From NCBI RefSeq assembly GCF_005239125.1, contig NZ_SZYE01000007.1, forward strand, positions 1-49,544: DNA of 49,544 nucleotides. The letters are read 5' to 3'. Source of the DNA: Cellulomonas hominis. GTDB lineage: Bacteria; Actinomycetota; Actinomycetes; Actinomycetales; Cellulomonadaceae. Both the position numbers and the translations under genes were made by a program. Positions 1 to 49,544 of the stretch are shown here, in pieces. The notes below the pieces were generated by a model, which saw only the letters and a list, made by a program, of their open reading frames with translations, searched no databases and had not been told where the DNA came from. The number at the start of each line of letters is the position of its first letter. Position 1 is the first letter of the stretch.

Positions 1-116
1 GCGTTCACGCAGTTCGTCGAGCCGATCGCGCGGCTGGTGCTGGGCCTGAACGACGCCACCGCGGGCATCGGGCGGTTCCTGCCCGGCGCGGCGGGCGAGG
101 CGATCAGCGGCGGGTC
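1..116 (+). repeat. Left arm of a 116-bp perfect inverted repeat (copy of ABC-2 permease 3' region)
   Basis: Bases 1-116 are the exact reverse complement of 388-503, so base i matches base 504-i; the match breaks at 117 (C, where the copy would need G). Read forward, the arm encodes the permease segment from AFTQFVEP to ISGGS, after which the frame runs into unrelated Ala/Gly/Arg-rich sequence. The arm starts at the window edge and may extend to the left. It is either a truncated inverted duplication or a fold-back artefact of assembly. I do not call a gene in 1-260: the open frame that continues to 384 is antisense to the permease and has no domain. Confidence 0.9.
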
Positions 117-186
117 CGCTGGCGCGGCTGGCGGCGCGGACCCGGGCGCGCGGGGCGTAGGCGCGCCCCGGACCCCCCGACGACGC

Positions 187-242
187 CGGGTGGAGCGTCC
201 TGCCCGACACGCTTCGGCGCGTCGGGCAGGACGCTCCACCCG
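187..242 (-). terminator. Strong hairpin terminator with UUCG tetraloop
   Basis: A 22-bp perfect stem (187-208 with 221-242) has an apical CGC/GCG mini-stem closing a TTCG loop at 213-216. C(UUCG)G is one of the most stable RNA tetraloops. It lies 19 nt beyond the permease stop codon, so it probably ends that transcript. Being symmetric, it could also stop transcription coming from the left edge. There is no U-tract, as is common for terminators in GC-rich actinobacteria. Confidence 0.8.
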
Positions 243-260
243 ATCCGGGGCGGGACCGCG

Positions 261-1066
261 TCAGGTGATGTCGCGCTTCAGGGTCGTGAACCGCCCCAGC
301 GCCGCGAGCGCCACCGCGTACGCCACGAGCACCGCCGCCCCCGCGGCCGGCCCGAGCAGGGCGCCCGCACCGGTCGCCGAGTAGAACGACCCGCCGCTGA
401 TCGCCTCGCCCGCCGCGCCGGGCAGGAACCGCCCGATGCCCGCGGTGGCGTCGTTCAGGCCCAGCACCAGCCGCGCGATCGGCTCGACGAACTGCGTGAA
501 CGCCAGCACCACGACGATCGCCACCACCTGGTTCGGCATCGCGAACCCGAGGCCGACGCCGACGACGCACCACACGGTCAGCGCCAGCGCGGTCCGGGCG
601 ATGATGCCCCACACCGCGCCGTCGCCGAGCAGGTTCGGCGCGTCGGTGAACGCGAAGGCGAGCGCGCCCGCGCCGACGGTGGCCAGCGTGCCGAGCACGC
701 CGTACAGCACGCCCATCGGGACGCTCGCGGCGAGCTTCGCGACGACGAACCGGTTGCGGTCCGGCTGCGCGAGCAGCGTCGGGGTCAGCGTCCGGTGCCG
801 GAACTCGGCGGTCACCGACAGCAGGCCGACCAGCAGCGGCAGCGCGTACCCGAACGACGCGGGCAGCGTGTACACCGCCGTGACGACGGCCTGGGGGTCC
901 AGGACGACGGGGGCGCCGTCCGCACCGGACACGTCCGCGCCGTCGAAGGTGAACGCGAACGCCATCGCGGCGCCCATGAACGCCATGTACCCGATCATGA
1001 CGATCAGCAGCACCCACCAGGTGCGGGTGGTGACGATCTTCCGGTACTCGGAGACCAGGGAGTCCT

Positions 1067-1070
<4 letters not shown>
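261..1070 (-). CDS. ABC-2 type transporter permease
   Basis: A 269-residue integral membrane protein forming the channel half of a DrrAB/YadH-like exporter, paired with the ATPase directly upstream. It begins MKDSLVSEYRKIVTTRTWW, a typical ABC-2 opening with a cytoplasmic amphipathic helix before the first membrane segment (about residues 20-40). Four to five further hydrophobic stretches follow, with the conserved TAEFRHRTLTPTLL segment (about 87-100) in the first cytoplasmic loop. The start ATG overlaps the ATPase stop by 4 bp (ATGA at 1067-1070), so the two are translationally coupled. Codons near the 3' end are duplicated in inverted form at 1-116. The substrate is unknown; such pairs export drugs, peptides or lipids. 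Confidence 0.85.
388..503 (-). repeat. Right arm of the 116-bp inverted repeat
   Basis: This is the partner of 1-116, lying inside the ABC-2 permease gene. This arm sits in an intact reading frame and is therefore probably the original; the left arm is the copy. The spacer between the arms is 271 bp and contains the terminator hairpin. Confidence 0.9.
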
Positions 1071-2044
<974 letters not shown>

Positions 2045-2050
2045 GCCTCG

Positions 2051-2056
2051 ACCCTA
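2051..2056 (-). promoter_or_regulatory. -10 element of leaderless ABC exporter promoter
   Basis: TAGGGT on the minus strand is separated by 6 nt (CGAGGC) from the ATG at 2044, so the transcript should start at or next to the A of the start codon. No clear -35 hexamer is visible. Confidence 0.55.
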
Positions 2057-2169
2057 GGGACCCGGCACCCTCCGGCGGATCAGCCGCGAGGCGGAACCGC
2101 CGGTCGCCGCCGCCTCCGCCGCCCGGCGGATCTCGAGCGGGCCCGACCGGGCGCGGGGCCCCGTCGGCC

Positions 2170-3267
2170 TCAGAACGCCGCGGTCGCCGGTCGCGAGGTG
2201 CGGCGCGACGGCAGCATCACCCGCATCGTGCAGCCGGACTCGCTGTCCGCCACCTCGACGGTCCCGCCGTGCAGGGTCACCGCCCACCGCACGATCGACA
2301 GCCCCAGGCCGGTGCCGCCGGTCGAGATCTGCCCGGTGATCGCGGGGGTGTTGCCGCGCGCGAACCGCTCGAACACCCGCTCGCGCTGGTCGGCGGCGAT
2401 GCCGGGGCCCTGGTCGATGACGTCGAGCTGGACGAACCCGCCGGCGCGGTGCGCCTCCAGCCGGACCGGCGCGCCGCGGGGGGAGTGCCGGACGGCGTTC
2501 TGCACGAGGTTGGCGACGACCTGGTGCAGCCGCTCGCGGTCCGCCGGGAGGGTCAGCCCGGGCGGGTCGACGACCACGGGGAACGTGAGGTCCTTGGACG
2601 CCCCCACCAGCCGGCCCTCCTGCGCGGCCTCCTCCAGGAACTGCTGCACGGGCACGTCGGTCACCTGGAGGTCGACGGCGCCGGCCTCGAGGCGCGACAG
2701 GTCGAGCAGCGTCGCCACCAGGCGGCTCAGCCGCTGGGTCTGCGCCAGCGCGGCGCGCATCGCCTCGGGGTCGGGGTCCTCGACGCCGTCGACGATGTTC
2801 TCGAGCTGCGCCTGCAGCGCCGTGACCGGCGTGCGCAGCTCGTGCGACACGTTCGCGACCATCTCCCGGCGCAGGGAGTCCGCCTGCTCCAGGTCGTCGG
2901 CCATCCGGTTGAACGCGGTGGCGAGCTCGCCGACCTCGTCCCTGCTGGTCGCCCGCACCCGGCGGCTGTAGTCGCCGGCGGCCATCGCGCGCGCCGCGGA
3001 CGTCATCTCCCGCAGCGGCGACGTCATGCCGCGCGCGAGGACCTGGGTCATCACCAGCGCGAGGACGATGACGATCGGGAAGGTCCGCGTCGGGCCGAGC
3101 GCGTTGTTCAGCCCGATCCACGTCAGCAGCGCCGCGACGAACACCGCCGCGGCCACCAGGACGCCGAGCTTGATCTTGATCGACCGCAGCCGGTCGAGCG
3201 GGCGCACGTCCGGCAGCCTGGCCACCCGGGCGGTCCGCTGGTGGCGGGGCGTCGACGGACCCGTCAC
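2170..3267 (-). CDS. Sensor histidine kinase with very short extracytoplasmic loop
   Basis: A 365-residue membrane kinase that should phosphorylate the response regulator encoded just upstream. Two hydrophobic segments (about 32-54 and 62-78) are separated by fewer than ten residues, so almost nothing protrudes outside; this is the layout of intramembrane-sensing kinases. HAMP follows (79-131), then HisKA with the phospho-acceptor H142 in VSHELRTP, the N box NLVQNAVRHS (N257), G1 DQGPGI (285-290) and G2 GGTGLGL (317-323). All catalytic boxes are intact. The GTG start overlaps the regulator stop (GTGA, 3264-3267). An ABC exporter lies downstream, a common partner for such kinases. The signal is unknown. 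Confidence 0.9.
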   Translation of the reverse strand: MTGPSTPRHQRTARVARLPDVRPLDRLRSIKIKLGVLVAAAVFVAALLTWIGLNNALGPTRTFPIVIVLALVMTQVLARGMTSPLREMTSAARAMAAGDYSRRVRATSRDEVGELATAFNRMADDLEQADSLRREMVANVSHELRTPVTALQAQLENIVDGVEDPDPEAMRAALAQTQRLSRLVATLLDLSRLEAGAVDLQVTDVPVQQFLEEAAQEGRLVGASKDLTFPVVVDPPGLTLPADRERLHQVVANLVQNAVRHSPRGAPVRLEAHRAGGFVQLDVIDQGPGIAADQRERVFERFARGNTPAITGQISTGGTGLGLSIVRWAVTLHGGTVEVADSESGCTMRVMLPSRRTSRPATAAF

Positions 3268-4061
3268 GCCGTGCCGCCTCCCGGGGTCGCGCCCGGCGCG
3301 GCGGCCGGCTCGAGGGCGTAGCCCACGCCGTGCACCGTCCGGATGAGGTCGGCGCCCAGCTTCCTGCGCAGGGCCTTCACATGCGAGTCGACCGTGCGGG
3401 TCCCGGAGGCGTCCACCCAGTCCCAGACCTCGGCCAGGAGGCGCTCCCGGGTGAGGACGGTGCGGGGGCTCGCGGCGAGCGCGAGCAGCAGGTCGAACTC
3501 GGTCGGCGTGAGGTGCACCTCCTCGCCGGCGCGGTGCACGCGGCGCTGCGCGCGGTCGATCACCACGTCGCCGACGGCGACGGGCGGCTCGGCCGCCTCC
3601 GAGCCCGCCGCGGCCAGCTCGGCCGCCAGGGCGGCGCGCTGCTGACGGCGCAGCAGGGCCTTGACCCGCGCGACGAGCTCCCGCATGGAGAACGGCTTGG
3701 TCATGTAGTCGTCCGCGCCGACGCCGAGGCCGATCAGCATGTCCGTCTCGTCGTCCCGGGCCGTGAGCATCAGCACGGGGACCGGGCGGTCGGCCTGGAT
3801 CCGGCGGCACACCTCGAGGCCGTCGATGCCGGGCAGCATCACGTCGAGCACCACCACGTCCGGTGCCAGGCGGGCCGCGGCGTCGACGGCCTGCAGGCCG
3901 TCGCCGACCGTCTCGACCTGCCAGCCCTCGGCGGAGAGCCGGCGCGCGACGGCCGTGGCGATGGCGGGCTCGTCCTCGACGACGAGGACCGAGGTGGCCG
4001 CGGCGCCCGGGGCGCCCGCGGGGGTTCCGGCGGCGGCACCGGGGCGGGATGCGAACGTCAT
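3264..4061 (-). CDS. OmpR/PhoB-family response regulator
   Basis: A 265-residue two-domain transcription factor. The receiver domain (about 24-138) has the acidic pair E29-D30, phospho-acceptor D73 (VLDVMLPG), T100 and K122 (TKPF). A winged-helix DNA-binding domain (about 165-250) carries LTPTEFDLLLAL and TRTVDSHVKALRRKLG. A 20-residue Ala/Gly/Pro leader precedes the receiver. The ATG is chosen because TACGCT (4068-4073, minus strand) sits 6 nt upstream, a leaderless start; longer frames run back through a divergent gene. It is translationally coupled to the kinase. It resembles actinobacterial MtrA/PrrA-like regulators in layout, but I cannot assign a named orthologue. Confidence 0.9.
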   Translation of the reverse strand: MTFASRPGAAAGTPAGAPGAAATSVLVVEDEPAIATAVARRLSAEGWQVETVGDGLQAVDAAARLAPDVVVLDVMLPGIDGLEVCRRIQADRPVPVLMLTARDDETDMLIGLGVGADDYMTKPFSMRELVARVKALLRRQQRAALAAELAAAGSEAAEPPVAVGDVVIDRAQRRVHRAGEEVHLTPTEFDLLLALAASPRTVLTRERLLAEVWDWVDASGTRTVDSHVKALRRKLGADLIRTVHGVGYALEPAAAPGATPGGGTA

Positions 4062-4067
4062 CCCGCC

Positions 4068-4073
4068 AGCGTA
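4068..4073 (-). promoter_or_regulatory. -10 element of the two-component operon (leaderless)
   Basis: TACGCT on the minus strand, 6 nt (GGCGGG) before ATG 4061. The adjacent 4074-4135 sequence is shared with the divergent CNNM operon. On the plus strand TATGAT (4096-4101) is a candidate -10 for that operon, which would then have a leader of about 140 nt. Confidence 0.5.
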
Positions 4074-4247
4074 GAGCGCAGGTGTGGAGGTTTCGTATGA
4101 TTGCGCCACCATGAGCAGCTCAAGTCGCTGCCGGCGTCCCTCCCGGGCCGACGTGCCCGGGGGAGACCATGCCGGCCCTTCCTGCCTCCTGACCCTCCCT
4201 GCGCGCGTCCCGGCACCGGCGTACCCGCGCGACGGCGGGGGTGACCC

Positions 4248-5576
4248 GTGCTGACCGACTGGCTGCTCGTGGCCCTCGGCGTCGTGCTCACCGCCGGCAC
4301 CGCCGTGTTCGTCGCGAGCGAGTTCTCCCTCGTCACGCTCGACCCGGGCGTCGTCGAGGGCCAGACCCGGCCGGACGACCGCCGCGGGCAGAGCGTGCTC
4401 AAGGCGCTGCGCCGGCTGTCCACGGAGCTGTCCGGCGCCCAGGTGGGCATCACCGTGACCACCGTGCTGCTCGGCTACACCACCCAGCCGGCGGTGAACG
4501 CGCTGCTCGCCGAGCCGCTGCGCGGGTCGTTCCTCGGCCCGGCGATCGGCGGCGGCGTGGCGCTGGTCGTGACGCTCGTCCTGGTCAACGGCTTCTCGAT
4601 GCTGTTCGGCGAGCTGGTGCCGAAGAACTTCGCCATCAGCCGCCCGCTGGGCACCGCGCGGTGGGTCGCGCCGCTCCAGGCCGGGTTCACGTCCGCGCTG
4701 CGCCCGCTCATCACGCTGTTCAACTCGAGCGCGAACGCGCTGCTGCGCCGCCTCGGCGTCGAGCCGCGGGAGGAGCTCTCGGGCGGCCGGTCGCCGCAGG
4801 AGCTCGCCGCGCTCGTGAAGCGCTCCGCCCAGCAGGGCACCCTCGACGAGTCGACCGCCACCCTGCTGACCAACTCCATCGAGTTCACCGACCTCACCGC
4901 CGTGGACGTGATGACCGACCGCCAGCGGGTCGTCGTGCTGCGGCGCGGCGACACCGCCACCGACGTGGTCCGGCTCTCCCGGGAGACCGGCCACTCCCGG
5001 TTCCCGGTGATCGGCGACGACTCCGACGACATCGTGGGCCTGGTGCACCTGCGCCGGGCGATCGCGGTGCCGCACGAGCGCCGGGACGAGGTGCCCGCGG
5101 CCGCCCTCATGGTGGACGCGCCCCGGGTCCCGGAGACCGTGCACCTCGGCCCCCTGCTGGTCGAGCTGCGCGAGCACGGCCTGCAGATGGCGGTCGTCGT
5201 GGACGAGTACGGCGGCACGTCCGGTGTCGTGACGCTGGAGGACGTGGTCGAGGAGCTGGTCGGGGACGTCGCGGACGAGCACGACCGCCGGCGCACCGCC
5301 GCCTCGCGGCGCGCCGACGGCGCGTGGGTCGTGTCCGGGCTGCTCCGGCCCGACGAGCTCACGGAGCGGACCGGCCTGGTCGTCCCGGAGGACGGCCCGT
5401 ACGAGACGCTCGGCGGCCTGATGATGGCGGCGCTGGGCCGCGTGCCGGAGGCCGGCGACGAGGTGCTCGCCGGCGACGTGCTGCTGCGCGTCGAGACGAT
5501 GGCCCGCCGACGGGTCGAGCGCGTGCTGGTGCGCCCGGCGCACGCGTCCGCCGGTGCCGAGGGGGCGGCCCGATGA
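4248..5576 (+). CDS. HlyC/CorC (CNNM) family transporter with DUF21, CBS pair and CorC domain
   Basis: A 442-residue membrane protein. The N-terminal DUF21 domain (about 1-180) has several hydrophobic segments and the family hallmark GELVPKNFAIS. A CBS pair follows (about 205-330; VDVMTDRQRVVVL and DEYGGTSGVVTLEDVVEELVG), then a CorC/HlyC C-terminal domain (about 350-430, beginning WVVSGLLRPDEL). This full architecture is that of CNNM/CorC proteins, linked to Mg2+ (or Na+/Mg2+) efflux; CBS pairs bind adenine nucleotides. The GTG start follows a GGGGGTG ribosome-binding site. The stop overlaps the next start by 4 bp (ATGA), making an operon of two unequal paralogues that may work as a heterodimer. 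Confidence 0.9.
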   Translation: MLTDWLLVALGVVLTAGTAVFVASEFSLVTLDPGVVEGQTRPDDRRGQSVLKALRRLSTELSGAQVGITVTTVLLGYTTQPAVNALLAEPLRGSFLGPAIGGGVALVVTLVLVNGFSMLFGELVPKNFAISRPLGTARWVAPLQAGFTSALRPLITLFNSSANALLRRLGVEPREELSGGRSPQELAALVKRSAQQGTLDESTATLLTNSIEFTDLTAVDVMTDRQRVVVLRRGDTATDVVRLSRETGHSRFPVIGDDSDDIVGLVHLRRAIAVPHERRDEVPAAALMVDAPRVPETVHLGPLLVELREHGLQMAVVVDEYGGTSGVVTLEDVVEELVGDVADEHDRRRTAASRRADGAWVVSGLLRPDELTERTGLVVPEDGPYETLGGLMMAALGRVPEAGDEVLAGDVLLRVETMARRRVERVLVRPAHASAGAEGAAR

Positions 5577-6631
5577 GCCCCGGGGTGGCCCTGGCGCTCG
5601 CGGTGGCGCTGCTCGCCGGCAACGCGTTCTTCGTCGCGGCCGAGTTCGCGATCATCTCCGCGCGCCGCTCGGCGATCGAGCCGCTCGCCGCGGCGGGCGA
5701 CCGGCGCGCGACCACCGTGCTGTGGGCCATGGAGCACGTGTCCCTCATGCTCGCCTGCGCGCAGCTCGGCGTGACCGTCTGCTCCACGAGCCTGGGCCTC
5801 GTCGCCGAGCCGGCGATCGCCCACCTGATCGAGGACCCGCTGCACGCGATCGGGGTCAGTGCCTCGCTGGCCCACCCCATCGCGTTCGTCGTCGCCCTGC
5901 TGGTCGTCGTCTACCTGCACGTGGTGCTCGGCGAGATGGTGCCGAAGAACCTGGCGGTGTCCGGCCCGGACCGCGCGGTGCTGGTGTTCGGCCCGCCGCT
6001 GGTCTGGCTGGGCCGGGTGGTGCGGCCGGTCATCGCGGCCCTGAACTGGATCGCGAACCACGTGCTGCGGCTGTTCCGGGTGGACCCCCGCGACGAGGTC
6101 GCGTCGGCGTTCACGGCCCAGGAGGTGCAGTCGATCGTCGAGCAGTCGCAGGCGGAGGGGCTGCTGCACGACGAGCAGGGCCTGCTCTCGGGTGCGCTGG
6201 AGTTCTCCGACCGCACGGCGGCCGACGTCATGGTCCCGGTCGCCGACCTCGTCACCGTGCCGGTCGACGTGACGCCCGACGAGGTCGAGCGGCTGGTCGC
6301 CCGCACCGGGTACAGCCGGTTCCCGGTGCTCGGCCGGGACGGCGCCCCGGGCGGCTACCTGCACGTGAAGGACGTGCTGTACGCGGACGACGGCTCCCGC
6401 CGGCTCCCGGTGCCGACCTGGCGCGTCCGCGCGCTGGCGGTCGTGGCGCCGGGCGACGAGGTCGAGGAGGCCCTGACCGCCATGCAGCGCTCGGGCGTGC
6501 ACCTCGCGCGCGTGGAGGACGGCGGCCGGGCGGTGGGCGTGGTCTTCCTCGAGGACATCCTCGAGGAGCTCGTCGGCGAGGTCCGCGACGCGATGCAGCG
6601 CGGGGAGTTCCGGCACCGGACGGGCGCCTGA
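5573..6631 (+). CDS. HlyC/CorC (CNNM) family protein without CorC domain
   Basis: A 352-residue second member of the pair. The DUF21 domain (about 1-190, with GEMVPKNLAVSGP) is followed by a CBS pair (about 205-345, RTAADVMVPVADLV and VVFLEDILEELVGE). It stops right after the CBS pair and lacks the C-terminal CorC domain of its neighbour. The ATG sits in the ATGA overlap with the upstream gene. It is probably co-produced and co-assembled with it. The transported ion cannot be told from sequence. Confidence 0.9.
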   Translation: MSPGVALALAVALLAGNAFFVAAEFAIISARRSAIEPLAAAGDRRATTVLWAMEHVSLMLACAQLGVTVCSTSLGLVAEPAIAHLIEDPLHAIGVSASLAHPIAFVVALLVVVYLHVVLGEMVPKNLAVSGPDRAVLVFGPPLVWLGRVVRPVIAALNWIANHVLRLFRVDPRDEVASAFTAQEVQSIVEQSQAEGLLHDEQGLLSGALEFSDRTAADVMVPVADLVTVPVDVTPDEVERLVARTGYSRFPVLGRDGAPGGYLHVKDVLYADDGSRRLPVPTWRVRALAVVAPGDEVEEALTAMQRSGVHLARVEDGGRAVGVVFLEDILEELVGEVRDAMQRGEFRHRTGA

Positions 6632-6722
6632 GCCGCGTCCGCTGGGCCGTTCGTGGGACCTACGTCACACGACAGGGTGGTCCCGGTGGGTGAACGAGCG
6701 CGACACGCCGATGATCCGCCCG

Positions 6723-6738
6723 CCGCCCCCCGGACGGG
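6723..6738 (+). terminator. Short GC hairpin after the CNNM operon
   Basis: CCCCCC (6723-6728) and GGGGGG (6733-6738) form a 6-bp stem with a GGAC loop, followed by TT. It lies about 90 nt beyond the stop codon and abuts the -35 of the next gene. This is a weak candidate terminator. Confidence 0.4.
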
Positions 6739-6768
6739 GGGTTGGAACCGGTGGGGGCGCTCCGTTAT
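6739..6768 (+). promoter_or_regulatory. Promoter of the M15 peptidase gene
   Basis: TTGGAA (6739-6744) and TATGGT (6763-6768), 18 nt apart, form the best -35/-10 pair in the window. The predicted leader is about 110 nt and contains a hairpin at 6799-6824 (GGCGG-T-CGCGC pairing with GCGCG-CCGCC). I looked for a c-di-AMP (ydaO-type) riboswitch, which often precedes actinobacterial wall hydrolases, and did not find its conserved core. Confidence 0.6.
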
Positions 6769-6886
6769 GGTTTCGTGATCGCTCACCCGGATCCCCCCGG
6801 CGGTCGCGCTCCCAGCGCGCCGCCCTCTCCCGGGTAGCGCCCCTCGTCCGTCGGCGACCTGTCGCCTGCCCGTGCTCGGAGGTCCC

Positions 6887-7741
6887 GTGGCGTCGCACCG
6901 CGTGCAGCCCGCCGCCGACGCCGGCGCCCCCACCCGCCGCCAGCTCCGCGAGGCGGCCCGCACGCGTCCCGCGGCCGCGGCCCCCGCCGCCGAGGCGCCG
7001 GCTGCCCCCACCGCCGAACGCCGCCGCACCAGCCCGCTGGCCCGCTGGGGCACCCGCGCCGGCGTGCTGGTCACGCTGGCCGCCGTCACGGTCGCCGTCC
7101 CGCTGTCCCAGGGCGCGGCCCGCAGCGAGGACGGCTTCACCGACGCGCAGGCCGACGCGACGCTCCCGAGCACGGTCGAGGCGCTCACCTCGTCCGCCAC
7201 GTCCGTGCTCCCGCCGGCGTCGCTCGTGTCGAGCGACGCCACCGCCCTCCGCGCGCAGATCGACGTCAGCCGCAGCGAGGACCGCGAGATCCTGCCCGGC
7301 TGCGACGGCGAGGCCGGCACGGCCAGCGCCAACGGGCAGCTGCCGCAGTCCGACCTCTGCTACCTCTGGGACGACAAGACCCAGCTCCGCGCCGACGCCG
7401 CCGAGGCGCTCGCCGAGCTCAACGCCATGTGGGTGACCCGCTGGGGCACCGACCTCTGCCTCTCCAGCGGCTACCGCACCCTCGCCGAGCAGCGCGCCGT
7501 CAAGGCGGCCAAGGGCTCGCTCGCCGCCCCCGCGGGCCGCAGCAACCACGGCTGGGGCCTCGCGGTCGACCTGTGCACCTCGCAGACCACCGGTGCGCAG
7601 TGGGAGTGGCTGAACGAGAACGCGCCGGTGTTCGGCTGGGAGAACCCCGACTGGGCGCGCCCCGGCGGCTCGGGCCCGTACGAGCGCTGGCACTGGGAGT
7701 ACACCAAGGGCGTCATGGCCGACGGCGAGTACTACGGCTGA
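6887..7741 (+). CDS. M15-family D-alanyl-D-alanine carboxypeptidase (VanY-like)
   Basis: A 284-residue envelope protein that should trim the terminal D-Ala from peptidoglycan stem peptides outside the membrane. A basic Ala-rich cytoplasmic tail (1-50) precedes one hydrophobic anchor (about 54-74), then a linker and the M15B domain (about 165-280). Zinc ligands H221 and D228 lie in SNHGWGLAVDL and H269 in WHWEY, with E271 as the likely catalytic base; the SGYRT motif (R197) is also present. The GTG at 6887 is chosen because GGAGG (6878-6882) precedes it; a GTG 15 nt upstream lacks a site. It is monocistronic with its own promoter and terminator. Confidence 0.88.
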   Translation: MASHRVQPAADAGAPTRRQLREAARTRPAAAAPAAEAPAAPTAERRRTSPLARWGTRAGVLVTLAAVTVAVPLSQGAARSEDGFTDAQADATLPSTVEALTSSATSVLPPASLVSSDATALRAQIDVSRSEDREILPGCDGEAGTASANGQLPQSDLCYLWDDKTQLRADAAEALAELNAMWVTRWGTDLCLSSGYRTLAEQRAVKAAKGSLAAPAGRSNHGWGLAVDLCTSQTTGAQWEWLNENAPVFGWENPDWARPGGSGPYERWHWEYTKGVMADGEYYG

Positions 7742-7761
7742 CGGCCGCCCTCACGACGCGG

Positions 7762-7795
7762 AACGGCCCCGCCTCCCTCGGGAGGCGGGGCCGTT
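7762..7795 (+). terminator. Terminator after the M15 peptidase
   Basis: A 15-bp perfect stem (7762-7776 with 7781-7795) with a four-base loop, ending in TT, 21 nt past the stop codon. Confidence 0.85.
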
Positions 7796-7822
7796 CGCGT
7801 GCGGGGGGCCGGCCCTCCGGGG

Positions 7823-7897
7823 GCGCCGAGATCGGTGCGCCGTGCCGAGATCGGCGCCCAGGGGCACCGATCTCGGGCGGGAGCGCCGATCTCGGCG
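7823..7897. repeat. Four-copy intergenic repeat, two direct and two inverted
   Basis: The core CCGAGATCGG occurs at 7826-7835 and 7845-7854, and its reverse complement CCGATCTCGG at 7867-7876 and 7886-7895. Flanks are also conserved (GCGC or GGTGC). Copies 1/4 and 2/3 can pair as nested stems, so the unit can fold into one long hairpin between two convergent genes. It may be a second terminator for the epimerase gene or a dispersed repeat family. Confidence 0.8.
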
Positions 7898-7920
7898 TGT
7901 GTGCCGGCGCAGGTGCCCGG

Positions 7921-8844
7921 TCAGGACAGGGTCATGCCCCAGGTGACCTCGTGGGTGGTGCCCGGCTCCAGGCGGACCAGGCGTTCGCCCGTGCGGAACG
8001 CGTCCGCGATGCAGCTCATCGGCTCGGCGGCGACGCCCCGGCGGTCGATCTTCGGGATCCCGTTGCCGGTGCACACCTGCCAGGTGTCCATCGAGCCGTC
8101 CATCCACATCGCCGCGGCGTGGCCGTCCGGCGACCCGAGCACGATCCAGGACAGCCCGTCGGCGTCCCGGGTCACGTCGACGAACGCGTCGTCCAGCGCC
8201 ACCCCGGCGAGGGGCTGCGGCGTCCGGCGGTCCTCGGCCCCGGACAGCGGGCGGGTGCCGGTCGGCAGCAGGCGGTCGTCGACGGTCACCTGCGACGCGG
8301 CGTCGACGCGCAGGGTGCAGTCGTCCACGGCGGCGTCGCCGGGGGAGAGCCACGGGTGGAAGCCGATGCCGTACGGGGCGGCCGTCGCGTCCAGGTTGGT
8401 CGTCGCGACGTGCACCCGCAGCCCGGCGTCGGACAGCGAGTAGGTGACGTCGACGCGCAGCGACCACGGGTAGCCCGGCGTCGGCACCAGGTCGTGCCGC
8501 AGCGTGACGGAGGTGTCGCCGTCGGGGCCGGCCTCGGAGGCGACCTTCGCGTACCGGACCTGGGCCACCAGGCCGTGCAGGGCGGTCATCCGGTCGGGCT
8601 CGGTGACGGCGACCTGGTAGTCGGTGCCGTCCCAGGTGTACTGCCCGTCCCGCAGCCGGTTCGGCCACGGGGCGAGGACGGCGCCGGAGAAGGCCGGGGC
8701 CAGGTCGGACTCGTCGAACGGCAGCACGACGTCGCGGCCGCCGACGCTGTAGGAGCGGACGCTGGCCCCGACCTCGGCGATCACGGCGCGGTGGGCGCCG
8801 TGGGCGAGGAGGTGCTGCTGTCCGGAGGGTGCGGGCGTGTTCAC
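7921..8844 (-). CDS. Aldose 1-epimerase family protein
   Basis: A 307-residue galactose-mutarotase-fold enzyme interconverting the alpha and beta anomers of free sugars. Family features in order are VGGRDVVLPF (about 35-44), the substrate-Arg segment APWPNRLRDGQY (about 59-70), catalytic His in ALHGLVAQ (about 90) and GIGFHPWL (second catalytic His, about 173), and WIVLGSPDG. The start GTG at 8844 is preferred over one two codons upstream because TACGGT (8851-8856, minus strand) lies exactly 6 nt before it, giving a leaderless mRNA. It is divergent from prfB, sharing an 80-nt promoter region. No sugar operon surrounds it. Confidence 0.85.
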   Translation of the reverse strand: MNTPAPSGQQHLLAHGAHRAVIAEVGASVRSYSVGGRDVVLPFDESDLAPAFSGAVLAPWPNRLRDGQYTWDGTDYQVAVTEPDRMTALHGLVAQVRYAKVASEAGPDGDTSVTLRHDLVPTPGYPWSLRVDVTYSLSDAGLRVHVATTNLDATAAPYGIGFHPWLSPGDAAVDDCTLRVDAASQVTVDDRLLPTGTRPLSGAEDRRTPQPLAGVALDDAFVDVTRDADGLSWIVLGSPDGHAAAMWMDGSMDTWQVCTGNGIPKIDRRGVAAEPMSCIADAFRTGERLVRLEPGTTHEVTWGMTLS

Positions 8845-8909
8845 GCTCACACCGTAGCGGCCGGCGGGTCGCCCGCGGCCCCGGTGCCCCCGCACCGCCC
8901 GGCAGCCGG

Positions 8910-8915
8910 TAGCCT
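8910..8915 (+). promoter_or_regulatory. -10 element of prfB (leaderless)
   Basis: TAGCCT ends 8 nt before the GTG start at 8924, so the mRNA should begin at or within a base or two of the start codon; no ribosome-binding site is present. Confidence 0.5.
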
Positions 8916-8923
8916 GGACCGCC

Positions 8924-10042
8924 GTGGCAGCCACCGACTTCCCCGCCGAGATCCGCGACCTGCGCAGCACCCTGCACTCGATCCAGGCGGTGTCCGACCC
9001 CACGGCGCTCCGGGCGAAGATCGCCGACCTCTCCGAGCAGGCGTCCGCCCCCGACCTGTGGGACGACCCCGAGTCCGCGCAGAAGGTCACGAGCGCGCTG
9101 AGCGCGGCGCAGTCCGAGCTCGACCGGGTCGACACGCTCGGCGGGCGCATCGACGACCTCGAGACCCTCGTGGAGATGGCGACGGAGGACGGCGGCGACG
9201 CCGAGACCCTCGCCGAGGCGGAGGCGGAGCTCGTCACGATCCGCAAGGACCTGGGCGAGCTCGAGGTCCGCACGCTGCTGAACGGCGAGTACGACCAGCG
9301 CGAGGCGGTCGTGACCATCCGCGCGGGCGCCGGCGGCGTGGACGCGGCGGACTTCGCCGAGATGCTCATGCGGATGTACCTGCGCTGGGCCGAGCGGCAC
9401 GGCTACCCGACGACGGTGCTCGACACCTCGTACGCGGAGGAGGCCGGTCTGAAGTCGGCGACCTTCGAGGTGAAGGCGCCGTACGCGTTCGGCCACCTGT
9501 CGGTCGAGGCCGGCACGCACCGCCTCGTGCGCATCTCGCCGTTCGACAACCAGGGCCGCCGGCAGACGTCGTTCGCCGCGGTCGAGGTCATCCCGCTCAT
9601 CGAGCAGAGCGACGACAACATCGAGATCCCCGAGTCGGAGATCAAGGTCGACGTGTTCCGGTCGTCCGGCCCCGGCGGCCAGTCGGTCAACACGACCGAC
9701 TCGGCGGTCCGCATGACGCACATCCCGACCGGCATCGTCGTGTCGATGCAGAACGAGAAGTCGCAGATCCAGAACCGCGCGGCCGCGCTGCGCGTGCTCC
9801 AGTCCCGCCTCCTCCTGGTCCGCAAGGCCGAGGAGGACGCGAAGAAGAAGGAGCTCGCGGGCGACATCAAGGCGTCCTGGGGCGACCAGATGCGGTCCTA
9901 CGTGCTGCACCCGTACCAGATGGTCAAGGACCTGAGGACCGAGCACGAGGTCGGCAACACCTCCGCGGTGTTCGACGGCGACATCGACGGGTTCATCGAG
10001 GCGGGCATCCGGTGGCGCCGGCAGGCGTCCGTCGAGGCCTGA
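8924..10042 (+). CDS. prfB: Peptide chain release factor 2
   Basis: A 372-residue RF2 that reads UAA/UGA in the ribosomal A site and triggers peptide release. The SPF codon-recognition tripeptide is at 205-207 ([11 protein letters not shown]) and the GGQ catalytic motif at 251-253 ([13 protein letters not shown]). Length matches the usual 365-372. The gene is one continuous frame: no in-frame UGA and no CTTTGA slippery site early in the gene, so it lacks the autoregulatory +1 frameshift known from E. coli and many other bacteria. It is followed by ftsE after a 196-nt gap with only a weak 5-bp hairpin (10077-10091). Confidence 0.97.
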
Positions 10043-10164
10043 TCTCCGCCCGATCGGGGTGGGTGAGGGTGTGAATCGGGCATAACGCCCGGCGCGGGGC
10101 CCGGTGGGGCGACTCACAGGTTCCCGCGCGGCGTGTCACGGTCGGGTCACGACGGGCCGCTGCC

Positions 10165-10170
10165 TACGCT
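10165..10170 (+). promoter_or_regulatory. Candidate -10 for ftsEX operon
   Basis: TACGCT 68 nt upstream of the ftsE start, in the 196-nt gap after prfB. No convincing -35 was found. Cotranscription from prfB is also possible because no strong terminator lies between. Confidence 0.35.
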
Positions 10171-10238
10171 CGACGCGGCCCGGTCGCACCACCCTCCGCA
10201 CGCCCCTCAGTCCCCGACCGACCGGCCGCCCAAGCCCC

Positions 10239-10928
10239 GTGATCAGATTCGAGAACGTCACCAAGGTCTACGCGCGCGGCGCGCGCCCCGCCCTGGACCA
10301 CATCGACCTCGAGGTCGAGCGCGGCGAGTTCGTGTTCCTCGTCGGCGCGTCCGGCTCCGGGAAGTCGACCTTCCTGCGCCTGGCGCTGCGCGAGGAGCGG
10401 CCGTCGGCCGGCAAGGTCTTCGTCGCCGGCAAGGACCTCACCACCCTGTCCTCGTGGAAGGTCCCGCACCTGCGCCGCCAGATCGGCGCGGTGTTCCAGG
10501 ACTTCCGCCTGCTGCACAACAAGACGGTCTTCGAGAACGTCGCGTTCGCGCTCCAGGTGATCGGCAAGCCGCGGCACCACATCCTCACCACCGTGCCCGA
10601 CGTGCTGGAGATGGTCGGCCTGGCCGGCAAGGAGAAGCGCCGCCCGCACGAGCTGTCCGGCGGCGAGCAGCAGCGCGTCGCCATCGCCCGCGCGTTCGTG
10701 AACCGCCCGGCGATCCTGCTGGCGGACGAGCCCACCGGCAACCTCGACCCGACGACCTCCCTGGGGATCATGCGCCTGCTCGACCGGATCAACCGCACGG
10801 GCACCACGGTCGTCATGGCGACGCACGACGACGAGATCGTCGACCAGATGCGCAAGCGCGTGGTCGAGCTGTCCGGCGGCGAGATGGTGCGCGACCAGTC
10901 GCGCGGCGTCTACGGCTCGGACCGCTGA
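10239..10928 (+). CDS. ftsE: Cell division ATP-binding protein FtsE
   Basis: The 229-residue cytoplasmic ATPase of the FtsEX complex, which couples ATP hydrolysis at the divisome to activation of peptidoglycan hydrolases. It begins [14 protein letters not shown]; Walker [10 protein letters not shown] is at 36-44, the signature LSGGEQQ at 139-145 and Walker B ILLADEP at 159-165, followed by the FtsE-typical TGNLDP. The GTG start is set by this conserved opening, since the longer frame adds 45 non-conserved residues. ftsX follows after 12 nt. Confidence 0.96.
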
Positions 10929-10940
10929 GGGGGGATCGAC

Positions 10941-11858
10941 GTGCGACTGCAGTTCATCCTCTCGGAGATCGGCATCGGCCTGCGCCGGAACCTCTCCATG
11001 ACCATCTCGGTCATCCTCGTCACCTTCGTCTCGCTGACCTTCGTCGGCGCGGCCGCCCTGCTGCAGATGCAGATCACGAAGATGCAGGACGACTTCTACG
11101 GCAAGGTCGAGGTCGCGGTGTACCTCTGCCCGGCCGGCACCTCGTCCGAGCCCACCTGCGCGGGCGGCGAGGTCACCGACGACCAGAAGCAGGCGATCCT
11201 CGACGCCCTCGACGCCCCCGACGTGGCCCCCTACGTGGAGAGCGTCACCGAGGAGTCCAAGGAGCAGGCGTTCGAGACGTTCCAGCGGCAGTTCGAGGGC
11301 CAGTTCTGGGCGCAGGTCACCACCGTCGACGACATGAACGAGTCCCTGCGCATCAAGCTCACCGACCCGGAGAAGTTCGAGGTCGTGGCCGACGTGCTCC
11401 AGGGCCGGCAGGGCGTCGAGACGGTCCAGGACCAGCGCGACCTCTACAACACGCTGTTCAAGGTGCTGAACTCGGCGACCCTGCTCTCGCTCGGCCTGGC
11501 CGGCGTGATGCTGCTGGCTGCGGTGCTGCTGATCACGACGACGATCCGGCTGTCGGCGATGAGCCGCCGGCGCGAGACCGGGATCATGCGGATGGTCGGC
11601 GCCTCCAACCTGTTCATCCAGCTGCCGTTCATGCTCGAGGGCGCGATCGCCGCGACGGTCGGCGCCGTGCTGTCGGTCGTCGGGCTGTGGGCGGGCGTCC
11701 GCTACCTGGTGACGGACTGGCTCGGCGGCCAGGTCGCCTGGATCCCGTACGTCACCACGAACGAGGTGTGGCAGGTGGCCCCGTTCCTCGTGGCGGCCGC
11801 GATCCTGCTCGCCGCGATCTCGTCCCTGGTCACCCTGAGCCGCTACACGAAGGTCTGA
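10941..11858 (+). CDS. ftsX: Cell division permease-like protein FtsX
   Basis: A 305-residue four-helix membrane partner of FtsE. An N-terminal tail and first membrane helix (about 16-44) are followed by a large extracytoplasmic domain (about 45-172) with two Cys (in YLCPAGTSSEPTC, a probable disulfide), then three helices (about 175-205, 230-255, 275-298) and the MacB/FtsX-type MSRRRETGIMRMVGAS loop. The extracytoplasmic domain is the expected docking site for the coiled-coil M23 protein encoded next. The GTG start has GGGGGGA upstream. One nucleotide separates its stop from the next ATG. Confidence 0.95.
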   Translation: MRLQFILSEIGIGLRRNLSMTISVILVTFVSLTFVGAAALLQMQITKMQDDFYGKVEVAVYLCPAGTSSEPTCAGGEVTDDQKQAILDALDAPDVAPYVESVTEESKEQAFETFQRQFEGQFWAQVTTVDDMNESLRIKLTDPEKFEVVADVLQGRQGVETVQDQRDLYNTLFKVLNSATLLSLGLAGVMLLAAVLLITTTIRLSAMSRRRETGIMRMVGASNLFIQLPFMLEGAIAATVGAVLSVVGLWAGVRYLVTDWLGGQVAWIPYVTTNEVWQVAPFLVAAAILLAAISSLVTLSRYTKV

Positions 11859-11859
11859 C

Positions 11860-13206
11860 ATGGCGAGCATGCGCACCCTGACCCCCCGCCGCGCGCGCGG
11901 CGCCCGCGCCGTCGCCGCGTCGGTCGCCGGCGTCCTCGCGGTGCTGCTCGGCCTGACCGCGGCCGGGTCCGCCGTCGGTGACGACCTCGACGACCGGCAG
12001 TCCGCGCTGCAGCGGCAGCAGGCGCAGAACGACCAGCAGCGCGCCGATGCCGAGGCCGCACTCGAGGGGCTCAGCGCGCAGTACCAGCAGACCGCGCAGG
12101 ACCTGCTGGCGGTCCAGCAGCAGCTCGCCCCGGCGCAGGCGGCGCTGACCGCCGCGCAGGAGGCGCTGGCCGGCTACGAGCGGGAGGCGGAGCTGATCGC
12201 CGCGCGCCTGCAGGACGCCGAGGACCAGGAGACGTCGATCAGCGCGACGATCGCCACCGACACCGAGCGGTCCGACCAGATCCGCAGCCAGATCAGCCAG
12301 ATGGCGCGCCAGGCCTATCAGGGCGGCCCGAGCATGTCCGGCCTGAGCATCATAGTCGGCGCCCAGACCGTCGAGGAGTTCACCGAGCAGTACGGGCTGG
12401 CGACCGCGGCGCAGCGCACCCAGAACGAGGTGCTCGACGAGCTCGCCGACATCGAGGCGGCCAACAAGAACAGCCAGGCGCGGCTGACGGCCGTCCGCGA
12501 GCGGATCACCGAGCTGAAGGCCGAGGCGGACGCCAAGGTCGCCGAGGCCGAGAAGGCCCGCCAGGAGGCCGCCGACCGCAAGGCCGAGGTCGAGGACCTG
12601 ATCGCGCAGCAGACCGCGAAGCAGCAGCAGCTCGCGTCCCAGAAGGCAGCCGCCGAGGCCGAGATCGCGTCGATCGACGCCGAGAAGGCGTCCATCGAGT
12701 CCGAGCTGACCAAGGTCGCGAACGAGCAGCGCGCCCGCGCCGCCGCCGCGGCCGCCGCGGCGGGCCAGCCCGCACCCGCCGCCGGTCCCGTGTCCGGTGC
12801 GCTGTTCGGGAACCCGACGTCGATCAACCCGATCCACGTCACCAGCGAGTACGGCATGCGGCTGCACCCGATCCTCGGGTACTACCGGCTGCACGCCGGC
12901 ATCGACCTGCGCACCTACTGCGGCACCCCGATCTACGCCGCCCGCGAGGGGACCGTGCAGTGGGCGCGCTGGCGCAACGGGTTCGGCAACCAGGTCATGA
13001 TCGACCACGGGCTCTACAACGGCAGCTCGCTGATGACGTCGTACAACCACATGACGAGCTTCGTGGTCGGCGGCGGGCAGCACGTGTCCCAGGGCCAGCT
13101 GGTCGGGTACTCGGGCAACACCGGGACGTCGGCGGCGTGCCACCTGCACTTCGAGGTGTACGTCAACGGGGCGACGGTGAACCCGCGGCCCCTGCTCGGC
13201 CTGTAG
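11860..13206 (+). CDS. M23 peptidase with N-terminal coiled coil (EnvC-like FtsEX partner)
   Basis: A 448-residue secreted protein. A signal peptide or anchor (about 10-40) is followed by a long Gln/Ala/Glu-rich coiled coil (about 40-295) with a break near 150-190, an Ala/Pro linker, and a C-terminal LytM/M23 domain (about 325-448). Zinc-site motifs are present: His and Asp in [12 protein letters not shown] and the HxH pair in CHLHFEVYV, so unlike E. coli EnvC it should be an active endopeptidase. Order and spacing after ftsX (1 nt) mark it as the hydrolase controlled by FtsEX, the place RipC takes in mycobacteria. A promoter for smpB lies directly after it. Confidence 0.92.
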
Positions 13207-13239
13207 CGGAATCCGGGCGACGCGCGGCGCACGGCCGGA

Positions 13240-13245
13240 TAGGCT
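13240..13245 (+). promoter_or_regulatory. -10 element of smpB promoter
   Basis: TAGGCT 55 nt upstream of the smpB ATG, giving a leader of about 50 nt that carries AGGAGGAGA as ribosome-binding site. Confidence 0.45.
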
Positions 13246-13300
13246 GCTGCGTCGCCCCTCGGACCCGCCGGGGCCCGCGCACGACCTCAGGAGGAGAGTC

Positions 13301-13771
13301 ATGGCCAAGCAGAGCGGACGGTCGCTCGTCGCGTCCAACCGCAAGGCGCGCCACGACTACCTCATCGAGGACGTGTTCGAGGCCGGCGTCGTCCTCAGCG
13401 GCACCGAGGTCAAGGCGCTGCGCGCCGGGCGCGCGTCGCTGGTCGACGGCTGGTGCACGATCGAGTCGGGCGAGGCCTGGCTCGAGGGCGTGCACATCCC
13501 GGAGTACTCCCAGGGCACCTGGACGAACCACGCCCCGCGGCGCAAGCGGAAGCTGCTGCTGCACCGGCAGGAGATCGACCGGCTCGAGGCGAAGACCCGC
13601 GAGAAGGGCCAGACGATCGTCCCGCTGAGCCTGTACTTCCTCGACGGGCGGGCGAAGGTCGAGATCGCCCTGGCGCGCGGCAAGCGGGAGTTCGACAAGC
13701 GCCAGGCGCTGCGCGAGCGCCAGGACAACCTCGAGGCGCAGCGCGCCATGCGGGAGAAGCGCGACCGCTGA
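13301..13771 (+). CDS. smpB: SsrA-binding protein SmpB
   Basis: A 156-residue RNA-binding protein that escorts tmRNA to stalled ribosomes. It has the family pattern throughout: [33 protein letters not shown], the oligonucleotide-binding barrel, and the basic C-terminal tail that occupies the empty mRNA channel. AGGAGGAGAGTC precedes the ATG, one of the strongest ribosome-binding sites here. Its RNA partner ssrA lies 11 kb downstream (24675-25037) on the same strand. The 3' neighbour is convergent; between them two 7-bp inverted repeats (TCTCGCC/GGCGAGA and TCTCCAC/GTGGAGA, 13811-13872) could act as a weak terminator. Confidence 0.97.
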
Positions 13772-13927
13772 CGCGCGCCGACGCGCCGTCCCGCCGCGCC
13801 GTCGCACCCATCTCGCCGAGTCTCCACGACGCGTCTGCGCGCGGGCCGCGGTGCAGAGGCGAGAAGTGGAGAGTCGGCGGACGTGGCGGCGCGCGCAGAG
13901 CGCGTGGGCGCGCGGCGCGAGGGCGGG

Positions 13928-16063
<2,136 letters not shown>

Positions 16064-16103
16064 GCCTCCACTCTCGCGCCGCGCTCCCGCGGCCGCGACC
16101 CCG

Positions 16104-16138
16104 CGGCCGCCCGGGTGGCCTCGGCCGCCCGGGTGGCC
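16104..16138. repeat. Tandem 17-bp direct repeat
   Basis: The unit at 16104-16120 (starting CGGCCGCCCGGG) is repeated exactly at 16122-16138, one base between copies, in the 133-nt divergent region between the DUF255 gene and the hydrolase. It could be a regulator site or simple slippage. Confidence 0.85.
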
Positions 16139-16196
16139 GGGGCGTGCGGAGTCCGCCAGAGTCGGGACCTCAGCCCCCGAACCGAGGAGTCCGTCC

Positions 16197-17009
16197 GTGC
16201 CGTCGTCGCCCTCCGACACCCCGACCCGCGACGGGGGCCGGCGGCTCCCGGGGCGGTTGCTCGCCCGGACGGTCGGGGGCGCCCCGCCCCGCGGGCTCGA
16301 CCCGGAGGCGGGCGTGGTGGTCACCGACGTCGGGCGCGCCGACGACCCGGCGGTGGTGCTGGTGCACGGGATCGGCGTCTCCGAGCGGTACTACCGCGGC
16401 CTGGCCCGCGAGCTCGCCCCCGACCGGCGGGTGCTGGTGCCGGACCTGCCGGGGTTCGGCCGCAGCCCCCGCCCGTCGCGCGTCCCCGCGGTCGAGGACC
16501 TGGCGGACGTCGTGCTGGCCGTGCTCCGCCACCGCGGGATCGAGCGGGCCACGCTGGTGGGGCACTCGATGGGTGCCCAGGTCGTCGCGGAGGCGATGCT
16601 GCGGGCGCCCGAGGTGGTGGAGCGCGTGGTGCTGATCGGCGCGGTCGTGGACCCGGGTGCGCCCTCGGTGCTGCGCCAGGCGCTCCGGCTCGCGAAGGAC
16701 GGCCTGCACGAGCCGCTGCGGGTCAACGCGGTCGTGGCGAGCGACTACCTGCGCACCGGCCCGTCCTGGTACTCGGCGGTGCTGCCGCACATGTTCGCCT
16801 ACGACACGGCGGGGGCGGTGTCCCGGCTGCCGGGGCCCGCGCTGGTCGTGCGGGGCGAGCACGACCCGGTGTCGTCGCGGGCGTGGGCGCGCCGGCTCGG
16901 GGCGCTCGCGCCGCGGGCGGACGTGCGGGAGGTGCCCGGTGCCGGGCACGTCGCGATGGCCTCGCACCCGCCGCTGCTCGCCCGCTGGGTGCGCGAGGCG
17001 CCGTGCTGA
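16197..17009 (+). CDS. Alpha/beta hydrolase
   Basis: A 270-residue hydrolase of the general alpha/beta fold. The oxyanion segment is VLVHGIG (55-61), the nucleophile elbow VGHSMG has S124, D223 lies in GEHDPV and H251 in GAGHVAM, a complete catalytic triad. The substrate is unknown; sequence style is close to haloperoxidase/MhpC-like esterases. The GTG start is fixed by GAGGAG at 16184-16189. The stop overlaps the next gene by 7 bp, so the two hydrolases form an operon. Confidence 0.85.
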
Positions 17010-17707
17010 CCGCCGCCGAGGGCGCCCGGCGCGCCGTCTGGTGGGGGCAGGACTACGCGTACGCGGGCTGGCGGCAGGCCCGCGGGCTGCTGTCCCGCAC
17101 GTCGCCCGACTCGTACACGCGCCCCGCGCACCCGAGGCGGCCCCCGGTGCTCCTGCTCCCGGGGGTCTGGGAGACGTGGCGGTTCCTGGAGCCGCTGGCG
17201 CGGGGGCTGTTCGCGGGCGGGCACCCGGTGCACGTCGTCGCGCCGTTCGGCCTCAACCGGGGGAGCGTCCCGGACATGGCGGACCTCGCGGCGGCGCAGC
17301 TGCGGGACGCCGACCTGCGCGGCGTCGTCCTCGTGGCGCACTCCAAGGGCGGGCTGATCGGCAAGAGCGTCATGGGGCGTGCCGACGTGGGCGACCGGGT
17401 GCTGGGGATGGTTGCGATCAACACCCCGTTCTCCGGGTCGCCGTACGCGCGGCTGCTGCCGGTGCGGTCCATCCGGGCGTTCCTCCCGGACGACGAGGTG
17501 CTGACGGCGCTCGCGGCGCAGCGCGCCGACCACGGGCGGATCGTGTCCGTCGCGACCTGCTTCGACCCGCACATCCCGACCGGCAGCGAGCTGCCCGGCG
17601 CCCGGAACGTGCGCCTGGCGACCCCGGGCCACTTCCGCTCGCTGGCGGACCCGGCGCTGCTGCCGCTCCTGGAGCGCGAGCTGGACCGCCTCGCCGCCCG
17701 GGGCTGA
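17003..17707 (+). CDS. Lipase-like alpha/beta hydrolase
   Basis: A 234-residue second hydrolase, of the lipase class 2 / PGAP1-like type. It has VLLLPGVWETW (oxyanion region) and the nucleophile elbow AHSKGG with S114, where Lys replaces the more usual variable residue, then INTPFSGSPYA, typical of these lipases, and a late His in TPGHFRS. There is no signal peptide, so it acts in the cytoplasm or at the membrane face. The GTG start lies within the 3' end of the preceding gene (stop at 17007-17009). It is convergent with the NDH-2 gene 7 nt away, with no visible terminator. Confidence 0.8.
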   Translation: MLTAAEGARRAVWWGQDYAYAGWRQARGLLSRTSPDSYTRPAHPRRPPVLLLPGVWETWRFLEPLARGLFAGGHPVHVVAPFGLNRGSVPDMADLAAAQLRDADLRGVVLVAHSKGGLIGKSVMGRADVGDRVLGMVAINTPFSGSPYARLLPVRSIRAFLPDDEVLTALAAQRADHGRIVSVATCFDPHIPTGSELPGARNVRLATPGHFRSLADPALLPLLERELDRLAARG

Positions 17708-17714
17708 CGACCGG

Positions 17715-19088
17715 TCAGTCGTCCAGCACCTCGCGCGTCGGGACCGTCGGCTTGTCGACCCCCCGGGTGCGCAGCGCGCCGCGGCCGACCACCTGCTGCC
17801 AGGTCGCCGTGCGCTCGGACCGCCCGCGGCCGATGAAGCTCACCGCCCAGTGCAGCAGCGTCGTGACCCGGTTCTTGAACCCGACCAGGTAGAACAGGTG
17901 CACGCCGAGCCACAGCAGCCACGCGCCGAAGCCGGCGGTCTTGATCGGCCCGATCTTCGCGACGGCCTGGAACCGCGACACCGTGGCCAGCGTCCCCTTG
18001 TCCTTGTACCGGAACGGACCCGCGCTGGGCTCGCCCTGCACGCGGCGGACGATCTCCTGCGCGGCGTACCGCCCGGTCTGCATGGCGGCGGGCGCGACGC
18101 CCGGCACCCCCGGCCGCAGCGCCATGTCGCCGACGACGAACACCTCCGGGTGCCCCGGGAGCGAGCCGTTCGGCTCCACCCGGACCCGGCCCGCGCGGTC
18201 GACCTCGGCACCGGTCTTCTCGCCGAGCTGCCGGCCGAGCGGGGAGGCCTGCACGCCCGCTGCCCACACCTTGGTCTGCGCCTGGATGGTGGTGCGGTTC
18301 CCGTCGCCGTCCTCGACGGTGACGGACCCGTCGTCGACGTCGACGACCTTGTGGCCCATCAGCAGCTCGACGCCGAGCCCCTCCAGCACCCGCGCGGCCG
18401 CGTCCTGGAGCTCCTCCGGGTTCCCCGGCAGCACCTTCGGCACCGGGTCGACGAGCAGGATGCGTGCCCGCGTCGGGTCGAGGCTGCGGAACGACCCGCG
18501 CAGGGAGCGGTGCGCGAGCTCGGCCAGCTGGCCCGCCATCTCGACGCCCGTGGGGCCGGCGCCGACGACGACGAACGTGGTCAGCCGCGCCCGCTCGGCC
18601 GGGTCGGTCGCGAGCTCGGCCAGCTCGAACGCCCCGAACACCCGCCCGCGGATCTCCAGCGCGTCGTCGATGCTCTTCAGGCCCGGCGCGAAGTCGGCGA
18701 ACTGGTCGTTCCCGAAGTAGGACTGCCCCGAGCCGGCGGCGACCACCAGGCTGTCGTACCGGGTGCGCGTCTCGCCGAGCGGCGAGGACGACACGACGAC
18801 CCGCGCGTCCAGGTCGATGTCGGTGACGACGCCCAGCAGCGCGCGGGCGTTCCGCTGGCTCTTGAGCACGTCGCGGGTCGCCGGGGAGATCTCGCCGACC
18901 GACAGGACCCCGGTGGCGACCTGGTAGAGCAGCGGCTGGAACAGGTGCGTGGCCGTGCCGTCGATCACGGTCACCCGGACCGGCGCGTCCGCGAGGGCCT
19001 TCGTCGCGAACAGGCCGCCGAAGCCCGACCCGATCACGACGACGTCGTGCGGCTTGCCCGGGGCGCGTGAGGGGACGCCAGTGCTCAT
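17715..19088 (-). CDS. Type II NADH dehydrogenase-like NAD(P)/FAD oxidoreductase
   Basis: A 457-residue flavoprotein that should pass electrons from NADH to quinone without proton pumping. It has two Rossmann motifs: VVVIGSGFGG (16-25) for FAD and VVVGAGPTGVEMAG (about 172-185) for NAD(P)H, with HLFQPLLYQVATG typical of NDH-2 and VVGDMA before the second FAD contact. The C-terminal stretch WLLWLGVHLFYLVGFKN is the membrane-association region. The ATG is preceded by GAAGGA. This monocistronic gene is an alternative entry point to the respiratory chain. Confidence 0.9.
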   Translation of the reverse strand: MSTGVPSRAPGKPHDVVVIGSGFGGLFATKALADAPVRVTVIDGTATHLFQPLLYQVATGVLSVGEISPATRDVLKSQRNARALLGVVTDIDLDARVVVSSSPLGETRTRYDSLVVAAGSGQSYFGNDQFADFAPGLKSIDDALEIRGRVFGAFELAELATDPAERARLTTFVVVGAGPTGVEMAGQLAELAHRSLRGSFRSLDPTRARILLVDPVPKVLPGNPEELQDAAARVLEGLGVELLMGHKVVDVDDGSVTVEDGDGNRTTIQAQTKVWAAGVQASPLGRQLGEKTGAEVDRAGRVRVEPNGSLPGHPEVFVVGDMALRPGVPGVAPAAMQTGRYAAQEIVRRVQGEPSAGPFRYKDKGTLATVSRFQAVAKIGPIKTAGFGAWLLWLGVHLFYLVGFKNRVTTLLHWAVSFIGRGRSERTATWQQVVGRGALRTRGVDKPTVPTREVLDD

Positions 19089-19164
19089 CGGGGGGTCCTT
19101 CCGCGTGGGTTCTCAGGACCTGTCCGACCCTACGAGCGGCCCGGTCGCGGCGCGCGCCGAGCGG

Positions 19165-20244
19165 TCAGGCCGGGGGCGCGAGGATCTCCGACAGCCGGAA
19201 GCCCACCGGCTCCTCCAGCTGCGCGTAGGTGCAGGTGGCGGGATCGCGGTCGGGGCGCCACCGCTTGAACTGGGCGGTGTGCCGGAACCGGTCGCCCTCC
19301 ATGTGGTCGTAGGCCACCTCGACCACGAGCTCGGGGCGCAGCGGGACGAACGACAGGTCCTTGCTCGCGTTCCACCGGCTGACGGCGCCCGGCATCCGCC
19401 TGCCCTCGTGCGCGGACTGGTCGGCCCAGTCGCCCCACGGGTGGCCGGACAGGTCGTCGGCGCGCAGCGGGGCCAGCTCCTCGACGAGCGCCTTGCGCCG
19501 GGCCATCGGGAAGGACGCCGCGACGCCGACGTGCTGCAGCCGGCCGTCATCGGTCCACAGGCCCAGCAGCAGCGAGCCGAGCACGTCGCCGGACTTGTGC
19601 CAGCGGAACCCCGCGACGACGCAGTCCGCGGTGCGGGCGTGCTTGACCTTGAACATCGTGCGCTTGTCCGGCTGGTACGTGCCGTCCAGGGGCTTCGCGA
19701 CGACGCCGTCGAGCCCCGCGCCCTCGAACTGCGTGAACCACTGCTGCGCCACCGCGAGGTCGCCGGTCGCGGGTGTGACGTGCACGCGGGGGTCGTCGCC
19801 CGTGATCGTGGTGCCGAGGGCGTCCACCAGCCGCGCGCGCCGGTCGCCGAAGGGCGTGCGCATGAGGTCCTCGTCGCCGAGCGCCAGCAGGTCGAACGCC
19901 ACGAACGACGCCGGCGTCTCGCCCGCGAGCAGCCGGACCCGGCTGTCCGCCGGGTGGATCCGCTGCTGCAGGGCGTCGAAGTCGAGCCGGTCGCCCCGGA
20001 CGACCACGATCTCGCCGTCGAGCACGCAGCGCTCCGGGGTCGACGCCCGGATCGACTCGACGAGCTCGGGGAAGTACCGGGTCATCGGCTTCTCGTTGCG
20101 GCTGCCGAGGACCACCTCGTCGCCGTCCCGGAACACGATGGTGCGGAACCCGTCCCACTTGGGCTCCGTGTGGCCGAGGTCCGGGATCTCGGGCACGGCC
20201 TTGGCCAGCATCGGGGACACGGGCGGCATCACGGGCAGGTCCAT
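19165..20244 (-). CDS. ATP-dependent DNA ligase (LigC-like)
   Basis: A 359-residue ligase with the nucleotidyltransferase core and OB fold, joining nicks through an AMP-lysine intermediate. Motif I is EPKWDGFR with nucleophile K29; RNEKPMTRY, VLDGEIVV (motif III), FVAFDLLAL (IIIa), GLDGVVAKPL (IV) and MFKVKHAR (V) follow. There is no polymerase or nuclease domain and no ku gene beside it, so it resembles the LigC repair ligases rather than LigD. The start at 20244 is preferred to one three codons upstream because CAGGAT sits 7 nt before it (leaderless). The replicative NAD ligase is not in the window. Confidence 0.88.
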   Translation of the reverse strand: MDLPVMPPVSPMLAKAVPEIPDLGHTEPKWDGFRTIVFRDGDEVVLGSRNEKPMTRYFPELVESIRASTPERCVLDGEIVVVRGDRLDFDALQQRIHPADSRVRLLAGETPASFVAFDLLALGDEDLMRTPFGDRRARLVDALGTTITGDDPRVHVTPATGDLAVAQQWFTQFEGAGLDGVVAKPLDGTYQPDKRTMFKVKHARTADCVVAGFRWHKSGDVLGSLLLGLWTDDGRLQHVGVAASFPMARRKALVEELAPLRADDLSGHPWGDWADQSAHEGRRMPGAVSRWNASKDLSFVPLRPELVVEVAYDHMEGDRFRHTAQFKRWRPDRDPATCTYAQLEEPVGFRLSEILAPPA

Positions 20245-20369
20245 GGCACCCATCCTGCTGGGCGGGGGCGCAGCGGGCCAGGGGTGGCGCGAGGAGAGAG
20301 CGCACGGTGCACGTCCAGAGGCGCACCCGGGTGACGGACGCCCAGGCGTGACGCCCGCGTCAGCCCGCC

Positions 20370-21122
20370 TCAGCCCGCGTCCGGCCGCTCCGGCGACCGC
20401 ACCGGCTGCTCCGTGCCCGGGACCGGCAGCCCCGGTGCGCCCTGCGCCGCGGGGTCGAACCCGAACGTCCGGACCTCGCGCCCGCCGTCCGGCCCGATCC
20501 GGACCGTCGACACGCTCGCGTTGGCCAGCGGGTCCATCGGCACGGTCCCGGCCATCGCGAGGTAGGCCAGCAGGGTCACGCCGTGGCTGACCACCAGCAC
20601 GTCGCCGCCGCCCGCGTGCTCCCGCTCGATCCGGCCGAACGCGTCGGCGACCCGCTCGAGGTAGTCGGTGGTGCGCTCCGCGCCGGGCAGGCCCGGGTAC
20701 GTGCCCGTGAGGATGCCGCCGAACAGCTCGACCGGGTCGCCGAGCGCCAGCAGCTCCGCCTCGGGCCGGGCCTCCAGGTCGCCGAAGTGCATCTCCCGGA
20801 GGCCGGGGTCGGTGGTGAGCCCGACGCCGGGGTGCGGGGCCAGCAGCTCGCGCGCCGTGGCGACCGTGCGGCCCGCGGGGCTCGCGTACGCCGCCGCGAA
20901 CGTCCGGCCCGCCAGCACCCGCGCCGTCGCGCGCACGCCGGTCAGGCCGTCCTCGGTCAGCGGGGAGTCGGACCAGCCCTGCAGCAGGCGGGCGGTGTTG
21001 AACTGGGTACGACCGTGCCGCACCAGGTAGAGCGTGGTGGTGCCGTCCGGCGCGGCCTCGTCGTCGAGGCGGGTGGCCGGGCCGTGCTCCGCCGCGTCGG
21101 CGGACGTCGCGAGGAAGGGCAT
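20370..21122 (-). CDS. Histidine phosphatase family protein
   Basis: A 250-residue phosphoglycerate-mutase-like phosphatase. Catalytic H36 lies in LVRHGRT, with the second Arg in ASPAGRTVATA, the acid residue in LREMHFGDLE and the second His in VVSHGVTL. A 28-residue leader precedes the domain. The start at 21122 (MPFLATS) is preferred to 21140 because TAGGAT (21130-21135, minus strand) lies 7 nt before it. Substrates of such enzymes range from sugar phosphates to nucleotides; none is indicated here. Confidence 0.85.
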   Translation of the reverse strand: MPFLATSADAAEHGPATRLDDEAAPDGTTTLYLVRHGRTQFNTARLLQGWSDSPLTEDGLTGVRATARVLAGRTFAAAYASPAGRTVATARELLAPHPGVGLTTDPGLREMHFGDLEARPEAELLALGDPVELFGGILTGTYPGLPGAERTTDYLERVADAFGRIEREHAGGGDVLVVSHGVTLLAYLAMAGTVPMDPLANASVSTVRIGPDGGREVRTFGFDPAAQGAPGLPVPGTEQPVRSPERPDAG

Positions 21123-21137
21123 GCCCGCGATCCTAGG

Positions 21138-21175
21138 CACGGTCCCGCCCCCCGTGGCGGGGAGGCGGGACCGTG
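21138..21175 (-). terminator. Terminator of the ABC-2 exporter operon
   Basis: A 12-bp perfect stem (21138-21149 with 21164-21175) with an inner CCCC/GGGG extension, just after the permease stop. It ends only a few bases before the -10 of the leaderless phosphatase gene, insulating the two. Confidence 0.8.
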
Positions 21176-21183
21176 CGGCACCC

Positions 21184-21918
21184 CTACGCGCGGCGGCGCA
21201 GCGCCCAGGTGGCCCCCGCGACGGACGCGGCGCACCAGGCGAGCAGCACGACGAGCGACCGGCCCGGCATCGAGAACGTGTCGTGCGCGAGCCCCGAGCG
21301 GATGAGCTGCGCCATCGGCTCGAACGGGAACCACTCGTGCGCCGTCTGCAACCACCCGGGCATCCGGTCGGCGGGGAAGCTGACGGGCGTGAACAGCAGG
21401 ATGACGAACACGAGCACCTGGGTCATCAGCATCGCCAGGGTGGGCTTGAGCAGCGACGCCATGCCGTACCCGACGGCCGCGGCCGTCAGCGACACCAGCA
21501 GCGCCGCCGGCACCAGCCAGGGCGCGGGCGACAGGTCGACGTCGAACCGGAGCACGCCGGTGACGATGCCGAGCACCATGCCGGGCAGCGCGATGAGCGT
21601 CCACACCAGCAGGTCGCTGACCAGGAACGACCCGCGCGGGACGGGCAGCGTGCGCATCCAGTCGAGGCTGCCCTCCGTGCGGGACTGCGACAGCATCTGC
21701 GGGGTCATCACCAGCCCGACCATGACCAGCGTGATGGTCGGTGCGCCGGTCGCGAGGTAGAGCGCCTGCTCGGGCGGTGGGTCGCCGATCACGAGCCCGA
21801 AGCCGAGGATCGTCGCGATCGCGAGGAACACCTGCACCACGACGAGCAGCGGCAGCATCGTGGCCTGGCGGCGGAACTGCCACTGGGTGAGCAGCAGGGT
21901 CTGCTGGACGGTGCTCAC
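21184..21918 (-). CDS. ABC-2 type transporter permease
   Basis: A 244-residue exporter channel subunit with six hydrophobic segments (about 22-45, 60-82, 105-130, 138-160, 165-187, 215-238). The first cytoplasmic loop has MLSQSRTEGSLDWMRTLPV, the ABC-2 coupling region. The GTG start overlaps the ATPase stop (GTGA, 21915-21918). With the ATPase it forms an exporter under TetR control; the substrate, probably a toxic lipophile or antibiotic, is inference from that control. Confidence 0.85.
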   Translation of the reverse strand: MSTVQQTLLLTQWQFRRQATMLPLLVVVQVFLAIATILGFGLVIGDPPPEQALYLATGAPTITLVMVGLVMTPQMLSQSRTEGSLDWMRTLPVPRGSFLVSDLLVWTLIALPGMVLGIVTGVLRFDVDLSPAPWLVPAALLVSLTAAAVGYGMASLLKPTLAMLMTQVLVFVILLFTPVSFPADRMPGWLQTAHEWFPFEPMAQLIRSGLAHDTFSMPGRSLVVLLAWCAASVAGATWALRRRA

Positions 21919-22889
21919 GCCGCCACCCCCGCGGTCTCGCCCTGCGGGGCGTGCTCGTGGCCGACCAGGTCGACGTAGACGTCCTCGAGCGAGGCGGGCG
22001 TGAGCGCGTACCGCTCGAGGCGGTGCGCCGCGACCTCGCCCTGGGCCCACCCGACGACCTCCGCGGCGTCGGCCGCGCCCACGGTCCCCACCTCGCGGCC
22101 CCGCGCGCCGGACACCGCGCGCACCGCCGGGTGCCACCGCCAGCCCGCCTCGACGGCGCCGGGGGAGAGGTCCGCCTCGACGGTCAGCGTGCCCTGCAGG
22201 TGCGCGGTGAGCCCGGCGGGGGTGTCGTCCGCGAGCACCCGGCCGCGGTCGAGCACAGCGAGCCGGTCCACGACGCGCTCGGCTTCGCGCACGTTGTGCG
22301 TCACCAGCAGCACGGCCCGGCCCTCGTCGGCGAGCGCGCGGATCTGCCCCCAGAGCAGCCGGCGGCGGACGGGGTCGACGTCGTTGGTCGGCTCGTCCAG
22401 CACGACGAGGCGCCCCGGGGTGACCACCGTCATGGCGAACGCGGTGAGCCGCGCGATGCCGCCGGACACCTTCTCCGCCGGGGTGTCGGCCCAGGGGCGC
22501 AGGTCGAGGGCGTCGAGCAGCTCGTCCGTGCGGGCGCGCACCGCGGTGCGCTCGGCGCCGCGGATCCGCCCGACGAGCTCGATCGCCCGGCGCGGCGTCA
22601 GGCCGGTGATCGGCACGTTCGCCTGCGCCTGGATGCAGGTCCGCCGCCGCGCCTCCGCCGGCTGCGCCACCGCGTCCACGCCGTCGAGGTGGATCGTGCC
22701 CGCGTCCGGCCGGACCAGCCCGACCACCTGGTTCACCAGCGTGGTCTTGCCCGCGCCGTTGTGCCCGAGCAGGCCGACGACCTGCCCGGCCGCGACCTCC
22801 AGGTCGATCCCGTCGTTCGCCTGCACGCCGCCGCGCCCGCGGTACCGCTTCCGCAGCCCGCGGACGGTCAGCACCGTCGTCGCGCCCAT
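21915..22889 (-). CDS. ABC transporter ATP-binding protein
   Basis: A 324-residue ATPase. Walker A is GHNGAGKTT (about 45-53), the signature region VSGGIARL replaces the usual LSGGQ, Walker B is RLVVLDEPTND, and the H-loop is LLVTHNV. The altered signature is the one to check. The C-terminal 100 residues are a DrrA-like extension. The ATG at 22889 is preferred to an upstream frame start at 23051, which would run through the operators; GAGGGAG and GCGGAG lie before it. A TACGTT -10 (22948-22953, minus strand) bracketed by two TetR operators gives a leader of about 50 nt. Confidence 0.87.
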   Translation of the reverse strand: MGATTVLTVRGLRKRYRGRGGVQANDGIDLEVAAGQVVGLLGHNGAGKTTLVNQVVGLVRPDAGTIHLDGVDAVAQPAEARRRTCIQAQANVPITGLTPRRAIELVGRIRGAERTAVRARTDELLDALDLRPWADTPAEKVSGGIARLTAFAMTVVTPGRLVVLDEPTNDVDPVRRRLLWGQIRALADEGRAVLLVTHNVREAERVVDRLAVLDRGRVLADDTPAGLTAHLQGTLTVEADLSPGAVEAGWRWHPAVRAVSGARGREVGTVGAADAAEVVGWAQGEVAAHRLERYALTPASLEDVYVDLVGHEHAPQGETAGVAA

Positions 22890-22927
22890 CTCCGCACTCC
22901 CTCGCTCGTCGGACCCGACCGCTCGCA

Positions 22928-22939
22928 TACCGGTCGGTA
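22928..22939. promoter_or_regulatory. TetR operator 1
   Basis: TACCGGTCGGTA, an interrupted palindrome (TACCG-N2-CGGTA), lies just downstream of the predicted start point of the ABC exporter transcript (-10 at 22948-22953). It shares its half-sites with the operators at 22972 and 23051. Confidence 0.75.
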
Positions 22940-22947
22940 CATCCTGG

Positions 22948-22953
22948 AACGTA
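22948..22953 (-). promoter_or_regulatory. -10 element of the ABC-2 exporter operon
   Basis: TACGTT on the minus strand, between TetR operators 1 and 2. Operator 2 covers the -35 area and operator 1 the first transcribed bases. Confidence 0.45.
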
Positions 22954-22971
22954 GCAGGATGCGATGCGGGA

Positions 22972-22983
22972 TACCAGACGGTA
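22972..22983. promoter_or_regulatory. TetR operator 2
   Basis: TACCAGACGGTA within the longer palindrome ATACC-N4-GGTAT (22971-22984), over the -35 region of the exporter promoter. One half-site base differs from the other two operators. Confidence 0.7.
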
Positions 22984-23050
22984 TCTGCGCGGCTTTCCTG
23001 CCGCGTCGGTGCAGGTGGGAGGCTTGGCCATGGCGGCGACGGGATCGACA

Positions 23051-23062
23051 TACCGATCGGTA
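23051..23062. promoter_or_regulatory. TetR operator 3
   Basis: TACCGATCGGTA, a perfect 12-bp palindrome, lies 11 nt upstream of the TACGAT -10 (23074-23079) of the tetR gene, placing autoregulation on the regulator itself. Confidence 0.75.
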
Positions 23063-23085
23063 CGGGACCGGGCTACGATGGCGGC

Positions 23086-23895
23086 ATGGCGCGCAGGCAG
23101 GACGACGAGACCCCCGACGGCCGGACCGTGGACGACTCGATCGGCGCCGCGACCCGGGCGCTCGCCGACGCCACCGCCGCGCTCACCCGCCTGATCGGCC
23201 GGCAGGTGCAGTCCGTCGTCCCCGAGGTGTCGGACGCGGTCGCGGCGAGCCTGCGGGAGGCGTCCCGCGGGCTCGCGGACGCCTCCGAGAGCGTCGGCCG
23301 GCGGTCGGGTGGTCGGGCGGAGGAGCGCCGCACCGAGCGGGCGAACCGCACCCGCGAGGAGCTCCTGGACGCCGCGGCGCGGGCGTTCGCCCGCCACGGC
23401 TACGAGGGTGCCTCGCTCGGTGACATCGCCGCCGACGCGGGGTACACGAAGGGCGCCGTGTACGCGCACTTCGGCTCGAAGCACGAGCTGTTCCTGGAGG
23501 TCGCGCGCCGGCAGATCGCCGCCGCTCCCGTCCAGCCCTGCCTGCCCGACCTGGGGTCCGACGGCCTGGAGGCGGAGCTGTCGGCGGCGCTGCACGGCAT
23601 GGTCGACGAGGACGACCTGCTGCTCTCGCTCGAGATCCTGTCGTTCGCCGTCCGGCACCCGGAGGCGCGCGCGGAGATCGGCGGCTTCTACGAGGACGGG
23701 TTCGCGGAGCTCGCGGAGCAGGTCGCGCGCGCCCGGCACCCGGCGGACCCGGCGCCGGCCGAGGCCGACTGGGACACCGCGCTCGCTGTCGTGAGCGTGT
23801 CGAACATCGCGCTGCTGCTCGGCGCCGTCACCGGCTCGCCGCACGCGTCGCCCGCGGCGGGCTCCCGGGTGATCGCCCGGCTGCTGCGCGGCTGA
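23086..23895 (+). CDS. TetR/AcrR family regulator with long N-terminal extension
   Basis: A 269-residue repressor, longer than the usual 190-220. The helix-turn-helix (about 85-132) reads NRTREELLDAAARAFARHGY, then ASLGDIAADAGYTKGAVYAHFGSKHELF, a near-consensus TetR domain. It is preceded by about 80 residues of Ala-rich amphipathic helix (SIGAATRALADATAALTRL and on) that is not part of the fold and may add a dimer contact or anchor. The C-terminal ligand domain is unclassified. It is leaderless: TACGAT ends 6 nt before ATG 23086. Three matching operators in the divergent region indicate control of itself and the ABC-2 exporter. Confidence 0.9.
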   Translation: MARRQDDETPDGRTVDDSIGAATRALADATAALTRLIGRQVQSVVPEVSDAVAASLREASRGLADASESVGRRSGGRAEERRTERANRTREELLDAAARAFARHGYEGASLGDIAADAGYTKGAVYAHFGSKHELFLEVARRQIAAAPVQPCLPDLGSDGLEAELSAALHGMVDEDDLLLSLEILSFAVRHPEARAEIGGFYEDGFAELAEQVARARHPADPAPAEADWDTALAVVSVSNIALLLGAVTGSPHASPAAGSRVIARLLRG

Positions 23896-23929
23896 ACCCC
23901 GGACCCGCCGCGCCGGGCCGGCGCCCGGG

Positions 23930-24454
23930 TCAGTCGCCCTCGCGCCGCGCCCGGTGCGACAGCCGCAGCGGCAGCACCAGCCACACCAGCGCCAGGCCGG
24001 CGAGCGTGGCGCACCCGGCGACCCAGCCGGCGGTCCGGCCCACGACCACGTCGAACAGCAGCAGCGCCGAGCCGGCGAGCACCAGGGCGAGCGCGGCGAG
24101 CCCGGTCTGCGCCATCCGGTCCGCCGAGTCGACCAGCTCCCGCTTCAGGTGCCGGCGGAACAGGATCCGGTGCAGCGACACCGGCGCCACGATGAACCCG
24201 GTCGCCGTCACCGCCAGCACCACCAGGACCAGGTAGACGCCCTTCTGGTAGTCGTCCAGGTCGAGGAAGCGCTGCTGGAAGGGGACCGTCAGCAGGAAGC
24301 CGGTGAGGATCTGCACGCCGGTCTGCGCGACGCGCAGCTCCTGGAGCAGCTCGTTCCAGTTCCGGTCCATCCGCTCGGTCGGGGTCTCGTGGCGGCCGTC
24401 GCGGGGGTCGGCGTCGCGGTCCTCGGGGCGGGTGGTGTCGGCGTGCTGCGGCAT
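23930..24454 (-). CDS. DUF6328-like four-helix membrane protein
   Basis: A 174-residue membrane protein common in actinobacteria. A charged Asp/Arg-rich N-terminus (1-35) leads into NWNELLQELRVAQTGVQILTGFLLTVPF, the hallmark of the DUF6328 family, then four hydrophobic helices (about 48-66, 75-95, 122-143, 148-166). The function of the family is unknown. GAAGGACC lies before the ATG. It stands opposite tetR (34 nt between the convergent ends) and divergent from ssrA. Confidence 0.8.
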   Translation of the reverse strand: MPQHADTTRPEDRDADPRDGRHETPTERMDRNWNELLQELRVAQTGVQILTGFLLTVPFQQRFLDLDDYQKGVYLVLVVLAVTATGFIVAPVSLHRILFRRHLKRELVDSADRMAQTGLAALALVLAGSALLLFDVVVGRTAGWVAGCATLAGLALVWLVLPLRLSHRARREGD

Positions 24455-24591
24455 GGTCGGTCCTTCGCGTGGTGCGCTCCGCCCCGGGTCCTCCGCGGCG
24501 TCAGGGCCGATGGTGCCGCGACCGCTCGCGCGCCGCAGGTCGAGCGGGTGCGGCCGTGGGAATGACGGTGCGGTCGTCCGCGTTGGACACG

Positions 24592-24597
24592 TATGCT
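24592..24597 (+). promoter_or_regulatory. Candidate -10 for ssrA
   Basis: TATGCT, the best -10 hexamer in the 220-nt gap before tmRNA. Transcription from about 24604 would give a 70-nt 5' leader to be removed, presumably by RNase P. A TTGACA at 24659-24664 is too close to the mature end to serve as its -35. Confidence 0.45.
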
Positions 24598-24674
24598 GGA
24601 CCTGCTGCAGCCGACGGCCGGGAGCCCCACGGGGTGATCGGACGGGGGCGGCGGCGATTGACAACTCCACATGG

Positions 24675-25037
24675 GGGTGATCGGTTTCGACGGTGATCGT
24701 CGAGCCAGGAGAAGCGGGCCGAGGACACACGGTTATCTCGCTAACGCTCCGTGTAAACCCATAGGTGCCGATAACAAGCGCACCGACTTCGCCCTCGCCG
24801 CCTGAGCGAGCCTCGAAGTCCGTCAGCCTGAGCTAGCTTCCGACTCAGATCCTGGCGTCAGCTAGGGAGCCACTGCTCGCAGTCCTCGTCATCGGGGCTG
24901 CGGGGACTTTCAGGTGACTGAGCCCGTCCGCGACTTGTCTGCGTGATCGCGGGGGCTGAGAAAAGCAGCTGCAGACTGCGCCCGGAGAAGCCCTGGTTCC
25001 ACGTCATCGGACGCGGGTTCGATTCCCGCCACCTCCA
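24675..25037 (+). ncRNA. ssrA: tmRNA (transfer-messenger RNA)
   Basis: One-piece tmRNA that rescues stalled ribosomes with SmpB. The 5' end GGGGGTGATCGGTTTCGACG and the 3' T arm GCGGGTTCGATTCCCGC close the tRNA-like part; acceptor strands GGGGGTG (24675-24681) and CACCTCC (25030-25036) pair over 7 bp with the discriminator A at 25037. CCA is not encoded (CTC follows) and must be added. The tag frame runs 24767-24805: resume codon GCC, then GAT AAC AAG CGC ACC GAC TTC GCC CTC GCC GCC TGA, giving ADNKRTDFALAA. The ALAA end is the ClpXP/ClpAP degron. Sequence before the tag contains the usual TAAACCCATAGGT context. Confidence 0.97.
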
Positions 25038-25046
25038 CTCGAGTGC

Positions 25047-25083
25047 CGAGAGGCCCGTCCCCGTCCCGGGGGCGGGCCTCTCG
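25047..25083. terminator. Bidirectional terminator between ssrA and marR
   Basis: An 11-bp perfect stem CGAGAGGCCCG (25047-25057) with CGGGCCTCTCG (25073-25083), 10 nt past the mature tmRNA end and 5 nt before the marR stop, so it can serve both converging transcripts. Confidence 0.8.
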
Positions 25084-25087
25084 TGCG

Positions 25088-25531
25088 TCACGCGTCGCCG
25101 AGCAGCGCGTCCCGGCCGGCGGTGAGCGCGTCGCGCAGGGCGGTGCGCTGCGCGGGGTCGAGGCCGGACAGCATCCGGGCGGTGACCCCGGCGACGCGTT
25201 CCTGTGCCGCGGCGAGGGCCTCGTCGCCGGCGCGGGTCAGCAGGGTGGCGCGCTCCCGCCGGGGCCCGGGCTCCTGGGCGCGCTCGACCAGCCCGTGCCG
25301 CTCCAGCCCCTGGACCAGGACGTTCATCGACTGCCGGGACACGAACGTGCGCCGGGCCAGCTCCGAGCCGGTGATGCCCGGCTCCGCGTGCAGCGTGCTC
25401 AGGCAGGCGTACTGCGACACGGTCAGGCCGAGCGGCCGCAGCACCTCGTCCATCCGCTGGTTCAGGGCGGCCTGCGTGGCCTTGAGCAGGATGCCGAGCT
25501 CCTGGGCGAGCGCGGCGTCGGTGTCGTTCAT
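25088..25531 (-). CDS. MarR family transcriptional regulator
   Basis: A 147-residue winged-helix repressor. LKATQAALNQRMDEVL (helix 1), the recognition region GITGSELARRTFVSRQSMNVLVQGLERHGLV (about 55-85) and the wing PGPRRERATLLTRAGDEAL (about 88-106) are all standard MarR features. The start is ATG 25531, six bases after a CAAGAT -10, so leaderless. It is divergent from a VOC-family gene; two TGTCA-N6-TGACA palindromes in the 46-nt gap overlap both promoters and both start codons, so it should repress itself and its neighbour. No redox Cys is evident; the ligand is unknown. Confidence 0.9.
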   Translation of the reverse strand: MNDTDAALAQELGILLKATQAALNQRMDEVLRPLGLTVSQYACLSTLHAEPGITGSELARRTFVSRQSMNVLVQGLERHGLVERAQEPGPRRERATLLTRAGDEALAAAQERVAGVTARMLSGLDPAQRTALRDALTAGRDALLGDA

Positions 25532-25546
25532 GTCAGCATCTTGACA
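25531..25546. promoter_or_regulatory. MarR operator A
   Basis: TGTCAGCATCTTGACA (TGTCA-N6-TGACA) covers the -10 hexamer and touches the start codon of marR. Its centre is 32 bp, about three helical turns, from that of operator B. Confidence 0.8.
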
Positions 25547-25562
25547 TACCCCCGGGTGTTGG

Positions 25563-25578
25563 TGTCAGGATGTTGACA
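25563..25578. promoter_or_regulatory. MarR operator B
   Basis: TGTCAGGATGTTGACA, with the same half-sites as operator A, covers the CAGGAT -10 and the first base of the start codon of the VOC gene. Confidence 0.8.
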
Positions 25579-25961
25579 TGAACACAGCGACCGTCCGCAC
25601 GTCCGGACCCGACTTCGTCTCCTTCCAGGTGCGCGACCTCGCCGCCTCGGCCGACTTCTACGAGCGGCTCGTCGGGCTCACCCGGCTCCCGGCGCCGAAC
25701 CCGCAGGCCGTGGTCTTCTCCGACGGCGCCGTCTCCTTCGCGGTGCGGGAGCCGTTCCCGGGGGTGGACCTCGACGCCGTGGGGCAGCTCGGCGCCGGCG
25801 TGGGGGTGTGGTTCCACAACCCGGACGCGGCGGGGCTGCACGCGCGGCTCGTCGAGGCCGGCGTGCCCGTCGTGCAGCCGCCGTCCGAGACGCCGTTCGG
25901 GACGACGTTCGCGTTCCGCGACCCCGACGGCTACGTCGTGACGGTCCACTCGAAGGCCTGA
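25578..25961 (+). CDS. VOC (glyoxalase/bleomycin-resistance) family protein
   Basis: A 127-residue protein with the paired beta-alpha-beta-beta-beta fold. VSFQVRDLAASADFYERLVGL (about 14-34) opens the first module; ARLVEAGVPVVQPPSETPFGTTFAFRDPDGYVVTV (about 88-123) closes the second. Such proteins bind metals or hydrophobic toxins, or act as dioxygenases or lyases. Regulation by the divergent MarR, through operator B on its start site, suggests a response to a small organic compound. The mRNA is predicted leaderless (CAGGAT, 6 nt, ATG). Confidence 0.85.
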   Translation: MNTATVRTSGPDFVSFQVRDLAASADFYERLVGLTRLPAPNPQAVVFSDGAVSFAVREPFPGVDLDAVGQLGAGVGVWFHNPDAAGLHARLVEAGVPVVQPPSETPFGTTFAFRDPDGYVVTVHSKA

Positions 25962-26000
25962 TCGCCCGGCCCGGACGAGGGCTCGGCGCGGCGCCCGGCG

Positions 26001-26432
26001 TCACCCCAGGTGGCGCGCCGCGTCCTCGTACCACCGGAGCCACGCCGCCCCGGCGTCCCCGGTCCGCCGCCGCAGCGCCGTCCGCCGCAGCTCCATCGGG
26101 CGCAGGTCCACCCAGCCCCGCCGGTCCAGCCCCGGGAGCGTCCCCGGCGACCGCGCGTAGCCGTCCCGCCCGTCCTGGTCCTGGGACGTCAGCCGCACGA
26201 CCGTGCACCGTCGGCCGCGCGCTGACAGCACGACGACCGGCCGGTCCTTCGCGCCGGTCCCGTCCCGGAACGGCACCATCGCGAACCACACGTCGCCGCG
26301 GCGCGCCCGGGGCGCCCCGGCGCGGCCGAGCAGCCGCAGCACCAGGGCGACCGCGCCGACGACCAGGACCAGCAGCCACGGGCGGTCGGCGACGAGGTCG
26401 GCGAGGGCACCGGGCACGAGCTGGTCGGTCAT
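26001..26432 (-). CDS. Membrane-anchored PemK/MazF-like protein
   Basis: A 143-residue protein with an N-terminal hydrophobic helix (about 18-35) and a C-terminal PemK/MazF-type barrel (about 44-125). Family hallmarks are RGDVWF (45-50), KDRPVVVLS (62-70) and VVRLTSQDQ. In toxins of this family these positions form the mRNA-cleaving site. No antitoxin-sized gene overlaps or precedes it, and the membrane helix is unusual for MazF, so it may be a domesticated relative rather than an active toxin. CACACT lies 7 nt before the ATG, suggesting a leaderless mRNA. It is divergent from the DUF429 gene. Confidence 0.75.
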   Translation of the reverse strand: MTDQLVPGALADLVADRPWLLVLVVGAVALVLRLLGRAGAPRARRGDVWFAMVPFRDGTGAKDRPVVVLSARGRRCTVVRLTSQDQDGRDGYARSPGTLPGLDRRGWVDLRPMELRRTALRRRTGDAGAAWLRWYEDAARHLG

Positions 26433-26555
26433 GCAGGGGAGTGTGGCAGGTCGGCGGACCGTGGCCCGCCGGTCCGGGAGCGAGCGGCGGGCCGGCCAGG
26501 CGTCGACCGCCGACGGCGCGCCTCCTCCTCGGGCGGGCGCGGCAGACTGGCGGGC

Positions 26556-27332
26556 GTGACGACCCCCGCCCTGCACGTCGGCCTCGACCTCGCGTGGTCC
26601 ACCGGCGTCACCGGTCTCGCGGTCGTCGACGACGCCGGGCACCTGCTCGACTCCGGCTCGTGCCGCACGGACGACGAGATCGCCGCCTGGCTCGCGGGGG
26701 TCGGCGGGCCGCTCGCCGTCGTCGGCGTCGACGCCCCGCTGGTCGTGCCCAACGCGACGGGTCAGCGCGAGGCGGAGCGGGCGATCGGCCGCGCGTTCGG
26801 TGCCTACGGGGCCTCGGCGCACACCGCCAACCGGGGCACCTTCGGGGGAGCCGACCCGCGGGCGTGGCGGCTGGCCGAGCGGTTCGGCTGGGCGACGGAC
26901 CCGGCCACCCCGGTCGGCGCCGGTCGCACGGTGTGCCTCGAGGTGTACCCGCACCCCGCGCTGGTCGCCCTGTTCGGGCTGCCCTACCGGCTGGACTACA
27001 AGAAGGGCCCGCGCGAGCGGCGGCAGCCCGGGTTCGCGGCGCTCGTCGCGCACCTGGAGTCGGTGCCGGAGCTGCGGGTGGGGGAGAGCCCGCGGTGGCG
27101 GCACCTGCGCGCGGTGGTCGCGGACCCCGGGCCGGGCGACCTCGACCGGGTCGAGGACGAGCTCGACGCCGTGGTGTGCGCGCACCTCGCGTGGCTGTGG
27201 CACCACCGGCCGGGGTCGCTGGTGGTCTACGGCAGCGCCGCGGGCGGGTACGTCGTGGCGCCGCCGCCGCCCGCGCACCCCGCGGTCCGGCCACCGCGCC
27301 CCGGGTCCGCGCGCGCCGCCGTCAGCGGCTGA
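26556..27332 (+). CDS. DUF429 domain protein
   Basis: A 258-residue protein with an RNase H-like opening GLDLAWSTGVTGLAVVDD (about 9-26; D11 as first acidic residue), VVGVDAPLVVPN (about 55-66), NATGQREAERAIGRAFG, and EVYPHPALVALFG followed by LDYKKGP, all typical of DUF429. The late DELDAVVCAHLAWL supplies further acidic residues. The fold suggests a nuclease or ATPase-like role, but no activity is established. Leaderless GTG start (CAGACT 7 nt upstream). The stop overlaps the convergent gene by 11 bp. Confidence 0.8.
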   Translation: MTTPALHVGLDLAWSTGVTGLAVVDDAGHLLDSGSCRTDDEIAAWLAGVGGPLAVVGVDAPLVVPNATGQREAERAIGRAFGAYGASAHTANRGTFGGADPRAWRLAERFGWATDPATPVGAGRTVCLEVYPHPALVALFGLPYRLDYKKGPRERRQPGFAALVAHLESVPELRVGESPRWRHLRAVVADPGPGDLDRVEDELDAVVCAHLAWLWHHRPGSLVVYGSAAGGYVVAPPPPAHPAVRPPRPGSARAAVSG

Positions 27333-28410
27333 GCGTCACGGTCCCCGGGTCGAGGTCGAGGAACGCCGCCATCCGGGCGCCCTCCGCCAGCACGTCGTCC
27401 TCGGTGCCCGCGGGCAGCGGTGCCAGCGGCCGCACGGCGAGCACGCCGCCGTCCACCGTCCAGGTCGCGGCGACGAACCCGTCCACCAGCACGGTCGCGT
27501 GCACCATCGAGTACCCCGGCATGACGGTGGTGCGGAACGGCTCGGGCAGCAGGCGGGTGCGGTCGCGGTGGCCGAGCACGGCGTTGTCGAACGACGCGAG
27601 GAACCGGACCGGGGCCGGCCCGTCCTCGTCCGCCGTCGCGGCGTCCGGCGTGTCGAGCAGCTCGGCGCCGTCGGGGCCGCGGTACGTGCGCAGACCGCTC
27701 CGCAGGTCGTCGACCACGGGGCCGAGCCGGGTCAGGCCGGTGAACGTCTGCAGGTCCATGACGGACGCCGGCCCGAAGGCGGCCAGGTAGCGGTGCACCA
27801 GTGCGGTGAGGTCCGGCGCCCGCATCGGTGCGCCGAGCCACGTCGCCGCGTCCGCGACCCGGATCGACCGCCGGCTCCACCACGACCCGAACGCCGACGT
27901 CGCGGGGCCGTGCACCACGGGCCAGCGCGCCTCGACCGCCGCGGCGAGGACCGCGCCGCGGCGGCCCGGCCAGCGTGCGGCGAGCGCCGCCCCGAGGTCG
28001 CGCCGCGGCACCAGGTCGTCGCCCAGCACCTCCCGGGCGAGCGCCACCAGCTCGGCCGGGTCGATCCCGTCGCTCTGCTGCCGGTAGTACGTCGAGCGCG
28101 CCAGGCGGTCGAGCACCGGCGCGACCGTCGGCCGCAGCCACGGGAAGTCGTCCGCCGTCACGAGGTGCTGCGTGCCCCGCAGCAGCGGCCCGCGCACGAG
28201 CGCCCGGGACCCGACCGCCGCCTCCAGGTCCGCGCGCGCGAACCCGGCGACCCGGGACCACAGGGCGGCGAACACCCAGTTCGGCTCCTGCGCCTGCACC
28301 GCGAGCAGCCGCGCGACGGCCACGGTCACCGGCAGGTCCGCGCGCGCGTCGAGCAGCTGGCGGCGCAGCAGGGTCCGGTTGAGCCGGCGCAGGGTGAGCG
28401 TCGTCGTCAT
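27322..28410 (-). CDS. Winged-helix DNA glycosylase-like protein (AlkZ/HTH_42 family)
   Basis: A 362-residue member of the family whose best-known member, AlkZ, unhooks bulky and interstrand-crosslinked DNA adducts in antibiotic producers. Three tandem winged-helix modules are expected. The family QxQ catalytic motif is present as Q39-A-Q41 (LLAVQAQEPNW), with LVRGPLLRGTQHLVTADDFPW, YLAAFGPASVMDLQTFTGL, ASFDNAVLGHRDRTRL and a C-terminal VDGFVAATWTVDG. There is no biosynthetic cluster nearby, so it is more likely a housekeeping relative (YcaQ-like) than a self-resistance gene. No clear ribosome-binding site precedes the ATG. Confidence 0.82.
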   Translation of the reverse strand: MTTTLTLRRLNRTLLRRQLLDARADLPVTVAVARLLAVQAQEPNWVFAALWSRVAGFARADLEAAVGSRALVRGPLLRGTQHLVTADDFPWLRPTVAPVLDRLARSTYYRQQSDGIDPAELVALAREVLGDDLVPRRDLGAALAARWPGRRGAVLAAAVEARWPVVHGPATSAFGSWWSRRSIRVADAATWLGAPMRAPDLTALVHRYLAAFGPASVMDLQTFTGLTRLGPVVDDLRSGLRTYRGPDGAELLDTPDAATADEDGPAPVRFLASFDNAVLGHRDRTRLLPEPFRTTVMPGYSMVHATVLVDGFVAATWTVDGGVLAVRPLAPLPAGTEDDVLAEGARMAAFLDLDPGTVTLSR

Positions 28411-28456
28411 CCCGGCACCGTCCCACGCGACGACGTCCGGGGAGTCCGGTGCGGCG

Positions 28457-29830
28457 TCACCCGGCCGGCGGCACGTTCTGGTTCCGCCGGAACAGGTTGC
28501 CCGGGTCGTACGCGGCCTTGACGGCGGCCAGCCGGTCCCAGGTGGCACCGGGGTAGGCGGCGCGCACCCGGTCCGGGCCCTCGTCGCCGAGGAAGTTCAC
28601 GTACGCGCCCGCGTCGCCCTGGTCCAGCACGGCCGCGGTGCCCTCGACCCACGCGGCGCGCGCAGCCCGGTCCTCCGGGTCGGTCACGAACGCCGCCACG
28701 TTGCCCATCAGCCGGCTCGACCGGTGCGCGAACGCGGTGGCGTCGGCGGGCACGCGCGCGATGGCGCCGCCGAGGGCGCGGAGCTGGACCACCCGCATCC
28801 CGTCGGTCTGCTCCAGCCGCCCGACCAGCGCCTCCGCGAGCGGCCGGTCGACGTGGTCGAGCAGCAGCGTCCGCGCGACGGCGGTCGGGCGGTACCCGGG
28901 GTCGGCCGGCGGGAACAGCTCCGGGTAGGCGACCGGCCGGACCAGGTCGGCGATCGGCTCGGCGAGCGCCCGGATCGGTGCCAGCGCCGCGTCGGCGGCC
29001 TCCGGTGGCCCGGACCAGCAGACCAGCGCCATGACCACGAGCGAGCCGTGGTGCTCCGGCGGGACGAACGGCAGCGGCGGGCAGGGCATCACGTTCACGA
29101 TCGCGGTCAGCTCGTCCGGGCCGGCCTGCAGCGCGCCGAGGAACCCGGACACCACCGGCGCCGTGGCGGGCAGCAGCAGCATCCCGCCCGTCACGCCGTC
29201 CAGCGGGTGCAGCCGGAACCGGAACCGCGTCACGACGCCGAGGTTCCCGCCGCCCCCGCGCAGCGCCCAGAACAGGTCCGGGTGCTGCTCCGCGTCCGCG
29301 CGCACCACCCGCCCGTCGGCGAGCACCACGTCCGCGGCGAGCAGGTTGTCCACCGTCAGCCCGTGCGCCCGGGACAGGTAGCCGATCCCGCCGCCCAGGG
29401 TGATCCCCGAGACGCCGACGGAGCCGGTGTCGCCGAACCCGACGGCCAGCCCGTGCGCGGCCGTCGCGACGGAGGTCTCCCCGGCGGTGGCGCCGGCCTC
29501 CACCCACGCGGTGCGGTCGCCCGGGTCGACGTCGACCGCGCGCATGTCCCGCAGGTCGATCACCAGGCCGTCGTCGACGGTGCCGTGCCCGGCGCCGCTG
29601 TGCCCGCCGCTGCGGACCGCGAGCGGCAGCCCCGCGTCCCGGGCGAACGCGACGGCGGCGGCGACGTCCGCGTCGTCGAGCGGCCGCGCGATCACGGCCG
29701 GGCGGGGTTCGACGCCGCCGAGCACGACCACCCGGAGGTCGTCGTACCCGGGGTCGTCCGGCTCCACGAGGCGACCCGAGAACCGGGACCGCAGGGCGTC
29801 GAGGTCCTGGGTGCTGGGCGATGCGCTCAT
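28457..29830 (-). CDS. FAD-binding (berberine-bridge-type) oxidoreductase
   Basis: A 457-residue flavoprotein of the PCMH/VAO fold. RSGGHSGAGHG (73-83) carries the His (H77) that usually binds FAD covalently; GDTGSVGVSGITLGGGIG has no Cys at the position used for a second, cysteinyl link, so the flavin is probably mono-covalent. DNLLAADVVLADG and DLFWALRGGGGNLGVVT complete the FAD domain. The C-terminal BBE motif is AYPGATWDRLAAVKAAYDP followed by NLFRRNQN. Such enzymes oxidise sugars, alkaloids or polyketides. The ATG at 29830 follows AGAGGAG. Confidence 0.9.
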   Translation of the reverse strand: MSASPSTQDLDALRSRFSGRLVEPDDPGYDDLRVVVLGGVEPRPAVIARPLDDADVAAAVAFARDAGLPLAVRSGGHSGAGHGTVDDGLVIDLRDMRAVDVDPGDRTAWVEAGATAGETSVATAAHGLAVGFGDTGSVGVSGITLGGGIGYLSRAHGLTVDNLLAADVVLADGRVVRADAEQHPDLFWALRGGGGNLGVVTRFRFRLHPLDGVTGGMLLLPATAPVVSGFLGALQAGPDELTAIVNVMPCPPLPFVPPEHHGSLVVMALVCWSGPPEAADAALAPIRALAEPIADLVRPVAYPELFPPADPGYRPTAVARTLLLDHVDRPLAEALVGRLEQTDGMRVVQLRALGGAIARVPADATAFAHRSSRLMGNVAAFVTDPEDRAARAAWVEGTAAVLDQGDAGAYVNFLGDEGPDRVRAAYPGATWDRLAAVKAAYDPGNLFRRNQNVPPAG

Positions 29831-29940
29831 CGCGGCGCTCCTCTGCACGGCGGCGGGGACGACTCCCAGGGTTCTCCCGCTCGTCGCGCGGCAGCAAGGG
29901 GTTTGCGCGCCGGATCGGTGCGAGCCGGGGCGGGGCTCCG

Positions 29941-29946
29941 TACCCT
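29941..29946 (+). promoter_or_regulatory. -10 element of the first DUF1905 gene (leaderless)
   Basis: TACCCT followed by 6 nt (GGCGCG) and ATG at 29953. Confidence 0.55.
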
Positions 29947-29952
29947 GGCGCG

Positions 29953-30243
29953 ATGGACCTGCGGTTCCGCGGCGAGATCGTCCACTGGCGTGGTCCGGCG
30001 CCCTACCACTTCGTCGCCGTCCCCGCGCCCGAGGCCGACGAGCTGCGCGCGGCGTCCTCCCTGGTCTCCTACGGCTGGGGCGTCATCCCCGTCGCCGTGA
30101 CCCTCGGGCGGACGCGGTGGCAGACCTCGTTGTTCCCGAAGGACGGCGGGTACCTCGTGCCGATCAAGGACGCGGTGCGGCGGGCCGAGGGCGTCGAGCT
30201 GGGGGACCGGGTGGACCTGCGCGTCTCCGTCGCGGTGCGCTGA
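29953..30243 (+). CDS. DUF1905 domain protein
   Basis: A 96-residue small barrel protein that fills the whole DUF1905 domain: FRGEIVHWRGPAPYHFVAVP, then WGVIPVAVTLGRTRWQTSLFPKDGGYLVPIKDAVRRAEG. The segment xxTSLFPKxGxYxxPIKxAVR is also present in the paralogue at 33241-33543. Function unknown; fusions of this domain with YdeI-like domains are known. The mRNA is predicted leaderless. Confidence 0.82.
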   Translation: MDLRFRGEIVHWRGPAPYHFVAVPAPEADELRAASSLVSYGWGVIPVAVTLGRTRWQTSLFPKDGGYLVPIKDAVRRAEGVELGDRVDLRVSVAVR

Positions 30244-30416
30244 GTCTCAGGGAGGATGGCGGGTGACCGTTCCCGCGCCGCCCGCGGGCGCGCCGACGCT
30301 TCGCCGCCACGCTCGCGGGCCGGGATCGGTGGGGCGCGGAACCGACCACAGGCGCCGGGGGTGTGCGTCGTCCCCAGGGGCGGGCGCGTGGACCGGGTGG
30401 TGTCGGTGGTCGTCGA

Positions 30417-30422
30417 TAGGGT
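30417..30422 (+). promoter_or_regulatory. -10 element of the DUF222-HNH gene (leaderless)
   Basis: TAGGGT followed by 6 nt (CTTCGC) and ATG at 30429. The preceding 170 nt hold no gene I can support. Confidence 0.55.
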
Positions 30423-30428
30423 CTTCGC

Positions 30429-32126
30429 ATGGTTGACCTGCAGCGATGCACCGATGGCGACGTGGTCGCCGCCGCCGTGCTGCCGGTCTACGGGGACGAC
30501 GGGACGTGCCTGACCGACTACGGGCCGGACCCCGTGGTGGCGGCCGGCGGGTCCCCGCGGACGGCCGGGCAGCGGGAGGCCGAGGCGATCGCGTCCTGCC
30601 CGCCCGGGCCCGAGCTGGAGGCCTGGCTGCGGGGGCTGGACCTGACGGTGCTGTCGCCGCTGATCCTGCTCGAGGTGGTCGCGGCGCGGGCCCGGATGGA
30701 GGCCTACCAGCACGCGGCCACGCTGGAGGCGATCGCGGAGCTCGCGGGCCGCCCGGAGATGAGCCCGGACTGGTCCCCGCTGGCCGGGGCCCCGCCGGTC
30801 CGGTCCTCGGTGGCCGGGGACGAGCTGTCCGCGCGGCTCGGCTGGTCCAGGGGTACCGCGAGCGCCGCGGTGCACCGGGCGCTCGTGCTGAACGGCATGC
30901 TGGCCTCCACCGGCGAGGCGCTGGCCGTCGGGCACGTCGACGCAGCCAAGGCCGAGGTCCTCGCGAGCGGCCTGACGGACGTGCCGTGGCAGGCCGCGCA
31001 CGCCGTGGAGGACGCGGTGCTGCCGGACGCGGACCAGTGCTCGGTGGCCCAGCTCCGGCAGCGCGTCGAGCGCGAGATCCGCCTGGTCGACCCCGAGGGT
31101 GCAGCCGGGCGGCACCGCCGCGCCCGGTGCACCCGGCGGGTGACGCACCCGCGGCAGCGGCCGCACGGGATGGCCGCGATGTGGGTCGTGCTCGGTGCGG
31201 AGGACGCCACCCGGGTCGACGGCGTCCTCGACCACGCCGCCCGCGCGGCGCAGGCCGTCGGCGACCAGCGGACGCTGGACCAGCTGCGCGCCGACGGCCT
31301 GCGCGACCTGGTGGTGGGGGACGTGCCGCCCGTCGACGGGCCGGCGGTCGAGGTGCACCTCGACCCGCCCGTGCCGGTGCCCGCGCGGCGCAGGTCCGGC
31401 CCCGAGCTGGTGACCACCATCCGCCGGGCGCCGCGGCCCGCTCAGGCCGCGCCCCGCCCGACCGCCACGCTCGTGCCCGTGGGGCCACCCGAACCCGCCG
31501 TGCCCGGCCTCGTGCCCGCAGCCACCGCCCCGACCGCCCTCGACCCCGTAGCGCCGCGTGCCGGTCGCTGCGGTTGCGCCCGCCCCGGTGCCGAGGTCCG
31601 CGTCACCGTCTCCGCCGCGACGCTCCTCGGCCTCGACGACGCCCCCGCCGACCTGGACGGGTACGGTCCGATCGACGCCGTGCGCGCCCGCGCCCTGGCC
31701 GCCGGCGGGGTGTGGCGGCGCGTGGTCACCGACCCGCGCACCGACCGGGTGCTGGACCTCGGGCGCGAGCGCTACCGGCCCAGTGCTCCGCTGGCCGAGC
31801 TCGTCCGCGCCCGCGACCGCACCTGCACGTTCCCCGGGTGCACCGTCCCGGCCCGCCGCGCCGACCTGGACCACACCGTCGAGTACCACCCGCCACCCGG
31901 CGCGCCCCCGGACCGACCCCTCGGTCGCACCGACGCCGACAACCTCGGGCCCGCCTGCCACCGCCACCACCGCCTCAAGACCGACGGCGGCTTCCGGCTG
32001 CGGCAGATCCAGCCCGGTCTGTTCGAGTGGATCACCCCGACCGGGCACCGGTACCTCGTGCGCCCCGGCACCGGGCGGACCCACGACGCGACCGCCGACG
32101 CGCACGACGACCCGCCGCCGTTCTAG
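30429..32126 (+). CDS. DUF222-HNH endonuclease-like protein
   Basis: A 565-residue protein of the type present in many copies in actinobacteria. The N-terminal DUF222 helical domain (about 55-310) has LDLTVLSPLILLEVVAARARMEAY and a DELSARLGWSRGTASAAV helix-turn-helix-like part. A Pro/Ala-rich linker precedes the C-terminal HNH module (about 455-520): CTFPGC (zinc Cys), RRADLDHTVEYHP (D-H of the active site), TDADNLGPACHRHHRLK (Asn and His). The motif is intact. Members are suspected of mobile or selfish roles or DNA damage functions, but no flanking repeats or recombinase are seen here. Confidence 0.87.
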   Translation: MVDLQRCTDGDVVAAAVLPVYGDDGTCLTDYGPDPVVAAGGSPRTAGQREAEAIASCPPGPELEAWLRGLDLTVLSPLILLEVVAARARMEAYQHAATLEAIAELAGRPEMSPDWSPLAGAPPVRSSVAGDELSARLGWSRGTASAAVHRALVLNGMLASTGEALAVGHVDAAKAEVLASGLTDVPWQAAHAVEDAVLPDADQCSVAQLRQRVEREIRLVDPEGAAGRHRRARCTRRVTHPRQRPHGMAAMWVVLGAEDATRVDGVLDHAARAAQAVGDQRTLDQLRADGLRDLVVGDVPPVDGPAVEVHLDPPVPVPARRRSGPELVTTIRRAPRPAQAAPRPTATLVPVGPPEPAVPGLVPAATAPTALDPVAPRAGRCGCARPGAEVRVTVSAATLLGLDDAPADLDGYGPIDAVRARALAAGGVWRRVVTDPRTDRVLDLGRERYRPSAPLAELVRARDRTCTFPGCTVPARRADLDHTVEYHPPPGAPPDRPLGRTDADNLGPACHRHHRLKTDGGFRLRQIQPGLFEWITPTGHRYLVRPGTGRTHDATADAHDDPPPF

Positions 32127-32189
32127 GCTCGGTGCGAGCGCCGCGGCTCCGGCCGGGCCTCGTCGTCACCGCCGACCCGAGGGACCAGC

Positions 32190-33125
32190 ATGAAGACGTT
32201 CACCCTGCCCGGAACCGACATCGTCGCGCCGAACGTGATCCTCGGCCTGATGCGCATCCAGCAGAAGTCCGACGACGAGGTGCGGGAGCTCGTCCGCACC
32301 GCGCGCGACGCGGGGATCGCGTTCGTCGACCACGCCGCCGTCTACGGCGACGAGAAGCACGGCTGCGAGGCCCGGTTCGCCGAGGCGCTCGACCTGACGC
32401 CGTCCCAGCGCGACGAGTTCGTCATCCAGACCAAGGCCGGGATCATCAAGGACGGCCCGTACTTCGACTTCTCCTACGAGGAGATCGTGTCCTCCGTCGA
32501 GGGCTCGCTGCGCGCGCTGCGGACCGACCACGTCGACATCCTGCTGCTGCACCGGCCGGACGCCCTGGTCGAGCCCGACGAGGTCGCGCGGGCGTTCGAC
32601 GAGCTCTCCGCCGCCGGCAAGGTGCGCGCGTTCGGCGTCTCGAACCACACCCCGCAGCAGATCGAGCTGCTCAAGCGGTCCGTCCAGCAGCCGCTGGTGG
32701 TCAACCAGCTGCAGCTGAGCATCACGCACGCGCCGCTGATCGCCCAGGGGGTCGCCGCGAACATGGCGGCGCTCGACCAGTCGATCTCCCGGGACAACGG
32801 CCTGCTCGACTACTGCCGGTTGCACGACATCACGGTGCAGGCGTGGTCGCCGTTCCAGAAGGGCTTCTTCGACGGGGTGTTCCTCGGCGACCGCGAGGCC
32901 TACCCGGAGCTGAACGACGTGCTCGACCGGCTGGCGGACAAGTACGGCGTCACGCCGACCGGCATCGCGGTCGCGTGGATCACCCGGCACCCGGCCCAGA
33001 TGCAGGTGGTGCTCGGGACGACGACGCCGTCCCGGGTGACCGAGTCGGCGGCGGGCTCCGAGGTGCCGCTCACGCGGGCGGAGTGGTACGAGCTGTACCG
33101 CGCCGCGGGCCACACCGTCCCGTGA
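32190..33125 (+). CDS. Aldo/keto reductase
   Basis: A 311-residue NADPH-dependent oxidoreductase with a TIM barrel. The catalytic tetrad is complete: D47 (FVDHAAVYG), Y52, K82 (IQTKAG) and H121 (LLLHRPD). The cofactor region is at SNHTPQQ, QLQLSITH and the C-terminal VVLGTTTPSRV. AWSPFQKGFF matches the YdhF-type subgroup. The substrate is unknown. GAGGGA lies before the ATG. A perfect 12-bp hairpin terminator follows. Confidence 0.9.
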   Translation: MKTFTLPGTDIVAPNVILGLMRIQQKSDDEVRELVRTARDAGIAFVDHAAVYGDEKHGCEARFAEALDLTPSQRDEFVIQTKAGIIKDGPYFDFSYEEIVSSVEGSLRALRTDHVDILLLHRPDALVEPDEVARAFDELSAAGKVRAFGVSNHTPQQIELLKRSVQQPLVVNQLQLSITHAPLIAQGVAANMAALDQSISRDNGLLDYCRLHDITVQAWSPFQKGFFDGVFLGDREAYPELNDVLDRLADKYGVTPTGIAVAWITRHPAQMQVVLGTTTPSRVTESAAGSEVPLTRAEWYELYRAAGHTVP

Positions 33126-33160
33126 CCTGACCGTCGGGAGGCCGGGATCCGCTGCCGGCG

Positions 33161-33190
33161 CAGGAGCGCCCGTTCGCTCGGGCGCTCCTG
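33161..33190 (+). terminator. Terminator after the aldo/keto reductase
   Basis: A 12-bp perfect stem CAGGAGCGCCCG (33161-33172) with 33179-33190, six-base loop TTCGCT, 36 nt past the stop codon. Confidence 0.85.
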
Positions 33191-33240
33191 GGCGCCTTCG
33201 ACCCCCGGCCGGTGTCGGCGGCGTGCGGCAGCATCGGGGC

Positions 33241-33543
33241 ATGACCTTCGACTTCGAGGCCCCGCTGTGGGTGTGGGAGGCCCGGCGCGCCGAGCGCTGG
33301 ACCTTCGTCAGCGTCCCGGAGGACGCGTCCGACGAGATCCTCGAGCGGGCGGGCGCGTTCGCGCGGGGGTTCGGGTCGTTGCGCGTCGAGGTGACCGTCG
33401 GCGGCACGACCTGGCGGACGTCGATCTTCCCGGACAGCGGGAAGCGGGCCTACTCGCTGCCGATCAAGAAGGCCGTGCGGGCCGCGGAGGACCTGGAGGT
33501 CGGCGGGCCCGTGCGCGTCCGGCTGCGGGTGCTCGACGTCTGA
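33241..33543 (+). CDS. DUF1905 domain protein, second copy
   Basis: A 100-residue paralogue of the protein at 29953-30243, sharing the pattern TTWRTSIFPDSGKRAYSLPI then KKAVRAAEDL. Identity outside that segment is low, so this is an old duplication or independent gain. CAGCAT and 6 nt precede the ATG (leaderless). It ends 13 nt from the convergent membrane protein gene. Confidence 0.82.
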   Translation: MTFDFEAPLWVWEARRAERWTFVSVPEDASDEILERAGAFARGFGSLRVEVTVGGTTWRTSIFPDSGKRAYSLPIKKAVRAAEDLEVGGPVRVRLRVLDV

Positions 33544-33556
33544 CCGCGCGGCGGCC

Positions 33557-33904
33557 TCAGGCGGCCAGGTCGACCACGCGCGCCGGCACCGGCTCGACCG
33601 CGACGGCCGGCACCTCGGCGACCTGCGCCCCCGCGCGCTCCGCGGCCTCGCGCTGCCGCTGCCGCCGGGCCTTCAGCACGACCGCGACGGCGTGCGCACC
33701 GACGACCGCCCACACCGCGTTCGTGACGACCGACGGCCACACCCCGCTGCTCGCCGCGACGAGCCCCATGAACAGCCCGGAGACGACGTTCGCGAGCTGG
33801 TACCGGCCGGACGTGGGGGCCCACTTCCCGCGGGTGACGAGGACGTAGGCGACGAGGCACGTGACCGCGCCGACCCAGCCGAGCGCGGTGACGAGAGCGG
33901 ACAC
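33557..33904 (-). CDS. Small membrane protein (CBU_0592-like)
   Basis: A 115-residue protein with three hydrophobic segments (about 4-24, 38-57, 58-78) and a charged Arg/Glu/Ala-rich tail. ALGWVGAVTCLVAYVLVTRG and YQLANVVSGLFMGL with a following PSVVTNAVWAVVG resemble the small CBU_0592-like membrane family; function unknown. The GTG at 33904 is preferred to an ATG 27 codons upstream because AGGAG lies 7 nt before it. It is divergent from a LysR regulator across an AT-richer 155-nt region, so it is the likely LysR target. Confidence 0.7.
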   Translation of the reverse strand: MSALVTALGWVGAVTCLVAYVLVTRGKWAPTSGRYQLANVVSGLFMGLVAASSGVWPSVVTNAVWAVVGAHAVAVVLKARRQRQREAAERAGAQVAEVPAVAVEPVPARVVDLAA

Positions 33905-34047
33905 GGGCGTACTCCTGGCAAGGCGGAGGGGTGGGTGGAGGACCGGCCGCGCGGGGGTCCCGCGGCTCGCCGGCAGCAGAATCATGCGGCCAGATCGGGT
34001 TCAGCACAATCGAATGATGTTGCGACAGGGATGCAGCAGAACTGAAT

Positions 34048-34053
34048 TAGGAT
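34048..34053 (+). promoter_or_regulatory. -10 element of lysR gene (leaderless)
   Basis: TAGGAT followed by 6 nt (GAATCG) and GTG at 34060. The upstream stretch 33985-34047 is visibly AT-richer than its surroundings and contains TTCAG and CTGAA half-sites about 40 bp apart and the palindrome ATCGAATGAT, plausible LysR contacts. Confidence 0.5.
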
Positions 34054-34059
34054 GAATCG

Positions 34060-34962
34060 GTGCCGACCGACCCCCGCCGCCTCGCCGTCCTGCTCGCCGT
34101 GCACCGCGCCGGCGGGGTGCTCGCCGCCGCCGACCTGCTGCACGTGACCCCCTCGGCGGTGTCCCAGCAGATCGCCCGCCTGGAGGCGGAGGAGGGCGTC
34201 GCGGTCCTCGACCGCAACCCCCGCGGCGCGACCCTGACGGCCGCCGGCCGCATCCTCGCGGAGGCTGCCGAGCGCATCGAGTCGGAGCTCGTCGAGGCGC
34301 GCAAGTCGCTCGCGGAGCTCGGCGGCGAGCTGTCCGGCCGGGTGACGGTCGCCGCGTTCCAGACCGCCATCCGCGCCGTGATCGCCCCGGCGTTCGCGGT
34401 CGTGGCGGAGCACCACCCCGGAATCGAGCTGCTCATCGAGGAGCGCGAGCAGGGCGAGTCGATGCGCCGGCTCCGCGAGGGCGACGCGGACATCGTGCTG
34501 CTGGAGCGGGACGAGGACGCGGACACGCACGTGCCGCGCGGGCAGCGGGACGTCGTGCTGCTGGAGGAGCCGTGGCGCCTGGTGCTGCCGGGTGCGGTCG
34601 CGACGCCCACGCAGCTGTCCGACCTGACGGGCGTCACGTGGCTGGCGGCCGAGCCGCAGACCGCCGCCGCGCGGGCGATGGGCCGGGTCACCGCGGCGCT
34701 CGGGCCGGTGACCTCCCGGCACCTGTACTACGACTTCGACGTCGCGCTCGCGCTGGTGGCCGCGGGGCAGGGCGTCGCGCTGCTCCCGGCGCTGGCCCTG
34801 CAGGGGGAGCTGCCGGACGGCGTCACGGTCGCGACGGTGCCGGGCCTGGGGTCGCGCCGGCTCGTCGCCCGGCACCGCGCGACGCGGCGCGAGCCCGGGC
34901 CGGCGGTGGTGGCGGTGATCGACGAGCTGCTCGCGGTGGCGTCGGGCATCGACCTGGTGTGA
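34060..34962 (+). CDS. LysR family transcriptional regulator
   Basis: A 300-residue regulator. The N-terminal helix-turn-helix (about 5-62) has GGVLAAADLLHVTPSAVSQQIARLE, followed by the dimer helix (about 65-90) and a type-2 periplasmic-binding-like effector domain (about 92-298) with QGVALLPALALQ in the second lobe. The inducer is unknown. Its predicted leaderless promoter faces the small membrane protein gene, the classic LysR divergent arrangement. Confidence 0.9.
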   Translation: MPTDPRRLAVLLAVHRAGGVLAAADLLHVTPSAVSQQIARLEAEEGVAVLDRNPRGATLTAAGRILAEAAERIESELVEARKSLAELGGELSGRVTVAAFQTAIRAVIAPAFAVVAEHHPGIELLIEEREQGESMRRLREGDADIVLLERDEDADTHVPRGQRDVVLLEEPWRLVLPGAVATPTQLSDLTGVTWLAAEPQTAAARAMGRVTAALGPVTSRHLYYDFDVALALVAAGQGVALLPALALQGELPDGVTVATVPGLGSRRLVARHRATRREPGPAVVAVIDELLAVASGIDLV

Positions 34963-35011
34963 CGGCGGAGCGGCCCGCGGGGCCCGCCGGGCGCCGCACT
35001 CACCGGGCACC

Positions 35012-35017
35012 TAGGCT
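35012..35017 (+). promoter_or_regulatory. -10 element of FAD oxidoreductase gene (leaderless)
   Basis: TAGGCT followed by 6 nt (CCCGGC) and ATG at 35024. Confidence 0.55.
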
Positions 35018-35023
35018 CCCGGC

Positions 35024-36271
35024 ATGGACTGCGACGTCGTGGTGGTCGGGGCCGGACTGGCCGGTCTGACCTGCGCACGGACCCTGCACGCGCGCGGGCT
35101 GGACGTGCGGGTGCTGGAGGCGGGCCCGGCCGTCGGCGGGCGGGTGCGCAGCGAGCAGGTCGACGGGTTCACGCTCGACCGCGGGTTCCAGGTGATCAAC
35201 CCGGCCTACCCGGCGCTGCGGGACACGGTCGACGTCGACGCGCTCCGGCTCCAGCCGTTCCTGCCCGGTGTCGCCGTGCGGCGGGACGACGGGCTGGCGG
35301 TGCTGGCGGACCCCCGGCGCGCCCCGGCCCGGCTGCGCGAGACGCTCGGCAGCGGCTACATCCGGGTCGGGGAGCTCGCGGCGCTCGCGCGCTGGGCGGC
35401 CCCGGCGCTCGGACCGGTGCGCGCGCTGGAGTCGGGCCCGGATGTGACGCTCGCGGAGTCGCTCACCGCGGCGGGCGTCGACGGGCGGCTGCGGCACGAG
35501 GTGCTGGAGCCGTTCCTCGCGGGGGTGCTGGCCGACGAGTCCGGCGCGACGTCGGCGACGTTCGCCCGGCTGGTGGTGCGGTCGATGCTGCGCGGGACGC
35601 CGGGCCTGCCGGTCGGGGGCGCGGGTGCGCTGCCCGCGCTGCTCGCGGACGGCCTGCCGCACGTGGCGACCGGCGCGCGCGTCACGGCGGTCGAGCGCGC
35701 CGACGGCGGCCGTGCGGTGCAGGTCGATGGCAGCCGGGTGCGGGCGCGGGCCGTGGTCGTCGCCGCGGACCCGGTCACGGCGGCCGCGCTCGCCGGGGTC
35801 GACGCACCGCCGATGCGCGGGCTCACGACGACCTGGTGGGCGGCCGAGGGCATCCCGCGGGTGGACGCGGTCGTCGTCGACGGCCGGCGGCGCGGGCCCG
35901 TGGTCGACGCGGCGCTGATCTCGGCGGCCGCCCCGTCGTACGCTCCGGCGGGCGCCCAGCTGGTGCAGGCGACGTCGGTGCTGCCCTCGGGGCCGTGGGA
36001 CGCCGCGGCCCGCCCGGACCCGGCGGAGGTCCGCCGGCAGGCGGGGGAGCTGCTGGGCGCCGACCCGCGCGGCTGGCGGGAGCTCGCGACCCACGAGATC
36101 GCGCACGCGCTGCCCGCCGCGACGCCGCCGCTCCGGGTGCGCAAGCCGGTCGACCTCGGTGACGGGCTGTACGTGTGCGGCGACCACCGGGACACGCCGT
36201 CGCAGCAGGGCGCGATCGCGTCGGGCCGGCGGGCGGCGCGGGCGGTCGCCCGGCGGCTGCTGGGGGCGTGA
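35024..36271 (+). CDS. FAD-dependent amine-oxidase-like oxidoreductase
   Basis: A 415-residue flavoprotein of the amine oxidase / phytoene desaturase-like group. The FAD motif is VVVVGAGLAGLTCARTL with G9, G11, G14, then LEAGPAVGGRVRSEQVDGF and LDRGFQVINPAYPAL. YVCGDHRDTPSQQGAIASGRRAARAV near the C-terminus is the second FAD contact (GD...). There is no membrane segment. The neighbours do not show a carotenoid or haem cluster, so the substrate is open. A large hairpin terminator follows. Confidence 0.85.
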   Translation: MDCDVVVVGAGLAGLTCARTLHARGLDVRVLEAGPAVGGRVRSEQVDGFTLDRGFQVINPAYPALRDTVDVDALRLQPFLPGVAVRRDDGLAVLADPRRAPARLRETLGSGYIRVGELAALARWAAPALGPVRALESGPDVTLAESLTAAGVDGRLRHEVLEPFLAGVLADESGATSATFARLVVRSMLRGTPGLPVGGAGALPALLADGLPHVATGARVTAVERADGGRAVQVDGSRVRARAVVVAADPVTAAALAGVDAPPMRGLTTTWWAAEGIPRVDAVVVDGRRRGPVVDAALISAAAPSYAPAGAQLVQATSVLPSGPWDAAARPDPAEVRRQAGELLGADPRGWRELATHEIAHALPAATPPLRVRKPVDLGDGLYVCGDHRDTPSQQGAIASGRRAARAVARRLLGA

Positions 36272-36288
36272 CGCCGCGGCCTCGACGC

Positions 36289-36344
36289 CACCCGGTCGTC
36301 GCGTCGCCACCGGACCGGTCGGAGGGCGACGCGACGATCGGGTG
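36289..36344 (+). terminator. Long hairpin terminator after the FAD oxidoreductase
   Basis: A 20-bp stem, 36289-36308 with 36325-36344, one G-T wobble, 16-base loop. It starts 17 nt after the stop codon. Confidence 0.8.
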
Positions 36345-36386
36345 GGGATCCGAGGCGGAGCGGGCCGAGCGCCCCCGGAGTGGGTG

Positions 36387-36416
36387 TTGACGGCGCGAGC
36401 CCGGCAGCGGCAGTGT
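36387..36416 (+). promoter_or_regulatory. Candidate promoter of the VOC gene
   Basis: TTGACG (36387-36392) and CAGTGT (36411-36416) spaced 18 nt. The -10 overlaps the left half of the Crp-type palindrome that follows, so a bound regulator would block it. Confidence 0.45.
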
Positions 36417-36429
36417 GAGCCAGATCACA
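36414..36429. promoter_or_regulatory. Crp/GlxR-type binding site
   Basis: TGTGA (36414-36418) - GCCAGA - TCACA (36425-36429), an exact match to the TGTGA-N6-TCACA consensus of Crp-family cAMP receptors, 33 nt before the start codon of the VOC gene and overlapping its candidate -10. No crp gene is in the window. Confidence 0.7.
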
Positions 36430-36461
36430 TCGAGTCGATCGTCCCGGAGCAGGAGACCGCC

Positions 36462-36884
36462 ATGGCCACGCGCCTCAACCCGTACCTCGGCTTCCGTGAC
36501 ACCGCGCGGCAGGCGATGGAGTTCTACCGGTCCGTGTTCGGCGGCGAGCTCACCGTGAGCACGTTCGGCGACTTCCAGGCGAGCGACGACCCCACCGAGA
36601 AGGACAAGGTCATGCACGCCCAGCTCGAGACCCCCGGCGGGCTCGTGCTGATGGCGGCCGACACCCCGAACGCCATGCCCTACACCCCGGGCGACGCCTT
36701 CTCGGTGTCGCTCAGCGGAGGCCCCGCCGAGGAGGCCGAGCTGCGCGGGTACTGGGAGAGGCTCGCCGACGGCGGGAACGTCGTCGAGCCCCTCGCCACG
36801 GCGCCGTGGGGCGACGCCTTCGGCATGGTCACCGACAGGTTCGGCACGATGTGGCTGGTGAACATCGCGGGGAACGCCGGCTGA
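36462..36884 (+). CDS. VOC family protein (PhnB-like)
   Basis: A 140-residue member of the PhnB / 3-demethylubiquinone-9 methyltransferase-like branch of the VOC fold: NPYLGFRDTARQAMEFYRSVFGG (about 6-28), MHAQLETPGGLVLMAADTP (about 51-69) and APWGDAFGMVTDRFGTMWLVNI (about 114-135). The branch has no agreed function. GGAG precedes the ATG. A Crp-type site in its promoter suggests control by carbon status. Confidence 0.85.
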   Translation: MATRLNPYLGFRDTARQAMEFYRSVFGGELTVSTFGDFQASDDPTEKDKVMHAQLETPGGLVLMAADTPNAMPYTPGDAFSVSLSGGPAEEAELRGYWERLADGGNVVEPLATAPWGDAFGMVTDRFGTMWLVNIAGNAG

Positions 36885-36902
36885 CCCGTCGGCCCGCGCG
36901 GG

Positions 36903-38276
36903 TCAGTCGTCCAGGTCGTCCAGCAGGCCGCCGCCGACCCAGTCGTCGATGGCGATCTCGTCGGCCTCGGTGAGCTCCATCCGCGCGCCGCGGCACAGCC
37001 CGACGACGTTGTCCGCCCACGCCTCGGCCACGTCGACCGCGGTGACCGTCTCGTCCAGCTCCAGGCCGACGTAGAGCACGCCGGAGATGACGGTGTTGAC
37101 GGTGGAGCGCCCGACGGCGGCGCCGGCGGCCTGGCACGCGTCCCGGACCCGGCGGGCCGTGGCGGTGCGCTCGAACGGGTGGGCGCGCACGTCGTCGGCC
37201 AGGGCGGTGAGCAGCACGCGGTAGTTGTCCCGGCTGAGCCCCGGCGTGTCGGTGACCGCCACGACCTGGCGCTGCAGCGCGGTGGCGTCCGTGCCCGCGG
37301 GGCCCTCGGCGGCGGCCCCGGGCAGGTCGGCCTCGCCGAACCGCTTCGGGTCCCAGACGTAGCCCGGGGAGGGGCGCGCGGCGACGCCGAGCTCCGGCAC
37401 GGCCTGGGACAGCCACGGCAGGAACCCGCCGGTGCCGGCCCACCGGGTGCTGGGCAGCGTCGGGTCGGCCTTCTGCGCGGCCTGGGCGACGGCGCCGGTC
37501 GGCACGGGCCGGTCGGCGGACCGCACGCGCTGGAGCACGGCGCGGCGGGCGGCCAGCGAGCCGGGGGCGGCGGGGGAGACGGGCTGCTCGTCGCGCCGCC
37601 CGGTACCGCGGGACCCGGATCCCGACGCGGCGGGCTCCGGCGCCGCCGCGGCGGCCTGCTCGGGCTCGCCGGTCGTCGGCGCGGGCTCGGCCGCGGGCGC
37701 GGGCTCGGTGCCCTCGGCGGCGGCCTGGCCGGCGGTGACCAGCTCGGCCAGGTCGTCGGCCGTGATCACGGTGTCGGCGACGGCCCGGTACGCGCTGGCG
37801 GCGGGGCTCGCGGTGATGATCGTGACCCGCCGGTCGGCGGCGCGGCACCGCTGCACGAGCGGCGTGAAGTCGGCGTCGGCGGACACGATGACGAACTCGT
37901 CGTACCGGGTGTCGGCGTCCAGTGCGTCGACGGCGTCGAGCACGAGGTTGATGTCCGCGCTGCTCTTGCCCTGCTGGGTCAGCGACGGGCAGTCGACGAC
38001 CTGGAACCCGGCGCGGGTGAAGTTCGGCCGGAACCGGCTGAAGACCGAGGGGTTGAGGTAGCAGGCCCGCACCAGGAACCGGCGGGTGAAGTCGCCGTCG
38101 GCGTCGCTGCCGCTCTCCAGCTCGGCGAGCCAGTGCCCCGGGTCCGTCGCGAACGCCTCCGCGGCGTCCGGGTCCAGGCGGCGCAGGCCGATGTAGACGT
38201 TGTCGAAGTCGACGAACATCGCCGTGCGCAGGCGGCGCGGCGTGTCGAGGCGGCTGGGGTCCAGTGCTGACGTCAC
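36903..38276 (-). CDS. NYN domain protein with C-terminal LOTUS/OST-HTH
   Basis: A 457-residue protein. The N-terminal NYN (PIN-like RNase) domain (about 15-170) has the acid-rich opening AMFVDFDNVYIGL (D23, D25), DINLVLDAVDAL and FVIVSADADFTPLVQRCR, the expected metal-binding acids. A Pro/Ala/Glu linker (about 190-265) is followed by a LOTUS-like winged helix (about 270-345, LQRVRSADRPVPTGAVAQAA then GFLPWLSQAVPELGV), and a further helical domain. NYN-LOTUS proteins are thought to cleave or guide structured RNA. The GTG start has CAGGAT 6 nt upstream (leaderless) and is divergent from pucR. Confidence 0.85.
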   Translation of the reverse strand: MTSALDPSRLDTPRRLRTAMFVDFDNVYIGLRRLDPDAAEAFATDPGHWLAELESGSDADGDFTRRFLVRACYLNPSVFSRFRPNFTRAGFQVVDCPSLTQQGKSSADINLVLDAVDALDADTRYDEFVIVSADADFTPLVQRCRAADRRVTIITASPAASAYRAVADTVITADDLAELVTAGQAAAEGTEPAPAAEPAPTTGEPEQAAAAAPEPAASGSGSRGTGRRDEQPVSPAAPGSLAARRAVLQRVRSADRPVPTGAVAQAAQKADPTLPSTRWAGTGGFLPWLSQAVPELGVAARPSPGYVWDPKRFGEADLPGAAAEGPAGTDATALQRQVVAVTDTPGLSRDNYRVLLTALADDVRAHPFERTATARRVRDACQAAGAAVGRSTVNTVISGVLYVGLELDETVTAVDVAEAWADNVVGLCRGARMELTEADEIAIDDWVGGGLLDDLDD

Positions 38277-38317
38277 GGCGCCATCCTGCCGCGAATCCCG
38301 TCCGTCCGCTGCGCTCG

Positions 38318-38323
38318 TACACT
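38318..38323 (+). promoter_or_regulatory. -10 element of the PucR regulator gene
   Basis: TACACT 33 nt upstream of the GTG start; the short leader carries AGGTGGTGA as ribosome-binding site. Confidence 0.45.
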
Positions 38324-38356
38324 GTCCCGGTGCCGAGCGGGACCAGGTGGTGAGCA

Positions 38357-39910
38357 GTGGACGTCCGTGACCTCCTGGCCGCACCCGACCTCGGGCTGAG
38401 CGTGGTGGCGGCCGAGCCGGACGCCCTCGACCGCCCGGTGACCGCCGCCTACATCACCGACCTGCCGGACCCGTCGCGGTTCCTGTCGACCGGCGACGTG
38501 GTGCTCACGAGCGGCCTGTGGCTCGACCGCCCGGACGGCGCGGCGACGTTCCTCGGCGCCCTGGCGCAGCAGAACGTGGCGGCGCTGATCATCGGGCTCA
38601 TCGAGATCGGCGTGATCCCGGACGAGGTCATCGCCGTGTGCCGCGCCCGCGGGCTGACCCTGCTGACGGTGTCGCCCGGGGTGTCGTTCCGGCGGATCGC
38701 CGACGAGATCGCCGCCCGCCAGCCGGGGTCGGCCGCGGGGCTCGCGAGCCGGACCATGCGGTTCAGCCGGCGGATCGCCGACACGGTGTCCCGCGGCGGC
38801 GGGGTCGCCGAGCTGCTGGCGCAGTTCTCCGCGGAGTTCGCGGTCGGCTGCTGGGTGATCGACGAGACGGGGATGCTGCTCGCGACCGCGGGCGCCGCGC
38901 CCGACCGCGCGCAGGTCGCCGAGCAGTGGAACGCCGTGATCGCCCGCGAGCACGAGAAGCGGGTCATCCTGCCCGGCGAGGGCACCGAGCACGGGCCGGC
39001 GACGATCGTGCGCACCGGCGCGCGGGACCGGTCCGGGTTCTTCGGCTGCTGGGGCGACCACCGGTCGTTCTCCGACGAGGTCGCCCTCGCGCTGGACGCC
39101 GTCGTCGGCGCGCTGCGGGTCGAGATGGAGCTGGCCGCCCGGTGGCGCGAGACCCGGGACGCGCAGGTCGCGGCGCTGATCACGGCGATCCGCGACGCCG
39201 AGGCGTCGCCCGGCGCGATCTCCGCCCGGATGCGCCTGGAGGGCATGGCGCCGTCGGACGAGACGACGATCGTGGCGGCCCGGGTCGACGACCCGCGGTT
39301 CCCGCGCGCCGCCGTGCTGGAGATGCTGCAGCGCACCCTGACCGCCCGGGGGCACCGGGTGCTGGGCTGCCGGTTCGACGACCAGGCGATCCTGCTGGTC
39401 AACGGCGCGGGGGAGGACGAGCGGCCGCTGGCGGACCACCTGGCCGAGGAGTACCTGCTGCTGCTCGACGGCCGGCAGCTGCGGGTCGGCATGAGCGACC
39501 CCGTCAGCGGGGTCAGCCGGCTGAACTCGGCGATCGCCACGGCCGTCGAGCGGGTGCAGAACGCCTCGGGCCCCGAGCCCGTGGTGGTGTCGACGTCGCT
39601 GCACGTGCAGACCCACCGGGCGCTGCTGCGGATGCTGGGGGCGAGCACCCGGTCCGGCTACGCCCGCGAGGTGCTGGCGCCGCTGCTGTCGTACGACGAG
39701 CGGCACAACGCGGACCTGGTGGGCACGCTGCGGGCGTTCCTCGACGGCGGCGGGGCGTGGCAGGAGACGGCGCGGCAGCTGCACCTGCACACGAACACGC
39801 TGCGCTACCGGATCGCCCGCATCGAGGAGCTGACCAACCGGGACATGAGCACCATGTCCGACCGGGTCGACCTGTTCCTCGCGATGACCTGCCTGGACGA
39901 GACGGACTGA
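38357..39910 (+). CDS. PucR family transcriptional regulator
   Basis: A 517-residue regulator. The N-terminal PucR domain (about 1-125: VRDLLAAPDLGLSVVAAEPDALDRPV, FLSTGDVVLTSGLWL) and a central GGDEF-like/CdaR domain precede the C-terminal helix-turn-helix (about 450-512: TLRAFLDGGGAWQETARQL, LHTNTLRYRIARIEELTNRD). Family members activate purine, allantoin or other nitrogen-compound catabolism genes in response to intermediates. Position beside a PPC/adenine-deaminase pair and near a transporter-hydrolase operon makes it the likely local regulator. It is convergent with the PPC gene, 1 nt apart. Confidence 0.9.
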   Translation: MDVRDLLAAPDLGLSVVAAEPDALDRPVTAAYITDLPDPSRFLSTGDVVLTSGLWLDRPDGAATFLGALAQQNVAALIIGLIEIGVIPDEVIAVCRARGLTLLTVSPGVSFRRIADEIAARQPGSAAGLASRTMRFSRRIADTVSRGGGVAELLAQFSAEFAVGCWVIDETGMLLATAGAAPDRAQVAEQWNAVIAREHEKRVILPGEGTEHGPATIVRTGARDRSGFFGCWGDHRSFSDEVALALDAVVGALRVEMELAARWRETRDAQVAALITAIRDAEASPGAISARMRLEGMAPSDETTIVAARVDDPRFPRAAVLEMLQRTLTARGHRVLGCRFDDQAILLVNGAGEDERPLADHLAEEYLLLLDGRQLRVGMSDPVSGVSRLNSAIATAVERVQNASGPEPVVVSTSLHVQTHRALLRMLGASTRSGYAREVLAPLLSYDERHNADLVGTLRAFLDGGGAWQETARQLHLHTNTLRYRIARIEELTNRDMSTMSDRVDLFLAMTCLDETD

Positions 39911-39911
39911 C

Positions 39912-40370
39912 TCAGGCGAACCGCATCGTCGGGATGCCGTACGCCCGCGGGTCGGGGACGCGCAGCATCGCCGGTGCGACGACCTCCTCGATGAGCACCT
40001 CGACCGTGTAGTGGGTCTCGGCGCCGAGGACGTGCCCGGCGAACCCCGCCGCGGCCGCGTTCTTCACCCCGACGGCCAGGTGCAGGTGCGGGGTCGCCAC
40101 GCCGGCGTCCGCGTCCCACAGGATCGTGCCGCTGCCGATGCCCTCGGTGTAGGTCACGGTGACCTCCTGGGGGAGCGGCGGCTCCTGGTCGTCGACCGGC
40201 ACGTCCGCGGCGATGAACCGCGCGGTGCGGAAGGCCCCGGAGAACACCGGGACGAACCCCTGGCGGATGCCGTGCTCCCGGCACGCCTCCGCGAGCGAGG
40301 CCAGCACCTCGTCGCCCGGCTCCAGCACGACCGCCAGGCGCCGGCCGGTGGTCACCTCGCTGCTCTGCAC
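39912..40370 (-). CDS. PPC/DUF296 domain protein
   Basis: A 152-residue stand-alone PPC (plant and prokaryote conserved) domain: LAVVLEPGDEVLASLAEACREHGI, GFVPVFSGAFRTARF, and the conserved metal-site His residues H95, H97 (TPHLHLAVG) and H113 (GFAGHV). In plants the domain is fused to AT-hooks; single bacterial forms are trimeric and of unknown function. The GTG start lies two bases after the stop of the deaminase gene upstream, so they form a tight two-gene operon. Its link to purine or nitrogen metabolism is inference from that. Confidence 0.82.
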   Translation of the reverse strand: MQSSEVTTGRRLAVVLEPGDEVLASLAEACREHGIRQGFVPVFSGAFRTARFIAADVPVDDQEPPLPQEVTVTYTEGIGSGTILWDADAGVATPHLHLAVGVKNAAAAGFAGHVLGAETHYTVEVLIEEVVAPAMLRVPDPRAYGIPTMRFA

Positions 40371-40372
40371 GC

Positions 40373-41392
40373 TCAGACCGCCGCGGGGTCGAGGGCGAGC
40401 GCGGGCACCGCGGCGCCGATCTGCTCGGCGTGCGCGCGGATCTCGGCGAGCAGCGCGGCCTTGCCGGCGTCGGGCAGGAAGGACGACGCCACCGCGTTGG
40501 CGGCGAGCACGCCGACCTGGTCCTCGGTGACGGTCCCCGCCGCGACCAGCGCGCGCACGTTGTCGTCCAGGTAGCCGCCGAAGTAGGCCGGGTCGTCCGA
40601 GTGCACCGACGCCCGCAGGCCCTCGTCGAGCATGACCGCGATCGGGTGGTCGGCGAGGTCGGGGCCGGCGGTGCGCAGGGCGAGGTTCGACAGCGGGCAC
40701 ACGGTGAGCGGGGTGCGGGTGGCGCGCAGGTGCGCGACCAGCTCGACGTCCTCCAGCGCCCGGTTGCCGTGGTCGATCCGCTCGGCGCCGAGGATGTCCA
40801 GGGCCTCCCAGACGTAGTCCGGCCCGCCCTCCTCGCCCGCGTGGGCGACCCGGCGCAGGCCCTCGGCGGCGGCGCGCTCGAACACGTCGCGGAACAGCGC
40901 CGGCGGGAAGCCGACCTCGGTGGAGTCCAGCCCGACGGCGATCAGGTGCTCGCGGTGGGGGAGGACGGCCTCCAGCGCCGCCATCGCGGCGTCGGGGCCG
41001 AGGTGCCGCAGGAAGCAGGCGATCAGCCCGCCGGACATGCCGTGGGCGGCGCGGGCGTCGGCCAGCGCGGCGGACAGGCCGAGCAGCACGTCCTCGACCG
41101 GCACGCCGCGCGCGGTGTGCGACTGCGGGTCGACGAAGATCTCGGCGTGCCGGACGCCGGCCGCCGCGGCGCGCGCCAGGTACGCCGCGCCGAGGTCGTG
41201 GAAGTCCTGCCGGGTGCGCAGCACGTCGAGGTTCGCGTAGTACACGTCCAGGAAGTCCTGCAGGTCGCGGAACGGCGCGCCCCGGCCGGCGCCCGCGGGG
41301 ACGGGCAGCCCGTTGCGGTCAGCCAGCGCGCGGATGAGGTCGGCGTCCAGCGTGCCCTCGATGTGCACGTGCAGTTCAGCCGTCGGCCACAC
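40373..41392 (-). CDS. Adenosine deaminase superfamily protein, adenine-deaminase-like
   Basis: A 339-residue metal-dependent deaminase. Metal and catalytic residues are H8, H10 (ELHVHIEGTL), H184 and E187 (VAHAGEEGG), H208 (RIDHGN), D266 and D267 (VHSDDPAYFGGY). The IEGTL opening and SDDPAYFGGY are those of the fungal-type adenine deaminase branch rather than adenosine deaminase (which has DGA/DGS), so adenine or an N-substituted adenine is the better substrate guess. The GTG at 41392 follows GGGAG; longer frames run into the promoter. It is divergent from the NMT1-transporter operon across 373 nt. Confidence 0.85.
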   Translation of the reverse strand: MWPTAELHVHIEGTLDADLIRALADRNGLPVPAGAGRGAPFRDLQDFLDVYYANLDVLRTRQDFHDLGAAYLARAAAAGVRHAEIFVDPQSHTARGVPVEDVLLGLSAALADARAAHGMSGGLIACFLRHLGPDAAMAALEAVLPHREHLIAVGLDSTEVGFPPALFRDVFERAAAEGLRRVAHAGEEGGPDYVWEALDILGAERIDHGNRALEDVELVAHLRATRTPLTVCPLSNLALRTAGPDLADHPIAVMLDEGLRASVHSDDPAYFGGYLDDNVRALVAAGTVTEDQVGVLAANAVASSFLPDAGKAALLAEIRAHAEQIGAAVPALALDPAAV

Positions 41393-41641
41393 GTCCTGCT
41401 CCCGGTCGTTCGTCGGTCGTCGCGGACAGGTGGTCCACGCTTGCCGGGAAGCCAACCACAGGCCCGTGGCCTGGGGCCTCGTGCGATCCACCAACGACCG
41501 GGCCGCCCCCGGGCGCCCTGCGCTGGGTGATCCGCCGGGCGCGCCACCACCGGCCTCCGCCGTGTGACGCGCACGTGACGCGCTCGGTGGGTCGCACAAC
41601 GGACCGCACCGCTGGGGCGGGGGGAGTTCGGAGGATCCCAC
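41393..41641. promoter_or_regulatory. Divergent control region of deaminase and transporter operons
   Basis: This region between the deaminase start and the leader ORF holds no larger gene. An inverted pair, GTGCGATCCACCA (41481-41493) and the reverse complement of GTGCGACCCACCG (41585-41597), shares 11 of 13 bases and could be a PucR or other regulator site. I see no convincing -10/-35 pair. GGAGG at 41630-41634 is the ribosome-binding site of the leader ORF. Confidence 0.5.
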
Positions 41642-41764
41642 ATGGCGACGGCCGAGCCCGGACCTGTCGAATGGGAGCAGTCGCCGGGTCGCCCCGGTGC
41701 GACCCTCCCCCTGGCACCGCGGCCGCCCGAAGCTGCGGGCGCCGCACGACGTGAACGAGGTTGA
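41642..41764 (+). CDS. Small leader ORF (40 aa) before the transporter operon
   Basis: An ATG frame of 40 codons, MATAEPGPVEWEQ to RRERG, with one of the better ribosome-binding sites of the region (GGAGG, 7-nt spacing). Its TGA ends one base before the GTG of the lipoprotein gene, and the lipoprotein ribosome-binding site (GAGG, 41757-41760) lies inside its last codons. Ribosomes finishing the leader would therefore cover or expose the next start: translational coupling or attenuation. The peptide has no recognisable domain and is Pro/Ala/Arg-rich, so it may simply be a control element. It could also be chance. Confidence 0.45.
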   Translation: MATAEPGPVEWEQSPGRPGATLPLAPRPPEAAGAARRERG

Positions 41765-41765
41765 C

Positions 41766-42836
41766 GTGACCCGCTCCTTCACCGCGCGCCCCGGGCGCCG
41801 GATCGCCGGCCTCGCCGCCGCCGTGGCCGCCGCCGGCCTGCTGCTCTCGGCCTGCTCCTCCGACGACACCGCCGGTTCGACCGGCGACGCGTCGGGCGAC
41901 GCCGGGTCGTTCGACGCGGTGAGCGTCCAGCTCTCCTGGCTGAAGAACCAGCAGTTCGCCGGCGAGTACCTCGCGGTGGAGGACGGCCTGTACACCGACG
42001 CCGGCTTCGCGGACGTGACGCTGACCGCGGGCGGCTCGTCGGCCACCAGCGCCGAGGCGGCCGTCGCCTCCGGCCAGGCGTTCGTCGGCCTGTCCTCCCC
42101 GCTGATCACCGCCCCGGCGATCCAGAGCGGCGCCGCGCTGAAGATCGTCGGCGCGACGTACCAGCAGAACCCGTTCGCGCTCGTGTCGGCCGCCTCGGCG
42201 CCGATCGCCGGCCCCGACGACCTGGCGGGGAAGACCATCGCGGTCTCCGACTCGAACACCCTGGTGTGGAACGCGTTCCTCGCCGCGAACGACATCGACG
42301 CCTCCGAGGTCACCACGGTGCCGCTGTCCGACACCTCCATGCTGACCACCGGCCAGGTGGACGGCTTCATCGGCTACACCACGACCGGCGCCGCCGCGCT
42401 GGCCGCGGCCGGCTTCGAGGCCACCGAGTTCCTGCTCGCCGAGAACGGCCTGCCCATGGTGGGCGAGGTGCTGGTCACCTCCCAGGAGGCCATCGACGAG
42501 CGTCCCGAGGAGGTCAAGGCGTTCCTGCTCGCCACGGCCGAGGGCTGGCGCGCCGCGCTGGACGACCCGGAGCGCGCCGTCGACCTGACCGTGAACACCT
42601 ACGGCAAGGAGCAGCAGTACGACGCCGACGCGATCGCGCTGTCCTTCGACCGCCAGGCCACGCTGATCGAGTCCGACGACACCGCCGCGAACGGCCTGCT
42701 CACCATCAGCCCCGAGCTGCAGGAGGGCACCATCGCCTCGCTCGGCTACGCCGGCGTCGACATCGCCGCCGACGAGCTGTTCGACCTGTCGCTGCTCGAC
42801 GAGGTGTACGCCGAGAACCCGGACCTGCTGTCGTGA
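41766..42836 (+). CDS. NMT1/THI5-like ABC transporter substrate-binding lipoprotein
   Basis: A 356-residue extracytoplasmic binding protein tethered to the membrane. The twin-Arg-like basic start and hydrophobic stretch end in the lipobox LLSAC (C30). The mature part has [33 protein letters not shown], typical of NMT1 proteins that carry pyrimidine-like or sulfonate-like ligands, and [14 protein letters not shown] plus [18 protein letters not shown]. The GTG start has GAGG 6 nt before; another GTG 15 nt upstream is possible. First gene of a run in which six successive genes overlap by 4 bp. Confidence 0.9.
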
Positions 42837-43690
42837 CCGACCCCCAGACCACGCCCGCCCCCGCGCTGCCGGCCCCCTCGGCCGCGGGGGCGGGCGTGCC
42901 CACGTCGGTCGCCGAGCCCGGCATCGAGATCACCGGGCTCGGCAAGGAGTTCCGCTCCGGCCGGCGCTCGGTGACCGCGCTGGAGGACGTCAGCCTGTCC
43001 ACCCCGCGCGGGTCCTTCCTGTCGCTGCTCGGGCCGTCCGGCTGCGGCAAGTCGACGATCCTGCGCATCCTCGCCGGGCTCGAGACGCCGACGTCCGGGA
43101 CGGTGGCCGTCAACGGCACGCCCGTCGCGACCGGGAAGCGCGCCGACGGCATGGGCATCGCGTTCCAGGACCCGGCGCTGCTCCCGTGGCGCTCGGTGCA
43201 GAAGAACATCCGGCTGCCGCTGGAGATCCAGAAGCGCGCGGACGACGGGATCGTCGACGAGCTGATCGAGCTGGTCGGTCTGACGGGCTTCGAGAAGGCC
43301 CGCCCCGCGCACCTGTCCGGCGGCATGCGCCAGCGCGCGTCGATCGCCCGGGCGCTCGCGGTGCGCCCGGACTTCCTGCTGCTGGACGAGCCGTTCGGCG
43401 CCCTGGACGACATGACCCGGCAGCGCCTGAACTTCGAGCTGCAGCGGATCTGGACCGAGCGCTCCGCGACCACGCTGATGGTCACGCACGGCATCGCCGA
43501 GGCCGCCCTGCTCTCGGACCACGTCGCCGTGATGTCCGCGCGCCCGGGCCGGATCGTCGAGATCGTCGAGATCCCGTTCGAGCGGCCGCGCACGCCCGAG
43601 ATGATGCGGACCCCCGAGTTCCACGAGGTGGTCGACCACCTGTCGGGGCTGCTGTTCTCGCCGGGGTCCGCGGGCAAGGGCGTCGAGTGA
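42833..43690 (+). CDS. ABC transporter ATP-binding protein (SsuB/TauB/ThiZ type)
   Basis: The 285-residue ATPase of the importer. A Pro/Ala-rich leader (1-28) precedes Walker [10 protein letters not shown] (67-75); [16 protein letters not shown] (Q loop), signature LSGGMRQ (161-167), Walker B LLLDEP (182-187) and [14 protein letters not shown] (H loop) are intact. The LLPW motif marks the nitrate/sulfonate/pyrimidine importer family. The GTG start overlaps the lipoprotein stop (GTGA) and the stop overlaps the next start (GTGA). Confidence 0.92.
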
Positions 43691-44472
43691 GCGTCGCGCT
43701 CGCGCGGTTCCGCGGCGCGCTGGCGCGCCCGTGGGTCGGCGGCACCGTCGGCATCGTGCTGCTGATCGCCCTGTGGTGGGCGATGACCGCGAACCTGGAG
43801 AACAGCACGTCGTTCCCGTCGCCGGTGGACGTGGCCCGCTCCGCGGTCGCGGACGGCTGGCCGTTCTACGAGGCGAACGTCGTCCCGACGCTGACCCGCG
43901 CCGCCCAGGGCTACCTGTGGGGCAACCTCGCCGGCCTGGCGCTGGCGGCGGTCGTGCTGGTCGTGCCGCGGCTGGAGGACGTGATCACCCAGCTCGGCGT
44001 GATCTCGGCGTGCCTGCCGGTCACCGCGATCGGCCCGATCGTCATGGTCATCTTCGGGGGCCGCGCCTCGTCGATCTTCCTGGGCGCCCTGCTCGTCTTC
44101 TTCACCACGCTCGTCGGCGCCGTCCTCGGGATGCGCTCCGCGAGCCGCAGCTCGCTGGACCTCGTCGCCGCGTACGGCGGCGGCCGGTGGACGCAGATCC
44201 GCAAGGTCCAGCTCATGTCGGCGCTGCCGGCGATCGTCACCGCCCTGCAGGTGGCGGTCCCGGCAGCGCTGCTCGGCGCCGTCGTCGGGGAGTACCTCGG
44301 CGGCATCGACGCGGGCATCGGCGTGGCGCTCAACGCGGCGCAGCGCCAGATCCAGCCCGACCGGGTGTGGGCGCTGAGCATCCTGGCCGGTCTGATCGCG
44401 CTCGGCGGCTACGCGCTCGTCGGGCTGGTCGGGCGGGTCCTGACCCCCTGGGCGAAGGAGACGCGCGGATGA
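43687..44472 (+). CDS. ABC transporter permease (SsuC/ThiX type), first of two
   Basis: A 261-residue channel subunit with six hydrophobic segments and the coupling loop [24 protein letters not shown] (about 159-182), the EAA motif of BPD_transp_1 proteins. [16 protein letters not shown] after the first helix is usual for nitrate/sulfonate/thiamine-precursor permeases. It overlaps both neighbours by 4 bp. A second, different permease follows, so the channel is probably a heterodimer. Confidence 0.9.
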
Positions 44473-45260
44473 GCGGCGGGACGGGGCGGTTCATCGGCCG
44501 CCGGGTCTGGACGCTGGGGCTGGCGGTCGTCGTCGCGCTCGCGGTGTGGGTCGCCGTGCTCGAGGTGTTCGACGTCAGCCCGCTCATCGGCAAGCGACCG
44601 TGGGACGTGTTCGACTACGTCGTCACCGCCGAGGGCGCCGCCGAGCACCGCGCGACGATCGCCGCCGACCTCGCGGTCACGGTGCGGGACGCCGGCATCG
44701 GGTACGTCGTCGGCCTCGCCGCGGCGTTCGGCCTCGCGGTCGTGTTCTGCGTGTCGCCGGTGCTGGAGCGCATCGTCATGCCGACCGCGATGGTGCTGCG
44801 GTCGATCCCGCTCGTCGTGCTCACGCCGCTGATCACGCTGATCTTCGGCATCGGGCAGGCCGGCGTGACCGCCATCGTGATCCTCGTGGTGTTCCTGCCG
44901 GCGCTGGCGAACATCCTGTACGGCCTGCGCAGCGTCTCGGGCGAGCACCGGGACCTGGTGCTCGCGTACGGCGGCTCGTCGTGGACGGTGCTGCGCAAGG
45001 TCGCCCTGCCGGCGGCCGTGCCGTCGACGCTCGCCTCCGCGCGGATCGCGGTCCCGTCGGCGGTCACCGGCGCGATGATCGCCGAGTGGCTGTCGACCGG
45101 CGAGGGCCTGGGCGGGGCCATCTCGAAGGCGGCGGGCTCGTTCGGCTACGACGCGATGTGGGCCTCCGCGATCACCGTCGCGGCCGTGACGATGCTCGCC
45201 TACGCGGTGCTGAGTGTCGTGGACACCCTGGTGCAGGAGCGGATCGGGCAGCTGTCGTGA
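44469..45260 (+). CDS. ABC transporter permease, second of two
   Basis: A 263-residue six-helix permease with its own EAA loop LAYGGSSWTVLRKVALPAAVPSTLASARIAV (about 160-190) and FGIGQAGVTAIVILVVFLPALAN. It is distinct from the first permease along its whole length. Two-permease NMT1 systems are known for riboflavin (RibXY) and some pyrimidine or thiamine precursors, whereas sulfonate and taurine systems use one. ATGA and GTGA overlaps join it to its neighbours. Confidence 0.9.
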   Translation: MSGGTGRFIGRRVWTLGLAVVVALAVWVAVLEVFDVSPLIGKRPWDVFDYVVTAEGAAEHRATIAADLAVTVRDAGIGYVVGLAAAFGLAVVFCVSPVLERIVMPTAMVLRSIPLVVLTPLITLIFGIGQAGVTAIVILVVFLPALANILYGLRSVSGEHRDLVLAYGGSSWTVLRKVALPAAVPSTLASARIAVPSAVTGAMIAEWLSTGEGLGGAISKAAGSFGYDAMWASAITVAAVTMLAYAVLSVVDTLVQERIGQLS

Positions 45261-46876
45261 CCGACGTGACGCTGGTGCTGCGCGGCGGGACCGTCGTCGA
45301 CGGCACCGGCGCGGCACCGGTCGTCGCCGACGTCCTCGTCGCCGGCGACCGGGTCGCGGCCGTCGGCGCCGGCCTCGCCGCCACGGCGCCCGCCGCGGCG
45401 CGCGTGGTCGACGCCGCCGGGCTCGTCGTCGCGCCGGGGTTCATCGACGCGCACACCCACTCCGACGTCGTGCCGTTCATGGCCCAGCCGCAGCCGTTCA
45501 AGGTGCTGCAGGGCGTCACCACCGAGGTGGTCGGCAACTGCGGGAACTCCGCGGCGCCGCTGGTGGACGAGCGCGCGGTCGAGCTGCACCGGCCGATCTC
45601 GTCGACCGTCGCCGCCGGGGTGTCCTCCTGGCCGCGGACGTTCGGGGAGTACCTGGACGCGGTCGAGGAGCACGGCCCGACGACGCACGTCGCCTCCCTG
45701 GTCGGGCACCACACGCTGCGGATCAGCGCGAACGGCATGGCCGAGCGGCTCGCGCCGCGCGCGCTGGACCGGATGGCGGAGCTGGCGGACGCCGCGTTCG
45801 CGGACGGCGCGTTCGGGTTCTCGACCGGGCTGATCTACGCGCCGGGGGTGTACGCGGACACCGACGAGGTCGCCGCGCTGGCCGCCGTCGCCGCCCGCTG
45901 GGGCCGGCCGTACGCCACGCACATGCGCGACGAGGGCGACGGCCTCGCGGCGTCGCTGGCGGAGACGTTCGAGGTCGCGCGGCGGACCGGGGTCCGGGTG
46001 CAGGTGTCGCACTGCAAGGCGGCGGGCCGCCGGAACCACGGCCGGGCCGGCGAGCTGCTCGCCGCGCTCCGCGCCGCGCGCGCGGCGGGGATCGACGCGC
46101 ACGGCGACGCCTACCCGTACACGACGGGGGAGAGCTTCCTCACCGCGCTGCTGCCGGCCGAGGCGCAGGTGGGCGGGCGGCCGGAGCTGGTGCGCCGGCT
46201 GGCCGACCCCGCGACGCGCGCGGCCCTGCTCGCCCGGGCCCTCGCCGGCGGCCCCGGCGCCGGCTCGTGGACCCAGACCACCGCGGCGGGCGTGCTGCTG
46301 AGCATGCACACCGACGCGTCGCTGCTGGGCCGGAGCGTCGCCGACGTCGCCGCCGAGCGAAGCCTGACGGCCTGGGACGCCCTGTGCGACCTCGTGCTCG
46401 CCGACCCCGGCGCGATGATGGTCTACGAGCTGATGGCCGAGGACGACGTGCGCGCGATCCTGGCGGACCCGCTGATCGCGATCGGCTCGGACAACTCGGT
46501 GCCCGTGGGCAACGCGCACCAGCGCGGCTGGGGCTGCTTCCCGACCGTGCTCGGCCGGTACGTGCGCGACCTCGGCGTGCTCGACCTGGCGGAGGCGGTG
46601 CGCAAGATGACGTCGCTGCCCGCCGACGTGCTGGGGCTGCCCGACCGCGGGCGGCTGGTGCCGGGCGCGATCGCCGACGTCGCGGTGGTCGACCCGGCCA
46701 CGGTCGGGCACCCGGGGACGCCGCAGCGGCCGTGGGAGCGGCCCACCGGCGTCGTGTGCACGGTGCTGGCCGGGACCGTCGTCGTGGACGGCGGGGAGTT
46801 CACCGGCGCCCGGGCCGGGCGGGTGCTGCGCGCGGGCCGGCCGGAGCCCGCCGGGCGCGCGGGGGTGCGCGCGTGA
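45257..46876 (+). CDS. N-acyl-D-amino-acid deacylase (D-aminoacylase family)
   Basis: A 539-residue zinc hydrolase of the amidohydrolase superfamily that frees a D-amino acid from its N-acyl form. The metal site is complete against known D-aminoacylases: H66 and H68 (DAHTHSD), C95 (GNCGNS), H222 (ATHMRDEG), H252 (VSHCKAAG), D412 (IGSDNSVP). A small beta-sandwich is formed by both termini (LRGGTVVDGTG and VLAGTVVVDGGEF). It lacks a signal peptide, so it acts after import. It is linked by 4-bp overlaps to the transporter and the PLP enzyme. The exact N-acyl substrate is not readable. Confidence 0.88.
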   Translation: MTDVTLVLRGGTVVDGTGAAPVVADVLVAGDRVAAVGAGLAATAPAAARVVDAAGLVVAPGFIDAHTHSDVVPFMAQPQPFKVLQGVTTEVVGNCGNSAAPLVDERAVELHRPISSTVAAGVSSWPRTFGEYLDAVEEHGPTTHVASLVGHHTLRISANGMAERLAPRALDRMAELADAAFADGAFGFSTGLIYAPGVYADTDEVAALAAVAARWGRPYATHMRDEGDGLAASLAETFEVARRTGVRVQVSHCKAAGRRNHGRAGELLAALRAARAAGIDAHGDAYPYTTGESFLTALLPAEAQVGGRPELVRRLADPATRAALLARALAGGPGAGSWTQTTAAGVLLSMHTDASLLGRSVADVAAERSLTAWDALCDLVLADPGAMMVYELMAEDDVRAILADPLIAIGSDNSVPVGNAHQRGWGCFPTVLGRYVRDLGVLDLAEAVRKMTSLPADVLGLPDRGRLVPGAIADVAVVDPATVGHPGTPQRPWERPTGVVCTVLAGTVVVDGGEFTGARAGRVLRAGRPEPAGRAGVRA

Positions 46877-48093
46877 CCGGCCGGCACACCGCCGCGGCCG
46901 GGACCCCGGCCGGGGGCACCGCCGCCGTCGCCGCCGCGGACCTCGAGCTGCCCGCCATGCTGCTGCGCGACGACGCGATCGCGCACAACCTCCGCGCGAT
47001 GGCCGACTGGTGCCGCGCCGCGGGCGTCCAGCTCGCGCCGCACGCCAAGACGCACATGTCCCGCGACCTGGTCCGCCGGCAGACCGCCGCCGGCGCGTGG
47101 GGGTTCACCGCCGCGACCCCCGCGCAGGTCCGCACGCTCGCCGGCTGGGGCGTGGGCCGGGTGCTGCACGCGAACGTGCTGGTCGACCGCGGGTCGATCG
47201 CCTGGGTGGCCGAGCACCTGCTCGCCGCCGGCTCGGCCACCGAGTACCTCTGCTACGTCGACAGCGACGCCGGGCTGGACCTGCTGCTCGCCGAGCTCGA
47301 CCGGCTCCGGCCCGACCGGCCGCTGCCGCTGCTGCTCGAGCTCGGCTTCCCCGGCGGCCGCACCGGCGTGCGCGACGACGTCGCCGCGCTCGCGCTGGCC
47401 GGGCGGGTCGCCGCGGCGGAGCGGGTCCGGCTCGCGGGCGTCGCGGCGTTCGAGGGCCTGATGCCCGTCGGCGACGACCCCGGTGCGCCGCCCGGCGCGG
47501 CCGACCTGCTCGCCCGCGTGCGGGCGCTCCTCACGGCGGTCACCGAGCAGGGGCTGGTGGCGGGCGTGCCCGTCGTCACCGCGGGCGGCTCGTCGTACTT
47601 CGACCTGGTGGCGCGCGAGCTCGGGCCGGCGATGTGGGACCGTCCGGTCACCACGGTGCTGCGGTCCGGCTGCTACGTCACGCACGACCACGGCGTGTAC
47701 CGGCGCACCTCGCCGCTGGGCGCCGACCGGGGGAGCGCCGCGCTGCGGCCCGCGTTCGAGCTGCGGGCGTCCGTGCTGTCGGCGCCGGAGGACGGGCTGG
47801 TGATCGCCGGGTTCGGGCGCCGCGAGGTGCCGACGGACGACCGGCTGCCGGTCGTGCTGGGCGTGGCGGCGGCCGCGGCGGACACCCCGGCCCCCGACGT
47901 GCGCGGCTGGCGGGTCACCGGCGTCAACGACCACCACGCGTTCCTCCGGGTGCCGCCGGGCACCCGCGTCGCCCCGGGTACCGTGCTGCGGCTGGGGATC
48001 AGCCACCCCTGCGGCGCGTTCGACCGGTGGCGGCACCTCCCGCTCGTGGACGCCGCGGACCGCGTGATCGGCGAGATCACCCCCCGCCTCTAG
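46873..48093 (+). CDS. D-threonine aldolase / D-serine dehydratase-like PLP enzyme
   Basis: A 406-residue fold-type III PLP enzyme. The alanine-racemase-like barrel starts at about 25, with the PLP lysine K59 in PHAKTHMS; ELGFPGGRTG and TAGGSSYFD bind phosphate. The C-terminal domain holds the zinc pair H378 and C380 (SHPCGAF), which distinguishes D-threonine aldolases and eukaryotic-type D-serine dehydratases from alanine racemase. It would cleave a D-beta-hydroxy amino acid to glycine and an aldehyde, or deaminate D-serine. Coming right after the deacylase (4-bp overlap), it is the logical next step for a released D-amino acid. Confidence 0.85.
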   Translation: MTGRHTAAAGTPAGGTAAVAAADLELPAMLLRDDAIAHNLRAMADWCRAAGVQLAPHAKTHMSRDLVRRQTAAGAWGFTAATPAQVRTLAGWGVGRVLHANVLVDRGSIAWVAEHLLAAGSATEYLCYVDSDAGLDLLLAELDRLRPDRPLPLLLELGFPGGRTGVRDDVAALALAGRVAAAERVRLAGVAAFEGLMPVGDDPGAPPGAADLLARVRALLTAVTEQGLVAGVPVVTAGGSSYFDLVARELGPAMWDRPVTTVLRSGCYVTHDHGVYRRTSPLGADRGSAALRPAFELRASVLSAPEDGLVIAGFGRREVPTDDRLPVVLGVAAAAADTPAPDVRGWRVTGVNDHHAFLRVPPGTRVAPGTVLRLGISHPCGAFDRWRHLPLVDAADRVIGEITPRL

Positions 48094-48171
48094 GGCGCCG
48101 CCGCGCCCGCCCGACCACCGCCGGGGCCCGACCGGACCCGGCCCGCACCACCCGCGAAGGACCCGATCGCC

Positions 48172-49380
48172 ATGACCGACAGCACCCCCGAGCACGTCCT
48201 CGACGGCCTCCCGCTCTGGGACGGCGAGCGCGAGGTCGGCCCCGCCCGCCTCGTCTGGTCGGGCGACGAGATCCTCGCCGTCGACCAGGCGCCGGCGCGG
48301 CACGCGGACCTCAGCGTCGTCCCGGGCCTGGTCGACACGCACGTGCACCTCGGCTACCCGGCGGGCGGCCCTGCCGCGGACCCGTCGGCGTGGCCGATCC
48401 TCACCCCGCCGGAGGAGCGCTCGCTGCACGTCGCCGCCAACGCGCTGCGCTGCGCCCGCGCCGGCGTGACCACGGTGCGCGACCTGGCCGCCGACTCGAT
48501 CCAGCTCGCCGTCGGCCGCGCGTTCGACTCCGGGGTGCTCGCCGGGCCGCGGCTGCTGTCGCACGGCCAGGTCGGCATGACCGCCGGGCACGGCGACCTG
48601 TTCGTCCCGCCGCACTACCCGCACCGGCCGCCGACCGCCGACAGCCCCGACGAGTGCCGCCGGCTGGTCCGCGTCTGGGCCCGGTCCGGGGCGGCGGGTG
48701 TGAAGATCTACACCTCCGGCGGCGTGCTCTCCATGGGCGACAAGGTCGGCTGGCGGAACCAGACCACCGAGGAGATCCGCACCACGGTCGACGAGGCGCA
48801 CGCGCTCGGCATGCTGGTCGCCGCGCACACGCACTCCGCCGAGGGGCTCGACATCGCGCTCGCCGAGGGCGTCGACTCGATCGAGCACGGCACCGCGATC
48901 GCCGAGCAGCACGTCGCGGCCCTCGTGGAGCGCGATCTGCCCGTCGCGCCGACGCTGCTGATCAACGACATCATCGCCGAGGCCCGCCGCCCGGTGTCCG
49001 CCGAGGCGCAGGCGAAGGCCCGCGACGTCGTCGCGCTCCGGGACGCCGGGTTCGCCCGCGCGGCCGAGGCGGGCGTCCGGTTCGTGCTCGGCACCGACGC
49101 CTCCGGGCAGTTCGTCGGGTTCGGCGACCAGATGGAGGAGGTCCGCGCGATGGCGGCGATGTTCGGCTGGACGCCCGCCCGGGCGCTCGCCGCCGCCACC
49201 TCGGACGCGGCCGACGCGATCCGGATGGGGTCGGTCACCGGCCGGCTCCGCCCCGGGCTGGGCAGCGACTTCGTCGTGCTGCGCGGCCGGCCCTGGGAGG
49301 ACGTCGACGCGCTGCGGGTGGAGAACATCGTCGCCGTGGTGTCGCGCGGCCGGGTCGTCGCCGGCGCGCTGCCGGCCTGA
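48172..49380 (+). CDS. Metal-dependent amidohydrolase (prolidase/imidazolonepropionase-like)
   Basis: A 402-residue amidohydrolase. Ligands are H57 and H59 (DTHVHLG), K178 as the probable carboxylated bridging lysine (VKIYTSGG), H219 (AAHTHS), H239 (SIEHG) and D309 (GTDASG). The fold subgroup includes Xaa-Pro dipeptidases, N-acyl-Pro hydrolases and imidazolonepropionase-like enzymes; its GQVGMTAGHGDLF segment is characteristic of the group. It starts 78 nt after the PLP enzyme, with no terminator seen, so it probably belongs to the same transcript. A second amide-cleaving step is the likely role. Confidence 0.87.
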   Translation: MTDSTPEHVLDGLPLWDGEREVGPARLVWSGDEILAVDQAPARHADLSVVPGLVDTHVHLGYPAGGPAADPSAWPILTPPEERSLHVAANALRCARAGVTTVRDLAADSIQLAVGRAFDSGVLAGPRLLSHGQVGMTAGHGDLFVPPHYPHRPPTADSPDECRRLVRVWARSGAAGVKIYTSGGVLSMGDKVGWRNQTTEEIRTTVDEAHALGMLVAAHTHSAEGLDIALAEGVDSIEHGTAIAEQHVAALVERDLPVAPTLLINDIIAEARRPVSAEAQAKARDVVALRDAGFARAAEAGVRFVLGTDASGQFVGFGDQMEEVRAMAAMFGWTPARALAAATSDAADAIRMGSVTGRLRPGLGSDFVVLRGRPWEDVDALRVENIVAVVSRGRVVAGALPA

Positions 49381-49388
49381 CCGGCGGG

Positions 49389-49394
49389 CAGGAT
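49389..49394 (+). promoter_or_regulatory. -10 element of the last gene (leaderless)
   Basis: CAGGAT followed by 7 nt and ATG at 49402. Confidence 0.45.
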
Positions 49395-49401
49395 GTCCGG
49401 C

Positions 49402-49544
49402 ATGCCGACCCGCGCCCCCGCCCGGACCCGGGGCGTCCTCGCCCGGGCGACCGCCCTCGCGGCGCTGCCCGCGCTCCTGCTCGCGGCGTGCGGGCCGTCG
49501 GGCGACCCCGACCCCGACCCCGAGCCCGCGGCGCGGACCACGTC
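49402..49544 (+). CDS. Lipoprotein, partial (runs off the window)
   Basis: The first 47 codons of a secreted lipoprotein. A basic start MPTRAPARTRGV is followed by a hydrophobic stretch and the lipobox LLAAC at about residues 26-30, then a Gly/Ser/Asp-Pro repeat linker (DPDPDPEP). No stop occurs before the window end. The start ATG is chosen over one nine bases upstream because of the CAGGAT element. What the mature domain does cannot be seen; being next to a transporter operon, it could be another binding protein. Confidence 0.7.
   Translation, partial: MPTRAPARTRGVLARATALAALPALLLAACGPSGDPDPDPEPAARTT

What the first reader, a model, noticed from the sequence alone, without database searches (positions are those of the whole stretch)
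38357..49380. PucR-linked transporter and D-amino-acid release pathway
A seven-gene run (lipoprotein, ATPase, two permeases, D-aminoacylase, D-threonine-aldolase-like PLP enzyme, amidohydrolase), almost all translationally coupled, faces a PPC plus adenine-deaminase-like pair and a PucR activator. I know of no described pathway with this combination. The order suggests import of an N-acyl (or cyclic amide) D-beta-hydroxy amino acid conjugate, amide cleavage, then retro-aldol or dehydratase breakdown; the deaminase hints that the molecule carries or resembles an aminopurine or other amino-heterocycle.
Basis: inference. Interest (0 to 1): 0.7.

Follow-up and report, generated by a model that had tools for sequence, protein, structure and literature searches.

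The report
Purine-linked D-amino-acid conjugate operon
A conserved set of ten bacterial genes looks built to take up a purine-like compound and to release and break down a purine base and an unusual D-type amino acid, though the compound itself is not yet known.

Summary
In detail: ten genes (pucR, ppc, ada, sbp, atp, pm1, pm2, dac, dsd, amh) lie at 38357-49380 of a Cellulomonas contig, and five of six junctions in the seven-gene run overlap by 4 nt.

It is one unit. In the genus, the close ada and dsd occur in exactly the same 16 of 81 genomes; the cassette recurs in a Microbacterium and a MAG, with variants elsewhere.

Relatives of the binding protein lie beside purine genes in 37 of 53 loci, against 0 of 66 control loci. 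None of the 16 cassette genomes has uricase, or XdhC over cut-off.

The PLP enzyme is of D-serine-deaminase type (His-x-Cys metal site), not aldolase type. The D-aminoacylase keeps the residues that hold an N-acyl amino acid, has a cassette-specific Glu, and has Ser where the related OngB binds a C3 hydroxyl.

Best reading: import of an aminopurine-linked N-acyl or ureido D-beta-hydroxy amino acid, amide cleavage, then deamination of both halves. The substrate is inferred, not shown. Precedents are OngB/OngC (oxidised chitin) and UacY (reductive uric acid pathway). A composite nitrogen-scavenging regulon remains a serious rival.

The parts
38357..39910 (+). pucR: PucR-type transcription activator, presumed local regulator
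   Evidence: PF07905 and PF13556 over cut-off; beside the cassette in most but not all loci (not found in L015 and L030)
39912..40370 (-). ppc: PCC/DUF296 domain protein, role unknown
   Evidence: PF03479 E 2.3e-14; start
40373..41392 (-). ada: adenine-deaminase-type A_deaminase
   Evidence: PF00962; best PDB chains 3rys (333.9 bits) and 3ou8 (318.3 bits), sharing SDDPAYFGGY; NCBIfam names it adenosine deaminase (TIGR01430 over cut-off)
41483..41499 (+). Intergenic block largely conserved in 11 aligned cassette loci (GCGATCSACCAACGACC), possible operator
41627..41647 (+). Intergenic block TTCGGASGATCCCACATGGCG, conserved in all 11 aligned cassette loci; possible operator or promoter element
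   Evidence: only copy in the genome with up to 3 mismatches
41766..42836 (+). sbp: NMT1-family binding lipoprotein
   Evidence: PF09084 E 5.2e-38; lipobox LSAC in the translation; start
42833..43690 (+). atp: ABC ATPase
   Evidence: PF00005
43687..44472 (+). pm1: ABC permease
   Evidence: PF00528
44469..45260 (+). pm2: ABC permease
   Evidence: PF00528
45257..46876 (+). dac: D-aminoacylase-type deacylase
   Evidence: 1m7j D-aminoacylase 305.9 bits; key residues Y194, K254, Y286, D412, R423 kept
46873..48093 (+). dsd: fold-type III PLP enzyme of D-serine deaminase type
   Evidence: PF14031; 3gwq E 6.3e-66; PHAKTH and SHPC motifs
48172..49380 (+). amh: Xaa-Pro dipeptidase/Cc2672-type amidohydrolase
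   Evidence: PF01979; NF051886 214.5 bits, below its cut-off of 500; 3mtw E 2.8e-49

Best explanation
The cassette is a dedicated uptake and breakdown unit for an aminopurine-linked N-acyl (amide or ureido) conjugate of a D-beta-hydroxy amino acid. The NMT1-type ABC importer brings in the compound. The D-aminoacylase dac hydrolyses the amide or ureido bond, with amh as a second amidohydrolase acting on a related form (dipeptide, cyclic form or L epimer). dsd eliminates ammonia from the freed D-beta-hydroxy amino acid, giving a 2-oxo acid. ada converts the freed adenine-type base to hypoxanthine, probably for salvage, since no uricase and no XdhC over cut-off was found in the cassette genomes. 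Shown here: gene set, conservation and linkage, purine neighbourhood of the importer's relatives, active-site motifs. Inferred: the substrate, that both halves come from one molecule, the order of steps, stereochemistry, and regulation by PucR.
For: Close ada and close dsd in the identical 16 of 81 genus genomes; close SBP in 13 genomes of the relatives sample, all among these 16. Same order in Cellulomonas loci, L017 and L018. Purine markers beside SBP relatives in 37 of 53 loci, 0 of 66 control loci; SBP relative with an ada of the same type and a nucleoside hydrolase in L118, L160, L162, L163. dac keeps the five acyl/carboxylate/catalytic residues in 73 of 73 aligned homologues; Glu292 in 13 of 13 cassette rows and 0 of 60 others; Ser293 in 13 of 13, Thr in 60 of 60 others, where OngB uses Ser to hold the C3 hydroxyl. 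L198, without dsd, has Glu-Thr. dsd has the dehydratase-type His-Pro-Cys motif, kept in 10 of 10 other cassette loci.
Against: No binding or activity data. Co-occurrence and coupling do not prove a common substrate. Variant L198 lacks dsd and the adenine-type ada, so those halves are separable. ppc is unexplained. TIGR01430 names ada adenosine deaminase over cut-off. The cassette SBPs lack a TNE motif shared by the other rows of one alignment, so their ligand may differ from that of the relatives. Six of the 53 SBP loci supplied the marker sequences and the controls were not matched for taxonomy. Weak XdhC hits below cut-off occur in 4 of the 16 cassette genomes.
Confidence: 0.4

Rival explanations
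1. Composite nitrogen-scavenging regulon: importer and ada handle adenine or another purine, while dac, dsd and amh independently recover nitrogen from N-acyl-D-amino acids or D-containing peptides; they share only PucR control.
For: PucR is a nitrogen/purine regulator family (Pfam name). ppc plus ada stand alone in L158. dac and an amh-like gene (34-36%) without ada or this importer are neighbours in L021, L033 and L034, beside peptide-type ABC ATPases.
Against: The parts are inherited together in the genus, in one coupled run; cassette dac enzymes carry residues not seen in the other 60 homologues, suggesting a special substrate.
Confidence: 0.3
2. A purine-ring pathway of UacY type: dac removes a ureido group from a D-ureido acid derived from an opened purine ring, and dsd then acts as the PLP lyase in place of YgeX.
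For: UacY is a D-aminoacylase homologue assigned to 2-ureido cleavage in C. difficile, followed by the PLP lyase YgeX (PMC12507026, sections 5, 9, 13). Importer relatives sit beside purine genes. dac has Ser414 in place of AfDam Leu368.
Against: XdhC over cut-off in 0 of 16 cassette genomes and YgfK over cut-off in 0 of 81 genus genomes (sub-cut-off partial matches occur in all 81). No SsnA, HyuA or YgeX among the ten genes. Ser at that site also occurs in 19 of 60 other homologues.
Confidence: 0.1
3. Oxidised-chitin pathway of ong type: the substrate is GlcNAc1A, dac is the deacetylase and dsd the deaminase.
For: Same enzyme pair as OngB/OngC (PMC9537276, passages); Ser at the C3-hydroxyl position as in OngB.
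Against: OngB chains score lower (208-211 bits) than D-aminoacylase (306 bits). None of the ten genes is a KDG kinase, RidA, GH20 or SSS transporter. OngB Ser291 is Glu in dac. Importer relatives and ada point to purines.
Confidence: 0.07

Closest known systems
ong cluster for GlcNAc1A (OngB/OngC), Pseudoalteromonas prydzensis (PMC9537276, PMC12017989)
   Same: D-aminoacylase-fold deacylase followed by a fold-III PLP deaminase; Ser at the C3-hydroxyl-binding site
   Different: No KDG kinase, RidA, GH20 or SSS transporter among the ten genes; NMT1 importer, ada and amh added; Glu292 in place of OngB Ser291
UacY branch of the reductive uric acid pathway, C. difficile (PMC12507026)
   Same: D-aminoacylase homologue and a PLP ammonia-releasing enzyme in a purine setting
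   Different: Different PLP fold family (YgeX is PF00291 in that paper; dsd has PF14031); no YgfK over cut-off in the genus and no XdhC over cut-off in cassette genomes; ada and importer added
NMT1-type importers of actinobacterial purine catabolic clusters (loci)
   Same: SBP about 40-50% identical, ATPase and two permeases in the same order, many beside xanthine dehydrogenase, XdhC, uricase, allantoinase or guanine deaminase homologues
   Different: TNE motif absent in the cassette-clade SBPs; amidohydrolases and a D-serine deaminase homologue downstream instead of oxidative purine enzymes
L198-type cassette in another family (G253)
   Same: pucR, ppc, sbp, atp, pm1, pm2, dac (66%), amh (58%)
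   Different: No dsd or adenine-type ada; has a TRZ/ATZ-type aminohydrolase, a cytidine-deaminase-fold deaminase, an NtaA-type monooxygenase and an adenosine-deaminase-like frame

Membership tests
D-aminoacylase (AfDam/BbDam/OngB group) | Acyl/alpha-carboxylate/catalytic residues (AfDam Y192, K252, Y283, D366, R377) | tested here: met
   Kept in the window protein and in 73 of 73 aligned homologues; roles from PMC12017989
D-aminoacylase (AfDam/BbDam/OngB group) | Ser289 of the carboxylate/amide-binding set, said to be strictly conserved | tested here: not met
   Glu292 in the window and 13 of 13 cassette rows; so a fold and mechanism relative with a changed site
D-aminoacylase (AfDam/BbDam/OngB group) | Activity on N-acyl-D-amino acids | not testable with these tools
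   Needs an assay
Fold-III D-serine dehydratase/deaminase | Metal held by His and Cys, without the aldolase base His193 | tested here: met
   SHPC, and Val aligned with AxDTA His193 (criteria in PMC4401734 passages)
D-threonine aldolase | Metal held by His and Asp, base His193 | tested here: not met
Adenine deaminase of the A_deaminase family | Closest to the 3ou8/3rys group, SDDPAYFGGY motif | tested here: met
   motif's link to adenine specificity is recalled; title of Goble et al. 2011 on Pa0148 seen in a reference list, and that 3ou8 is Pa0148 is recalled
Adenine deaminase of the A_deaminase family | Acts on adenine, not adenosine | not testable with these tools
   NCBIfam TIGR01430 (over cut-off) says adenosine deaminase; NF006850 409.4 bits against 419
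Xaa-Pro dipeptidase/Cc2672 amidohydrolase | Family score and aligned metal-site motifs | tested here: inconclusive
   Metal-site motifs aligned with 3mtw (roles recalled), but NF051886 214.5 bits is below its cut-off of 500
Oxidative chitin (ong) pathway | KDG kinase, RidA, GH20 and SSS transporter in the cluster | tested here: not met
   None among the ten genes; the rest of the genome was not searched for them
Reductive uric acid pathway | YgfK and an XDH-type enzyme | tested here: not met
   YgfK over cut-off in 0 of 81; XdhC over cut-off in 0 of 16 cassette genomes; the alternative UacX was not searched for
HMP/thiamine or riboflavin NMT1 binder | Close match to a binder with that ligand | tested here: not met
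   Only 4nmy (E 6e-10) and 3ix1 (E 6.8e-7) matched; no known-ligand match at close identity

The most novel reading that the evidence does not exclude
The cassette salvages the tRNA hypermodification t6A/ct6A (N6-threonylcarbamoyl-adenine and its hydantoin form), for which I know of no catabolic pathway. The importer takes up the modified base; amh cleaves the L-threonyl ureido bond or opens the hydantoin; dac cleaves the form epimerised at the alpha carbon (D-allo-threonyl); dsd deaminates D-allo-threonine and ada the freed adenine. This would account for every enzyme gene, for the changed Glu292/Ser414 of dac, for Ser293 facing a beta hydroxyl, and for having both an L-type and a D-type amidohydrolase. 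It rests on gene content and chemistry only; the epimerisation to D-allo-threonine is recalled (one search shows only a table line on ct6A ring opening and epimerisation), and nothing here shows t6A as ligand.
Probability: 0.07. Interest if true: 0.85.

Novelty: new variant of a known kind. Interest (0 to 1): 0.52.

Why it matters
It joins two chemistries that I did not find together in the open library searched, apart from the inferred UacY role: a purine-type importer with adenine deaminase, and an N-acyl-D-amino-acid deacylase with a D-serine-type deaminase. If one molecule feeds both, there is an undescribed natural purine conjugate or an undescribed way to recycle a modified base. It also places a group of NMT1 binding proteins of this order beside purine catabolism, which ligand-binding tests can check directly.

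Tried and rejected
Retro-aldol step: rejected, because dsd has the His-x-Cys site and lacks the aldolase base. GlcNAc1A and reductive uric acid pathways: kept only as low rivals (membership tests).

A wider regulon: the conserved intergenic block occurs once in the genome with up to 3 mismatches, so no further targets were found.

UacY identity: not testable, since no UacY sequence was at hand. Loci of dac homologues with Ser at the Leu368 site from Clostridia-like records (L045, L047, L050, L074, L087) showed none of the markers.

Considered from memory only, untested: gougerotin-type nucleoside peptides (N-acyl-D-serine) and 3-hydroxyglutamate of B-type peptidoglycan as substrates.

Literature: searches (open-licence PMC library). 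Nearest papers were PMC12507026 and PMC9537276. A gene inserted between pucR and ppc in L011 and L014 looks like a glycosyltransferase by my reading of the translation; not pursued.

Limits: no structure prediction, so pocket claims rest on alignment. dac was searched in an order sample of 386 genomes (5 matches: four Cellulomonas with the own genome, and G253), not across the whole genus; amh, ppc and pucR were not searched genome-wide. Three of the 13 cassette dac rows (L014, L016, L019) end before a dsd could be seen in the same locus. Gene calls in fetched loci come from a simple GC-frame script of mine.
Full report
WHAT IS THERE. The window is a whole contig (C385, 49,544 bases) of a 4.2 Mb genome; most of its closest cassette relatives are named Cellulomonas. 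The ten genes are listed under parts. Family scans give PucR, PCC/DUF296, A_deaminase, an NMT1 lipoprotein, an ABC ATPase, two permeases, a D-aminoacylase-type Amidohydro_3 enzyme, a D-ser_dehydrat-domain PLP enzyme and an Amidohydro_1 enzyme. Five of the six junctions of the seven-gene run overlap by 4 nt; the sixth has a 78 bp gap.

IS IT ONE UNIT? ada and dsd were each searched in 81 genus genomes. ada has close matches (72% or more) in 16 and weaker ones (54%) in three more. dsd has close matches (67% or more) in 16; paralogues at 45-49% occur in these and in eight further genomes. The two close sets are identical. In the relatives sample of 98 genomes the close SBP (79% or more) is in 13, all among these 16. 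tblastn on fetched loci shows the same order in ten Cellulomonas-like loci (L009-L016, L025, L030; some cut by contig or locus ends, pucR not found in L015 and L030), in Microbacterium sp. Marseille-Q6965 (L017, ppc not found) and in a MAG (L018, ppc not found, pucR after amh). L019 has a more distant NMT1 transporter with pucR, ppc, ada and dac, and ends inside dac. L198, from another family (G253), keeps pucR, ppc, sbp, atp, pm1, pm2, dac and amh but lacks dsd and the adenine-type ada. It has instead a TRZ/ATZ-type aminohydrolase, a cytidine-deaminase-fold deaminase, an NtaA-type flavin monooxygenase and an adenosine-deaminase-like frame.

THE TRANSPORTER. PDB matches to the SBP are weak, so its relatives were used. 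A search of 396 genomes of the order gave matches in 68. With regions fetched, 53 loci were examined. 37 of 53 carry at least one purine marker (xanthine dehydrogenase, XdhC, uricase, HIU hydrolase, allantoinase, allantoate amidohydrolase, guanine or 8-oxoguanine deaminase, nucleoside hydrolase); 0 of 66 dac-centred control loci do. Marker names: uricase, allantoinase, 8-oxoguanine deaminase and allantoate amidohydrolase are over NCBIfam cut-offs; XDH and XdhC match related models below cut-off; HIU hydrolase, the short guanine deaminase and the nucleoside hydrolase had no match at E 1e-30 and are my reading, with weak support for the last from a homologue in L160. Caveats: six of the 53 loci supplied the markers, L198 is itself a cassette, some loci share a genome, and controls were not matched for taxonomy or length. 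In L118, L160, L162 and L163 a related SBP lies with an ada of the same type and a nucleoside hydrolase. L187 has two TIGR01178-type and one guanine-deaminase-type enzyme, all below cut-off; it scored as a miss. A tree of 66 SBPs puts the cassette SBPs with L120, L198 and L187 in a 13-row clade (100/98); these three have long branches and the place of L187 inside it is weak (86/22). In a 14-row alignment the other nine rows share TNE, while the five cassette-clade rows differ, so the ligand probably differs.

PURINE CATABOLISM IN THE HOST. Uricase is in 25 of 81 and XdhC (over cut-off) in 26 of 81 genus genomes; neither is in any of the 16 cassette genomes, though 4 of the 16 (G015, G017, G035, G049) have weak XdhC hits below cut-off. 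No overlap with uricase has chance 0.0012 if genomes were independent, which they are not. Hypoxanthine made by ada is therefore more likely salvaged than burnt.

THE DEACYLASE. Sites were read from an alignment of 73 homologues guided by the AfDam chain, roles from sections 7 and 10 of PMC12017989. Five residues for acyl and carboxylate binding and catalysis are invariant. At AfDam Ser289 the cassette enzymes have Glu (13 of 13; 0 of 60 others). At Thr290 they have Ser (13 of 13; Thr in 60 of 60 others); OngB has Ser here and uses it for the C3 hydroxyl. L198, without dsd, has Glu-Thr. AfDam Leu368 is Ser in the cassette enzymes, as in 19 of 60 others. This fits a beta-hydroxy amino acid with an unusual or polar acyl group. 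It does not identify the substrate.

THE PLP ENZYME. It is nearest to 3gwq, named D-serine deaminase. The AxDTA paper (passages) gives His and Asp plus the potential base His193 for the aldolase, and His and Cys without that base for the dehydratase. dsd has His-Pro-Cys and a Val aligned with His193; SHPC is kept in 10 of 10 further cassette loci. Dehydration/deamination is the likely reaction.

THE OTHER ENZYMES. ada aligns best with 3rys and 3ou8 and shares SDDPAYFGGY; NCBIfam calls it adenosine deaminase. amh aligns with Cc2672 and other peptidase- or ochratoxinase-type amidohydrolases. ppc is unexplained; with ada it also forms a pair alone in L158. A conserved intergenic block lies between ada and sbp and is unique in the genome.

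HOW IT MOST LIKELY WORKS. Import; amide or ureido hydrolysis by dac, with amh on a related form; dsd on the amino acid; ada on the base. That both halves come from one molecule is inference from co-occurrence, coupling and the importer's kin. Confidence 0.4; the composite regulon is the main rival at 0.3.

PRECEDENTS AND NOVELTY. OngB/OngC (PMC9537276, passages; PMC12017989, abstract and two sections) and UacY (PMC12507026, abstract and sections 5, 9, 13) show that the chemistry is plausible; neither has this gene set. Searches found no description of the combination in the open library.

Noticed in passing
L198:1259-14366 (G253): Variant cassette with an NtaA-type flavin monooxygenase and three other deaminase-type genes in place of dsd and adenine-type ada; the monooxygenase may hint at another conjugate.
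   Followed up: partly
L187:1-9161 (G163): Related NMT1 importer next to two TIGR01178-type adenine deaminases, a guanine-deaminase-type enzyme and a phosphoribosyltransferase-like gene, all below NCBIfam cut-offs.
   Followed up: partly
window 41483-41499 and 41627-41647: Conserved intergenic blocks between ada and sbp in 11 aligned cassette loci; the second is unique in the genome. Possible PucR operator or promoter.
   Followed up: partly
L025: Record titled Cellulosimicrobium cellulans DE0111 holds a cassette 89-98% identical to the window's; the record may be a misnamed Cellulomonas.
   Followed up: no
L158:8673-10128 (G282): ppc and ada as a pair without transporter or amidohydrolases, suggesting that the two proteins work together.
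   Followed up: no
L011 and L014, between pucR and ppc: A gene of about 500 aa that looks like a glycosyltransferase sits inside the cassette in these two loci only among those listed.
   Followed up: no
window 24673-25040: tmRNA gene with tag peptide ADNKRTDFALAA.
   Followed up: no
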